Shown piece after piece: positions 1-54,593 of a DNA stretch of 54,593 bases (the stretch's first letter is position 1; each line of letters opens with the position of its first letter). Source of the stretch: Cytophagales bacterium (GTDB lineage: Bacteria > Bacteroidota > Bacteroidia > Cytophagales > Cytophagaceae); contig JAAFID010000003.1 in assembly GCA_013297765.1 (NCBI GenBank), positions 1 to 54,593 on the forward strand, in the 5' to 3' direction. Both the position numbers and the translations under genes were made by a program. The notes beneath the pieces are model-generated. The model saw only the letters and a list, made by a program, of their open reading frames with translations. It was not told where the DNA came from and did no database searches.

Positions 1-1
1 T

Positions 2-2611
2 TTGCCTATCGTTTATACTCCTATTATCCCTTGGAGAACACCAGAATTGAAAGAAACAGCGGAGTATAAGGCAATATTGGTGGATCAAGATAGATGTTTA
101 GTTAAAGACTCTGTATTGGCTATTTTTTATCCTGAAATGGATTTGAAATGGAATAAAAATGCTGCTGTTTGTAAAGAATCTTTAAATAATAGTAAAAAGA
201 CAATTAATCTTACCCCAGGATTTGATACGTACACTTGGACTAGGTTGCTTGACAATAAGATTTTCAATAGTGGTTCTAGTTTCACTCCTCCAACTGGGGG
301 AGATTATAAAGTAGAAGTAACCAAAATATTTAATACTAAGAATAAATTTACTTGTTCGGTAAATGATCAAGGCAAGGTGATATTAATTGATAAGTTTTTT
401 AAATTTAAGGATATAGGTGATAGTATTACTTTTTGTAATTTAGGTACTAATTCTTATAAACTTGATTTAGATACTGCAAGAAATGCTCCATACAATGGTA
501 AACAAATAGTTTGGTTTAAAAACGACCTCAATCAAAATATACTAGACTGGTTTCAAAACATCAATTCAGGAGGCGAATTTAAAGCAGTGATTACTGATGT
601 AAATGAATGTATTTTTCAAGATTCTGTATTTGTAAATTATGTAGATAAAATAACGGTAAGTCTTGGTGGCGATACGGTAATAGCTTGTAACAAAGATTTG
701 CCTATTCAAAATTCTTTAACACTTACAGCAAATCCATCGGGCAATTATGATTATACTTGGACTACTGATAATGGGATAGTTATTCCTAAAAACACATTCT
801 CGTTTGAAGTAGTCAAAGCAGGAAGGTACACTCTAGAGGTAGTAGATAAGAAATTTAAGGAATGTAATGGTAAAGCGACTACCTATGCACTTCGTCCATT
901 AGATTCTTTAAATGCTTCTTGGGATGATGGTAGGTTTATTAAATGCGACTATACTGACCTGAAACTATGCGGGCCTGAAAATTTAAGCAGCTACACTTGG
1001 TTTAGAAATGATCAAATACTGCCTAATGAAATAGGCAATTGCTTAAATAAATTTAATGATAGTGCTACCTATAGGTTGGAGATGAAGAAGTTTTATACAT
1101 CCAAACTATTCTGTAAAGGCGATGCACAAGCGAAGGTGATACAGTACAATAAGCAAGAAGTGGGCTTGAATAATGGAGATAGTCCTTTCTGTTTCCCACA
1201 CGACACCACAGCCATCATAAGAGCCAAAAGAGGTTTTGTGAAGTACGAATGGACACCCAATGTTTCTACAGACAGTGTTTTTAGGCCTAAAACCCCTGGA
1301 AAATATTCCTTAAAAGCCTATAACAAAGATGGCTGTATTGGCGAAGGATTTACTAATGTTGAATTCGTACCGCAAATAAAACTAAACATTTCAGGCAAAC
1401 CAGAAGTAGTTTGTTGGTATTCTGATTATGAAATTAGGCCTGGGGGTGGTTTTGGGAAGTACGAATGGTTTGGTACTGATACCAAATTAGGATTGCTTGA
1501 CTCGATTTATAAACCAACTAAAACTGGTAAATATAAAGTTATAGTTACGACCCAAAAAGGCAACTGCAAAGATTCTGCTACCGCAGATGTAGAGTATATC
1601 AATAAATTCAATATTGATATAGGTCCTGCAAAAGAAGTTTGTAATGATGATACCGTTGTTTTTGAAATAGATACTACCTTTGTTAAATACGATTCTTATG
1701 CTTGGTATTATGATACTCAATCTAATTTAGTAGGTAGTAAAAGTATCTATTCGCCGCCTATACCTGTTATTCCCAAAAATAGTTTGTCGGTACAGTTTAA
1801 TGTCATAGGAAGGGCAGAAATAAGAACCTGTTATGCATTCGATGAAAAGCCAGTAATTTATTTTAGAAACGACTCTGTAGTGGGATTGGACACCATTGCT
1901 TGTATTAATAAATTTGTAACATTCAACCCTGGCCCAGGCTTTTATACTTACAAATGGAAGTATTATGAAGATGAACTTGTCCAATATGGGGATAGTACTG
2001 ATAATATTACAATAAACAAGGCAGGAGATTACCGAGTAGATTTGACAAGTAGGTGCGGAGGGTCTTCTTTTCCGTATTATTTAAGGAATTTTGAGGAGAT
2101 TAAACTTGATTTGGGCAATGATAGGTCTTTTTGTGTGAATGAACCTTATTATATACTCAATTTGAGTGATTCTGCTGCAAACAAAGCTTATACTTACACT
2201 TGGAGAGATTTGGAAAATAAAAACCAAATTATTGCAAGCAATGTTAAAAATAGTAGATATGACATAAGAACACAAGTGTTTGTATCGCTGGAAGCCGTAG
2301 ATATAAACAATTGTATTAAAACTGACACGGTTGCTATTGCTACCAACGACGATTGTTTCTTGATTCCCAATTTATTCACGCCTGGCGAGAAAGATAAATA
2401 TAACCGTACTTTTCAGATTAGGGGTATGTATCCTGGAGAATGGGCAGTAGAAATATACAATCGCTGGGGAGATAGAGTGTATATGAATGAAAATTACAAC
2501 AATGAATGGGGCGGGGAAAATGTCAGCGATGGCGTTTATTTCTATTCGTTGCGCAATAAAAAAAGAAATAAAGAGTATAAAGGCTGGGTGCAGGTAGTAA
2601 ATAACAATTGA
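2..2611 (+). CDS. Large extracellular protein with gliding motility-associated C-terminal (CHU_C-type) domain; 5' end probably truncated by window edge
   Basis: ORF open to window edge; repeated Ig-like segments (YxWxxxG..) and C-term NLFTPGEKDKYNRTFQI...VEIYNRWGDRVY...NEWGGENVSDGVYFYSL typical of CHU_C. Confidence 0.88.
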   Translation: MPIVYTPIIPWRTPELKETAEYKAILVDQDRCLVKDSVLAIFYPEMDLKWNKNAAVCKESLNNSKKTINLTPGFDTYTWTRLLDNKIFNSGSSFTPPTGGDYKVEVTKIFNTKNKFTCSVNDQGKVILIDKFFKFKDIGDSITFCNLGTNSYKLDLDTARNAPYNGKQIVWFKNDLNQNILDWFQNINSGGEFKAVITDVNECIFQDSVFVNYVDKITVSLGGDTVIACNKDLPIQNSLTLTANPSGNYDYTWTTDNGIVIPKNTFSFEVVKAGRYTLEVVDKKFKECNGKATTYALRPLDSLNASWDDGRFIKCDYTDLKLCGPENLSSYTWFRNDQILPNEIGNCLNKFNDSATYRLEMKKFYTSKLFCKGDAQAKVIQYNKQEVGLNNGDSPFCFPHDTTAIIRAKRGFVKYEWTPNVSTDSVFRPKTPGKYSLKAYNKDGCIGEGFTNVEFVPQIKLNISGKPEVVCWYSDYEIRPGGGFGKYEWFGTDTKLGLLDSIYKPTKTGKYKVIVTTQKGNCKDSATADVEYINKFNIDIGPAKEVCNDDTVVFEIDTTFVKYDSYAWYYDTQSNLVGSKSIYSPPIPVIPKNSLSVQFNVIGRAEIRTCYAFDEKPVIYFRNDSVVGLDTIACINKFVTFNPGPGFYTYKWKYYEDELVQYGDSTDNITINKAGDYRVDLTSRCGGSSFPYYLRNFEEIKLDLGNDRSFCVNEPYYILNLSDSAANKAYTYTWRDLENKNQIIASNVKNSRYDIRTQVFVSLEAVDINNCIKTDTVAIATNDDCFLIPNLFTPGEKDKYNRTFQIRGMYPGEWAVEIYNRWGDRVYMNENYNNEWGGENVSDGVYFYSLRNKKRNKEYKGWVQVVNNN

Positions 2612-2632
2612 CCTTTCTGTGTTACCAATATT

Positions 2633-2675
2633 GAAAACACTAATTCATTTTTGAGTTGGTGTTTTCTTTTTTTAT
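2633..2675 (+). terminator. Probable intrinsic terminator after the CHU_C protein
   Basis: GAAAACAC ... GTGTTTTC inverted repeat followed by TTTTTTT. Confidence 0.6.
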
Positions 2676-2709
2676 AGCCTATTTCAAAAAAATGCAATGA
2701 TTGGAATCG

Positions 2710-3240
2710 ATGAAAAAATTAAAATTAGAAGAATTGAATAGAATTTCGGATTCAGAATTTAAAGAAGCAGTTAAACATCAATTTGTATTGGTGCTAGATA
2801 GCGTGCGAAGCCTTAATAATGTAGGCTCGGTGTTTAGAACTGCTGATGCTTTTCTTGCCGAAAAGATATATTTGTGTGGCATAACTGGTACACCACCACA
2901 CCGAGATATTCATAAAACTGCCCTTGGTGCGACAGATACTGTGGCTTGGGAACATAGAGAAGACATAGCCAGTTTACTGCAAGAATTGAAAGACAATCAT
3001 TACCAGATTATAGCCTTAGAGCAAACAAATCAAAGTGTACTACTGCATCAGTTTAACCCCAATATGGATACTAAATATGCTTTCGTATTGGGCAATGAGG
3101 TAGATGGGGTAAGTGACGAGGCTTTAGCATTGACAGATATATCTATTGAAATACCTCAGTTTGGCACCAAACATTCGTTGAATGTAAGCGTAGCCACAGG
3201 AATATTGGTTTGGGATTATATTTCCAAAATTGAGGTGTAG
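2710..3240 (+). CDS. TrmH/SpoU-family RNA 2'-O-methyltransferase
   Basis: VLDSVRSLNNVGSVFRTADAF, FVLGNEVDGVSDEAL, IPQFGTKHSLNVSVATGI = SpoU motifs 1-3; ATG at 2710 preferred over TTG at 2701. Confidence 0.9.
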   Translation: MKKLKLEELNRISDSEFKEAVKHQFVLVLDSVRSLNNVGSVFRTADAFLAEKIYLCGITGTPPHRDIHKTALGATDTVAWEHREDIASLLQELKDNHYQIIALEQTNQSVLLHQFNPNMDTKYAFVLGNEVDGVSDEALALTDISIEIPQFGTKHSLNVSVATGILVWDYISKIEV

Positions 3241-3328
3241 GCAAAGGAATGATTTGTAATTTGATTGTAGGTTTAAATAGGTAGAAAGATGCTCATTATA
3301 TATCTTTATATTTTATAATATATTAAAA

Positions 3329-5749
3329 ATGGAAATAGAATTATGGATTGGCTTTGGGATAATTATTTTTATCATCTTAAAGCAGTTTAGTTCCTTAAAT
3401 AGTAGAATAGACGACTTGCAAAATAAGTTGTTTTTTCTAACAAGCGAAATAAAGAAACTCACGACTACAGCTATACAACCCAAAGTGGCAGAACCCTTAA
3501 AACCAGAGGTAGTAGTAGTAAAACCAGAAATTTTAGAAGAAGAACCGAGTCCAGTAAACTTTTTTGAGATACCCATTCAAATTGTTTCTGAACCTGAAAT
3601 AAAATCTGAAATAGAAGCTGTAGCCTCCGTTATAGATTTGCCTCATGAAGTAGTTGAAATTAAGGAAGCTAAAATAGAAGCTCAAGCTGAGAAAATTACT
3701 CCCAAACCTGTAACAAAGCCCACTTTTTTTGAGCGAAATCCTGATTTAGAAAAATTTATAGGAGAGAATTTAATCAATAAAATAGGTATTGCTATTCTGG
3801 TTTTGGGAATAGGTTTTTTTGTAAAGTTTGCCATAGACCAAAACTGGATTACGGAAATAGGTCGGGTTGCTATTGGATTAGCATCAGGAGGTATTTTGAT
3901 TGGTATAGCACATTATCTACGTAAGTCATTCACAGCATTCAGCTCGGTGTTGGTGGGCGGGGGCATAGCCGTGTTTTATTTTACTATAGCTCTGGCTTTT
4001 AGAGAATACGGCATATTTTCGCAAACTACGGCATTTGTGATTATGGTGTTTATAACCCTTTTTGCTGTATTGATTTCTATTCTATATAACAGACAAGAAC
4101 TTGCTGTATTGGCTATTTTAGGTGGCTTCATTGCTCCATTTCTACTAACAACAGGTTCTGGCAATTACATAGTTTTGTTTACCTACGTTTGCATTCTTAT
4201 ATCGGGAATGTTGGTGCTGGCTTACTTTAAAAAGTGGCTTATAGTAAATGGTGTGAGCTACGTATTTACGATTGTTATTTATACTACTTGGTTATCTACC
4301 AAAGTATTGGGTGTTGTAAAAGCACCATATTTGGGTGCTTTATCTTTTGCAACCATATTTTATTTTATATTTTTTCTCATGAATATTGCCAACAATATCA
4401 AAGAAAATAAAAAGTTTATTGCCTTTGATATCAGTATTTTACTTAGCAATACATTTCTATATTTTAGTGCTGGTCTTTGGACCTTACATTACATAAATGG
4501 AGGTATTTATCAGGGATTATTTACTGGTCTTATAGCAATTTTTAACCTTACTTTCACTTATATATTGTTTAAGAATACAAAAGTTGATACCAATCTTTTG
4601 TATTTATTAATAGGTATAGTACTGACATTTATAAGTTTGGCAGCACCCATTCAACTAGAAGGAAACTACATTACACTGTTTTGGGCTGTTGAAGCAGTGT
4701 TGTTATTATGGTTGTATCAAAAAACTAGTATTGAAATATTTAAGTATTCCTCTATCATCGTAAATCTTTTAATGCTAATTAGTTTAAGTATAGACTGGCA
4801 TCATACCTATAGCTTGAATACCACAATGGTCGTGCTGTTTAACAAAGGATTTGTAACAGGTGCAGTGGCAGTTGGTACATTAATGCTGTCCATTTTGTTG
4901 CTTAAAAAAGAAGTAAAGCCATTGATGCCAGATATTTCTATAAGTTTTTATGCCAATATTCTTAAAGTAATTGCTGTTGTTTCCTTGTACTTTGTTTTTT
5001 GTTTTGAACTTTATTACCAATTGAATACTAGAATTGGTATTTATGAAATTACCCAATTATATACAGGTATTTACAATTATTCTTTTTTATTATTTTTACT
5101 CCTAGCCCTTGTCAGATTTTTGCCACAATACCGTATTGGATATTTGCCATTGTTAATTGTTGTGCTATATGTAAGTTATCTTTCACACTACCAATACATT
5201 ATAAAAGAAATCAGGAACGAATATTTGTTGAATAATTCTTATTCAATACTTATTTATTTATCTCATTACCTATTGATTATTTTGTTGTTAATTTCTGTTA
5301 GTAGTATTTTTAGGAACTTGGCTAAGCTATATGATAAGAAATCAAAAGTGTTCAATTTTAGTTTATGGGTATTTTGTTATTTATTAATTTATGTAGCAAG
5401 TGTAGAACTGGAAAATATACTTGTAATGTTAAATTATAATTCTGTAAATAATATTGAATCAATTATTCACACCACTTACAAAATTGGTTTCCCCATATTG
5501 TGGGGATTGTGTGCCTTAATCATAATGGTGATAGGTATGAGGAGTAAAATTAAAATGCTGAGAATAATTGCACTGAGCCTATTTGCGATTACTCTTTTGA
5601 AATTATTTATTTTTGATATTGGGGAAATGTCAGAAGGGGGTAAAATAGGGGCGTTTATTTCGCTGGGGATAATTTTACTTTTAATTTCATTTTTGTATCA
5701 AAAATTAAAACAACTTATTATAGAAGATGATAGTACTAAAAAAGATTAA
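3329..5749 (+). CDS. DUF2339-type multi-pass membrane protein
   Basis: N-term coiled/Pro-Val rich then FIGENLINKIGIAILVLGIGFFVKFAIDQNWI and many TM helices, typical DUF2339. Confidence 0.85.
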   Translation: MEIELWIGFGIIIFIILKQFSSLNSRIDDLQNKLFFLTSEIKKLTTTAIQPKVAEPLKPEVVVVKPEILEEEPSPVNFFEIPIQIVSEPEIKSEIEAVASVIDLPHEVVEIKEAKIEAQAEKITPKPVTKPTFFERNPDLEKFIGENLINKIGIAILVLGIGFFVKFAIDQNWITEIGRVAIGLASGGILIGIAHYLRKSFTAFSSVLVGGGIAVFYFTIALAFREYGIFSQTTAFVIMVFITLFAVLISILYNRQELAVLAILGGFIAPFLLTTGSGNYIVLFTYVCILISGMLVLAYFKKWLIVNGVSYVFTIVIYTTWLSTKVLGVVKAPYLGALSFATIFYFIFFLMNIANNIKENKKFIAFDISILLSNTFLYFSAGLWTLHYINGGIYQGLFTGLIAIFNLTFTYILFKNTKVDTNLLYLLIGIVLTFISLAAPIQLEGNYITLFWAVEAVLLLWLYQKTSIEIFKYSSIIVNLLMLISLSIDWHHTYSLNTTMVVLFNKGFVTGAVAVGTLMLSILLLKKEVKPLMPDISISFYANILKVIAVVSLYFVFCFELYYQLNTRIGIYEITQLYTGIYNYSFLLFLLLALVRFLPQYRIGYLPLLIVVLYVSYLSHYQYIIKEIRNEYLLNNSYSILIYLSHYLLIILLLISVSSIFRNLAKLYDKKSKVFNFSLWVFCYLLIYVASVELENILVMLNYNSVNNIESIIHTTYKIGFPILWGLCALIIMVIGMRSKIKMLRIIALSLFAITLLKLFIFDIGEMSEGGKIGAFISLGIILLLISFLYQKLKQLIIEDDSTKKD

Positions 5750-6971
5750 ATTATACATTTTCTTGTTTTTGGTTTTAGGTCAATGGGATAGTTACTCGCA
5801 GGGATATGCTAGCAGAGCAAATTTGTCTAAAATTGATAAAGATGGATTTTACAGCATAGTACTAAGTCCCGGCATCACCTCGCAGCTCCAAGATAATAAT
5901 GCAGATGTAAGAATTTTAAATTCTAAGAATATCGAAGTGCCTTATATTATAGCCAATGAGGAGGCAATGTACCATTCCACAGCTTTTGTGGATTATCCTA
6001 TTGTTGAGAAAAAAAAAGTGCCCAATTGCTGTACTTTCATTACCATTGAAAACCATGATAAGAAGTCTATAAACAATCTAAGTGTAGAAGTTAAAAATTC
6101 TGATGCTATTAAGTTTTCTGAATTATTGGGCAGCGATGACGCTAAAGATTGGTATGGAATAAAAAGCACCTATGTATTTACCAATGAATCATCAACATCC
6201 AGTACTAGTAACATTAATGTAGTAAACTTTGCACTAAACAATTATAAATATTTCAAAATCCAATTTTCAGATTCTGCCGAAGCCCCTATTAATATTGTGC
6301 GAGTGGGCTATTTCAACACTAAAGTAGCTCAAGGGAAGTTTATAGAAATATCTCATCCAACTATCGTTCAAAAAGATAGTACTGCGAATCATAAAAGCTA
6401 TGTAAAAATACTTCTTGATGAATCTCACAGAATAGATAGAATAGATTTTGGCATTATTGGTTCTAAATTTTATGCAAGAGATGCAGAGTTGGCATATTTG
6501 ACTGAAAACAAATTGCATAAAAAATATTTTACTCCAATCACCTATTTAAAATTATTGTCCAACAAAGCTAATTCCTTCAACTTACCTAGTACTATCAAAC
6601 AAAAGGAATTGTATTTAATCATAAACAATGACGATAATATTCCACTAAAAATAACATCTGTAAAAGCTTACCAACTAACCCATTATTTAAAAGCATATTT
6701 GACCAAAGAGGAAACTTACAGCATTGTATTTAATAATAAAAATTCAAAGTTGCCGATTTACGATTTACAATATTTTATGGATAGCATACCTGGCATATTG
6801 CCCGATGTGAAGGTTGGTGCTATTTCTTCGATTATCCATTTGGATTCTAATGTGGAGGTGGTAAAATGGTACGAAAACAAAGTTTTTATATGGATAGTAT
6901 TGACCTTGGTAATTGCAGTTATGGCGTATATGGTTTATAGTATGATGCGTCAGATGGAAAAGAGGCAGTAG
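5727..6971 (+). CDS. DUF3999-like secreted/membrane-anchored protein
   Basis: Overlaps and follows DUF2339 ORF; N-term signal, C-term TM helix (VFIWIVLTLVIAVMAYMVYSMM). Confidence 0.6.
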   Translation: MIVLKKIKLYIFLFLVLGQWDSYSQGYASRANLSKIDKDGFYSIVLSPGITSQLQDNNADVRILNSKNIEVPYIIANEEAMYHSTAFVDYPIVEKKKVPNCCTFITIENHDKKSINNLSVEVKNSDAIKFSELLGSDDAKDWYGIKSTYVFTNESSTSSTSNINVVNFALNNYKYFKIQFSDSAEAPINIVRVGYFNTKVAQGKFIEISHPTIVQKDSTANHKSYVKILLDESHRIDRIDFGIIGSKFYARDAELAYLTENKLHKKYFTPITYLKLLSNKANSFNLPSTIKQKELYLIINNDDNIPLKITSVKAYQLTHYLKAYLTKEETYSIVFNNKNSKLPIYDLQYFMDSIPGILPDVKVGAISSIIHLDSNVEVVKWYENKVFIWIVLTLVIAVMAYMVYSMMRQMEKRQ

Positions 6972-6982
6972 GCTAAACCATC

Positions 6983-7642
6983 CTATTTGTCTTTTTTAAG
7001 TTTTATGGTTATTCCAGTTCTGTTATAAAATGCATATTCTTTATAAAATTCGTTGTTGGAAATTCGAGAATGTAGTGGAATTGTAAACATAGTGAAGATA
7101 CCTATACGCCCTATTGGGAAACCAAAATATAGAGGAATTGACAATTGGATAAGGGAATAAAAATTATTTTGATAAAATTTTACTTCTTGTCCATAGACGC
7201 TCGTCTGGATAGGGGTAGGGTTGTAGGTCGATGATTTAATTAAATAGCCCATATTAAAACCTAGCCCAAATTCAAAACACTTATATGTTCTTAATAGCAA
7301 AGGAGTCAATTCTAGGTATTGATTGATTTCGTATACTTTCTTAATTGTTTGAAGCTCTTGCCCAGACTCGTTAATTACAGTAATTTGATTGTCAATTGTA
7401 GAATTGTAATTAGAATAATTTAAAAGTGCTTTTATTTTATATTTTTCTTTAAAAACATAATCAGTAAATAAACCCAAACTTAGACCTAAGAAAGGTTTAT
7501 GGGTAAAGGTTAATCTATTTTCACTGGTTTTTGATTCTAGAATTGAATTGCCTGTTAATGCAATATTGAATCCTAGATTTAGCTGTGCGTCAGATTTTGT
7601 ATAAATAATTGACAATAGGAATACAAAAATTAATTTTTTCAT
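6983..7642 (-). CDS. Outer-membrane beta-barrel-like hypothetical protein
   Basis: Signal peptide (MKKLIFVFLLSIIYTKSDAQ) and alternating beta-strand pattern. Confidence 0.55.
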   Translation of the reverse strand: MKKLIFVFLLSIIYTKSDAQLNLGFNIALTGNSILESKTSENRLTFTHKPFLGLSLGLFTDYVFKEKYKIKALLNYSNYNSTIDNQITVINESGQELQTIKKVYEINQYLELTPLLLRTYKCFEFGLGFNMGYLIKSSTYNPTPIQTSVYGQEVKFYQNNFYSLIQLSIPLYFGFPIGRIGIFTMFTIPLHSRISNNEFYKEYAFYNRTGITIKLKKDK

Positions 7643-7657
7643 ATTAAACTATATTAG

Positions 7658-7996
7658 TTATTGTTGAATTAGATAAAAAACCTCTGATTTTCCATTTACT
7701 TCTATCGTACAAAGAATTTTTTGAGGCTTGCTATAAGGCACAGATAAATTAAAGCTGTTTTGACCTGAAATAAGCGATTGAGTTAAATTAATTTCCTTTT
7801 TACCATCAAATTCTCCCTGCAGTTTCAAATTCATTTTTCCAGCAACATTACTCTCTATTGCAATGACTAATATATCCTTAAATGGATTAGGAAAGGCTAC
7901 ATAATTTATTGACTTAGGTTTTGGTTCGGTAGTAGAACAACCATAAAGAAATATTGCTAATAAAATGGAAAGATAAAATGTTGGCTTTAAAGTCAT
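7658..7996 (-). CDS. Hypothetical lipoprotein
   Basis: MTLKPTFYLSILLAIFLYGCS lipobox; the upstream start in the ORF track (8059) overlaps a terminator hairpin and is disfavoured. Confidence 0.6.
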   Translation of the reverse strand: MTLKPTFYLSILLAIFLYGCSTTEPKPKSINYVAFPNPFKDILVIAIESNVAGKMNLKLQGEFDGKKEINLTQSLISGQNSFNLSVPYSKPQKILCTIEVNGKSEVFYLIQQ

Positions 7997-8036
7997 ACAA
8001 AATTGATTGATAGGAAAATTAAATGATAAAAAACAA

Positions 8037-8072
8037 ATTCCTTCCATTGCACAAATCAAGAATGGAAGGAAT
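8037..8072 (-). terminator. Intrinsic terminator downstream of rhamnose isomerase gene
   Basis: Perfect 12-bp inverted repeat ATTCCTTCCATT/AATGGAAGGAAT; minus strand continues TTTGTTTTTTATC. Confidence 0.75.
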
Positions 8073-8085
8073 CGGATAAATATAC

Positions 8086-9369
8086 CTATAACCCTGTTGC
8101 CAAGGTTTTTTCGCCTCTTTCTTTTACTAACTGTTGGCGTACTTTATTTTCTCTATAAAATGCTAAGGGGTCAATTGCTACACCTGCTATTTTTCTAGCT
8201 TCGGCAAGCAAAGGACGTACATCTGTACGATAGGCATTTTGCAATATTTCTTGTGCAGTAACCACATCATTATTGGTCTGTGCTAGTTCCAGAGCTTTGC
8301 GGTCGATAATCAAAGCTTGGGCATACGCCAACATGATGGCATCTACCGATTGTAGCAAGTCTTCTAAAGGGTCTTTGATGTTGTGACTCGCATCTATCAT
8401 CCAGCCTAGGTCTGGATTTTTAACTTCGCTGCTCGTCATGCCATCTACCAGTTCATTGAATATCAAAAACAATTGATAGGGTTTGATAGAGCCTACTGTC
8501 AAATCATCGTCGCTGTATTTAGAATCGTTGAAGTGAAAACCTCCCAGCTTGCCTTCCATCATTAGCCTTGAGACAATTTGCTCTATATTGGCATTTGGCA
8601 AGTGGTGACCTAAATCTACCAGGCAACTTGCTTTGGTACCCAATTTCTGTGCAAACAAAAGTGAACTGCCCCAGTCAGAAACTACACTAGAGTAGAATGC
8701 TGGCTCGTAGGCTTTGTGCTCAGTAAAAATTGACCAGTCGCTAGGCAATGCGGCGTAGATTTCTTGTAACGACTCTAGGGTTCTTTCAAATGCTCTTCTG
8801 AAATGCTGCTGTCCGGGAAACGAAGAACCATCGGCTAGCCAAACGGTCAATGATTTTGAACCCACATTTACACCATGTTTTATTACCTCTATATTATGGT
8901 CTATGGCTTGCTTTCTTGTCGCTCTGTCGGTATTGCTTAGTGAGCCAAATTTGTAAGAATGTTTTTGGTCTTTTTGGTCTTGAAAGGTATTGGAGTTTAC
9001 TGCATCGAATTTCAACCCAAAAGAAGCTGCCAATGACTTGATTTTGTTAGCATCTGTTGGAATATCCCACGGGATGTGTAGCGATATAGCACCACTAGAA
9101 CCGTTAAGTGCATGCAGCAAACCTACATCTTCTATTTTTTGCTCAAGGGTACTTGGTTCACCACCACCTGGGAAACGGCCAAATCTAGTACCGCCAGTTC
9201 CCAATGCCCAGCTAGGTATTGCTACTTGAAATGCGGCAATATCGGTCAATATTTTAGATACATTTTTACCTTCTTCAGCTAGAATGGAGGAAAGGTTATC
9301 GTATTTTTTTTGATGTATTTTTAAGGCTTTGTCGTTGTGCTGTTCAATGCTTTTTTTGTCAATAATCAT
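8086..9369 (-). CDS. rhaI: L-rhamnose isomerase / sugar isomerase (RhaI-type, TIM barrel)
   Basis: PSWALGTGGTRFGRFPGGGEP, SLTVWLADGSSFPGQQHF, LVDLGHHLPNANIEQIV, GGFHFNDSKYSDDDLTVGS. Confidence 0.85.
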   Translation of the reverse strand: MIIDKKSIEQHNDKALKIHQKKYDNLSSILAEEGKNVSKILTDIAAFQVAIPSWALGTGGTRFGRFPGGGEPSTLEQKIEDVGLLHALNGSSGAISLHIPWDIPTDANKIKSLAASFGLKFDAVNSNTFQDQKDQKHSYKFGSLSNTDRATRKQAIDHNIEVIKHGVNVGSKSLTVWLADGSSFPGQQHFRRAFERTLESLQEIYAALPSDWSIFTEHKAYEPAFYSSVVSDWGSSLLFAQKLGTKASCLVDLGHHLPNANIEQIVSRLMMEGKLGGFHFNDSKYSDDDLTVGSIKPYQLFLIFNELVDGMTSSEVKNPDLGWMIDASHNIKDPLEDLLQSVDAIMLAYAQALIIDRKALELAQTNNDVVTAQEILQNAYRTDVRPLLAEARKIAGVAIDPLAFYRENKVRQQLVKERGEKTLATGL

Positions 9370-9401
9370 AGGACGTTTTTATATTTTAGGGAATAGTGAA
9401 A

Positions 9402-10130
9402 TTACAATTTTCTTATTTTGATATTTTTGTACCATACTTGGTCGCCATGATCTTGAAGGGCTATGTGACCATTGGCATATTTTCCAAAACCTTTCCAACC
9501 ATTAAATTTGCTATCGGCAACCATCTTGTCCCATTCTGGCGAGCCTTGAACAAATGAAACTACTTTAACACCATTGAGATAAAATTCTACATTGTTCTTT
9601 AATTTTTTTATCAATACTTGGTTGAACTCTACACCTGGTTTTTTCAACTTTTTATTTTTTGCAGTAATCATGTCGTAAAGGCTGCCCGCTTGATGGTTGC
9701 CATCTTTGCCAGCTTTTGCATCTGCGTGTTTTTCATCGTCCAGTACTTGCATTTCTGGACCAGTTTCATAGGTATTGTTGTAATCAGTGCCCTCTACCAC
9801 GCCCCAAAAAATTCCGCTATTTCCACCTTGAGCAATTTTCCACTCTAATTTTAATTCAAAATTTTCAAATTCCTCATTTGTCATTACATCACCAGCTCCA
9901 CCTTTGCTAAGGTGCAATGTACCTTTCTCCACTATCCAAGCTTTACCTACTGTATCTTTTTTGTAGCCTTTCCAGCCAGCCAATGATTTTCCGTCAAATA
10001 GCAATTTCCAACCAGCTTTCTTTTCGGCAACCGAAAGAGTATTGTCTGCACTAGATTTTTGAGCAAAAGTTTTAGTGTTGCAGTAGCTAACGATGGCTAT
10101 GGTAGCCAGTAAAATTGATTTTTTAAACAT
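9402..10130 (-). CDS. DUF1080 (3-keto-disaccharide hydrolase-like) secreted protein
   Basis: GWKLLFDGKSLAGWKGY...NSGIFWGV...YETGPEMQVLDD motif set; signal peptide. Confidence 0.88.
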   Translation of the reverse strand: MFKKSILLATIAIVSYCNTKTFAQKSSADNTLSVAEKKAGWKLLFDGKSLAGWKGYKKDTVGKAWIVEKGTLHLSKGGAGDVMTNEEFENFELKLEWKIAQGGNSGIFWGVVEGTDYNNTYETGPEMQVLDDEKHADAKAGKDGNHQAGSLYDMITAKNKKLKKPGVEFNQVLIKKLKNNVEFYLNGVKVVSFVQGSPEWDKMVADSKFNGWKGFGKYANGHIALQDHGDQVWYKNIKIRKL

Positions 10131-10310
10131 AGTTTCTTTTAGTTAATTGGGGTAAAATAATTTTTAGGGTTTTGCAAAATTAACCAAGATTAAACGTTAT
10201 GAAAATTTATATTGAAAAATGATTTTTAATATAAAAAATAGGAGTGGAATAGGTACAAGCAAAGATTAGTTTTTTAACTTTGGAAATGTTTTAATAAATC
10301 AAAATCAATC

Positions 10311-12449
10311 ATGGAAGTAAGCGAATCACAAAAGCATCAGAAAAAAGCATCATACAAATATGTCAATTATTTATGGGACGAGGAGAAGGCGAAAAGTTTT
10401 GGCAATGATGAAGTAGGTTTATTTATTTATAGGTCTAATTTATTGGGAGCAGATTTAAGATTGACCAACTATGCAGGCGGCAATACCAGTTGCAAAATCA
10501 AAGACAAAGACCCATTGACAGGGCAGTTGGTAGATGTGATGTGGGTAAAAGGTTCTGGTGGCGATATAGGAACATTGAAAAAAAGTGGCTGTGCGGCATT
10601 GTATTTAGAGCGTTTGCACAATCTTAAAAAAATATACAGAGGCTTACAGTTTGAAGACGAAATGGTAGAATTATTCAACCATTGCATCTACGACCTTGGG
10701 TCAAAAGCCCCATCAATTGATACACCATTACATGCTTTTTTACCCTTTGCACATGTAGATCACTTGCACCCTGATGCACTGATAGCTATAGCTGCAGCAA
10801 AAGATGGAGAAAAAATTACCAAAGAATTGTTTGAAGGAAAATTAGCTTGGGTAGGCTGGCAAAAACCAGGCTTTGATTTGGGTTTACAACTAGAAAAAGC
10901 ACTGGCCGAAAATCCGGGAATTACAGGGATTGTACTGGGTGGTCACGGCTTGTTTACATGGGGCGATACTTCTTACGAATCTTATATCAATACATTGAAT
11001 ACCATAGAAAAAGCATCCGAATATTTGGAGGCAAACTATGGTAAAAAAAGAGCAGTATTTGGCGGTGTAAAATTGCAATCATTAGATGCAGATAAACGTA
11101 AAGAGCAAGCTAGTCAATTGTTGCCAACGCTACGTGGATTGGCTTCTTCATACAATAGAATGATTGGTCATTTTACAGACGATGCTCGTGTGCTAGAATT
11201 TATCAATAGCCATGATTTAGCGGTACTAGGACCCAAAGGAACAAGCTGCCCAGATCACTTTTTAAGAACCAAAATTAGTCCACTTATATTGGACATTGCT
11301 CCAGATGCCGATGTTAATTCTCCAGAAGTATTAGAAAAATTAAACAAGCAGTTTGCTACCTACCGTGAGGGCTACAAAGCCTATTACGACAGATGCAAGC
11401 ATGACAATAGCCCTGCCATGCGTGACCCTAATCCTGTGATTATATTATATCCTGGTGTGGGAATGTTTGCCTTCTCAAAAGACAAACAAACTACACGAGT
11501 ATCTAGCGAATTTTACATCAACGCAATCAATGTAATGAAAGGTGCAGAGGCCATCTCTACTTACCAAGGATTGCCAGAGCAAGAAGCATTCAATATTGAA
11601 TATTGGTTGCTAGAAGAAGCCAAATTGCAAAGAATGCCCAAGGAAAAACCATTGTCTAGAAAAATAGCCATTATTACGGGTGCTGGCGGTGGCATAGGCA
11701 AAGCCATTGCTAAGAAGTTAGCAGACGAAGGTGCAGTAGTGGTCTTGACTGACCTTAACCCTCAGTTTTTGGAAGAAGCAAAAGTTGAATTTGAAAAATT
11801 ATATACCAAAGATGGCGTTGCAACCGCTATACTAGATGTTACCAAGGGTGATCAAATAACTGAAGCATTTAAAACAGCAACCCTTGCTTTTGGTGGGGTG
11901 GACATAGTGGTAAACTGTGCAGGTCTTGCCATTTCCAAGCCACTAGACGAAACCACAGAACAAGACTGGGATTTGTTGCAAAATGTATTGGTAAAAGCCC
12001 AATTCCAAATGAGCAAAGCTGGTGTTGCAGTAATGAGAAAGCAAAAATTAGGTGGCGACATCAGCAATATTGCTAGTAAAAACGGATTGGTTTCTGGACC
12101 AAATAATGTTGCGTACGGAACGTCAAAAGCGGCACAAATTCACATGAGTCGCTTGCTCGCAGCAGAATTAGGCAAAGATAAAATTCGTGTAAACGTAGTA
12201 AATCCAGATGCTGTAATAGGCGGAAGCAAAATATGGGAAGGTGCCTGGGCCGAAGGTCGTGCAAAAGCCTACAATATTACGGTGGCAGAATTGCCAGCAT
12301 ATTACGCTTCTCGTACGTTGCTGAACGAAATCATTTCGGCAGAGGATATTGCCAATGGTGTATTTGCTTTTGTTGGTGGACACCTGAGCAAATCTACTGG
12401 TAACATCATGAACGTAGATGGTGGTGTAGCTGCAAGTTTTGTAAGGTAA
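10311..12449 (+). CDS. Bifunctional rhamnulose-1-phosphate aldolase / short-chain (lactaldehyde) dehydrogenase
   Basis: N-terminal class II aldolase-like domain (YAGGNTSCK, HAFLPFAHVDHLHPDALIA, GGHGLFTWG); C-terminal Rossmann SDR (AIITGAGGGIGKAIAKKLA, YGTSKAAQ). Confidence 0.9.
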   Translation: MEVSESQKHQKKASYKYVNYLWDEEKAKSFGNDEVGLFIYRSNLLGADLRLTNYAGGNTSCKIKDKDPLTGQLVDVMWVKGSGGDIGTLKKSGCAALYLERLHNLKKIYRGLQFEDEMVELFNHCIYDLGSKAPSIDTPLHAFLPFAHVDHLHPDALIAIAAAKDGEKITKELFEGKLAWVGWQKPGFDLGLQLEKALAENPGITGIVLGGHGLFTWGDTSYESYINTLNTIEKASEYLEANYGKKRAVFGGVKLQSLDADKRKEQASQLLPTLRGLASSYNRMIGHFTDDARVLEFINSHDLAVLGPKGTSCPDHFLRTKISPLILDIAPDADVNSPEVLEKLNKQFATYREGYKAYYDRCKHDNSPAMRDPNPVIILYPGVGMFAFSKDKQTTRVSSEFYINAINVMKGAEAISTYQGLPEQEAFNIEYWLLEEAKLQRMPKEKPLSRKIAIITGAGGGIGKAIAKKLADEGAVVVLTDLNPQFLEEAKVEFEKLYTKDGVATAILDVTKGDQITEAFKTATLAFGGVDIVVNCAGLAISKPLDETTEQDWDLLQNVLVKAQFQMSKAGVAVMRKQKLGGDISNIASKNGLVSGPNNVAYGTSKAAQIHMSRLLAAELGKDKIRVNVVNPDAVIGGSKIWEGAWAEGRAKAYNITVAELPAYYASRTLLNEIISAEDIANGVFAFVGGHLSKSTGNIMNVDGGVAASFVR

Positions 12450-12470
12450 AAAGTTATTTTAATTTCATTT

Positions 12471-12505
12471 AAAAAAGTGCTCAGGTATTCTTGAGCACTT
12501 TTTTT
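12471..12505 (+). terminator. Intrinsic terminator after aldolase/dehydrogenase
   Basis: AAAAAAGTGCTCA-N8-TGAGCACTTTTTTT. Confidence 0.85.
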
Positions 12506-12583
12506 ATGAATTAAGTTTTAAGCTACAGTTTGGTATTTCTGCACAAAGTCTTTATCTTATTAACTCATTATTCCGAAAAAAAC

Positions 12584-14479
12584 ATGAGAAAATCTACCAC
12601 GGTTACTTGCCTAATTTTTTTTACAGCTATTATTTCCTCCATTGCTCAAACCATTACTGTGAGTAGCAATGCAGATACTGGAGCCAATACTTTAAGGGCA
12701 GCAATTGCTACCGCTAAAAATAATGAAACGATAGTTTTTGCAAGTAGCCTAGCCAACCAAACCATTACTTTGGCTTCGACGTTGGAAATTCCCGTTGGGA
12801 AAAATCTTACGGTAGATGGGGCAGCTGCGACGGGCTTAACCCTGAGTGGTAACAATGCAATCAGAATTTTTTTACTGAAATCAAACATGGTAACCCCTAC
12901 AAGCCTTACGCTGAAAAATTTGACTTTAACCAAAGGCTTTACCATAGAAAATGGCGGCGTTTTTAAAGCAGAACATAAAGGAATTTTGATTGCTGAAAAA
13001 TGTGTCTTTACGCTCAACAATGCAAGGCAAGGTGGAAGTGCTATCTACGGGGCTTACGATGGAACTTGTACCATAAAAGATTGCAAATTTGACAACAATA
13101 TTTCTATTGCAGACAATACCGAACGGGGTTCTACAGTAATGATATTTGGTCCGGGTGCTAGTTCTGTGCAGCGTTGCGATTTTACAAACAACAAAGGAAT
13201 CAATGGTGCAGCAATCAATGGGCTAAACTCTGGCTTGCTAATTGAAGATTGTAATTTTATTAAAAATGTTACCAGCGATGCCAAATTTGATACTGGCAAG
13301 GAAAACGATTTCTTGAGAGGGTATGGCGGAGCCATCTACCTAGACAGAGCCACAGCAGGACCACCCAGCACAGCACTCGGTAGCTTTGTGGCGAGAAGGT
13401 GCAAATTTGAAGGTAACATAGGCCAATCAGATGGTGGGGCGATGTATTTATATACTGACGAAACTGATAATGTATTAATAGAAGATTGTTATTTTGACAA
13501 CAACCAAGCGAAAAAACTCACTGCCACCAATGGGGGAGGTGGAGGAGCAATAGAACAAATGAACATTGCCAAAAACAAAGGCTTTGTAGTGAAAAACTGT
13601 ACTTTCTCTAACAATTCAGCAGCAGTCAATGGTGGAGCCATAAGAGCAGATTGGGCAGATACTCAAATTTCAAACTGTACTTTTTACAACAACAAAGCCC
13701 TAGAAACTAAGTTAGATGGTTGGGCAGCGAATGGTGGTGCACTGGTTACTTACTTTATGAAAAAATCTGTAGTTGAACTTACAAACTGTACCTTTGCCAA
13801 TAACTATGCGGGTTGGGTAGGCGGAGCGGTTGCTTCTGATACAACAATTACAAAAATCAAAAATTGTATTTTCTTTCAAAACACTGCTGGCAATGGTACC
13901 AACAACTGGAAAATACAGCAACACTCATCGGATGAATTTGTAGATTTAGGAAACAACATTCAGTTTCCTGCAAAGTTTACCAATAACTTTAATGATTTTA
14001 ATGTGTCAAAAACCGTAAAAATTATTGACCCTAAGCTAGGTGCAATTTCAGACAATGGTGGTATTTCACTCACCATGCCTTTGCTAGCTGGTAGTCCCGC
14101 AATTGATGCAGGAAGCGGTTGCAGTGCACTAGACCAGCGAGGAGCACCGAGAGTAGGCAATTGTGATATTGGTGCTGTTGAATTTGGCAGTGTACTTGCT
14201 GCAGTAGAAGGTTATAACTTAACCGAAAATTCATGGAAAGTATTTCCCAACCCATCTTCAGGTTTTGACTATGTAAATATTGCTAAACCTAATACTGTTT
14301 TTGAAAATCCTTGCTTAGTATCTGTTACAGATATGCATGGCAAAATTTATAACCAAGAGTATACTGAATCGCAAAATGAAATAAAGGTGTTGATAGTAAC
14401 TTTGCCAAATGGTATTTATAATATTTCCGTAACCAACGAGGCAACGTTATTTCAATCCAAGTTGATTAAGTTGAAATAA
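12584..14479 (+). CDS. Right-handed beta-helix (polymorphic outer membrane-like) protein with T9SS C-terminal sorting domain
   Basis: Repeated NNxAxxGGAI motifs; C-term WKVFPNPSSGFDYVNI...LPNGIYNISV. Confidence 0.85.
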   Translation: MRKSTTVTCLIFFTAIISSIAQTITVSSNADTGANTLRAAIATAKNNETIVFASSLANQTITLASTLEIPVGKNLTVDGAAATGLTLSGNNAIRIFLLKSNMVTPTSLTLKNLTLTKGFTIENGGVFKAEHKGILIAEKCVFTLNNARQGGSAIYGAYDGTCTIKDCKFDNNISIADNTERGSTVMIFGPGASSVQRCDFTNNKGINGAAINGLNSGLLIEDCNFIKNVTSDAKFDTGKENDFLRGYGGAIYLDRATAGPPSTALGSFVARRCKFEGNIGQSDGGAMYLYTDETDNVLIEDCYFDNNQAKKLTATNGGGGGAIEQMNIAKNKGFVVKNCTFSNNSAAVNGGAIRADWADTQISNCTFYNNKALETKLDGWAANGGALVTYFMKKSVVELTNCTFANNYAGWVGGAVASDTTITKIKNCIFFQNTAGNGTNNWKIQQHSSDEFVDLGNNIQFPAKFTNNFNDFNVSKTVKIIDPKLGAISDNGGISLTMPLLAGSPAIDAGSGCSALDQRGAPRVGNCDIGAVEFGSVLAAVEGYNLTENSWKVFPNPSSGFDYVNIAKPNTVFENPCLVSVTDMHGKIYNQEYTESQNEIKVLIVTLPNGIYNISVTNEATLFQSKLIKLK

Positions 14480-14488
14480 AGAACAACC

Positions 14489-15244
14489 TTACTCAAAATG
14501 CAAAAACAAAGAAACCGTATGCGTACTTAGTCTATCAAGGCTTTTACTGTAAATATTGTTGTCTTTGTTTAGCATATTAAGCAGTCCATGGGAAAATCTA
14601 ATTTCAGGTGAGAACTTAAAGAGAGGGTAATAAATGTCTAATCCAAAGCCATAATCTATAGAAAGGTCAAAATTACTGGCTCGCAGTTCGGTGTCTTTCT
14701 TTTCTTTTTTCTTTGCACCTGCTTCTACAGCAGCCTTCAAGCCACCAATCATGTACATTCTAAAATTGCCTCTACGTTGCGATTTGTATTTGCACATGAG
14801 TGGAATTTCTATAAAAGTAGATTCAGTAGTTTGGGTGGAGGTGAATTTATTTTTAAATATATAATTTACATCTCGTTGGTAAAAGGCAACAGTAGGCAGC
14901 AAACGCAAATCAAAAAATTCGGCGAGTTTTAGGTTTAAAATAAAGCCCAAAGAAAAGCCAGAAGTACGTGTACCTGTGATGGAAACCACCGAATCGGCAG
15001 CATTGGAGAGGTAATAATTAGAAACGGTAGGTTTGAACCTAGTGGAATTTACTGCCAGCGTAAAGCCATAATGCAACCTACGATCATCGTAATAGGGCAA
15101 GTTTTTGCTTGACCATTTGCTGTCTTTTTCCTTGAACGTTGCATCTTGTGCTTTTACCACAAAGCAAGATAGCAATAGGCAGCAGAGGTATATTACTTTT
15201 TGCAAATGTAAAGCGTACTTACGCCAAAAGTTAATTTTTTGCAT
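14489..15244 (-). CDS. porT: PorT-family protein (T9SS/gliding associated beta-barrel)
   Basis: Signal peptide, YYDDRRLHYGFTLAVNSTRFK...; directly downstream of menG/ubiE, an arrangement common in Bacteroidetes. A TTG start at 15205 would reduce overlap with ubiE. Confidence 0.75.
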   Translation of the reverse strand: MQKINFWRKYALHLQKVIYLCCLLLSCFVVKAQDATFKEKDSKWSSKNLPYYDDRRLHYGFTLAVNSTRFKPTVSNYYLSNAADSVVSITGTRTSGFSLGFILNLKLAEFFDLRLLPTVAFYQRDVNYIFKNKFTSTQTTESTFIEIPLMCKYKSQRRGNFRMYMIGGLKAAVEAGAKKKEKKDTELRASNFDLSIDYGFGLDIYYPLFKFSPEIRFSHGLLNMLNKDNNIYSKSLDRLSTHTVSLFLHFE

Positions 15245-15921
15245 TGAACAGAATTAAATCCAACTGATTTTAGAATTGAAACAAACTCCTCGCCATAAGG
15301 AAAAACGTTTACAGACTCGGGCAAATAAGAATATGCACGATGATCTTTAGAAACCAATCTTCCAAATAAGGGTAGTATGTTTTTAAAATATATGTTATAA
15401 ATCCAACTAAATGGAAAACTTTCAGGTTTTGAGAACTCAAGCACCATAAGCGTTCCACCACTTTTTAAAACTCGGTGCATGTTTTGCAAACCCATAGTCA
15501 AGTGCTCAAAATTGCGTACCCCAAATGCAACGATGACTGCGTCGAAAAAATTATCTGCAAATTGTAAATTTTCAGAATCGCCAGCAAAAAGCTCTATTTT
15601 ATTTTCCAGCTTAGCCTTCACAATTTTTTTTCTACCTACAGCCAGCATCCCCTCTGATATATCTACACCTATCACCTTATCTGGATTTGCATTTAATGCC
15701 TCAAAAGCAAAATCGGCAGTACCAGTTGCTACATCCAGTATTAGTTTGGGGTTTTCTTTTTTTAGAATCCTAATGGCTTTTTTCCTCCATAGCTTGTCTA
15801 TTCCTAGGCTTAAGAAGTGATTCAAGAAATCGTAGCGTGCCGAAATATTATTAAACATATCTGCCACCTGTTCCTTTTTGTTGGTAGCATCTTGTTGGTA
15901 TGGAAGTACAGTTTTTGACAA
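15193..15921 (-). CDS. ubiE: UbiE/MenG-type demethylmenaquinone methyltransferase
   Basis: MFNNISARYDFLNHFLSLGIDKLWRKKAI, LDVATGTADFAFEA, VAFGVRNFEHLTMGL. Confidence 0.95.
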   Translation of the reverse strand: MSKTVLPYQQDATNKKEQVADMFNNISARYDFLNHFLSLGIDKLWRKKAIRILKKENPKLILDVATGTADFAFEALNANPDKVIGVDISEGMLAVGRKKIVKAKLENKIELFAGDSENLQFADNFFDAVIVAFGVRNFEHLTMGLQNMHRVLKSGGTLMVLEFSKPESFPFSWIYNIYFKNILPLFGRLVSKDHRAYSYLPESVNVFPYGEEFVSILKSVGFNSVQCKKLTFGVSTLYICKK

Positions 15922-16001
15922 CGGTGTAGAAGTTATATTTTACGAAGGTAATAAAAAAGCGTGACAGTAGGGAAGGAGAGAAGCATTGCTTTAGCATAAA
16001 A

Positions 16002-16033
16002 ATAGCCAATGCAATCGCTGTTGCATTGGCTAT
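16002..16033 (-). terminator. Intrinsic terminator downstream of peroxiredoxin
   Basis: Perfect 13-bp stem ATAGCCAATGCAA/TTGCATTGGCTAT followed by TTTTTAT on minus strand. Confidence 0.82.
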
Positions 16034-16053
16034 AAATCATCTTTTTTTAACAA

Positions 16054-16683
16054 TTAATGTGCTGCCAAGTATTCTGCCACACCTTCACGAGTTGCACTCA
16101 TGGCTTCTTTACCTTCTACCCAGTTTGCAGGGCATACTTCACCGTGTTCTTCATTGTGAATCAAAGCATCTAAAATTCTTAAAGCTTCGTCGATACTGCG
16201 GCCTAGAGGCAAGTCGTTTACATATTCATGGCGAACTACTCCATTTTTATCAATCAAAAAAGTAGCACGAAATGCAATGGGATTACCCGAAAATATAGTC
16301 ATCCCTTCTTCATTGTATTCAAATTCTCCGCCCAAAATACCGTAGTTTATGGAAATAGTTTTGCTGGTGTCGGCTACCATTGGGTAGGTTACGCCTTCTA
16401 TACCGCCCTTATTTTTTGGGGTAGATAGCCAAGCTAAATGGGAATTTTCGGTATCGGTAGAGCAACCTACTACGGCACAATCTCTTTTTTCAAACTCAGC
16501 CAACTTTGCTTGAAAGGCCAATATTTCTGTAGGGCAAACGAATGTAAAATCTTTAGGATAGAAATAAAACATTACATATTTTTTTCCTAGATATTGGGCA
16601 AGTGAAAAATCTTCTACTATCTCTTCGCCGTTGATAACTGCGGCCGCTACAAATTTTGGTGCTTTTTTTCCTACTAGTGTCAT
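16054..16683 (-). CDS. Typical 2-Cys peroxiredoxin (AhpC/Prx1 family)
   Basis: FYPKDFTFVCPTE and resolving-Cys EVCPANW motifs. Confidence 0.95.
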   Translation of the reverse strand: MTLVGKKAPKFVAAAVINGEEIVEDFSLAQYLGKKYVMFYFYPKDFTFVCPTEILAFQAKLAEFEKRDCAVVGCSTDTENSHLAWLSTPKNKGGIEGVTYPMVADTSKTISINYGILGGEFEYNEEGMTIFSGNPIAFRATFLIDKNGVVRHEYVNDLPLGRSIDEALRILDALIHNEEHGEVCPANWVEGKEAMSATREGVAEYLAAH

Positions 16684-16709
16684 GTTGTTTTTTTGTTTGG
16701 TGTAAAAAT

Positions 16710-17162
16710 TTATTGAATTGAAATTGCTTTTTTTAAGTCCAGCCGTTCGCCATTAATTTGCAGGCGAATGTCAGTAATCTTTAAGTTTTTTATTTTTTTA
16801 TTTTTAAAATATGCTTCTAAAATCTGATCGAGTTCGTGGTCTTCGTAATCTAATATTTCATTGGTATTGGTGCAATAAATATGGTTGTGATTGTCCACAT
16901 TGGCATCGTACCTATAGCTACCCTCGTCTGATTTTACTTTGGCAATAAGGTTTACCGCAACAAGATGGTCAAGTGTTTTATACAGCGTACCTGTAGAAAT
17001 ACTAGGATTTGCTGGGGCAATGGTTTCAAATATTTTTTCTGCGGTAGGGTGGTCGCACATCTGCATCAGTGCCGCATATATCACTATGCGTTGGTGCGTT
17101 GCTTTGAGCCCCGCAGCAATTATTTTTTCTTTAATTTCGCTATGTGATATTTTAATGACCAT
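16710..17162 (-). CDS. Fur/PerR-family transcriptional regulator
   Basis: LKATHQRIVIYAALMQMCDHPTAEKIFETI..SISTGTLYKTLDHLV..YDANVDNHNHIYC. Confidence 0.9.
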   Translation of the reverse strand: MVIKISHSEIKEKIIAAGLKATHQRIVIYAALMQMCDHPTAEKIFETIAPANPSISTGTLYKTLDHLVAVNLIAKVKSDEGSYRYDANVDNHNHIYCTNTNEILDYEDHELDQILEAYFKNKKIKNLKITDIRLQINGERLDLKKAISIQ

Positions 17163-17163
17163 A

Positions 17164-17194
17164 TCCTAATTAGGAATAATTACTATTTAGTAAT
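17164..17194. promoter_or_regulatory. Two adjacent palindromes upstream of fur-like gene (candidate operators)
   Basis: TCCTAATTAGGA (17164-17175) and ATTACTATTTAGTAAT (17179-17194), immediately 5' of the start codon. Confidence 0.45.
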
Positions 17195-17357
17195 ATATCT
17201 CAAATATATGTTTTCAAGTTTAGAATTAAAAATTAATTTGAAAAAAATTATCTCATTTAATCAACCTTGCTACTGTTAATATATTTGCAATAGATGATGG
17301 ACACATAACTCATCTATCTTTACATCGTAACAGACCTACGCAGCCGAATTTTAGAAT

Positions 17358-17978
17358 ATGAATAATCAACATCACCGAATCACTACCCTTGTAGATGGCG
17401 TATTTGCTATCGTTATGACTCTTTTGGTTTTTGATTTTAAGATTCCGCATCTTTCCGAGGCCAAGGTAGATACGCTGATTACAGCAAAGCTATGGTTGCT
17501 ATGGCCACGTTTTATCAGCTATGTATTGAGTTGTGTGGTGCTAGGTATTTTTTGGATTTACCACCACAATCAATTTCGCTTCATAGTGAAAGTAGATAGA
17601 AACCTTTTATGGATTAATATCTTATTCATCATTGCGGTAGCATTTGTACCATTCTCGGCAGCGTTAATAGGCGAATATGCCAGTCACAAAGCAGCAATAG
17701 TGGTTTATGGTATTAACCTTATTGCTATAGGTCAAGTGCTGTACTTGCATTGGCGATATGCCACTGGTCAATATCGATTGGTACGCAAAGAACTTTCGGA
17801 AGAAATTATCAAGAATGTGAACAATAGAATTATGGGGGCAAATATTTTTTATGGTGTGGCGGTAGTGGTTTCTTTTTTTGCTCCAGCCATTAGTTTACTT
17901 ATTTATATACTAGTGCCACTTTATCATGTGCGACCTACTAAATACAAGCATTTGGCAGGGGAAGAGAAAAATGGATAG
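17358..17978 (+). CDS. TMEM175/DUF1211-family integral membrane protein
   Basis: HRITTLVDGVFAIVMTLLVFDFKIP N-terminal motif, multiple TM helices. Confidence 0.8.
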   Translation: MNNQHHRITTLVDGVFAIVMTLLVFDFKIPHLSEAKVDTLITAKLWLLWPRFISYVLSCVVLGIFWIYHHNQFRFIVKVDRNLLWINILFIIAVAFVPFSAALIGEYASHKAAIVVYGINLIAIGQVLYLHWRYATGQYRLVRKELSEEIIKNVNNRIMGANIFYGVAVVVSFFAPAISLLIYILVPLYHVRPTKYKHLAGEEKNG

Positions 17979-18316
17979 TACACATTTTATCTACTCCGCT
18001 CATTTTTTTAGTAACTGTTTGGGGTAATTTTTAGCATGTACTTTTAAACCAATTAGAGGCAAATCATACATGGCTACCGCACCAAGTTGAATTAGTCGAA
18101 AACTCACAACTCGAAACTAAATTTATAACTACCTACACAATGTTCTGCATAAATAAATGATTTTTATAGGTTTGTATAAAAATACCTTATTTTGTAGTGT
18201 TTATTAAACTTTTACTTTCGTTTCGACAAACCTAAGTGAAGGATTTAAGACAAAACCATACAATCTGCAACAAGATATTCAAAGTTTTTGTACTTAGTTT
18301 TTACAAATATCAGCAT

Positions 18317-19096
18317 CTATTTTTTAAAAATCTTAAAAGTTTTATTATCTGCATTGATGTAGTAAATGCCAGATGGCTCGGCTTTTACATCAATTTCTTT
18401 GCCTCTACCCTTTAGTTTTGAATTGCCATAAGCGTCTAATATTTCATAATCTGAATCACGGGTTAAAAAGATTTTATCGCTTACTCTTTTTGGGTAAAAA
18501 TCTACAGGTGGCAAAGTAGAATTAAATTCGCCTACTTGAGAATAAAATACTTGTCCATCTCCTTCTACATACTTGATTCTAAATTTGTTGATTCCTGAGT
18601 TGTGATAAACTGGGATTTCATAATTGCACATAATCGCCGATTCTTTGCCCTTTATTTCTTTGATTACCGACCATGAATTATTTACAAAATGCTCTACTAT
18701 CATTTTACCATTAGGTTTTTCGCCCTTTGTAGCCCACGTAAGGTGCTCGCTAGTAACAGTAACTGAGTTAAAGTTGAAACTACTGGTAGATTTCAGTACT
18801 TGTGGATTGAGAATTTTAGGCTTGCAATCTTCTTTATGTACTATTTTGATTGCAATAGGATCGTGCAATTTATGGTGCGAAAGGTCAATTTCATAGGCAC
18901 TAGATAGAATGTTGGAATATACTCTAGTATTATTCACAAAAACTTCTATAGTACAAAAATCTTTATTGCCACCGCCTGAAAATGGATTTTGAACATAAAT
19001 GTTTTTTCCTTGGTAAACACCCGATAGTACAATTTCTGCCGCATGCAACCATGTGCTACAGAATATTGTGAAAAGAATTAAAAACCTATATTTCAT
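18317..19096 (-). CDS. Secreted protein with T9SS-like C-terminal domain
   Basis: Signal peptide; C-term VDFYPKRVSDKIFL...YEILDAYGNSKLKGRG...EPSGIYYINADNKTFKIFKK. Confidence 0.65.
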   Translation of the reverse strand: MKYRFLILFTIFCSTWLHAAEIVLSGVYQGKNIYVQNPFSGGGNKDFCTIEVFVNNTRVYSNILSSAYEIDLSHHKLHDPIAIKIVHKEDCKPKILNPQVLKSTSSFNFNSVTVTSEHLTWATKGEKPNGKMIVEHFVNNSWSVIKEIKGKESAIMCNYEIPVYHNSGINKFRIKYVEGDGQVFYSQVGEFNSTLPPVDFYPKRVSDKIFLTRDSDYEILDAYGNSKLKGRGKEIDVKAEPSGIYYINADNKTFKIFKK

Positions 19097-19371
19097 AAAA
19101 ACTTATTTATATTCAATCTCTAGTGTGGTATAAAATTGAAGATATTTTAAAGTGTGTGTGTAATTATATACAATTAAAACTTGGATAATATCAAAAATCA
19201 ATATTTTTTGAATATTTTACAAGCAGTTGTTACAAATATGATAAAGTTAGTTCAATAGAGTAGCCATAAATCAGGAAATATTTTATAGGTGAAAATAAAA
19301 ATAACGAAATTCATCGTGTGTAGATTGCTAAATTTGCCATTCATTATGCTTTAAACCCATATCGAAAAAGG

Positions 19372-20634
19372 ATGAAAAAAACAGGATTCGTATTCATTTT
19401 TGGCCTATTGCTAGTAAGGTTGAGCATAGCCTCGCACCTGCTGATACCAATGGATAAAACGCAAAAAAATCATTTAAAAAGCTACGGCTTGGCCTACTGG
19501 GTGCTTACCCAAGATGCAGAAGTAAATTGGTTACTTAATTATAGGGGCGGAAGTTTTCTAATTAAATATGATAAAAAAATAGAGACCGAATCTATGATTA
19601 GGGGCATTAGCTACGATGTAATTTCTGATGCGCAAGCCAATTCTATTTTGGACGAAATCAATAATCCTGATGCCAATATGGATGCAGTAAAGCTAGAAAA
19701 AGCCCCCAAAGTTGCCGTGTATTCGCCAAAAACAAAACTGCCTTGGGATGATGCCGTAACCATGGTGCTCAAATATGCTGAAATACCCTACACTGTTGTC
19801 TTCGACGATGAGGTGATGAATGGGGAACTACCCAAATATGATTGGTTACATTTATTTCATGAAGATTTTACAGGGCAATATGGTAAGTTTTACATGTCTT
19901 ATAAGCATGAGGCTTGGTATCAGCAGCAGCAAAAAGACTATGAGGAGTCGGCAAGAAAACATGGGCTAAACAAAGTATCGGAATTAAAGCTAGCGGTGGT
20001 AAAAAAAATCAAGGAATTTTGTGCTGGTGGTGGTTTTTTGTTTGCCATGTGTTCGGCAACCGATACCTACGACATTGCACTAGCTGCTGAGGGAATAGAT
20101 ATATGTGAAACCATGTATGATGGCGACCCCGCAGATCCCAATGCAGGTAGAAAATTAGACTACACCAAATCGCTTGCTTTTACAGATTTTTCTTTGGTGA
20201 TGAATCCCTATGAATATGAGTATTCTAACATAGACAATCAGCCAGCAGATAGGCATGTAGCAGAACCAAATGATTATTTTACACTATTTCAATTTTCTGC
20301 AAAATGGGATCCTATACCTACCATGCTAACGCAAAATCATGAAAATAATGTGAAAGGTTTTATGGGGCAAACTACTGCATTTAAGAAAAAATTAATCAAA
20401 CCCGAAGTGCTGGTGATGGGCGAAAACAGAGAACTAGGCGAGGCAAGATACATACATGGTACACTGGCCAAAGGTACTTGGACATTTTACGGTGGTCACG
20501 ACCCAGAAGACTATCAACACCACGTACACGAAGAGCCAACAGATTTAAATCTTCACCCCAATTCTCCAGGATTTAGATTAATATTAAATAATATCTTATT
20601 TCCAGCCGCAAAGAAAAAGAAACAGAAAACTTAG
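19372..20634 (+). CDS. Asparagine synthetase B-like protein (Bacteroidetes-type, secreted)
   Basis: HLLIPMDKTQKNHLKSYGLAYWVLTQDAEVNWLLNYRGGSFLI; signal peptide. Confidence 0.75.
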   Translation: MKKTGFVFIFGLLLVRLSIASHLLIPMDKTQKNHLKSYGLAYWVLTQDAEVNWLLNYRGGSFLIKYDKKIETESMIRGISYDVISDAQANSILDEINNPDANMDAVKLEKAPKVAVYSPKTKLPWDDAVTMVLKYAEIPYTVVFDDEVMNGELPKYDWLHLFHEDFTGQYGKFYMSYKHEAWYQQQQKDYEESARKHGLNKVSELKLAVVKKIKEFCAGGGFLFAMCSATDTYDIALAAEGIDICETMYDGDPADPNAGRKLDYTKSLAFTDFSLVMNPYEYEYSNIDNQPADRHVAEPNDYFTLFQFSAKWDPIPTMLTQNHENNVKGFMGQTTAFKKKLIKPEVLVMGENRELGEARYIHGTLAKGTWTFYGGHDPEDYQHHVHEEPTDLNLHPNSPGFRLILNNILFPAAKKKKQKT

Positions 20635-20640
20635 CAATTT

Positions 20641-20676
20641 TCAGATTGCTATTATACTTCAGATTGCTATTATACT
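20641..20676. repeat. Perfect 18-bp direct tandem duplication
   Basis: TCAGATTGCTATTATACT x2 (20641-20658, 20659-20676). Confidence 0.95.
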
Positions 20677-20680
20677 ATAA

Positions 20681-20733
20681 AAAAACTTCCACAAATACCA
20701 GTCACTTAATTGACCTCTTTGTGGAAGTTTTTT
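20681..20733. terminator. Bidirectional intrinsic terminator between convergent genes
   Basis: AAAAACTTCCACAAA ... TTTGTGGAAGTTTTTT. Confidence 0.85.
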
Positions 20734-20752
20734 ATATGGCAAAATAAAGTTA

Positions 20753-21595
20753 TTATCCGGCTACAGATACTCTTTTAAATTCTGTAACAGTAAGTCCTTT
20801 GGTGATGCTGTCAAGATATTGAGCAATTGTTTTAGAACCATCTTTTACAAAATCCTGATTTAGCAAAGTATTGTCTTTGTAAAATTTGTTCAATTTACCT
20901 AGTGCAATTTTCTCTAGCATGGCTTCTGGCTTGCCTTCGGCACGTGCTTGTTCTTTACCTATTTCTATTTCTCTTTCGATTGTTTTAGCATCTACACCGT
21001 CTTTGTCCACAGCTATTGGTTTCATGGCGGCTATCTGCATTGAAACGTCCTTGCCAGCCTCTACTACAGCACTACCATTGCCACCTTTTAGGGCTACAAG
21101 TACCCCTAATTTTAAGTTAGAGTGAATGTATGGTACCACGCACTCTCCTTTAATCACAAAGTAGTTGCTGATTTCTACTTTCTCCCCTATTTTTCCTACT
21201 AGGTCAATCACATGCTCTTGAGCAGTTCTGCCATCGGCAAGATTGTGGCTAAGCAACTCGGCTGCTGTAGCAGGTTTTTTTTCTGCTGCCAATTCCAAAA
21301 TTGCATTTCCTAGTTTTTGAAAGTCATCCGTTTTAGCTACGAAATCTGTTTCACAGTTAATAGCAACAAGCACACCTTCTGTTGCTGCTGCATTTACTTT
21401 TATAAATATTGCACCTTCTGAGGCTTCTTTATCAGAGCGAGATGCAGACACTTTTTGACCTTTTTTTCTAAGGATATCAATAGCCGCTTCAAAGTCACCA
21501 TTTGCTTCTGTTAATGCTTTTTTGCAGTCCATCATACCTGCACCAGTCATTGTTCTTAGCTTGTTTACGTCAGAGGCAGAAATTACCATTTCCAT
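20753..21595 (-). CDS. tsf: Elongation factor Ts
   Basis: LRTMTGAGMMDCKKALTEANGDFEAAIDILRKKG, VAINCETDFVAKTDDF. Confidence 0.97.
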   Translation of the reverse strand: MEMVISASDVNKLRTMTGAGMMDCKKALTEANGDFEAAIDILRKKGQKVSASRSDKEASEGAIFIKVNAAATEGVLVAINCETDFVAKTDDFQKLGNAILELAAEKKPATAAELLSHNLADGRTAQEHVIDLVGKIGEKVEISNYFVIKGECVVPYIHSNLKLGVLVALKGGNGSAVVEAGKDVSMQIAAMKPIAVDKDGVDAKTIEREIEIGKEQARAEGKPEAMLEKIALGKLNKFYKDNTLLNQDFVKDGSKTIAQYLDSITKGLTVTEFKRVSVAG

Positions 21596-21716
21596 ATTAT
21601 TTGTTTATTAATGATTTTATGTTTTTTGAAGTTTTAAAATTAGCAAGAAACCCACAGTAAACAAAATCCAAATTTGGTTTTAGAAAGTATTAACTTTGAA
21701 TTTTAAATTACTTTAC

Positions 21717-22349
21717 ATGAATTTAGCAGCAATTAGAAAAGATTATAAGTTAAAAGAACTTGACATAAATCATTTAGATTTCAATCCTTTTGCTCAATTT
21801 GGTATTTGGTTGCAAGAGGCTATAGATACCGATGTAAACGAACCTACGGCTATGAACCTAGCCACAGTAGATACTGAGGGGCAGCCTACCTCTAGAATAG
21901 TTTTGCTAAAAGGCGTAGAAAAAGAAGCATTTCGTTTTTTTACAAATTATGAAAGTAAAAAAGGAAATGATTTGCTGGCCAACCCCAAGGCAGCCCTAAA
22001 CTTTTTTTGGCCAGAGCTAGAGCGACAAGTACGCATATTGGGTCATGTACAGAAGGTTTCGAACCAAGAGTCAGACGATTACTTTTTTTCTCGTCCTATA
22101 GAAAGCCAGATTGGGGCTCATGCCTCACCTCAAAGTGCCAAAATTGCAAATAGGGAAGTACTGGAAATAAATGTGGCAAATACCATGAAGACCTATCATA
22201 GTGCTATGCTAAGGCCTGAATTTTGGGGAGGGTATGCCGTGCAACCTTTTTATTTCGAATTTTGGCAAGGCAGACCTAGCAGGCTGCACGATAGACTGGT
22301 GTATGAATTGGTAGCTGGTCAATGGGAAATTGCTAGAATAGCTCCTTAA
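21717..22349 (+). CDS. pdxH: Pyridoxamine 5'-phosphate oxidase
   Basis: PTSRIVLLKG, FFTNYESKKGNDLLANP, FYFEFWQGRPSRLHDRLVYE. Confidence 0.95.
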   Translation: MNLAAIRKDYKLKELDINHLDFNPFAQFGIWLQEAIDTDVNEPTAMNLATVDTEGQPTSRIVLLKGVEKEAFRFFTNYESKKGNDLLANPKAALNFFWPELERQVRILGHVQKVSNQESDDYFFSRPIESQIGAHASPQSAKIANREVLEINVANTMKTYHSAMLRPEFWGGYAVQPFYFEFWQGRPSRLHDRLVYELVAGQWEIARIAP

Positions 22350-22370
22350 ATATTTAACAAAAAGATAATT

Positions 22371-22952
22371 ATGCTGGGTTTAAAACTCGCCACAGATCCA
22401 CGTTGGGTGGATATAGCGAACATGTCGATAGGAGAAATATTGATAGACCATGCCTACTGCGAGCAGAAGGCTGCAACTACCTGTATATCGCTTATTATTA
22501 TGTTTCCCGACAGAGAAAAATTAGTAGAAGTGCTGTCTCCAATAGTAAGTGAGGAATGGGGGCACTTTCGTATGGTGCTAAAAGAGATGAATAAACGAGG
22601 CTATAAACTAGGTGCAAAGCGGTCGGATAACTATGTGGTACAATTGATGAAGCTTGAACGCAAAGGAGGAATTATAGAAAGGCAATTGATGGATAGGCTA
22701 CTGATTAGTGCATTAATAGAAGCCAGAAGCTGTGAGCGTTTCAGGCTACTATCAGAGCATATTAGTGATATTGAATTAAGAGACTTTTACAAAGAATTGA
22801 TGATATCAGAGGCTGGGCATTATGTCACTTTTGTAGATTTGGCAAAAGAATACATGCCTGAGGAAGTAGTAAAAGAAAGACTTAACGACATGTTGCTAGA
22901 GGAAGCAAAAATAATAGAAAGCCTTGCTATGCGTGGCGATAGAATGCATTAG
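22371..22952 (+). CDS. miaE: tRNA-(ms2io6A)-hydroxylase
   Basis: Di-iron ExxH motifs (ILIDHAYCEQKAA, EEWGHFRMVL, EARSCERFRLL, SEAGHYVTFVDLA). Confidence 0.9.
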   Translation: MLGLKLATDPRWVDIANMSIGEILIDHAYCEQKAATTCISLIIMFPDREKLVEVLSPIVSEEWGHFRMVLKEMNKRGYKLGAKRSDNYVVQLMKLERKGGIIERQLMDRLLISALIEARSCERFRLLSEHISDIELRDFYKELMISEAGHYVTFVDLAKEYMPEEVVKERLNDMLLEEAKIIESLAMRGDRMH

Positions 22953-23008
22953 GAAAACTCAACAATAATCCTGATTGCATTGATTATGTTTAAAGAACAT
23001 TCATATTT

Positions 23009-24538
23009 TTACTCCTCATTTGCCAACTGAATTTTATCTATCAAATAACCATGGCCTAAAATTTCGCTGCACGTTTTTATAGCTGCTATGGCAACACCGT
23101 AAACACCATGGGTATGCAGATTTTGCCCTGTCATTAGTAGATTAGGAATTTTAGTTTTTACAGCAACAAAAGATTTTATAGGGTCGTTGCAATCTTTTAA
23201 TATTCCATAAAGAGAACCATCATGTGTACCTATATAATCTCGGTAGGTGAGCGGTGTTGAGGCATAATAACTGTGCAATTGCTCTCTAATATTTGGAAAT
23301 AATTTTTCCATTCTATCCAATAATTTTTCTGCTTTCTCGACCTTAAATTTTTGGTATGCCTCTCCTCTATCGTCCTCTTCGGAAGTGGTGTTGTAAGTAT
23401 TTTCCCATTCCTTCATTTCATCGTAACGCATGTAGGCTATGGCAATACCGTTTTCGGCATATTCAGTAGCCTTTGAGTGTGCACAACAGTAAAAAGCAAA
23501 AGAGTGTGGCCAATTTTCTTGAGTGTAATTTATAGCTCCCCATGCATCATGCCCACTCATGTGATAGATGTTGTGGTCTTTGTATGGGAAAGTATTTTTT
23601 TTAAATACCAAATTGAGTATAAAACAAGAGGCTGTATTTTCAAGGCTTTTGATGCGATTGCGATAAGATTTGCGAATCATGTTAGATGATATCATATCCA
23701 ATGTTGGCGACGGATGTATGGCCGAGATAAAAAGCTTTCCCTCTATCTCTCTGCCATCTTGCAATATAGCTTTTGTCATCTGCTCATCTTCTACCTCAAG
23801 TTTTACTACTTTTGCCCTATTGATTACTTTACTTTTATTGTTTCTAATATTTTTGGTAATCAGTCTTTCCAGTTGCGAACTACCATCTACAAATCTATGC
23901 GAACTAAGTATATAGGTATTAATAACTAATGCGTGCATGTACAAAGGCGATTTATCAGCCTCGCCAGCATATAGCACATTGGGCGTTGCTAGTACTGCCC
24001 GCAAGCGAAGGTCTTGTGTAAGTGTATTGATAAATTGTGCTGCATTGATAGAAAGCATAGGCATATCGCTTATAAAATCTGATGCCCCATGTTCTAGATT
24101 GTAAAGTGGAAATTGTTTTACAATATGCTGAATAGTGTCGACGTATGTGTTTATTGCAAGTGCTTCATTGGGGAAATCGGCTATTAAATTTTTGACAAAT
24201 CTGTCATAGCCTATGGATTGCACATAAAATTTTTCTTCCCCTTCAAAATAGGTTCTATCAAAGCCTTCTTCATTGAGTGGTTGTAGTTTTAGCTTGTGCA
24301 TAAACCCCAAATAGGTAAAAATTTTATGGAGGGCCTGCCCTTTTTCCAACCCACCTACATAGTGCACACCAGTATCGAAAATACAGCGGTCACGCACAAA
24401 TGTTTGCAAGCTACCACCTAGCTGGCGGTTCTTTTCTAGCACACAAACGCTATATCCTTCATTGCTTAGAAAATTGGCACATAGTAGGCCACCCAAACCA
24501 CTACCAACAATTACTACATCATACATTTCAGATTGCAT
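23009..24538 (-). CDS. CrtI/phytoene desaturase-like FAD-dependent oxidoreductase of the aryl-polyene cluster
   Basis: YDVVIVGSGLGGLLCANFLSNEGYSVCVLEKNRQLGGSLQTF dinucleotide-binding motif; C-term NLLMTGQNLHTHGVYGVAIAA; start MQSEMYDV preferred. Confidence 0.85.
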   Translation of the reverse strand: MQSEMYDVVIVGSGLGGLLCANFLSNEGYSVCVLEKNRQLGGSLQTFVRDRCIFDTGVHYVGGLEKGQALHKIFTYLGFMHKLKLQPLNEEGFDRTYFEGEEKFYVQSIGYDRFVKNLIADFPNEALAINTYVDTIQHIVKQFPLYNLEHGASDFISDMPMLSINAAQFINTLTQDLRLRAVLATPNVLYAGEADKSPLYMHALVINTYILSSHRFVDGSSQLERLITKNIRNNKSKVINRAKVVKLEVEDEQMTKAILQDGREIEGKLFISAIHPSPTLDMISSNMIRKSYRNRIKSLENTASCFILNLVFKKNTFPYKDHNIYHMSGHDAWGAINYTQENWPHSFAFYCCAHSKATEYAENGIAIAYMRYDEMKEWENTYNTTSEEDDRGEAYQKFKVEKAEKLLDRMEKLFPNIREQLHSYYASTPLTYRDYIGTHDGSLYGILKDCNDPIKSFVAVKTKIPNLLMTGQNLHTHGVYGVAIAAIKTCSEILGHGYLIDKIQLANEE

Positions 24539-27500
24539 CGGTATTCTTTTTTTTAATGTAATAGATAATATTTGAATTGAATTTTGTCTTGTCGATAACA
24601 GTAATATCGACATCTAAACTGGTTAAAAAGTTAATAATTGCTGTTGCTGAAAAAAAATACAATTGCTTATTGTTTGATTTGTTAAAGCCTATTAATTTGA
24701 CAGAAAAAAACTCGGATATCTTAGTACCCCAGTGTCGTGTAGCCATAGCATTATCAGCATCTCGAATGATCAGTACACCACTATTGGATAACGCTGCTAC
24801 ACATTTTCTAAGCAATAGCTGCTGTTGCTCTACCGACATGTAGTGCAATACATCAGTAACGATGATAGCTTCTGCAAGTTCATATTCGTAAACATTGGCG
24901 TCTGATGCTATAAAATTCAAGTGTTTTAAATCTTGATTGGCATGGCTAGCAACTTTAATTTTTGCCTCATCAAAATCCAATGCAGTAATGGTACGTTGAG
25001 CAGACATATAGGCCATCATGGTAGCAAAGTATCCATATCCACAACCTATATCATATATTCTACCTTGCTTTGGTATCAAGGCATGCAGCACTTCATAATT
25101 TTTTTCAAGACCTATTTTAATCTTGGTGTACCACTCTAGTTGTGGTGTTTTGTAAATGAATTTTTGAACTATTTTATTTTTATAAAAAGCCAAATTTTCG
25201 TTTTGATTAACTAGTATTTGATATTCTTGTCTAAATAATTTAAGTATGCTCTTTGCACGTTCTTGATAGGTATTGCCGTAAGCAGCATCTTGTGGGGCAA
25301 TGCGTGAAAGAATTTTGATGGTAAGTACCCCTTGCTGCAATAAATAATCGTGTTTGGGCATACAGTGCCCTGTACCGTGAATAACTACTGGCAATAGGTC
25401 TAATTGTAGTTTTTCGGCAAGAAGAAATGCACCTTTATGAAAACGATTTATCTGCAAATCTTCACTACGAGTACCTTCGGGATATATAGCAATAGAATAT
25501 CCGAGGTTTACAGAGCGTTGCACCATATCAAAACTATTTTCTACACCTTGGGCAACGCTATAAAAACCAGCCATACGAGCAATAGGACCAAGGAAAGGAG
25601 AATTCCAAACCCAATTATTGGTAAATAGTAAAATACGGGGATGTGCGGCCAAAATCAACAATATATCTAAGAAAGATTGATGATTGGCGATAATAATGGC
25701 AGGCTTTGCAAGCGTTTCTTGATGTAAATTTTGATAGTCTTTTTTAATAAAATAAACACCATAGACTAGTATCCGAGCAAAATACATGATTAAATAATGA
25801 TAAATCAATTTGGCCTTGCCTTCTTTGAATCTTAAAATTTTAAAAAGCAGTAGGCCTACCACAGCAAGAAAAATAATTCCCAAGAAAAAAACCGTAAAAG
25901 CAATAAGGGAAGCTATAAAATAAAAGAGCGTAATGGGCTGCAAGCCTTTATTGACCCTATTAGCAATAAGAAAACGAAAAAGCATGGGAATAAAAAAATA
26001 CGAGATAAACAGCACACAACTGATGCCAATAACCGAAATTAAAGCGATAGATTGTAATGCTGGATGCTGTGCAAATATCAACACCCCAACCCCAAGTAAA
26101 GTAGTAATAGCGGCCAGTATAATGGAAATCTTGTACGAAGGTAAATTCTTTGTGCCATCTTTGTATTCGGCCAGCAGTCCATCCATCATAAAAATGCTAA
26201 AATCATCGCCCAGGCCAAATATAAAGGCAGAAATGATGATGTTTACAATATTGAAACGAATATCAAAAATACCCATTAAACCCACTATCCATAACCAACT
26301 AAGCAACATAGGCAAGAATGTAATCAATGCCAATTCTATTCTACCATAAAAAATAAGCAATATGCCAAAAACCAGTAACGAGGAAGTAAATAAGATTTGA
26401 TTAAAATCTTGTTTCACTACTTCTACAAATTTTTTGATTAAATATTGCTTATCCAAAATATATTGTTGGCTATTGTTAGCAAGGGTTTCGTACACCGTGG
26501 TACTTTGAGCGGGCGGTATCTTAAGCCCCGCCATGACCACCACTCTTCCTTGAGTATCTAATGAGATAAAATCTTTTAAAAAATATTGCTGTTTAGCGTA
26601 CAAGGTATCGGTATTTACCAGTTGTAGATCTTTTTCTATCCATTGCAAAAACACATTAAAAGCATCGCTCTTAAAACCATTAGCAGGTGCACCGATGGCA
26701 ATATTTCTTTTTAAAGAGTCTATTTTTTGAGCCGACCAAAACTTTTCCCACTGTGCTTTGCGGTCTTTCAATACTGTATTGCTGGGTAGCAAACTGTGTA
26801 TGCCAAAATATTTATTTACTTTGCCTTGCTGCTGTAGTTGGTCTATCTGTGGCATAGCAGAGGCTGCATGTAACAAAGCTTCATCTAGGTTTCGCCCCTC
26901 ATAAAGCAAATAAATAGTGCGTTCTATGCCGCCAGATGCCTCGGCACTCAAATGTATCTCTGCACTTTTTAATTTTTCTGTAGTAAAATTTAAAGCATTC
27001 AAATCGTCTTCAAATTTGGCACTAGCGTAGGTAAAATAAAATAATACTGAAAGTGCCAAAATAATCAAGTAAGCATATCTATGAAACAATTTTATAGCAG
27101 AGAATAATTTATTCTTAATATTTATAAAAGTGGGAAAAGGCTGCTGCCACGAGGTATCTACAGGGTAGTATTTAATCAAATGAGGTAAAAATACGAGTGT
27201 AAAAATAATTGCCCCAATCAAACTGATCCCAGAAAATAAGCCAAAGTCGAAGAGTATTTTAGATTGTACAAAACCTAAACTTAAAAATGCCGCTACTGTA
27301 GATATATTGCCTACAAGCAATGGTGTGGCCAAATCATTTATTACAACGGTCATCGATTTTGTATGCTTGTAGTGGGTAAATACATGCAGTGCATAATTGA
27401 TAGCAATACCTATAATGACAACACCACCGCCTAGTGCAACAGACGATATTGTTTGCTTATACCCATAAATAACAGCAAGTGCCAGCCCAATGCCAAATAC

Positions 27501-28427
27501 AATAGGCAACAAAATCACCACTGGCAAAGAAATTTTTCTAAAATACCACCATAGTAGCATAAAAATAGAAACAATAGATATGCTAACGGTGACCCATATA
27601 TCTTGCTGTATTTGGGTGGCGTTGGCTACAGCTACCGCACAAGCACCAAAATATTCTACCGATAAATCTGAAAAATTGGCGTTTGAAGTTTGAGCAATTG
27701 TTTTATCAATACCATCTATTAATATTTTGTTAGGTCCAGTTTCATTGGGTGCAAAGCGTGGCGTAATTAATATCAGCAAGGCACTTTTATCTTTTCTAAC
27801 CACGTATCCATCGTACAATTCATATTGATTGTTAATTTGTAAAGCCTGCAATTTTGCCAGTGCCAAGGTGGTAAAATGCAATGGGTCTTCCACTATTTTT
27901 TGTTTCAGCACCATACCCATAGGCGACATGATGGTGGTATAATTTTTTTGAAATGCTGCTTTAATCTGGGCTGGTTGCAGCATAGAATCTATACGAGCGT
28001 AATCTTTGGCCTCTAAAAAATAGGGCAAATAATCGTAGCAATTTTGATACGCTTGCAACATCAAATTGTCGGGTAGCCTATGTCTAATTTCTTTTATGAA
28101 TGGCTTTAGGGTAGCATCATTTTCCAGAATTTGGGTAAAAATAGCCGCATAGGCAGTCAGCTTTTCTGGATTTTTTTCTGCGGTATCTTTCAAGGATATT
28201 CTTACCACCAGTTTTTCCAATACACCAGCTTTCTTCAACACCTGCTGATACTGAATGCCACCCTTGTCGTTTGGCAATATTTTGGTAATGTCTTCATCGG
28301 TTTTTATTTGGGCAGCAAAATAAAAAATCGGAATACACATCAATATCAGCAACACCCAAATCAGTATTGGATGAATGGATAATTTTTGGTATAGAAATAA
28401 GAAAAATTTACTCATTGACAGACTCAA
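24528..28427 (-). CDS. Three-domain fusion: MMPL/RND exporter + PlsC-type acyltransferase + SAM-dependent methyltransferase
   Basis: RND TM blocks (FGIGLALAVIYGYKQTISSVALGGGVVIIGIAINYALHVF; FIFGLGDDFSIFMMDGL); NHQSFLD and YPEGTRS acyltransferase motifs; IYDIGCGYGYFATMMAY SAM motif. Confidence 0.88.
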   Translation of the reverse strand: MSLSMSKFFLFLYQKLSIHPILIWVLLILMCIPIFYFAAQIKTDEDITKILPNDKGGIQYQQVLKKAGVLEKLVVRISLKDTAEKNPEKLTAYAAIFTQILENDATLKPFIKEIRHRLPDNLMLQAYQNCYDYLPYFLEAKDYARIDSMLQPAQIKAAFQKNYTTIMSPMGMVLKQKIVEDPLHFTTLALAKLQALQINNQYELYDGYVVRKDKSALLILITPRFAPNETGPNKILIDGIDKTIAQTSNANFSDLSVEYFGACAVAVANATQIQQDIWVTVSISIVSIFMLLWWYFRKISLPVVILLPIVFGIGLALAVIYGYKQTISSVALGGGVVIIGIAINYALHVFTHYKHTKSMTVVINDLATPLLVGNISTVAAFLSLGFVQSKILFDFGLFSGISLIGAIIFTLVFLPHLIKYYPVDTSWQQPFPTFINIKNKLFSAIKLFHRYAYLIILALSVLFYFTYASAKFEDDLNALNFTTEKLKSAEIHLSAEASGGIERTIYLLYEGRNLDEALLHAASAMPQIDQLQQQGKVNKYFGIHSLLPSNTVLKDRKAQWEKFWSAQKIDSLKRNIAIGAPANGFKSDAFNVFLQWIEKDLQLVNTDTLYAKQQYFLKDFISLDTQGRVVVMAGLKIPPAQSTTVYETLANNSQQYILDKQYLIKKFVEVVKQDFNQILFTSSLLVFGILLIFYGRIELALITFLPMLLSWLWIVGLMGIFDIRFNIVNIIISAFIFGLGDDFSIFMMDGLLAEYKDGTKNLPSYKISIILAAITTLLGVGVLIFAQHPALQSIALISVIGISCVLFISYFFIPMLFRFLIANRVNKGLQPITLFYFIASLIAFTVFFLGIIFLAVVGLLLFKILRFKEGKAKLIYHYLIMYFARILVYGVYFIKKDYQNLHQETLAKPAIIIANHQSFLDILLILAAHPRILLFTNNWVWNSPFLGPIARMAGFYSVAQGVENSFDMVQRSVNLGYSIAIYPEGTRSEDLQINRFHKGAFLLAEKLQLDLLPVVIHGTGHCMPKHDYLLQQGVLTIKILSRIAPQDAAYGNTYQERAKSILKLFRQEYQILVNQNENLAFYKNKIVQKFIYKTPQLEWYTKIKIGLEKNYEVLHALIPKQGRIYDIGCGYGYFATMMAYMSAQRTITALDFDEAKIKVASHANQDLKHLNFIASDANVYEYELAEAIIVTDVLHYMSVEQQQLLLRKCVAALSNSGVLIIRDADNAMATRHWGTKISEFFSVKLIGFNKSNNKQLYFFSATAIINFLTSLDVDITVIDKTKFNSNIIYYIKKKNTDAI

Positions 28428-29610
28428 TTTTTAATTTTGATTTTCTAAAAATAGAAAGTAATACGAAAGCCATCACTCCTGTAATCAATGCCAATACTGT
28501 TGCCAATACAAGGCTGCCCACAGCGTATTGGGTAAAATTATTCTTTACAAATTCCCAATTAATAGCAAGCTGATTTGTAGAATTTTGATTATTCATAATG
28601 ATACCACCCAAGTGGTAACTGACATAAATAATAAAAGGAAACATAGGCGGCATACTGATGTTAGAAGCAAGTACCGCCAATACTTTATTGAGTTTGAGCA
28701 AATGAGAAAGTGCAATGACCGAAATAATTTGATAACCCCACAGTGGCACTATTCCAATGAAAATGCCTAAAGCAATGGCCAATGATTTTTGAAGATTGGT
28801 TTCGTTACCGTCAACTACATTGTCAATAATGAGCTGTTTTAAATTTTTTTTTTGAAGATTTCTAAAAAATCGAATAGGAATATAATAAACCAATGCAAGT
28901 ATTACCAATACGGTATTGAGCAAGGTAATTCTAGTAAAATCTTTGAATGGCCTAAAGTGAGAAATACGTATGGCAGATGGGGCATAGTAAACAGATACAG
29001 GCACTGTCAATACAGGCACTCCACGCCATGCAGCTCGCACTATAATTTCTATCTCCAACTCATATTTTGGAGTGTAAAACGTCATTTTCTGCAAGGATTT
29101 GAGTGGGTAAAGTCTAAAGCCCGACTGGGTATCGGGTATTTTGATACCAGTCTCTACCCAAAACCAAAAGTTGGAAAATTTATTTCCATAGCTGCTCTTG
29201 CCAGGCACACTGGCCTGTTCCATATTTCTTGCACCAATGATAAGGGCATCTGGATGCTCTATCATTTTGTAAATAAATTTTGGAATATCCTCTGCAAAAT
29301 GTTGCCCATCAGAATCTATCGTAATGGCATATTGATAGCCTTTGCTATAAGCCAGTTCAAACCCTCGTCTTAGTGCAGTTCCCTTACCTTGATTAGGGCT
29401 GTAAGCCAAAATTTCTATACCATCTATGGTCGATAATATTTCGCTTGTGTTATCTGTGGCTCCATCGTTTACTACCATCACATTATCGGTGTATTTCCTC
29501 ACCTCCTCAATTACTTTTTTTAAAGTACCGCCATTGTTATATGTAGGTATGAGCACGCAGCAATGATAGGCCTGAAACAATGATTTTATATCAGAAAAGG
29601 AATGATTCAC
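28408..29610 (-). CDS. Glycosyltransferase family 2 with C-terminal DUF2062 membrane domain
   Basis: VLIPTYNNGGTLKKVIEEV..TIDSDGQHFAEDIPK..DTQSGFRLYPL; ALGIFIGIVPLWGYQ DUF2062. Confidence 0.88.
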   Translation of the reverse strand: MNHSFSDIKSLFQAYHCCVLIPTYNNGGTLKKVIEEVRKYTDNVMVVNDGATDNTSEILSTIDGIEILAYSPNQGKGTALRRGFELAYSKGYQYAITIDSDGQHFAEDIPKFIYKMIEHPDALIIGARNMEQASVPGKSSYGNKFSNFWFWVETGIKIPDTQSGFRLYPLKSLQKMTFYTPKYELEIEIIVRAAWRGVPVLTVPVSVYYAPSAIRISHFRPFKDFTRITLLNTVLVILALVYYIPIRFFRNLQKKNLKQLIIDNVVDGNETNLQKSLAIALGIFIGIVPLWGYQIISVIALSHLLKLNKVLAVLASNISMPPMFPFIIYVSYHLGGIIMNNQNSTNQLAINWEFVKNNFTQYAVGSLVLATVLALITGVMAFVLLSIFRKSKLKIESVNE

Positions 29611-29615
29611 AGATG

Positions 29616-29984
29616 TTATTTTTTAATATATGTTCCAGAGAATTTCATGCAGGTAATTGCTCCTTTTGTTAGCACATTATTGACCAACAAAGTCTCATCG
29701 GGCAAGGGTTTTAAGGTAATATCAAAAAACAAATTTTCACCATCGGGTTGCACTAGCGAAAGGTATTTGATATTTGTTGCTTTTTGCAATTGCCATTGAT
29801 TGTGGCTAGTTTTTTCTATCAATTCTTTGATCATTTGCATCATACAAACCCCCGGAAGTACTGGGGTTTGCGGAAAGTGTCCTTTAAAAATATCGCTATT
29901 GGCATTCAATGCCAGCTCTGCTTTAATAGTACCCAATGTGGTATCATATTCAAATTGTATAGTTTGGTATAATGGGATATTCAT
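29616..29984 (-). CDS. FabZ-like hotdog protein (catalytic His present, Glu replaced by Gln)
   Basis: GHFPQTPVLPGVCMMQMIKEL aligned with FabZ [20 protein letters not shown]. Confidence 0.75.
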   Translation of the reverse strand: MNIPLYQTIQFEYDTTLGTIKAELALNANSDIFKGHFPQTPVLPGVCMMQMIKELIEKTSHNQWQLQKATNIKYLSLVQPDGENLFFDITLKPLPDETLLVNNVLTKGAITCMKFSGTYIKK

Positions 29985-30002
29985 GTTCTTAATAATAGAT
30001 AA

Positions 30003-30650
30003 TTACAATGAAGTAAGATGAATTTTAAGTTTGAAATTGAGATGGGTGATGTACACATCTTTCGGTAATACAGCATTAGAGGCATAGGTAAGGTCGAATA
30101 ATGTTTTGGTTTTAAAGCCCTCGCTTAACACCTGAATTTGATTTAAAATCAAATTATTCCTTTTGTAAAAATACCGATAAATCTCTTGCTTGGTTCTCCT
30201 TTCTACTATTTCTCCATCTACCTTATCTTCTTTTCGGCAAAGTGGTAAAGTAGTAAATTTATTGAGCAATGCAAAGGTGCGAATATCTTTTGCAATAGCT
30301 GCTACTACTGTATTATTGCTCATTTGAGGTATGGTGTATATGACCGAATCTTTTTGTGGTGACACTATAAGCTCAAAAAGCTTGGCTCCCATAACAGTTG
30401 TAAATGCTGACCTACAAGTGGTATCATTTATCTGCTTTAATACCAATATTCCTGAAAAAAATTTTCCGTAAAGGGTAACCTCGGTCTTGTATTGATGGGT
30501 CGTGTGTGTGCTGTCAAATAATTTCCAGTAATATTCACTTTTACATTCTACCTGAGTCATTTGTGCTACTTGCATTCGGCCACAACTAGCAAGGCATAGT
30601 ACCAATAATAAGCTATTTAACCACAAATTCTGTGTCGTTGATTGCTGCAT
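30003..30650 (-). CDS. Outer-membrane lipoprotein, possibly LolB/DUF3261-like
   Basis: Lipobox VLCLASCG; position next to LolA; C-term DLTYASNAVLPKDVYITHLNFKLKI. Confidence 0.55.
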   Translation of the reverse strand: MQQSTTQNLWLNSLLLVLCLASCGRMQVAQMTQVECKSEYYWKLFDSTHTTHQYKTEVTLYGKFFSGILVLKQINDTTCRSAFTTVMGAKLFELIVSPQKDSVIYTIPQMSNNTVVAAIAKDIRTFALLNKFTTLPLCRKEDKVDGEIVERRTKQEIYRYFYKRNNLILNQIQVLSEGFKTKTLFDLTYASNAVLPKDVYITHLNFKLKIHLTSL

Positions 30651-31251
30651 TTTGAATACTATTTTTAAAAATCATTTTAGTGTAATCTCCCGATGCTTCC
30701 ATCATTAGAATGGTGTGTACATGCAAAGTTTTTTTATCAATGTATATTTTAATTTTTTGCATCATCTCTTGAATAGCTTTTTCTGTAGGTTTCATTTCTA
30801 GCAAATAAGAAGATTCATTTTCAAAATAGGTCACGTTGTACTTTCTGCTGTGCAGCACATCGCCCTTTAGGGTTGCCACCATCATATCATTTATTTCACG
30901 AAATGTTTTATTGGCATTAGTATCAAATTTATTGATTTTGCTACCGTCTTTGATATACATTTTTCCATTATTCAATACCATCAAATATTGAAAGGGTGCA
31001 GTATATTCCAGCCTTACTTTATTTTCTTTTTTGTATTTGAATTTGCCATTCGATTTAATATCGGCTTCCATCATACTCAAATGTTTTTCTTGTACAAAAT
31101 CGCTATGGATAGAAGTTAATTTTTTGCTGGCTACATCAAATTTATTTGAAAACACATCCACATCTTTTAATGGTTTAAAACCTGCTTCTTGGGCAGCAAC
31201 GTGAATAATAATGCCTAAGAATAGCACTACACTGAGCAAAATAAATTTCAT
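30613..31251 (-). CDS. LolA-like outer membrane lipoprotein carrier protein
   Basis: SDFVQEKHLSMMEADIKSNGKFKYKKENKVRLEYTAPFQYLMVLNNGKMYI typical LolA; ATG at 31251. Confidence 0.85.
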   Translation of the reverse strand: MKFILLSVVLFLGIIIHVAAQEAGFKPLKDVDVFSNKFDVASKKLTSIHSDFVQEKHLSMMEADIKSNGKFKYKKENKVRLEYTAPFQYLMVLNNGKMYIKDGSKINKFDTNANKTFREINDMMVATLKGDVLHSRKYNVTYFENESSYLLEMKPTEKAIQEMMQKIKIYIDKKTLHVHTILMMEASGDYTKMIFKNSIQNAAINDTEFVVK

Positions 31252-31384
31252 GATATGGTGTTCAATTGAAAAGACAAATATAGCTATTTGCAATGGGTTA
31301 AAAAGCGAATATTAAAAATGTGCTCGCAGTAGTTACAAGCATTCGGTTTACAAAAAAATACAACAACTTTAAAAAAGTAACTTT

Positions 31385-31606
31385 TTAAAAATGTACTAAC
31401 GAAACTTTTTTGCCGGTTTGTTTTTCACTTATTTGGTAATGGCTAGAATATTTAGAATTAGCAAATGGCCTGTGAATAGTATCTGTGGGCAAAGTTGCAG
31501 TAGTATTGGGTTTTGGCTTAATATTAATAATGGTTAATATCCATAGCGTGACAAAAATGCCCACAACATTTAACAGAGGAATGTATAGCTCAAGATTCTT
31601 TTTCAT
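31385..31606 (-). CDS. Small single-TM hypothetical protein
   Basis: 73-aa ORF in cluster orientation with one hydrophobic helix. Confidence 0.4.
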   Translation of the reverse strand: MKKNLELYIPLLNVVGIFVTLWILTIINIKPKPNTTATLPTDTIHRPFANSKYSSHYQISEKQTGKKVSLVHF

Positions 31607-31693
31607 AAATAGGGTTTAAAGATGTGCCATTTATTTCTATTTTCCAACCACACATTTCTATTTGTATATACTTTTCGACACCATAACGTAAGT

Positions 31694-33952
31694 CTATTTT
31701 GTTTTATTGCTCTTTTTATAAAATAACATGAGCAAAACTGGAAGTAAAAGCAAATCAGCAACAATGGCTATTAATAGCGTAAGCCCTATCAAAAAGCCAG
31801 TATAGAAAGTACTTTCAAAACTTGAAAGTAGTAAAGTTGCAAAGCCAGAAATCAATATCAGAGAAGTTACTATCATCGCTTTGCCAGTAGAGAGGTAGGT
31901 TCGTTTGATGGCGTATAGGTGTGATTGATGTAGCCGCAATTCCATTTTAAATCTTGATAAAAAATGAATAGAATCATCAACGGCAATACCAAAAGCAATG
32001 CTGAAAATGATAGACGTCGAGGCCTTGAGATGTATGCCACAAGCACCCATAATGCCGCCAATAACCAGCAAGGGAATTAGGTTTGGAATAAGTGCAAGTA
32101 CAATCATCTTGGTTTGGCGAAAGAGCAACCCAATGATGAGGGCGATGCTGACAATGCCCAATATCAAATCTTCAATAAGTGACTGTGCAAGGTAAGAGTT
32201 GTTTTTGTCTATCAATAGTGAACTGCCTGTTAGCTGGTAGTTCCAAAACTGCTTGCTCCCATTGGTTGTGAGGTATATTGCGAGGTCTTTATTTTTATTG
32301 GCAATAGCAAGGCTGCCGTCGTCTTTTATTTTTCCCGAAACTCTCATTTTAGAAAAATCTTTACTACAAAATGCAGCAAACTCTTTGCGTTTAGTGATGA
32401 GTTTTAGTTTTGGAAGCAATGTTTCAAATTCTTCCTTTGAGGGGAATTTATAATACTCATCTAGCCCACCATTGCTGGCTTGCATTAAATATTTAATAAA
32501 AGTATTGGGCGAAATAATATCTCTAACTTTGTATTTATTCGTCAAATAAATTTCTACTTCGTTTAGTTTACTTAGTGCAGCGTAATTCATAACACTGGTG
32601 GAATCTTTGGCGTAAATGGCCATTTCAAAAGGGCGAACACCACCAAAATTATCTTCTAAAAACTGTACACTTTTTTTTAGTGGGTCTTTGTCTGAAATAT
32701 CATCTAGCAATTTTGCATCTATGCTTATTTTAAACGTAAAAAAAATCGCCACCATCACCAGACTAATGGTAGTGCTGAGAATTAAATAGGGATTGCCACA
32801 AATCCATATCAGTAATTTTTGAAGCATTCGGTACCAAAAAACGTTTTCATTTTTTAGTTTGGCAATAGGTGGAGCCGGCAGTAAAACCAAGGCTGCAGGT
32901 AAAAAAGTGAATGCTAAAGCAAAAGCAACGAAAACTCCTATGCCTGTATAAAACCCGAAATCTCGGATGGGAGCAATGGTAGAATTGAGTAACGTCACAA
33001 AGCCTATGGCAGTAGTAACAGCAGTGATAAAAGTAGCCAAACCGACATCATTGAGTGCAAGTGTAAGCGCAGGAATTTTAGCGGTGCCATGCCGCAATTC
33101 TTCCAAATATTTGGAAAGTAAATGCGTCATGTCGGACATGGCAACGACAAATAAAATAGGTGGCAGCAAAGAGGTGAGCAAATCTAAATCTTTGCCTAGA
33201 ATAGACATAATGGCCAGTGTCCAAGCTATTGAAAGTACAACGGTGATTAGCGGCACCACAACACCCCAAACAGTGCGGTATGCAATGAATAAAAACAATC
33301 CAATGAGTATAGTAGAAGCTATGATAAAGATCAAAACCTCTTCTTGCATTTTCTCTACATAAATCTTTGAAGCCTTTATTTTACCTGCGGTATAGACGTT
33401 ATCAAAATGTTGAGCGGCAACTTTTGCATCTACAAAATCTATCAAATCATCGCCTGCTTTTTTTTTGATGTTCTGAGTATTGAAAATAATGATTGCTACC
33501 GCATTTTTGGTTTTAGAAATAAGCCCCGCACTTAAATGAGGATATTTGGCTATTCGTATAGAATCTTGTATTAATTTGTTGCTATCGTGCGTGTGCAAAA
33601 GTGGAATTTCAAAAAAGCCACCTGCGCCTATTACTGGAGTCTTCAAGTAAGTAGGGACAATTATTTTCCTTACCGCTGCATGGCTTCTGATTTGTGTACT
33701 TAGGGTATTTATTTTGTTTAAAAATACGGTATCATAAATCCCTTTTTTATTTTCAATAGCGACAATTAAAAAATCGGTATCGTTTTCAAAGTCTTTTCTA
33801 AACTGAAGTAAGTATTCAAGTTCCCCATCTTTTTGAGGAAAATAACTTTCAAAATCGTAGTTGAATTTTAGTTTGGCAATGTAAAAAGTGCTCGCTATAG
33901 AAATACAAACAATGGCAAGAATTAGTAGTATGCTTTTGCTTTTGAGGGTCAT
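31694..33952 (-). CDS. MMPL/RND-family exporter
   Basis: FYIAKLKFNYDFESYFPQKDGEL; FVVAMSDMTHLLSKYLEEL; FSIAFGIAVDDSIHFLSRFKMEL. Confidence 0.9.
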   Translation of the reverse strand: MTLKSKSILLILAIVCISIASTFYIAKLKFNYDFESYFPQKDGELEYLLQFRKDFENDTDFLIVAIENKKGIYDTVFLNKINTLSTQIRSHAAVRKIIVPTYLKTPVIGAGGFFEIPLLHTHDSNKLIQDSIRIAKYPHLSAGLISKTKNAVAIIIFNTQNIKKKAGDDLIDFVDAKVAAQHFDNVYTAGKIKASKIYVEKMQEEVLIFIIASTILIGLFLFIAYRTVWGVVVPLITVVLSIAWTLAIMSILGKDLDLLTSLLPPILFVVAMSDMTHLLSKYLEELRHGTAKIPALTLALNDVGLATFITAVTTAIGFVTLLNSTIAPIRDFGFYTGIGVFVAFALAFTFLPAALVLLPAPPIAKLKNENVFWYRMLQKLLIWICGNPYLILSTTISLVMVAIFFTFKISIDAKLLDDISDKDPLKKSVQFLEDNFGGVRPFEMAIYAKDSTSVMNYAALSKLNEVEIYLTNKYKVRDIISPNTFIKYLMQASNGGLDEYYKFPSKEEFETLLPKLKLITKRKEFAAFCSKDFSKMRVSGKIKDDGSLAIANKNKDLAIYLTTNGSKQFWNYQLTGSSLLIDKNNSYLAQSLIEDLILGIVSIALIIGLLFRQTKMIVLALIPNLIPLLVIGGIMGACGIHLKASTSIIFSIAFGIAVDDSIHFLSRFKMELRLHQSHLYAIKRTYLSTGKAMIVTSLILISGFATLLLSSFESTFYTGFLIGLTLLIAIVADLLLLPVLLMLFYKKSNKTK

Positions 33953-34120
33953 TGGTTATTACTTTGGAAACGCAATAATAATAGTTGTGGAGCGTTTGTG
34001 TTTGTATAAAATTAAAAGTAAATTTAATAGTAAGTACAATTTAAAATTCCGCTGTATTTCTAACCCATTATTGTTGCTGTTTGTTGCGGGAAATGGTGCA
34101 ATAAAATAAAAAATAAACTC

Positions 34121-34339
34121 ATGAAAAAAATCATTTTTGCATTATCATTAATTGCGGCTGTAGCCGTAGCTCCTTCTATCTATGCGGTATCTGTAAAATC
34201 AGAAGCTATTTCAGTATTGGATAAAGGAGAAGGAAAAAAGAAAAAGAAAAAAGATTGCGATGCATCGAAATGTGAGAAAGGTAAAAAATCTTGCTGCTCT
34301 GGTGCTGCTAAAGAAGCCGCTGCTGAACCAGCAAAATAA
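34121..34339 (+). CDS. Small secreted Lys/Cys-rich protein
   Basis: Signal peptide MKKIIFALSLIAAVAVAPSIYA; KKKKKKDCDASKCEKGKKSCCSG; followed by a terminator. Confidence 0.6.
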   Translation: MKKIIFALSLIAAVAVAPSIYAVSVKSEAISVLDKGEGKKKKKKDCDASKCEKGKKSCCSGAAKEAAAEPAK

Positions 34340-34372
34340 TTGTTTCTAATTTGAATACATTGAAAAAGCCTT

Positions 34373-34396
34373 AGCTAAAAGTTGGGGCTTTTTTTT
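34373..34396 (+). terminator. Intrinsic terminator
   Basis: AAAAAGCC-N13-GGCTTTTTTTT. Confidence 0.75.
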
Positions 34397-34448
34397 GTTT
34401 CTATAGTTCGTTAATTTCAACTTCTTATTTTTATTTACCCATTTTCTT

Positions 34449-35243
34449 ATGCAGCAATACCACGATTTACTTCAGCACATACTACAACACGGCGTACAGA
34501 AGGGAGACCGCACGGGTACTGGCACGTTGAGTGTATTTGGGTATCAAATGCGGTTTGATTTGGCCAAAGGGTTTCCATTGCTCACTACTAAAAAGTTGCA
34601 TACCAAAAGTATCATTCACGAGTTGCTGTGGTTCTTAAAAGGCGATACCAATATTCAGTATCTGAAAGACAATGATGTAAAAATATGGGACGAATGGGCT
34701 GATGAAAATGGCAACCTTGGCCCTGTGTACGGTTATCAGTGGCGTAGCTGGCCTACTCCAGACGGTGGTTCTATAGATCAAATTTCTAATGTTATTAATC
34801 AAATAAAACAGAATCCCAATTCTAGAAGATTGATGGTGAGTGCATGGAATGTGGCCGATGTAGATAAAATGAAGTTGCCTCCATGCCACTCTATGTTTCA
34901 ATTTTATGTGGCAGACGGTAAACTATCTTGTCAATTATACCAGCGTAGTGCAGATGTTTTTTTGGGAGTGCCATTTAATATCGCTTCCTACGCCTTACTT
35001 ACCATGATGGTGGCACAAGTTTGCAACCTTGGTTTGGGCGATTTTGTCCATACCTTTGGCGATACGCATTTGTACCTAAATCATTTGGAGCAAGCACAAT
35101 TGCAATTGACCAGAGAATTTCGTTCACTACCAACCATGAAACTGAATCCAGCCATAGGTTCTATTTTTGATTTTAAGTTTGAAGATTTTACGCTAGAAAA
35201 TTACGACCCACATCCTCATATTAAAGCGGTGGTGGCGGTGTAG
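34449..35243 (+). CDS. thyA: Thymidylate synthase
   Basis: [56 protein letters not shown]. Confidence 0.98.
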
Positions 35244-35294
35244 TTATTTAACTTATAGAAAGTTTCAAACTTTCCAAAAGTTGAGAAAACTAAT

Positions 35295-36134
35295 TTATGA
35301 AATTACACTTTCAGTATATTTTTTAAAATTATTCAAAATCATTTGCCAGCCTTGTTGTTGCATTTCCGCAGGATTCTCATTTTCAGGGTCAAATGTGGTG
35401 GAGACAAGCGTTTGGTGTTCGATGGTTTCAAATGAAGTCGTTGCTATTCTCCCATCGGCCATTGTGTATGTTAATTCTTGCGGCATTTCAACTTTGGTAT
35501 AGATAGCTTCAAAATCAAAACCAAAACTTCCATCTTTAGCTTCCATCCTAGCGCTATATTTCCCACCTACCCTCAAATCATTCTCGGCTCTAGGGCACAG
35601 CCAATCGTCAGAAGCAAAGTTCCAATTGGTAATGTGTTCTGGTTGCGTATAGCAAGCCCAAACTTTGGCTATGGGTGCATTAACTGTTGTACTTACTTTA
35701 ATTTTTGTGGACATGGATTCTAAATGATTTTTTAAAAGTTGAAGGGAATGTAATGTTCCATCTTTGTAACCATCGGCCACCGCTTGGGTAGTCACTATTT
35801 GAATCTGCAATAATTTTGTTTTATTGCCATCTAATTTTTCTAGTAAATAGCTTTCTTCAATTAGTCCAGTACTTTGGCTGGGGTATATGCACGTAAGTTC
35901 TTTATGCAATCTTATGGTTTTGATGCTTCCTTGCCATATCATTTCCATGCCTTCCCATTGCATTACTTTTCCAGTTTCATCGTAGCATGTGTAGATAATC
36001 TCACTGCCTTGTTTCCAATCTGTAGCCACAGTTACACGCTTCATCCACTTATGGAACTCGTTAGCATTAGTGAGGGCTAGCCATACTTTTTCTATCGAAG
36101 CGTTTATTTCTATTTCTAAATTGTTCGTTATCAT
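35295..36134 (-). CDS. Protein with two tandem SRPBCC/AHSA1-like domains
   Basis: Both halves start with the pattern (V/I)xxxxxxIxKVWxxxTxxxxxxxW (IEKVWLALTNANEFHKW; IAKVWACYTQPEHITNW). Confidence 0.75.
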   Translation of the reverse strand: MITNNLEIEINASIEKVWLALTNANEFHKWMKRVTVATDWKQGSEIIYTCYDETGKVMQWEGMEMIWQGSIKTIRLHKELTCIYPSQSTGLIEESYLLEKLDGNKTKLLQIQIVTTQAVADGYKDGTLHSLQLLKNHLESMSTKIKVSTTVNAPIAKVWACYTQPEHITNWNFASDDWLCPRAENDLRVGGKYSARMEAKDGSFGFDFEAIYTKVEMPQELTYTMADGRIATTSFETIEHQTLVSTTFDPENENPAEMQQQGWQMILNNFKKYTESVIS

Positions 36135-36565
36135 TTTCCAGCATCGATTAAGGTTTGAATATCAAATTTCTTCATCTTCATAAAAGCGGTCATCACGTTT
36201 TGTCCTTTGATTGGGTCAGCCATTAATTTTCCTAATATCTTGGGAACTACCTGCCACGATACGCCAAATTTATCTTTACACCATCCACATTGACTTTCAC
36301 TGCCCCCGTTGGTCGTTAAGCTATTCCAATAATAATCTATTTCCTCTTGATTTTCGCACTGGATTACAAATGAAACTGCTTCGTTAAATTTGAAGTGCGG
36401 TCCACCATTTAAACCCATAAATTTTTTGCCATCCAATTCCCAAATGACTACCATGGGATTTTCATCCGTTATTTTAGAATTTTTAAAAATGGAGCAGTAA
36501 AATTCTGCTGCCGCCTTGGCTTGGCCATCAAACCAAAGGCAAGGATATATTTCATTTATCATCAT
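36131..36565 (-). CDS. PhnB/3-demethylubiquinone methyltransferase-like VOC protein
   Basis: YPCLWFDGQAKAAAEFYCSIF..CGWCKDKFGVSWQVVP. Confidence 0.85.
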   Translation of the reverse strand: MMINEIYPCLWFDGQAKAAAEFYCSIFKNSKITDENPMVVIWELDGKKFMGLNGGPHFKFNEAVSFVIQCENQEEIDYYWNSLTTNGGSESQCGWCKDKFGVSWQVVPKILGKLMADPIKGQNVMTAFMKMKKFDIQTLIDAGK

Positions 36566-36580
36566 TACAGTATTTTAAAT

Positions 36581-37876
36581 TTATCTCAAATCTATAAAAT
36601 CAACTGGTTTACGTTGTATTGGGTTGGTTTTTACTTTTTCAATGTCGGCTGCACTCACAAATTTGATACTAGGTGCGACTCTCAATTTTGCTCTAAAGGT
36701 GTCTTTGATTTGCTTTTCCAACTGGGTGGTCACCTCGTGGGCATATACAAAGGCAACCAGTTCATCGGTATCTAAATTATTGGTAGATACCTCTACATAG
36801 TAGTTATAAACCTCTGGTATGCCATTCAATACATCGTTGAGTGCTTGCGGATATAGGGTAGTGCCTTTGTATTTTATCATTTGACTTTTTCTACCAACTA
36901 TAGGGCCTATGCGCCAAGAAAGATTTTGGCTATCATCTATTAATTTATGAATAATGCACAAGTCGCCAGTTTTAAATCTTATCAAAGGCATGCCTTCTGT
37001 ACCTAGGGTAGTAACGGTAAGCTCGCCTACTTCACCATCTGCTACTGGGTTGTTTTCTGCATCTAAACTTTCTATAATGGCAAGTTCTGGAATCAAATGC
37101 CCACCTCTACCTGCTTCACATTCGGTAAATGCAGTTCCTATTTCTGTTGAGGCATAGGTGGAGTGCAGGCTTACTGCTGCCCACTCAGCCTTGATGCGGT
37201 TACCTACTTCATTTAAAGAAAAATCTTGATGGCGTATTGGTTCGCCCACACAAATAATTTTTTGGATACTTGAATTTTTAAAATCAATTTTTTTCTGTTT
37301 GGCAAAGTCTATCAATCGCAATACGAAAGAGGGTACAGCTATCAATACATTTGGTTTGATACGTGCAATGGTATCCCACTGCAATTCAGGATTGCCAGGC
37401 CCTACACGAACTGCTGCTGCACCTATTTGTCGAAGCCCTGAAAAATAAGCTAGGCCAGCCATAAACCTTCTGTCTAGCGTTACAGTTAGCTGCACAATGT
37501 CATTGGCAGTAATGCCTGCGGTAGCCAAAGAACGGTATTCATTATAGGCAAGTCGATCTAGGTCTTTGTCGGTAAGCACAAATGTTACGGGGTCGCCCAG
37601 CGTACCAGAGGTAGTCACATAGTCTATTATTTTACTGCGGCCTACACATACAAAATCTTGATTGTGCAGTTGCAAATCTTCTTTGTCGGTGGTAGGTATT
37701 TTTACCAAATCTGCAATGGTTTTTATACCCTTAATGTCTATATTATGCGTGGCAAATACCTTTTGGTAAAATGGGGAATGGGCGGCTACATAGGCCAATG
37801 TTGCTTGTAGTTCTCGCTCTTGAAAGTGTGATATATTGCTAGCAGCGCCTACTGTATGGTGTAAAAATTGATTCAT
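36581..37876 (-). CDS. PaaK-like AMP-forming acyl/aryl-CoA (or ACP) ligase
   Basis: YVTTSGTLGDPVTFVLTDKD, HSTYASTEIGTAFTEC, IKYKGTTLYPQALNDVL. Confidence 0.87.
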   Translation of the reverse strand: MNQFLHHTVGAASNISHFQERELQATLAYVAAHSPFYQKVFATHNIDIKGIKTIADLVKIPTTDKEDLQLHNQDFVCVGRSKIIDYVTTSGTLGDPVTFVLTDKDLDRLAYNEYRSLATAGITANDIVQLTVTLDRRFMAGLAYFSGLRQIGAAAVRVGPGNPELQWDTIARIKPNVLIAVPSFVLRLIDFAKQKKIDFKNSSIQKIICVGEPIRHQDFSLNEVGNRIKAEWAAVSLHSTYASTEIGTAFTECEAGRGGHLIPELAIIESLDAENNPVADGEVGELTVTTLGTEGMPLIRFKTGDLCIIHKLIDDSQNLSWRIGPIVGRKSQMIKYKGTTLYPQALNDVLNGIPEVYNYYVEVSTNNLDTDELVAFVYAHEVTTQLEKQIKDTFRAKLRVAPSIKFVSAADIEKVKTNPIQRKPVDFIDLR

Positions 37877-37879
37877 GAA

Positions 37880-38266
37880 TTAGATAGTGGATAGTAATAC
37901 AAATGCACTTGCCATGGTGTGGGTATGCGACAATGACAGGTGTGCCACCCATTGCAAAGTGCCTATTTCTTGAGCAATGATGGAATTGGTGTGGTTATCA
38001 AAATTAAAAAAAGGCTTTCCATTGGCATGGCGTGCTACTTCAATTTTCGATAGTTCAATGTTCAGCAACAAACCCTTGCCTATAGCTTTTAGCAGCGATT
38101 CTTTGGCTGCAAAGCGGGCTGCAAAGTGCTGTGCCGAGTGCCGCATAGCTTGGCAATATTTAATTTCATTCGCAGAAAAAACCATTTCCATAAATCCAGT
38201 GTTTTTTTGAAGTTTTTCTTCTATTCTTTTCACTTCCACCAAATCTGTTCCTATGCCTATAATCAT
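37880..38266 (-). CDS. acpS: Holo-ACP synthase (4'-phosphopantetheinyl transferase)
   Basis: MIIGIGTDLVEVKRIE, FAARFAAKESLLKAIGKG. Confidence 0.93.
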   Translation of the reverse strand: MIIGIGTDLVEVKRIEEKLQKNTGFMEMVFSANEIKYCQAMRHSAQHFAARFAAKESLLKAIGKGLLLNIELSKIEVARHANGKPFFNFDNHTNSIIAQEIGTLQWVAHLSLSHTHTMASAFVLLSTI

Positions 38267-38270
38267 CTGC

Positions 38271-39929
38271 TTATTTTTGATTTATAGTTGCTAGTTTGTT
38301 TTTTAAATTTTGCCTATCGGTTTCTGAGGGCATGTCATATTGTAGGGCTTGTAAATAGTAGCTTTTAGCCCTTATGTAATCTTTATTTGTATTGAAATAA
38401 TCGCCTAATAATTGATAGGTATAAAAGTAGTTTGGATTAAGATTTTTAAATTTTTCCACCTTTTCAGCATTCATTTGAAAATATTTTGATGTCCCATTGA
38501 TATAAGCTAATATTTTTGTTGATTCTACTTTAAAAGTCTCAAATTTTTTGTACTGATCAGAATATAAAAAGCTATCAGGTGCAATGTTTTTAGTACTTGC
38601 AGCTAGCTTGGCAGTCGGGTTGGCAAAAATACTATCCAAATTGTAATAGTTGTATTTCCCCAATTGATATGGTGCAGTAGATACCCATACCTCTTTTTTG
38701 TAGGGATTAAAAATAATAGAATGATGAGCTATCAACTGATTTATAGCTTTGGGATTGCCCATACCTAGAGGCTTTTCATCGATTCCGTTTTGGTTTCTTA
38801 GTAGGTTGGCTATTGTATTTTGATCATGTTTGGGAACAGCATGAAGCAATTGCACTACCCGCTGCTGACGATAGGCCGAGGTGCTATCTTGAATATTTTC
38901 CATATTAGATTTTATCCCTTTCAAACTATCGCTTTGAAAGTGATTGGCACATACTATGCGGTTTTGGGTAGGGTAATATAAAAAAGTTTTGTTGGGCGTT
39001 TTTTCAATAATCGCCATTTTTTTGTCTATTGCCGAAGCTATCATAAAAGATTCGGAAACAAAACTTTGGTATTTTTTTGCAATCATATAGGCCTCTTCAA
39101 TATTTGAGGCATACTGCAATATATCTCTAGCTATAATAGATACTGGTGTACCGCTGTGGTCGGGTATTTCTGATTTATCGGCATTGAGTGTTACTGTAAG
39201 GCCTTTGTCGTTCATGCCAGAAAGTACGCCTATCATACCGCCCCAGGTTACGCTCATAAATGAGTTTCCGTGTGTAGGGTTTACAAATGCTACTATTTTT
39301 TCTTTTGCAAAATCATCGCCAACATAGAAATCAAAATTTCGCCCTACATACATACCACTATCTGTAGCATATTCGCCCCATGCCCCTACAGCAGTGCAAG
39401 CGACGAGGTGCATGTTTTGCAATGCATGGCCTATGTCGTGGGCTGCATGGTAGTTAAGCAGGCGTTGATAAGGTGATGCTATATAGTCAAATTTGGGGGA
39501 GGCAAATTGCGAGATACCATATATTTCCTTTTGATATTCGATAGGTATGTAATCGTTTAGGTTTCTATTGAACCAGCCCACAAATAGCTTCAGTACCCAT
39601 TGGTACACTTTGGAAGGTACTTTAGTGTTCAATTCATTTACAAAATATACTTCTTGTTGCTGACTTAGGGCTTGGGTCAGTATTCCATTGGCATAGCCTA
39701 GTTGGTAGCCGTCGCCTTCCACATACAGTTGCCATATACCTTGCTGCTGTTGGCTTAGCCAGCTATTGCCAAAGTAGGTAACATTGTCAATCTTAGATAA
39801 TGCTAATTTCGGCATGGTTTCTAACTTGCTTACTTTGGGCGAGGAAATTTGAATACTCCACAATAGTATCATCATAAGCAACGCAACGGATGCTATAAAG
39901 AAGGCTGAAATGATGATAAATTTTTTCAA
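38271..39929 (-). CDS. C45 / acyl-CoA:6-APA acyltransferase-like Ntn-hydrolase with TPR-like C-terminus
   Basis: ACTAVGAWGEYATDSGMYVGRNFDFYVG...SVTWGGMIGVLSGMNDKGLTVTLNA. Confidence 0.82.
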   Translation of the reverse strand: MKKFIIISAFFIASVALLMMILLWSIQISSPKVSKLETMPKLALSKIDNVTYFGNSWLSQQQQGIWQLYVEGDGYQLGYANGILTQALSQQQEVYFVNELNTKVPSKVYQWVLKLFVGWFNRNLNDYIPIEYQKEIYGISQFASPKFDYIASPYQRLLNYHAAHDIGHALQNMHLVACTAVGAWGEYATDSGMYVGRNFDFYVGDDFAKEKIVAFVNPTHGNSFMSVTWGGMIGVLSGMNDKGLTVTLNADKSEIPDHSGTPVSIIARDILQYASNIEEAYMIAKKYQSFVSESFMIASAIDKKMAIIEKTPNKTFLYYPTQNRIVCANHFQSDSLKGIKSNMENIQDSTSAYRQQRVVQLLHAVPKHDQNTIANLLRNQNGIDEKPLGMGNPKAINQLIAHHSIIFNPYKKEVWVSTAPYQLGKYNYYNLDSIFANPTAKLAASTKNIAPDSFLYSDQYKKFETFKVESTKILAYINGTSKYFQMNAEKVEKFKNLNPNYFYTYQLLGDYFNTNKDYIRAKSYYLQALQYDMPSETDRQNLKNKLATINQK

Positions 39930-40167
39930 TGCTTTATGACTTAAAATAGGTTGCGAAATAGAAATGGAATGCTGCCAAAATCATCTTGAAGCAAACAACG
40001 TTTATGCAAAAGTAAAATAGATTTTGATCAAATCGGTTTTATACATCAATTCATAGCACTATTATCATACAAAATATTACATGTGTATAAAATCTAAAAG
40101 CACAAGCTAATGAAAGTAGATTTTATTACTAATATTACCATTTAGTTTTTTACCTTTTCAATGATTT

Positions 40168-40797
40168 ATGAAAATTTTTAAAATATGCTACTTCTTTTTA
40201 GCTTTTGCTAGCGTTGCTGAAGGCCAAACCCCTACCGATGTATTTGACCTTAAAAAAATAACATGGTTTGGAATCGATTGTTCGCATTTGAAATGTATAG
40301 GAAGTTATGCTGAATGGGGCGATGAACACAAAATAGTATATGAGGGAATGCCTAATTGGAATAAAGCTGTTATAGAAAAGCCTCGAAAATATAACTTAGG
40401 GAAAACATTTAATCATTGTGATGTAGATATTGATTTAAAGATTGTTCAGAAAATTAATTTTGATATCAATCCAGATAGTTTGGTATATGCCTATCTAGAC
40501 CCCCCATTATTAAAGGAAGAAGAAATAATTGTATATATAAAAAAATACATTAGCCAAGATAGACAAGGTTGGGGAGCAGTATTTTTAGCCGAAAATTTTA
40601 ATCGTAGAAGTAATAAAGCAATTGTAGATATTATCATTTTTGATATTTCAACTGGAAAAATTGGATTGATGAGAAGATTAACGACCAAAACAAATGTATA
40701 TAGACTAAAAAACATCCCATTAAAAGCAATTCTAAGCAGTATGGGTAAAATAAAACAAGAATGGAACAATTGGAAGATTGACACCATAAAAAAATGA
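40168..40797 (+). CDS. Hypothetical secreted protein, paralogue of the next gene
   Basis: Signal peptide; shares DVF..(I)TWFGIDxS..KxxG..WG..KI...WN..KYNLxKTF with 40885-41514; both 209 aa. Confidence 0.7.
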   Translation: MKIFKICYFFLAFASVAEGQTPTDVFDLKKITWFGIDCSHLKCIGSYAEWGDEHKIVYEGMPNWNKAVIEKPRKYNLGKTFNHCDVDIDLKIVQKINFDINPDSLVYAYLDPPLLKEEEIIVYIKKYISQDRQGWGAVFLAENFNRRSNKAIVDIIIFDISTGKIGLMRRLTTKTNVYRLKNIPLKAILSSMGKIKQEWNNWKIDTIKK

Positions 40798-40884
40798 CTT
40801 ACGAATAAGGATATCTCATATATTTTAATATCTATTCACTAACTTTAATCTTCTTTTGTTTTTATACCTTTTAAAAATACGATT

Positions 40885-41514
40885 ATGAAATCTATAAAAT
40901 TAGTATTGCTTTTCTTGTTGCTATCTGCTACCCTGCACGCCCAATCGGTAAGAGACGTTTTTTCTAGTCCCTCTCTCATTTGGTATGGAATAGATTTTAG
41001 CAAAGCCAAATTTGTAGGGCCACAAGAAACATGGGGAGAGCACCAAAAGATAAAAGAAACCTATTTTCCTGCTTGGAATAATTTTGTAATGAGTGAACCC
41101 GAGAAATACAATTTAAAAAAGACTTTTAGGAAAGATATGGTGACTATTGACCTAAAGGCTGTAAAAGAACAAAACGATAAAGTAGCAACCGACAACCTTA
41201 TTGTTACTTACGGCGATGTGCCTATGCTTCCAGAGGCTAGTATTGTAAATCATGTGGCTAATTATATTGACCCCGCTCAAAAAAGTTTAGGATTAGTATT
41301 TGTAGTAGAATCGTTCAATAAAATAAAACAAATAGGGTTGTTTCATGTCATTTTTTTTGATGTCGCCACTGGCAATGTACTCATGATAAAAACGATGGAA
41401 GGTGATGCAGGCGGATTTGGTTTGAAAAATTATTGGGCCAAATCTTTCTTTAATGTGTTGCTACAATGCGAAAAAAGTTGGGGCAAATGGAAAAAAGAAG
41501 CAGGAGTTAAATAA
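40885..41514 (+). CDS. Hypothetical secreted protein, paralogue of the previous gene
   Basis: As above. Confidence 0.72.
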   Translation: MKSIKLVLLFLLLSATLHAQSVRDVFSSPSLIWYGIDFSKAKFVGPQETWGEHQKIKETYFPAWNNFVMSEPEKYNLKKTFRKDMVTIDLKAVKEQNDKVATDNLIVTYGDVPMLPEASIVNHVANYIDPAQKSLGLVFVVESFNKIKQIGLFHVIFFDVATGNVLMIKTMEGDAGGFGLKNYWAKSFFNVLLQCEKSWGKWKKEAGVK

Positions 41515-41534
41515 AAAGCATTTTATCAATATCA

Positions 41535-43064
41535 ATGAAATTAGTTGGCAACACCACACTTACATTAAAAAAATTTGAATCTATTGTTTTTCATCATGAG
41601 CAAATAGAAATAGACCCCGCAGCATTAGAGCGTGTAAATAATAGTTATTATTTTTTACAAAAATTTGCAAATGATAAGGTCATCTACGGCATCAATACGG
41701 GTTTTGGCCCCATGGCTCAATACAAAATAGAGGATAGTGATTTAAAAAATTTACAATACAATTTGATTAGAAGCCATTGCTCAGGTAGTGGCGAGGCATT
41801 GCCCCATCATTTTGTAAGAGGTATATTACTAGCACGGTTAAATACCTTGCTGCTAGCCAAGTCTGGCGTACACCATAGTTGGGTATTGCTATTTAGAGAC
41901 CTCATTAATCATGACATTTGCCCAGTTATATTTCAACATGGCGGCGTAGGGGCTAGTGGCGATTTGGTACAGTTGGCACACGTAGCGTTGTGCCTTATTG
42001 GCGAGGGCGACGTAACCTACAAAGGAGAAACAAAACCTGCCCAAGAAGTATTTGCCCAAGTAGGTTTAAAACCAGTGCAGATACACCTAAGGGAAGGATT
42101 GGCGGTAATGAATGGCACCTCTGCCATGTCGGGCATTGGATTGATAAATATTATTCAAGCCTATCAACTTAACGAATGGATGCAGGCAGCATCGTGCATG
42201 ATTAACGAGGTGGTAGAATCTTATGAAGATCATTTTTCAGCACCTTTGAATGAAGCAAAGCTGCACAAAGGCCAAAGGCATATCGCCGCTAATATGCGCA
42301 CTATATTGAGCGATAGTTTATTGATAAAGAAGCGGGCCGACCACCTCTATCAAAAAACCGAGGTAAAAGTTTTTAAAGAAAAAGTTCAAGAGTATTATTC
42401 CATACGCTGTGTGCCTCAAATATTAGGGCCTATTCACGACACTATTTTATATGCCGAAGGTATTCTCATTGATGAAATTAATTCAGTAAACGACAACCCC
42501 ATTATAGACCTAGAAACAGAAGATGTATATCATGGGGGCAATTTTCATGGCGATTATGTAGCCCTAGAAATGGACAAGTTGAGAATAGCCATGACCAAAA
42601 GCACCATGCTGTGCGAAAGGCAAATTAATTTTTTAATGAATCATAAAATCAATGAAAAATTACCTCCGTTCGTAAATCTAGGTACACTAGGGCTAAACTT
42701 TGGTTTGCAAGGTGTACAGTTTACAGCAACCTCTACCACGGCCGAGTGCCAGACGTTGGCAACGCCTATGTACATTCATAGCATACCCAATAACAATGAC
42801 AATCAAGATGTAGTGAGTATGGGTACCAACTCGGCCTTACTTACCAATAAAGTAATAGAAAATAGTTTTGAAGTATTGGCCATAGAATTTTGGACTATAG
42901 TGCAGGCCATAGATTATCTCAATTTTGCATCATCTCTATCGTCAACTACCAAGCAGTATTATGAAGCAGTAAGAAAGATAGCCCCGAAATTTAAAGACGA
43001 CCAAATCAAATATCCCACATTGAAATTGCTTAAAATCTTTTTCAAAAATTACATCCGCACTTAA
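41535..43064 (+). CDS. Tyrosine/histidine ammonia-lyase, likely TAL
   Basis: MIO motif HGGVGASGDLVQLAH; YGINTGFGPMAQYKI, NLIRSHCSGSGEALP, YHGGNFHGDYVALEMDKL closely resemble the Flavobacterium johnsoniae TAL as remembered. Confidence 0.9.
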   Translation: MKLVGNTTLTLKKFESIVFHHEQIEIDPAALERVNNSYYFLQKFANDKVIYGINTGFGPMAQYKIEDSDLKNLQYNLIRSHCSGSGEALPHHFVRGILLARLNTLLLAKSGVHHSWVLLFRDLINHDICPVIFQHGGVGASGDLVQLAHVALCLIGEGDVTYKGETKPAQEVFAQVGLKPVQIHLREGLAVMNGTSAMSGIGLINIIQAYQLNEWMQAASCMINEVVESYEDHFSAPLNEAKLHKGQRHIAANMRTILSDSLLIKKRADHLYQKTEVKVFKEKVQEYYSIRCVPQILGPIHDTILYAEGILIDEINSVNDNPIIDLETEDVYHGGNFHGDYVALEMDKLRIAMTKSTMLCERQINFLMNHKINEKLPPFVNLGTLGLNFGLQGVQFTATSTTAECQTLATPMYIHSIPNNNDNQDVVSMGTNSALLTNKVIENSFEVLAIEFWTIVQAIDYLNFASSLSSTTKQYYEAVRKIAPKFKDDQIKYPTLKLLKIFFKNYIRT

Positions 43065-43075
43065 AACAATAACCG

Positions 43076-43126
43076 CAAACTAATGATTTATGAAAAGCCA
43101 TGAATTGTTCCTAAGTCATTAGTTTG
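43076..43126. promoter_or_regulatory. 11-bp perfect inverted repeat with 29-nt loop between TAL and FabG genes
   Basis: CAAACTAATGA (43076-43086) / TCATTAGTTTG (43116-43126). Confidence 0.5.
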
Positions 43127-43161
43127 TAAATTTGATTGCAAATAATTATTCCTAAAAATAA

Positions 43162-43890
43162 ATGAAATACGCATTAATCACTGGGGCAGGCAGAGGCATA
43201 GGGAGAGCTGTAGCAGTAAAATTGGCAGAGATGGGCTACAACATCATCATTAATTACAAAAGCAATACAGAAGAAGCCAATAAAACCCTAGCATTGGTAC
43301 AAGAGAAAAATTGCGAGGGAATATTGATGCCCTTCGATGTAGGCAATAGAACACAAGTAGATAGCACACTTGGTGCATGGATAGAGCAAAACCCTGACAA
43401 AACAATTGAAGTATTGGTAAACAATGCCGGAATAAGAAAAGATACTCTATTGATGTGGATGAAGCCTGAGGAATGGGATAGTGTAATAGATGCTAGTTTG
43501 AATGGATTTTACAACGTAACTCGGCTACTCATCAATTCTATGTTACTAAAGCGATATGGCAAAATAGTGAATGTGGCTTCATTATCGGGCTTAAAGGGAA
43601 TGGCAGGGCAAGTCAACTATTCATCGGCAAAGGCAGGATTGATAGGGGCTACAAAGGCTTTGGCACAAGAGGTAGGGCGTAGAGGAATAACGGTAAACGT
43701 AGTGGCTCCAGGATTTATAAAATCAGATATGACCGAGGGCATCAACGAAGCAGATTTTAAAAAAATGATTCCTTTAAACCGTTTTGGTGAGGTAGAGGAA
43801 GTAGCCGAATTGGTTGCATTTTTGGCATCTAGTAAATCTTCGTACATCACTGGCGAAGTAATTTCGATTAATGGGGGCTTATATTCTTAA
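43162..43890 (+). CDS. 3-oxoacyl-ACP reductase (FabG-like SDR)
   Basis: ALITGAGRGIGRAVAVKLA, NNAGIRKD, YSSAKAGLIGATKALAQE, VAPGFIKSDM. Confidence 0.93.
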   Translation: MKYALITGAGRGIGRAVAVKLAEMGYNIIINYKSNTEEANKTLALVQEKNCEGILMPFDVGNRTQVDSTLGAWIEQNPDKTIEVLVNNAGIRKDTLLMWMKPEEWDSVIDASLNGFYNVTRLLINSMLLKRYGKIVNVASLSGLKGMAGQVNYSSAKAGLIGATKALAQEVGRRGITVNVVAPGFIKSDMTEGINEADFKKMIPLNRFGEVEEVAELVAFLASSKSSYITGEVISINGGLYS

Positions 43891-43895
43891 TCCGT

Positions 43896-45125
43896 TTGCG
43901 AATGAATAGGGTAGTAATCACAGGCATGGGTATTTATTCCTGCATTGGCAAAAATCTGGAAGAGGTGAGAGATTCACTTTTTCAAGGCAAGTCAGGAATT
44001 ATATTCGATGCCCCTAGAAAAGATTTAGGATTTCGCTCGGCACTTACAGGCATGGTGGATACGCCTGTATTGAAAGGCAAGCTAGACCGTCGCCAGCGAT
44101 TGTGCATGGCCGAAGAGGTCGATTATGCTTACGTTGCTACCGTAGAGGCATTGCAAAATGCTAGGTTAGATGAGCAGTATATGAGCGATCATGAGATAGG
44201 TATTCTTTATGGCAATGATAGTTCGGCAAAAGCGGTGATAGAGGCCACTGATATTTCAAGGGCAAAAAAAGACAATACATTGATAGGTTCTGGTTCTATT
44301 TTTCAGTCGATGAACTCGACTGTAACTATGAATTTATCTACTATTTTTAAATTAAAAGGAATAAATCTTACGGTGAGTGCGGCCTGTGCTAGCTCTTCTC
44401 ATGCTATAGGTTTGGGCTATTTTTTAATTAAGTCGGGCATGCAAGATTGCATCATTTGCGGCGGTGCACAAGAAATCAATAATTTTGTGATGGGTAGTTT
44501 TGATGGCATAGGTGCATTTTCTATTCGAGAACATAGTCCCGCACAATCATCTCGACCATTTGACAAAGATAGAGATGGGCTAGTGCCCAGTGGTGGTGCA
44601 GCAACGGTGATTATTGAAAGCCTGGAATCGGCACAAAGAAGAGGTGCACCTATACTGGCAGAGGTAATTGGCTATGGCTTTTCGTCTAATGGCGAACACA
44701 TCATTCAGCCCAATGTAGAAGGCCCTACTCGCTCGCTGAGCAAAGCCATGAAAGATGCCAACCTGCAAGCTGGCGACATAGACTATATCAATGCCCACGC
44801 TACCTCGACCCCACTAGGCGACTCGTGCGAGGCAAAGGCAATGGACGCAGTTTTTGGGACTCACCAAACGCCCATCAGCTCTACCAAATCAATGACAGGC
44901 CACGAATGTTGGATGGCAGGAGCCAGCGAAATTGTTTATTCTTTATTGATGATGCACAATGATTTTATAGCTCCGAATATTAACTTTGAAACTCCAGATG
45001 AAGATTCGGCAAAATTAAATATCATAGCACAAACCAAACAACAAAAAATAGATACCTTTTTGAGCAATTCATTTGGCTTTGGGGGAACAAACTCAACTTT
45101 AATTGTGACAAAATTTAAGCATTAA
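43896..45125 (+). CDS. Beta-ketoacyl-ACP synthase (FabF/B-like, intact Cys-His-His)
   Basis: SAACASSSHAIG, NAHATSTPLGD, KSMTGHECWMAG. Confidence 0.93.
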   Translation: MRMNRVVITGMGIYSCIGKNLEEVRDSLFQGKSGIIFDAPRKDLGFRSALTGMVDTPVLKGKLDRRQRLCMAEEVDYAYVATVEALQNARLDEQYMSDHEIGILYGNDSSAKAVIEATDISRAKKDNTLIGSGSIFQSMNSTVTMNLSTIFKLKGINLTVSAACASSSHAIGLGYFLIKSGMQDCIICGGAQEINNFVMGSFDGIGAFSIREHSPAQSSRPFDKDRDGLVPSGGAATVIIESLESAQRRGAPILAEVIGYGFSSNGEHIIQPNVEGPTRSLSKAMKDANLQAGDIDYINAHATSTPLGDSCEAKAMDAVFGTHQTPISSTKSMTGHECWMAGASEIVYSLLMMHNDFIAPNINFETPDEDSAKLNIIAQTKQQKIDTFLSNSFGFGGTNSTLIVTKFKH

Positions 45126-45129
45126 TAAC

Positions 45130-45396
45130 ATGATGACAAACGAAGTAATTATAGAGAAAATCAATGGATTCTTGGTCGAGGAATTTGAGGTTGACTATGA
45201 CAAAATTTCTCCGCAAGCCATATTGAAAGATACACTAGGTCTCGACAGCCTAGATTATGTAGATTTAGTAGTAGTAATAGAAAATACTTTTGGCTTTAAA
45301 GTAAAAGGCGAAGATTTTGTGGGCATATCTACCTTTCAAGATTTTTACGACTACATCATCCTCAAAGTAAATGAGAAAAACCAAGTCGTGGCCTAA
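45130..45396 (+). CDS. Acyl carrier protein 1
   Basis: LGLDSLDYVDLVVVIENTFGFKV (phosphopantetheine Ser). Confidence 0.93.
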   Translation: MMTNEVIIEKINGFLVEEFEVDYDKISPQAILKDTLGLDSLDYVDLVVVIENTFGFKVKGEDFVGISTFQDFYDYIILKVNEKNQVVA

Positions 45397-46292
45397 TGTC
45401 TAAATGGAACGGTAAATCTCAAGCCAATGTATTAGGTTATCAAATTCTTTATTATATCATGAAATATGCAGGGATAGGCACTGTGTATTTTATTCTACGG
45501 TTTGTTGCTTTATATTTTTTAATATTTTCTCGATATGCCTCCAAATGCCAGTGGTATTATTTTAGAAAAAGATGGAATCAAGGAATATTCAAATCAATAT
45601 TCAGTATGTATCAAAATTATTATCTGTTTGGGCAAACACTGGTAGATAGGGTGTATATGATTTCGGGAATGGGCAAAAAATTTACGTTCCAGTTTGATGG
45701 CGAAGAACACATTACCAATATGCTAACACAGGGTAAAGGTGCTTTCCTCATCAGTGGTCATGCTGGTAATTGGGAAATAGCGGGCTATTTGCTGCATAGA
45801 ATACCAGCAAAAATTAATATTGTAATTTTTGAAGCAGAGCATGAAAGTGTAAAAACTTTTTTAGATGGCGTAAAAGGGAAAACACACGTAAATTTGATAG
45901 CAGTCAATAACGATAGCATTGACCATATTTATAAAATAAATGAAGCCATAGAAAAAAATGAAATTGTGTGTATTCATGCCGATCGATTTGTGGCAGGTAG
46001 CCCTACTACCGATGTTGATTTTTTGGGTGCAAAAGCAGCGTTTCCTACAGGACCATTTATACTTACTACTCGGTTGAATGCCCCACTATCATTTGTATAT
46101 GCTATGAAGGAAGGTAGAAAGCACTACCATTTTTTTGCAAGTGAACCCATCGTGGCAAAAAGCAATTTGGGGAAAGTAGAAAAGCAAGCAGAAGTGCACC
46201 AATTGGTAAAAGATTATGTGCATTCGCTAGAAAATATATTACATGCTTATCCGCAGCAATGGTTTAACTATTATCAATTTTGGAACAAATAA
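45396..46292 (+). CDS. LpxL/HtrB-like lysophospholipid acyltransferase
   Basis: LISGHAGNWEIAGYLL (HxxxxE), VCIHADRFV. Confidence 0.87.
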   Translation: MSKWNGKSQANVLGYQILYYIMKYAGIGTVYFILRFVALYFLIFSRYASKCQWYYFRKRWNQGIFKSIFSMYQNYYLFGQTLVDRVYMISGMGKKFTFQFDGEEHITNMLTQGKGAFLISGHAGNWEIAGYLLHRIPAKINIVIFEAEHESVKTFLDGVKGKTHVNLIAVNNDSIDHIYKINEAIEKNEIVCIHADRFVAGSPTTDVDFLGAKAAFPTGPFILTTRLNAPLSFVYAMKEGRKHYHFFASEPIVAKSNLGKVEKQAEVHQLVKDYVHSLENILHAYPQQWFNYYQFWNK

Positions 46293-46322
46293 ATTCAAAC
46301 AAAATTCAACGAAATATTATCC

Positions 46323-47396
46323 ATGAGATTTTTTAATACCGACAAACTCACCGCTATAGAAGCTAAGCAAGAAGCTCAAAAAATTGCCTTTGCCCCATTT
46401 GTTTTTCAGGCTTCTAAAGCACTTCGTGATTTAGGAATTTTAGAACTAATCGAACTTGCTGGCGATGCGGGAATAACGCTAGACCAAATTTTAGAAAAAC
46501 TAACCCTTACCCGCTATGGAATACGGGTATTGCTAGAGGCTGGCTTGGGTATTGGTTTATTAATAATCAAAGAAGAAAAATATAAACTTACCAAACTGGG
46601 TTATTTTATATTACATGACCCAATGACCAAGGTAAACATGGACTTTGTGCACGATGTGAATTATGAGGGATTTTTCCATTTTCAAGAGTGCATTACTACA
46701 GGAAAACCAGCAGGACTAAAATCTATAGCAACCAATAAAGACACTGTTTACGAGGCCTTGGCAACATTGCCTAGTAAAGTAAAAGAAAGTTGGTTCAATT
46801 TTGACCACTTTTATTCCGATGCTGCATTTCAATATGTGCTGCCACTTGTGTTCAAAGACAAGGTAAAAAAAGTAATGGATGTAGGTGCAAATACTGGAAA
46901 GTGGGCCTTGAAATGTACCGAATACAATCCAGATATAGCAGTTACCATGTGCGACTTGCCAGGGCAGTTGAACGTAGCACTGAAAAATATGGAATCAAAT
47001 GGATTGTCTAATAGAGTTTCTGGCTATGCCATCAATTTGCTAGACCCTAGCACCACACTACCCACAGGCCACGATGTGATATGGATGAGTCAATTCCTAG
47101 ATTGCTTTTCAGAAGAAGAAATAGTGATGATATTGAAAAAAGCTGCCGATGTAATGCAAGAGGGCGATAGACTTTTTATATTAGAAACTTATTGGGACAG
47201 GCAAAAATATGAGAATGCAGCCTTTTGTTTGCAACAGACTTCGCTATATTTTACCTGCATAGCCAACGGCAATAGCCAAATGTACCATGCCGATGTAATG
47301 CATGCCTGTATAGCCAAAGCTGGGTTAAAAATAGTTGAAGAAATAGACCACCTTGGCATTAGTCACACCCTAACACAGTGCATAAAAAATAATTGA
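46323..47396 (+). CDS. SAM-dependent (O-)methyltransferase with N-terminal winged helix
   Basis: VMDVGANTGKWALKC; dimerisation-like N-term; RLFILETYWDRQ. Confidence 0.82.
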   Translation: MRFFNTDKLTAIEAKQEAQKIAFAPFVFQASKALRDLGILELIELAGDAGITLDQILEKLTLTRYGIRVLLEAGLGIGLLIIKEEKYKLTKLGYFILHDPMTKVNMDFVHDVNYEGFFHFQECITTGKPAGLKSIATNKDTVYEALATLPSKVKESWFNFDHFYSDAAFQYVLPLVFKDKVKKVMDVGANTGKWALKCTEYNPDIAVTMCDLPGQLNVALKNMESNGLSNRVSGYAINLLDPSTTLPTGHDVIWMSQFLDCFSEEEIVMILKKAADVMQEGDRLFILETYWDRQKYENAAFCLQQTSLYFTCIANGNSQMYHADVMHACIAKAGLKIVEEIDHLGISHTLTQCIKNN

Positions 47397-47815
47397 TGCT
47401 AGTTTCAAAAGAAGATATACTTACACTCATTCCGCAACGGAAGCCAATAGTGATGATAGATACCCTAGAATCGTGCAACGACAAGGGTGCTACTACCACA
47501 TTTGAAATATTGGAAGACAATATTTTTTGTGTCAATGGGGAATTTACAGAATCAGGATTGGTAGAAAATATAGCCCAAACAGCCGCTGCACATGCAGGCT
47601 ATCTATGTAAATTAAACAATATTCCTGTACCTATTGGCTTTATTGGAGCCATCAAAAATTTAGAGATAAAAAAATTACCGAAGCAAAACAATGTTTTGCA
47701 AACCAGCATTGTAATAGAAAATGAAGTGCTGGGCGTTATGCTCATTCAAGGTTCGGTGATGGTGGGCAATGAACAAATGGCATGTTTGGAAATGAAAATT
47801 GTAATCAAAAAATAA
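47393..47815 (+). CDS. FabZ/ApeP-like hotdog protein (Glu present, catalytic His absent)
   Basis: IPQRKPIVMIDTLE; GEFTESGLVENIAQTAAAHAGY. Confidence 0.78.
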   Translation: MMLVSKEDILTLIPQRKPIVMIDTLESCNDKGATTTFEILEDNIFCVNGEFTESGLVENIAQTAAAHAGYLCKLNNIPVPIGFIGAIKNLEIKKLPKQNNVLQTSIVIENEVLGVMLIQGSVMVGNEQMACLEMKIVIKK

Positions 47816-48259
47816 TTGCAAAAATTAGAAACTAAAACTACACTTACCGATGCGGTAATCGTGCCTGTAAGGTTTAGCGAGGCAGACTCGCTAAGCATTG
47901 TATGGCATGGCCACTATATCAAATATTTTGAAGATGGTAGAGAATCTTTCGGCAACAAATATGGAATTGGGTATTTGAATGTATATCACCAAGGCATAGT
48001 AACGCCCATAGTAAAAATAGAGTGCGACTATAAACGAATGCTCAAATACGGTGACAAAGTTTTGATAGAAACCACCTATTGGGATACCGATGCTGCAAAA
48101 CTCATTTTTACCTACGACATTAAAAATGCCGAAACCCAAGAATTGGTGGCCACAGGCAAGTCGGTACAAGTGTTTTTAAATACCGAAAGAGAATTGCTGT
48201 TGAATGTGCCAGAATTTATATCCAATTGGAAAAAGAAATACCTGCCTACCCATGCGTAA
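47816..48259 (+). CDS. 4HBT-type acyl-CoA/ACP thioesterase (TTG start)
   Basis: VPVRFSEADSLSIVWHGHYIKYFEDGRESF, conserved Asp aligned with YbgC Asp18. Confidence 0.87.
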   Translation: MQKLETKTTLTDAVIVPVRFSEADSLSIVWHGHYIKYFEDGRESFGNKYGIGYLNVYHQGIVTPIVKIECDYKRMLKYGDKVLIETTYWDTDAAKLIFTYDIKNAETQELVATGKSVQVFLNTERELLLNVPEFISNWKKKYLPTHA

Positions 48260-49391
48260 AGTTTATTCCATAGCTGACACTATTTTTGCTCCACTAGGCT
48301 TTAGTACACAAGAAAACTGGGCGGCATTGGAGCAAAATATTTCTGGAGTTGCTCCATATCATAGCACTCAAGAGGAATTAAATTATTGCTATGCAGCAGT
48401 AATCAACAATGAAAAGTTGGAAAATAAATTTTCCCTATTACCCCCTTCTATTACCCCAGCTACAAAGCTAGAGAAAATGTTTATCGCCTCCATTGCAGAT
48501 GCCTTGCAGCATACTTCTGTAAACGTTTCTAGCAATCGTACTTTGTTTGTATATGCCACCACCAAGGGCAATATTGATGTATTGGACAGCAGAAACTTTA
48601 TTGGCAGTGGCCGAGTAAAATTATTTGACATGGCCCAGTATGTGACAAAATATTTTGGCAACCCCAACCAACCTTTAGTTATTTCCAATGCTTGTATTTC
48701 TGGTGTGCTTGCTATTGAAGTTGCTAGTAGCCTAGTAAAACGTGGGCTATACGATCATGTAATAGTTACAGGTGGTGATTTGGTTTCCATGTTTACGCTG
48801 TCTGGTTTTCATTCTTTTCAGGCACTAAGCCACGGTGTATGCAAACCATTTGATAAAGATAGAACTGGCATCAATCTAGGCGAGGCAGCCGCCACAATGA
48901 TACTTTCTGCTGAACCACAATTGAGCAGTGATATAGAAATTTTAGCAGGAGCCACTTCCAACGATGCCAATCATATTTCTGGCCCATCTCGCACTGGCGA
49001 TGGGCTAGCCAAAGCTATGGATAGTGCTATCGCTAATGCTTCTATTGATTACAGCGATATTGAATACCTTCTGGCACATGGTACAGCAACCATTTACAAC
49101 GACGAGATGGAAGCCAAAGCCATTGAAAGTAGAAACCTTAGCCACATACCTACCAACAGCATGAAGGCCTATTATGGCCATACGCTAGGGGCTGCAGGCG
49201 TGGTAGAAACCATCATTGCTATGCAGAGCATGAAAAAAGATACTATTTTCAAATCTTTAGGATATGTGCAAAGTGGCGTTAGCACTGAGCTAAATGTGGT
49301 AACCAAAAATACCACCACCACCATTGCTTACGCTATGAAAACAGCATCGGGGTTTGGAGGTTGCAATGCTGCACTAATTTTAAAAAAGTAA
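48252..49391 (+). CDS. Beta-ketoacyl-ACP synthase (intact Cys-His-His)
   Basis: SNACISGVLAIE, AHGTATIYND, KAYYGHTLGAAG; ATG at 48252 overlaps preceding stop. Confidence 0.9.
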   Translation: MRKVYSIADTIFAPLGFSTQENWAALEQNISGVAPYHSTQEELNYCYAAVINNEKLENKFSLLPPSITPATKLEKMFIASIADALQHTSVNVSSNRTLFVYATTKGNIDVLDSRNFIGSGRVKLFDMAQYVTKYFGNPNQPLVISNACISGVLAIEVASSLVKRGLYDHVIVTGGDLVSMFTLSGFHSFQALSHGVCKPFDKDRTGINLGEAAATMILSAEPQLSSDIEILAGATSNDANHISGPSRTGDGLAKAMDSAIANASIDYSDIEYLLAHGTATIYNDEMEAKAIESRNLSHIPTNSMKAYYGHTLGAAGVVETIIAMQSMKKDTIFKSLGYVQSGVSTELNVVTKNTTTTIAYAMKTASGFGGCNAALILKK

Positions 49392-49392
49392 A

Positions 49393-50025
49393 ATGGATTT
49401 ATTTATAAATAGCTATTGCCACATAGGCCAATCTACTATATCTAAGGATGGGCTAGTGCTTCACAACCTAGACGGTATAGGTATAGAAGAAATGCTAAAA
49501 AATGGATACCAATTACTAGACTTAAATTATCCCAAATATTACAAAATGGATTCCTTATCCAAACTTGGTATATTGGCGGCAGAAATATTATTGGCAGAGG
49601 TGAATTGGGAAAAACAATTTACAAAAGATGCTTTTGCCATCATGCTTTCCAATAGTGATTCTTCTTTAGATACCGATATAAAATACCAAAAAACAATTGC
49701 TCAAAAGAATGCCTTCTTCCCTAGTCCTGCAATGTTTGTGTACACCCTTCCAAATATTGTAGCAGGCGAAATTGCAATCAAACATCAATTAAAAGGAGAA
49801 AATTTATTTTATATTTCGCAATCTTTCGATACCCATCAAACACAAATATTGGTAGAAAATATCTTTTCAAAACCACAAACTAGTGCTAGTTTAGTAGGCT
49901 GGGTAAATGTATTGAATGAAAATTACGATGCTTTCTTGATGCTAGTATCGCCTTTACTAACCGAGCAGGCCATCAAATTTGAAGCACAAAATATAGATAC
50001 TTTATATACGCATAATTATGGATGA
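49393..50025 (+). CDS. Half-length ketosynthase-like protein (N-terminal half only, no active-site Cys)
   Basis: MDSLSKLGILAAEILL..AIMLSNSDSSLDTD..VYTLPNIVAGEIAIKHQLKGENLFYISQSF resembles KS N-terminal half. Confidence 0.7.
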   Translation: MDLFINSYCHIGQSTISKDGLVLHNLDGIGIEEMLKNGYQLLDLNYPKYYKMDSLSKLGILAAEILLAEVNWEKQFTKDAFAIMLSNSDSSLDTDIKYQKTIAQKNAFFPSPAMFVYTLPNIVAGEIAIKHQLKGENLFYISQSFDTHQTQILVENIFSKPQTSASLVGWVNVLNENYDAFLMLVSPLLTEQAIKFEAQNIDTLYTHNYG

Positions 50026-50275
50026 TTTAATACAAGAATTAAAGAAAGAAATAGTAGAGCAGCTAAACCTACAAGATATAGACCCGAGTACCATTAAAGA
50101 CACTGATCCATTATTTATAGACGGTTTGGGTCTCGATTCTATAGATGCACTAGAGTTAATCGTGCTGTTGCAAAAAAAATACGGTATCAAACTAGCGAGT
50201 GCCGAAGATGGTAAAGAAGTATTTTATTCTGTAAAATCAATGGCAACCTACATTACCAAAATGCAGCAGAAATAA
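50018..50275 (+). CDS. Acyl carrier protein 2
   Basis: LGLDSIDALELIVLLQKKYGIKL. Confidence 0.92.
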   Translation: MDDLIQELKKEIVEQLNLQDIDPSTIKDTDPLFIDGLGLDSIDALELIVLLQKKYGIKLASAEDGKEVFYSVKSMATYITKMQQK

Positions 50276-50317
50276 TTTCCATACAAAATTTCCAACACCA
50301 CCGCCTAATATTACACC

Positions 50318-51523
50318 TTGAAAAAAGTTTTCGTCACAGGTTTGGGAACTATTTCTGCTATTGGCAACAATGTAGCAGAAAGCTACCGGTCGCTACTGGC
50401 CATGCGTTCAGGTATATCGGCCATGCAGCTGCTCGATTCCAATTTAAAATCGACGCTACCAGTAGGTGAAATAAAACTTACCAATACACAGCTACTACAA
50501 CTATTGGGCATAAGCCATAGCCAACGCATATATTCTCGCACAGCACTCTTAGCGATGATAGCCGCCAAAGAAGCATTTCACCACGCACAACTACACCGCC
50601 GCCCATTAGCTAGAACTGGTATGTTTGGTGGCACTAGTGTAGGTGGCATGGATAGAGGCGAGGAATTTTACAAAGATTATTTGGCTAGCCCTTCTTTGGC
50701 TAAGATAGATTATGCCAAAGTACACGACTGTGGCGAAAGCACAGAATGTGTGGCCGATATGCTAGGCATACAAGATTTTGTTACTACCATAAGTACTGCT
50801 TGCTCTTCGGCAGCCAACGCCATTATGCAAGCTACCAAAATGATACAATTGGGATTGCTAGATACAGCCATAGCAGGCGGTGCCGATGCGTTTTCACTAT
50901 TTACCCTCAATGGATTTAACTCGCTAAAAATTCTTTCTGATGAATTTTGCCAACCTTTTGACAGCAACCGAAAAGGGCTAAACCTAGGCGAGGGTGCGGG
51001 CTTCATTGTATTAGAATCAGAAGAAATAGTAGAGAAAAACCACAAAACTCCGTTGGCAGAAATTACAGGCTATGGCAATGCTTGCGATGCCTTTCATCAA
51101 ACAGCCTCTTCGGCCGATGGGCAGGGGGCTTGGCTGGCTATGAATGCTGCAATTGGGCAAAGTGGTATAGCACCAGAACAAATAGGCTATATCAATATGC
51201 ACGGCACAGCTACGCCCAACAACGATTTGTCAGAGGGTACAGCCGTAAAACGAATTTTTACAAATGGCGTTCCTGCATTTAGTTCTACCAAGGCATATAC
51301 CGGGCACACCCTAGCAGCATCGGGCGGCATCGAGGCCGTATTTTGCACTTTGGCATTGCAACATGGGGTGGCTTTTCCCAATCTTAATTTTCAAACACCC
51401 ATAGAAGAGCTAGGGCTAGTGCCAGCGACCGATGTCACTTCTATTCCTAATTTAAAACACGTACTTTCCAATTCGTTTGGTTTTGGGGGAAACAACACAT
51501 CACTTGTATTTTCAAAATGTTAA
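50318..51523 (+). CDS. Beta-ketoacyl-ACP synthase (intact Cys-His-His, TTG start)
   Basis: ISTACSSAANAIMQA, NMHGTATPNND, KAYTGHTLAASGG. Confidence 0.92.
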   Translation: MKKVFVTGLGTISAIGNNVAESYRSLLAMRSGISAMQLLDSNLKSTLPVGEIKLTNTQLLQLLGISHSQRIYSRTALLAMIAAKEAFHHAQLHRRPLARTGMFGGTSVGGMDRGEEFYKDYLASPSLAKIDYAKVHDCGESTECVADMLGIQDFVTTISTACSSAANAIMQATKMIQLGLLDTAIAGGADAFSLFTLNGFNSLKILSDEFCQPFDSNRKGLNLGEGAGFIVLESEEIVEKNHKTPLAEITGYGNACDAFHQTASSADGQGAWLAMNAAIGQSGIAPEQIGYINMHGTATPNNDLSEGTAVKRIFTNGVPAFSSTKAYTGHTLAASGGIEAVFCTLALQHGVAFPNLNFQTPIEELGLVPATDVTSIPNLKHVLSNSFGFGGNNTSLVFSKC

Positions 51524-52587
51524 ATTCGGCCATTTACATTGTGGGTATTGGTTCTGTATCTGCCCAAGGGTTTGATGAGGCTACTTTGTTGCAAAATTTG
51601 AATCCGCTACAATCTATTTTATCACACATTAAAGAACCCAACTATTCCCAGTACATCGAGGGCAACAACATTAGGCGAATGGGCAAGCTAATGAAAGCCT
51701 CTTTGGTTGCCGCCAAGCGTTGCATAGCAGATGCACAGCTACAGCCTCAAGCCATCATAACAGGAACTGGACTGGGCTGTATGGAAGAAACTGTGAAATT
51801 CTTAAACACCGTAATAGATACAGAAGGTGGCGTACTGTCGCCTACTGCCTTTATACACTCTACACACAATACCATAGGCAGCCAAATAGCTATTGCTGTA
51901 AATTGTACGGGCTATAATTCTACCTACGTTCACCGTGCATTTTCATTCGAGCAAGCACTTTTCGATGCACAATTGCAATTGCTCACCCACGACCCTACAG
52001 CACATCATGTATTGGTGGGCGGTGTAGATGATATGGTGCCAGTAGTTTTTGATGTATTGAAAGAACTTGATTTTTGGAAATCAGCATCTACGCCAATACT
52101 TGACAGCAAATCGAAAGGCAGCTTTGCAGGTGAAGGAATGAATTTTTTAATGCTGTCTAATCAGCAAACAAATCATGCTTACGCAAAGCTTTTGGGAATT
52201 AAAATGTGCTATAAGCCCCAATCTACAAACCAAGTAGCAACATGTTTGACAGATTTTTTATTAGAAAATAAAATATCACCAGTAGATATAGACTTGGTTT
52301 TACTAGGCGATAATGGAGATATGCGATTTACTGAATTTTATAATGCTATCATTACGCTATTCCCAGTTGCAAAGGCTCTGGGGTACTACAAACACTTGTG
52401 CGGAGAATATTTTACAGCCTCTGCCTTTGGTGTAGTATTGGCTTCATTAATATTAAAAAATCAATATGTATCTTCTGCGATTTCTGAAAATTACAATTCG
52501 GCAAAACCTTTAAAAAACATATTGCTATACAACCAGTTTCAAGGCGACCATCATAGTTTTTGTTTGCTGCAACATGTCGAAATATAA
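51517..52587 (+). CDS. KS-fold protein lacking catalytic residues (chain-length-factor-like)
   Basis: SQIAIAVNCTGYNSTYVHRAFSFEQALFDA aligns ungapped to KS motif with Ala at the Cys position; His positions not conserved. Confidence 0.8.
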   Translation: MLNSAIYIVGIGSVSAQGFDEATLLQNLNPLQSILSHIKEPNYSQYIEGNNIRRMGKLMKASLVAAKRCIADAQLQPQAIITGTGLGCMEETVKFLNTVIDTEGGVLSPTAFIHSTHNTIGSQIAIAVNCTGYNSTYVHRAFSFEQALFDAQLQLLTHDPTAHHVLVGGVDDMVPVVFDVLKELDFWKSASTPILDSKSKGSFAGEGMNFLMLSNQQTNHAYAKLLGIKMCYKPQSTNQVATCLTDFLLENKISPVDIDLVLLGDNGDMRFTEFYNAIITLFPVAKALGYYKHLCGEYFTASAFGVVLASLILKNQYVSSAISENYNSAKPLKNILLYNQFQGDHHSFCLLQHVEI

Positions 52588-53323
52588 TATTGCCCGCATT
52601 ACTTTTCTACTCGCACTTATAGGGTGTTTGTATCTTCAAAATTTTTCCTTGACCATTGCCGTTACGCTAGTATTTGTAGGGGTATTAAGTGCTGGTGCAT
52701 TCTTCATTAGGTGGAATTTTTATCATACCTCTATGCATTGCTTATCAAATTCATCAGCACTTTTTTTAACTTTCGACGATGGACCCCACCCACAGCTGAC
52801 TTCCTTGGTATTAGATATGCTAAAAAAGCATCAATGCAAAGCCACATTTTTTTGTATTGGAAATAAGATTAAAGGCAACGAGCATCTGCTACAACGCATG
52901 GTGGCCGAGGGGCATACTGTAGGCATACACACTTGGTCACATAGCTATTGGTTCGATTTGTTACCCACCTACAAAATGAAACAAGAAATTGTAGCTACAC
53001 AGTTGGAAATACAGCGTGCTACAGGTTTAGTACCTACGCTGTTTCGCCCACCTTATGGCGTTACCAACCCAATGTTGGCAAGAGCTATGAAATATACACA
53101 CGTTACTTCAATAGGCTGGACTATACGCTCGCTAGACACCGTAATTAAATCATCTGAAAAAATTATAGCCAAAATAACCCCCCAACTGAGCGCAAAAAGA
53201 ATTCTACTCTTGCACGATACACAGCCTTGTGCAGTAGAGATACTTCAATCCGTAATAAATACATGTGCAAGTAGCAATTTATTAATAGGAGATATACAAC
53301 AATATGTAAAGTGTTATAGGTAG
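52574..53323 (+). CDS. Polysaccharide deacetylase (NodB domain)
   Basis: LTFDDGPHPQLTSLVLDML, GHTVGIHTWSHSYWFDLL, LFRPPYG. Confidence 0.92.
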   Translation: MSKYNIARITFLLALIGCLYLQNFSLTIAVTLVFVGVLSAGAFFIRWNFYHTSMHCLSNSSALFLTFDDGPHPQLTSLVLDMLKKHQCKATFFCIGNKIKGNEHLLQRMVAEGHTVGIHTWSHSYWFDLLPTYKMKQEIVATQLEIQRATGLVPTLFRPPYGVTNPMLARAMKYTHVTSIGWTIRSLDTVIKSSEKIIAKITPQLSAKRILLLHDTQPCAVEILQSVINTCASSNLLIGDIQQYVKCYR

Positions 53324-53487
53324 GTGTATTTATGATAGTATAAGTTGATTATTACTAGGTATATAATATATACAGGTATTCGTCTTTTACATTTCATTTT
53401 CCCACAATACTGGTAGAAGGCAAGGCTACATAATATAAACAACGACTGGGACAAGCTCGTCTTGGCCTTTTCAATTTTTCAGCGTCT

Positions 53488-53531
53488 AGCACCGAAATCC
53501 GTCGGTGCTGATATATAAAGGACGTCCGTCC
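53488..53531 (-). repeat. Two-hairpin intergenic repeat, inverted copy C
   Basis: AGCACCGA-N6-TCGGTGCT (53488-53509) and GGAC-GTCC-GTCC (53520-53531); reverse complement matches copies A/B in layout. Confidence 0.7.
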
Positions 53532-53654
53532 GCTGTTTGAATTAAATTGCAAAATCAATAACTTGGCGTTTATTTTCAGCTAAAGATGAGCAGCAAATAC
53601 AAATTTAAGAACACTTATCTTTCTTAGTAAACATCATGTATTATCGTAAACATC

Positions 53655-53704
53655 GGGCGGACGCCCTGCTCATAAAGGAGTACCGACGGACGTCGGCACC
53701 AGCG
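53655..53704 (+). repeat. Two-hairpin intergenic repeat, copy A (50-bp unit)
   Basis: GGGC-GGAC-GCCC (53655-53666) and CCGAC-GGAC-GTCGG (53683-53696). Confidence 0.8.
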
Positions 53705-53754
53705 GGGCGGAAGCCCAGCTAATAAATGGACACCGACAGACGTTGGTTCTAGCG
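53705..53754 (+). repeat. Two-hairpin intergenic repeat, copy B (50-bp unit, tandem with A)
   Basis: GGGC-GGAA-GCCC (53705-53716) and ACCGAC-AGAC-GTTGGT (53732-53747). Confidence 0.78.
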
Positions 53755-53811
53755 GGACGATACAATTTTGATTGATATTGATTCCTTAGTTGTTTTTTCG
53801 GTTTTAATCAA

Positions 53812-54435
53812 CTAGTCTTTTAACTGGTCGTCAACCATATGGAACAATTCCTCTAGTTTCATCTTGTTTCCTTTTTCTCTTCGATAATGTAGAAGTACAT
53901 ACAAGGCTAAATAGCTAATAAACGGGATAGCTAAGACCATGAAAATATTGTTATTCGAAGCTTTAACATGATAAGTTTCCATTATTGCAACAATTAAAGC
54001 GAAAAGGCCACAACTCAAAAGCAAAATTAGTAGGCTAGTAAATGATGAAATTTTAAGTTTCCTTTTCATTATTTTCAAATCTATTAGACTCTGATCCGTA
54101 CAAAGAAAGTGTTTTTTCCCCGTGTCGTGATTGGCCGCTGCAACCCAACGACCCTTTTTCATCTTCACATTTTCGACCCACACCATAGTCACGGAATGGT
54201 CATTCCGAACGGGAAAAGTAATATTAGCTAATTTGACTGGCTCCTCGCTTCCATTTGCAGTCCTTAAAAAAAATTCTACAATCTCTGTCGAGGAACTACT
54301 TATATTAGGGGAACTAACATAGCCTCCAAATTTTCCAACGTATCCACCACCACCAGATGAGTAAACCTTCGTTTTGGAGTGTTTCTGGAGCCCGATAACC
54401 TCTCCTTTTATTGATTCTACAGTTATGCCATTCAT
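53812..54435 (-). CDS. Uncharacterised membrane protein with Gly-rich SSGGGGYVG..GGYVSSP motif
   Basis: GEVIGLQKHSKTKVYSSGGGGYVGKFGGYVSSPNISSSSTEIVEFFLRT; two TM helices; start MNGITVESIKGEV preferred. Confidence 0.6.
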   Translation of the reverse strand: MNGITVESIKGEVIGLQKHSKTKVYSSGGGGYVGKFGGYVSSPNISSSSTEIVEFFLRTANGSEEPVKLANITFPVRNDHSVTMVWVENVKMKKGRWVAAANHDTGKKHFLCTDQSLIDLKIMKRKLKISSFTSLLILLLSCGLFALIVAIMETYHVKASNNNIFMVLAIPFISYLALYVLLHYRREKGNKMKLEELFHMVDDQLKD

Positions 54436-54593
54436 ATAATTTTGTTTTGATTGAAATTTATTTGGCGAAATCAAGTGATAAATGCAACTTAATCCGATTG
54501 ATTTATTTCTTTTAAAATTACTTAATTTGGTGTTAAATACACCTAAAATGACGTAAGTTTTCAACTTTCGTATCTATCTTTTTCCATAAATCT

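Follow-up and report, generated by a model that had tools for sequence, protein, structure and literature searches.

Near the right-hand end of the window, by which we mean the whole stretch of 54,593 nucleotides analysed here, lies a miniature element of about 230 bp (about 53478-53710) that we regard, with a probability of roughly 0.85, as a non-autonomous, internally deleted MITE of a Bacteroidota-type RAYT transposon of subclass 2.6 (group 5 of Bertels), the ends of which would be hairpin DNA sites for a RAYT acting in trans. This reading draws on the element and its copies, an intact parent, the deletion, the architecture of the ends, the polarity of a wobble pair and whole units at unrelated sites, all of which are seen in the sequence.

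Layout and deletion origin of the element

The sequence-only reading had described a three-copy intergenic repeat family of paired hairpins. All three hairpin pairs are present, in C (53486-53535), A (53655-53704) and B (53705-53754); what did not stand is their description as three repeats, which are replaced by one internally deleted transposon and one duplicated end. C and A are mutually inverted copies and constitute the left and right ends of one element, matched by a covariance model at 53478-53538 (+) and 53648-53710 (-), and B is an extra right end, a tandem duplicate of A. The features are as follows.

53478..53710 (+): whole miniature element (left end, residual interior and right end), from covariance-model matches and eight aligned genome copies; outer limits approximate
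53488..53509 (+): left end, outer hairpin AGCACCGA-AATCCG-TCGGTGCT, from sequence, folding and conservation
53520..53531 (+): left end, inner hairpin GGAC-GTCC-GTCC, from sequence, folding and conservation
53532..53585 (+): residual RAYT 5' leader, inside a 105-bp stretch with 95% identity to the parent on G001:C31
53586..53627 (+): vestigial RAYT start, ATG...TAG, reading MSSKYKFKNTYLS*, the first seven codons being those of intact P0001
53607..53640 (+): deletion junction with a trace of C-terminal codons (ATCATGTAT); the parent has about 540 bp here, comprising the greater part of its RAYT gene
53655..53666 (-): right end, inner hairpin GGGC-GGAC-GCCC, from sequence, folding and conservation
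53680..53699 (-): right end, outer hairpin, minus strand GTGCCGAC-GTCC-GTCGGTAC, with G-T wobble, from sequence, folding and conservation; core CCGAC-GGAC-GTCGG at 53683-53696
53705..53716 (-): extra right end, inner hairpin GGGC-GGAA-GCCC, from sequence and folding
53732..53747 (-): extra right end, outer hairpin ACCGAC-AGAC-GTTGGT, from sequence, pattern scan and folding

Between its ends the window element holds ATGAGCAGCAAATACAAATTT, the start of a RAYT gene. An intact gene was found in G001, the only same-genus genome sampled, where contig C31 carries a 185-aa ORF (P0001, beginning MSSKYKF) between the same two ends; C31 starts inside the left end, and contig C53 supplies the missing part through a 99-bp exact overlap. 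The window is 95% identical to this parent from 53502 to 53606 (left end, leader and seven codons) and 89% identical to the parent's 3' end from 53641 onward, with about 540 bp lost in between. Its sequence marks the window element as a MITE that arose by deletion from a RAYT transposon. It has terminal inverted repeats, a deleted RAYT gene, copies in the genome and an autonomous relative with an intact RAYT, all in keeping with the REP/MITE-like mobile DNA suggested earlier. The same type of parent occurs in the more distantly related genome G079, with the reading frame disturbed in one locus (L039), next to at least three shortened copies with another deletion, in which the leader is joined to the C-terminal half of the RAYT; since the deletions in the window and in G079 differ, deletion derivatives arose more than once. 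The kind of element is known (RAYT subclass 2.6), and we provisionally regard the window MITE as new in its deletion origin from a RAYT gene.

Copies in the host genome and in relatives

A search with the whole region of the window's own genome (3.56 Mb in 290 contigs, 99.3% complete) found it at eight places including the window, on eight contigs, and a covariance model of one end found 16 ends at E<1. Most of these copies match the window through left end, interior and right end. Because they align over the whole element and not over the hairpins alone, the interior is conserved too, in contrast to simple REP doublets, which have no conserved interior. When GTDB contigs were scanned for a pattern in which the stems had to be exact, the matches lay in Cytophagaceae and Chitinophagaceae records and also in unrelated organisms, mostly GC-rich actinobacteria and proteobacteria, and the latter were treated as chance matches.

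That these copies are old fossils of a RAYT element, now inactive, whose retained base pairs reflect inheritance and not selection, seems to us unlikely. Several copies are indeed eroded (those on C103 and C236), and no intact cognate RAYT of the P0001 subfamily was found in the window's own assembly, which makes current mobility in this host doubtful. However, the two best copies within the genome are 95% identical to that of the window, and those in G001 are 86-88% identical to it, compared with 67% between the two genomes for ligA, the sole host gene compared by DNA and thus a small sample; element copies that exceed a host gene in identity point to recent movement or transfer. The cognate RAYT may be absent from the host or may have been lost in assembly gaps. 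The sequence-only reading had proposed looking for such a transposase, and this partner turned up in relatives (in G001, in G079 and as a C-terminal fragment in G014), whereas an intact cognate did not in the window's own assembly. The Y1_Tnp genes of that genome comprise four IS200/IS605-like, unrelated ones, and a RAYT at G000:C37 was rejected as the cognate, being 41% identical to P0001 and belonging to a different end family.

No exact empty site was found for the window copy: the single same-genus genome gave no orthologous DNA match to its flanks. Its termini, and a target duplication if there is one, are therefore not defined to single-base precision. The ligA region (L231, G000:C124:16580-17817), on a contig with no detected element copy, is a possible empty-site locus, too diverged at 67% identity to G001 for base-level comparison. 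At G000:C144:929-1405 (L002/L013), a MITE copy adjoins a second-family RAYT gene that lacks its 5' half, with a long G-run at the junction, reflecting either an insertion with deletion or an assembly artefact. Another MITE copy, at G001:C5:101778-101999 (L042), seems to interrupt an RHS-like reading frame (...DITYDPNGNIKRMTRN...).

Structure of the ends

The pattern ACCGACNGACGTYGGT, allowing up to three mismatches, gave five matches, all in this region, where 0.20 are expected, and none of 100 shuffles reached five. When single sequences were folded thermodynamically, C (z -3.8) and B (z -2.1) gave convincing results; right end A, with z about 0.4, was not above its shuffles. RNAalifold alone, applied to 26 ends from five genomes in the same orientation, predicted only the inner hairpin. 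Since both approaches were partial, the structure call for the ends rests on counted covariation: the two helices keep 89.9% of pair cells across the 26 ends, 19 changes are double-sided, and the covariation score was reached by none of 500 shuffles. We accept the hairpin structure because of this conservation, despite the weak folding of A. The compensatory G:C to A:T change noticed beforehand recurs in these ends (column 53:60, GC in 14 and AU in 7). The earlier reading had named a lack of other copies and a lack of covariation as the outcomes that would speak against it; there are about seven copies beyond that of the window, and the double-sided changes settle the second point in its favour.

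One column of the outer stem (15:30) is G·T in 24 of the 26 ends and A·T in two, the window's left end and its extra right end. The G·T pair would read A·C on the complementary strand and, as the ends are inverted, lies on opposite strands at the left and right end. The foot beside the stem is GCT[AG] in the window family. The canonical REP foot tetranucleotide GT[AG]G is absent there, as it is from the foot GYW found across families, and without it the window element is not a canonical REP.

It is very improbable that the hairpins work at the RNA level, terminating transcription or stabilising mRNA between two convergent genes, and were spread only by segmental duplication. The window copy does lie between convergent genes, a polysaccharide deacetylase ending at 53323 and a minus-strand ORF at 53812-54564, and REPs are often transcribed downstream of genes, according to the sections drawn on from PMC3733652. 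However, an Rfam scan of the window gave no match at the gathering score, the copies keep the RAYT leader and start codons, and the same ends flank intact RAYT genes; the intact parent already largely refutes such an origin. Moreover, the wobble is mirrored at the two ends, as befits two inverted DNA sites and not one transcript, and the structured RNA that had been offered beside mobile DNA is not supported.

The transposase and movement of whole units

RAYT units together with their ends were found at sites with unrelated flanks, both within genomes G468 and G555 (93% identity over 670 bp and 89% over 767 bp) and between the sister genomes G007 and G015 (99.3% and 91.5% identity). Near-identical whole units at unrelated sites imply that the RAYT unit itself moves, and units of this group evidently can move, or did move, as wholes.

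P0001 matches Y1_Tnp and passes the NCBIfam model NF047646 for REP-associated tyrosine transposases (86 bits, cut-off 80). A search of the PDB with P0001 alone returned only a designed protein, judged spurious, and a profile search gave TnpArep (4er8, E 7e-8) as the best match. That the ends are those of an ordinary IS200/IS605 insertion sequence is barely credible: the protein shares the Y1 family, matches NF033573 (TnpA of IS200) weakly at 31.4 bits, and whole units move, but this score lies below the cut-off of 55 while NF047646 is passed, and the two ends of the window element are inverted copies, unlike those of IS200/IS605, whose end hairpins lie on one strand.

The RAYT assignment can be narrowed. 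P0001 carries the motifs SHVH, FWQ, YIHENP and SS, and the parts of the description of subclass 2.6 used here (Quentin et al. 2018, PMC6006769) give NH[LIV]H (an HUH motif preceded by N), WQ, YIH[QN]NP and SS as the consensus, from which P0001 differs before HVH (S, not N) and before NP (E). Those parts describe mostly Bacteroidetes proteins of about 180 aa with HVH, WQ, YIHxNP and SS; their genes lie between atypical secondary structures that recur at other places in the genome. Flanking inverted secondary structures with genome-wide copies are present in the window family too. By length, motifs and flanking structures, the transposase would thus belong with subclass 2.6, two motif residues differing. 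The structures themselves are there called just atypical, weaker and without GT[AG]G, whereas here they can be described as paired hairpins whose tips match, together with a G-T wobble of fixed polarity and a degenerate foot of the GYT type.

End architecture across the class

P0001 homologues were collected from a family-level set and a class-wide draw of 396 genomes, 116 of which had a match at 1e-35, and the flanking DNA was fetched. Inverted, hairpin-bearing flanks stood well above shuffled controls in 88 of the 126 sampled RAYT loci and were not detected in 38. Wherever both hairpins were detected, the outer hairpin is followed by a spacer of about 10 nt and the inner hairpin, and this layout recurs in RAYT families with unrelated stem sequences. 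By a strict test, the inner hairpin is found at only about a third of ends (52 of 151), whereas shuffled sequences gave 7 on average and never more than 13.

The two hairpins have related tips. Within an end, the match between outer and inner tip was 0.593 compared with 0.441 when permuted (30 protein clusters, p<5e-5), in a test that includes at least one pair (L183) in which the inner hairpin is a tandem duplicate of the outer; at a looser threshold p was 1e-4, with only nine clusters. Furthermore, the inner tip resembles the outer tip more than hairpins of the same gene do (p=2e-5), a comparison that ruled out a composition artefact.

The wobble has a fixed polarity. At pair 7 from the loop of the outer stems, a G·T pair has its G in the 5' arm 56 times and TG never occurs; counted by protein cluster at pairs 6 and 7, this orientation is found 19 times and the reverse 0 times, the wobble being present in only 19 of 49 clusters and as frequent at upstream as at downstream ends. 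Alignment gives a consensus of about CCCGYTRSCGC...GTG, made up of a foot G-Y-T/A and a C-G-C/G-T-G step centred on the wobble, in many cases with several C residues outside. The window family, CCCGCTRGCGCCGAC-GTCC-GTCGGTGC, fits this consensus; its loop has 4 nt and its wobble lies at pair six, where the window's left end has A-T.

Ends are also duplicated at other loci. Two orthologous RAYT loci (L094 and L095, in G014 and G011) differ by about 133 bp; here the right end seems to have been duplicated in tandem, as it has in the window. At L100 (G015:C5), the right end runs into tandem 10-mers, ACTATTGGGG, with the terminal foot repeated at least three times.

A possible mechanism and its relation to known systems

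From these features we infer how the ends might be bound, the strand chosen, the cut placed and the element mobilised in trans. Each end would form a REP-like unit in which a foot GYT(R) is followed by an outer hairpin (usually with a G·T wobble) and, beyond a short AT-rich spacer, by an inner hairpin whose tip resembles that of the outer one. When the locus becomes single-stranded during replication or repair, a RAYT provided in trans would bind the ends through their hairpins. It could tell the correct strand at each end from the foot together with the G·T pair, since the latter is A·C on the complement. The catalytic tyrosine would then cut adjacent to the foot, and the segment between the ends would be moved. 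Deletion derivatives that retain the ends may stay mobile after loss of the enzyme gene. Recognition of a foot and paired-tip hairpins, with G·T as a strand mark, is proposed by analogy with TnpAREP, for which the portions of the 2021 NAR study consulted (PMC8266576) report strand-specific recognition of folded single-stranded hairpins by way of a GTAG foot and irregularities in the stem, with cuts made at CT dinucleotides next to the REP.

In its working, the element is like a REPIN and its RAYT or a MITE and its transposon. REPINs, in the part of their description considered here (Bertels and Rainey 2011, PMC3116915), are likewise small mobile elements of two inverted REP units served by a RAYT. 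They are paired REPs with a short spacer, whereas here the interior is a RAYT gene remnant, each end has two hairpins, and there are about ten copies per genome; the high copy number beside a genomic RAYT that marks REPINs is replaced by a low copy number and an assembly with no cognate RAYT. TIRtrons or TIRYTs, as covered by the excerpts used from Di Nocera et al. 2013 (PMC3733652), similarly have a RAYT-like gene between long inverted repeats; some of these repeats contain self-complementary stretches and occur as dispersed copies. Those excerpts describe no Bacteroidetes case, no deletion-derived miniature and no twin-tip or wobble rule. In the TnpAREP systems of E. coli, Stenotrophomonas and Marinomonas, the consulted portions of PMC8266576 again describe a single-stranded hairpin recognised strand-specifically by its foot tetranucleotide, with a stem irregularity in group 2. 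That irregularity is a bulge or mismatch, lacking in the perfect palindromes of group 3; its counterpart here is a single G-T pair whose distance from the loop is fixed.

More tentatively, and at slightly less than even odds in our judgement, RAYTs of subclass 2.6 could in general read a two-part code in single-stranded DNA, with same-tip hairpins that change together and a polar G·T pair as the strand mark that replaces the GTAG foot; they would then be true unit-moving transposons that shed deletion MITEs, and not only domesticated genes serving REPINs. How the strand is chosen on a near-perfect palindrome is an open question for REPs without a bulge, and a G·T pair that keeps its position and polarity in stems of unrelated sequence provides a one-base test. 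Matched tips in the two hairpins could amount to a readable specificity code between enzyme and site. Moreover, whole units at unrelated sites together with independent deletions show how a RAYT gene can give rise to miniature repeats, which is usually only assumed. The sections compared of PMC6006769, PMC3733652, PMC8266576, PMC3116915 and PMC2817692 describe neither a coupling of the twin tips nor a polar wobble nor an origin of MITEs by deletion, and we regard these three as provisionally new, subscription literature, including the Bertels 2017 group classification, lying outside this comparison.

Neighbouring sequences in the window

Upstream of the element, from 50018 to 53323, the window encodes consecutively an acyl-carrier-like protein, two ketosynthase-like ORFs and the polysaccharide deacetylase, an arrangement that resembles a cluster of the flexirubin/aryl-polyene type; the family search covered the deacetylase only. 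At the other side, the last 53 bp (54541-54593) are 96% identical to the left end and leader of a second RAYT family, intact at G000:C37, and the contig probably ends within a further RAYT element, from which the ORF at 53812-54564 (-), as listed, takes its N-terminus.
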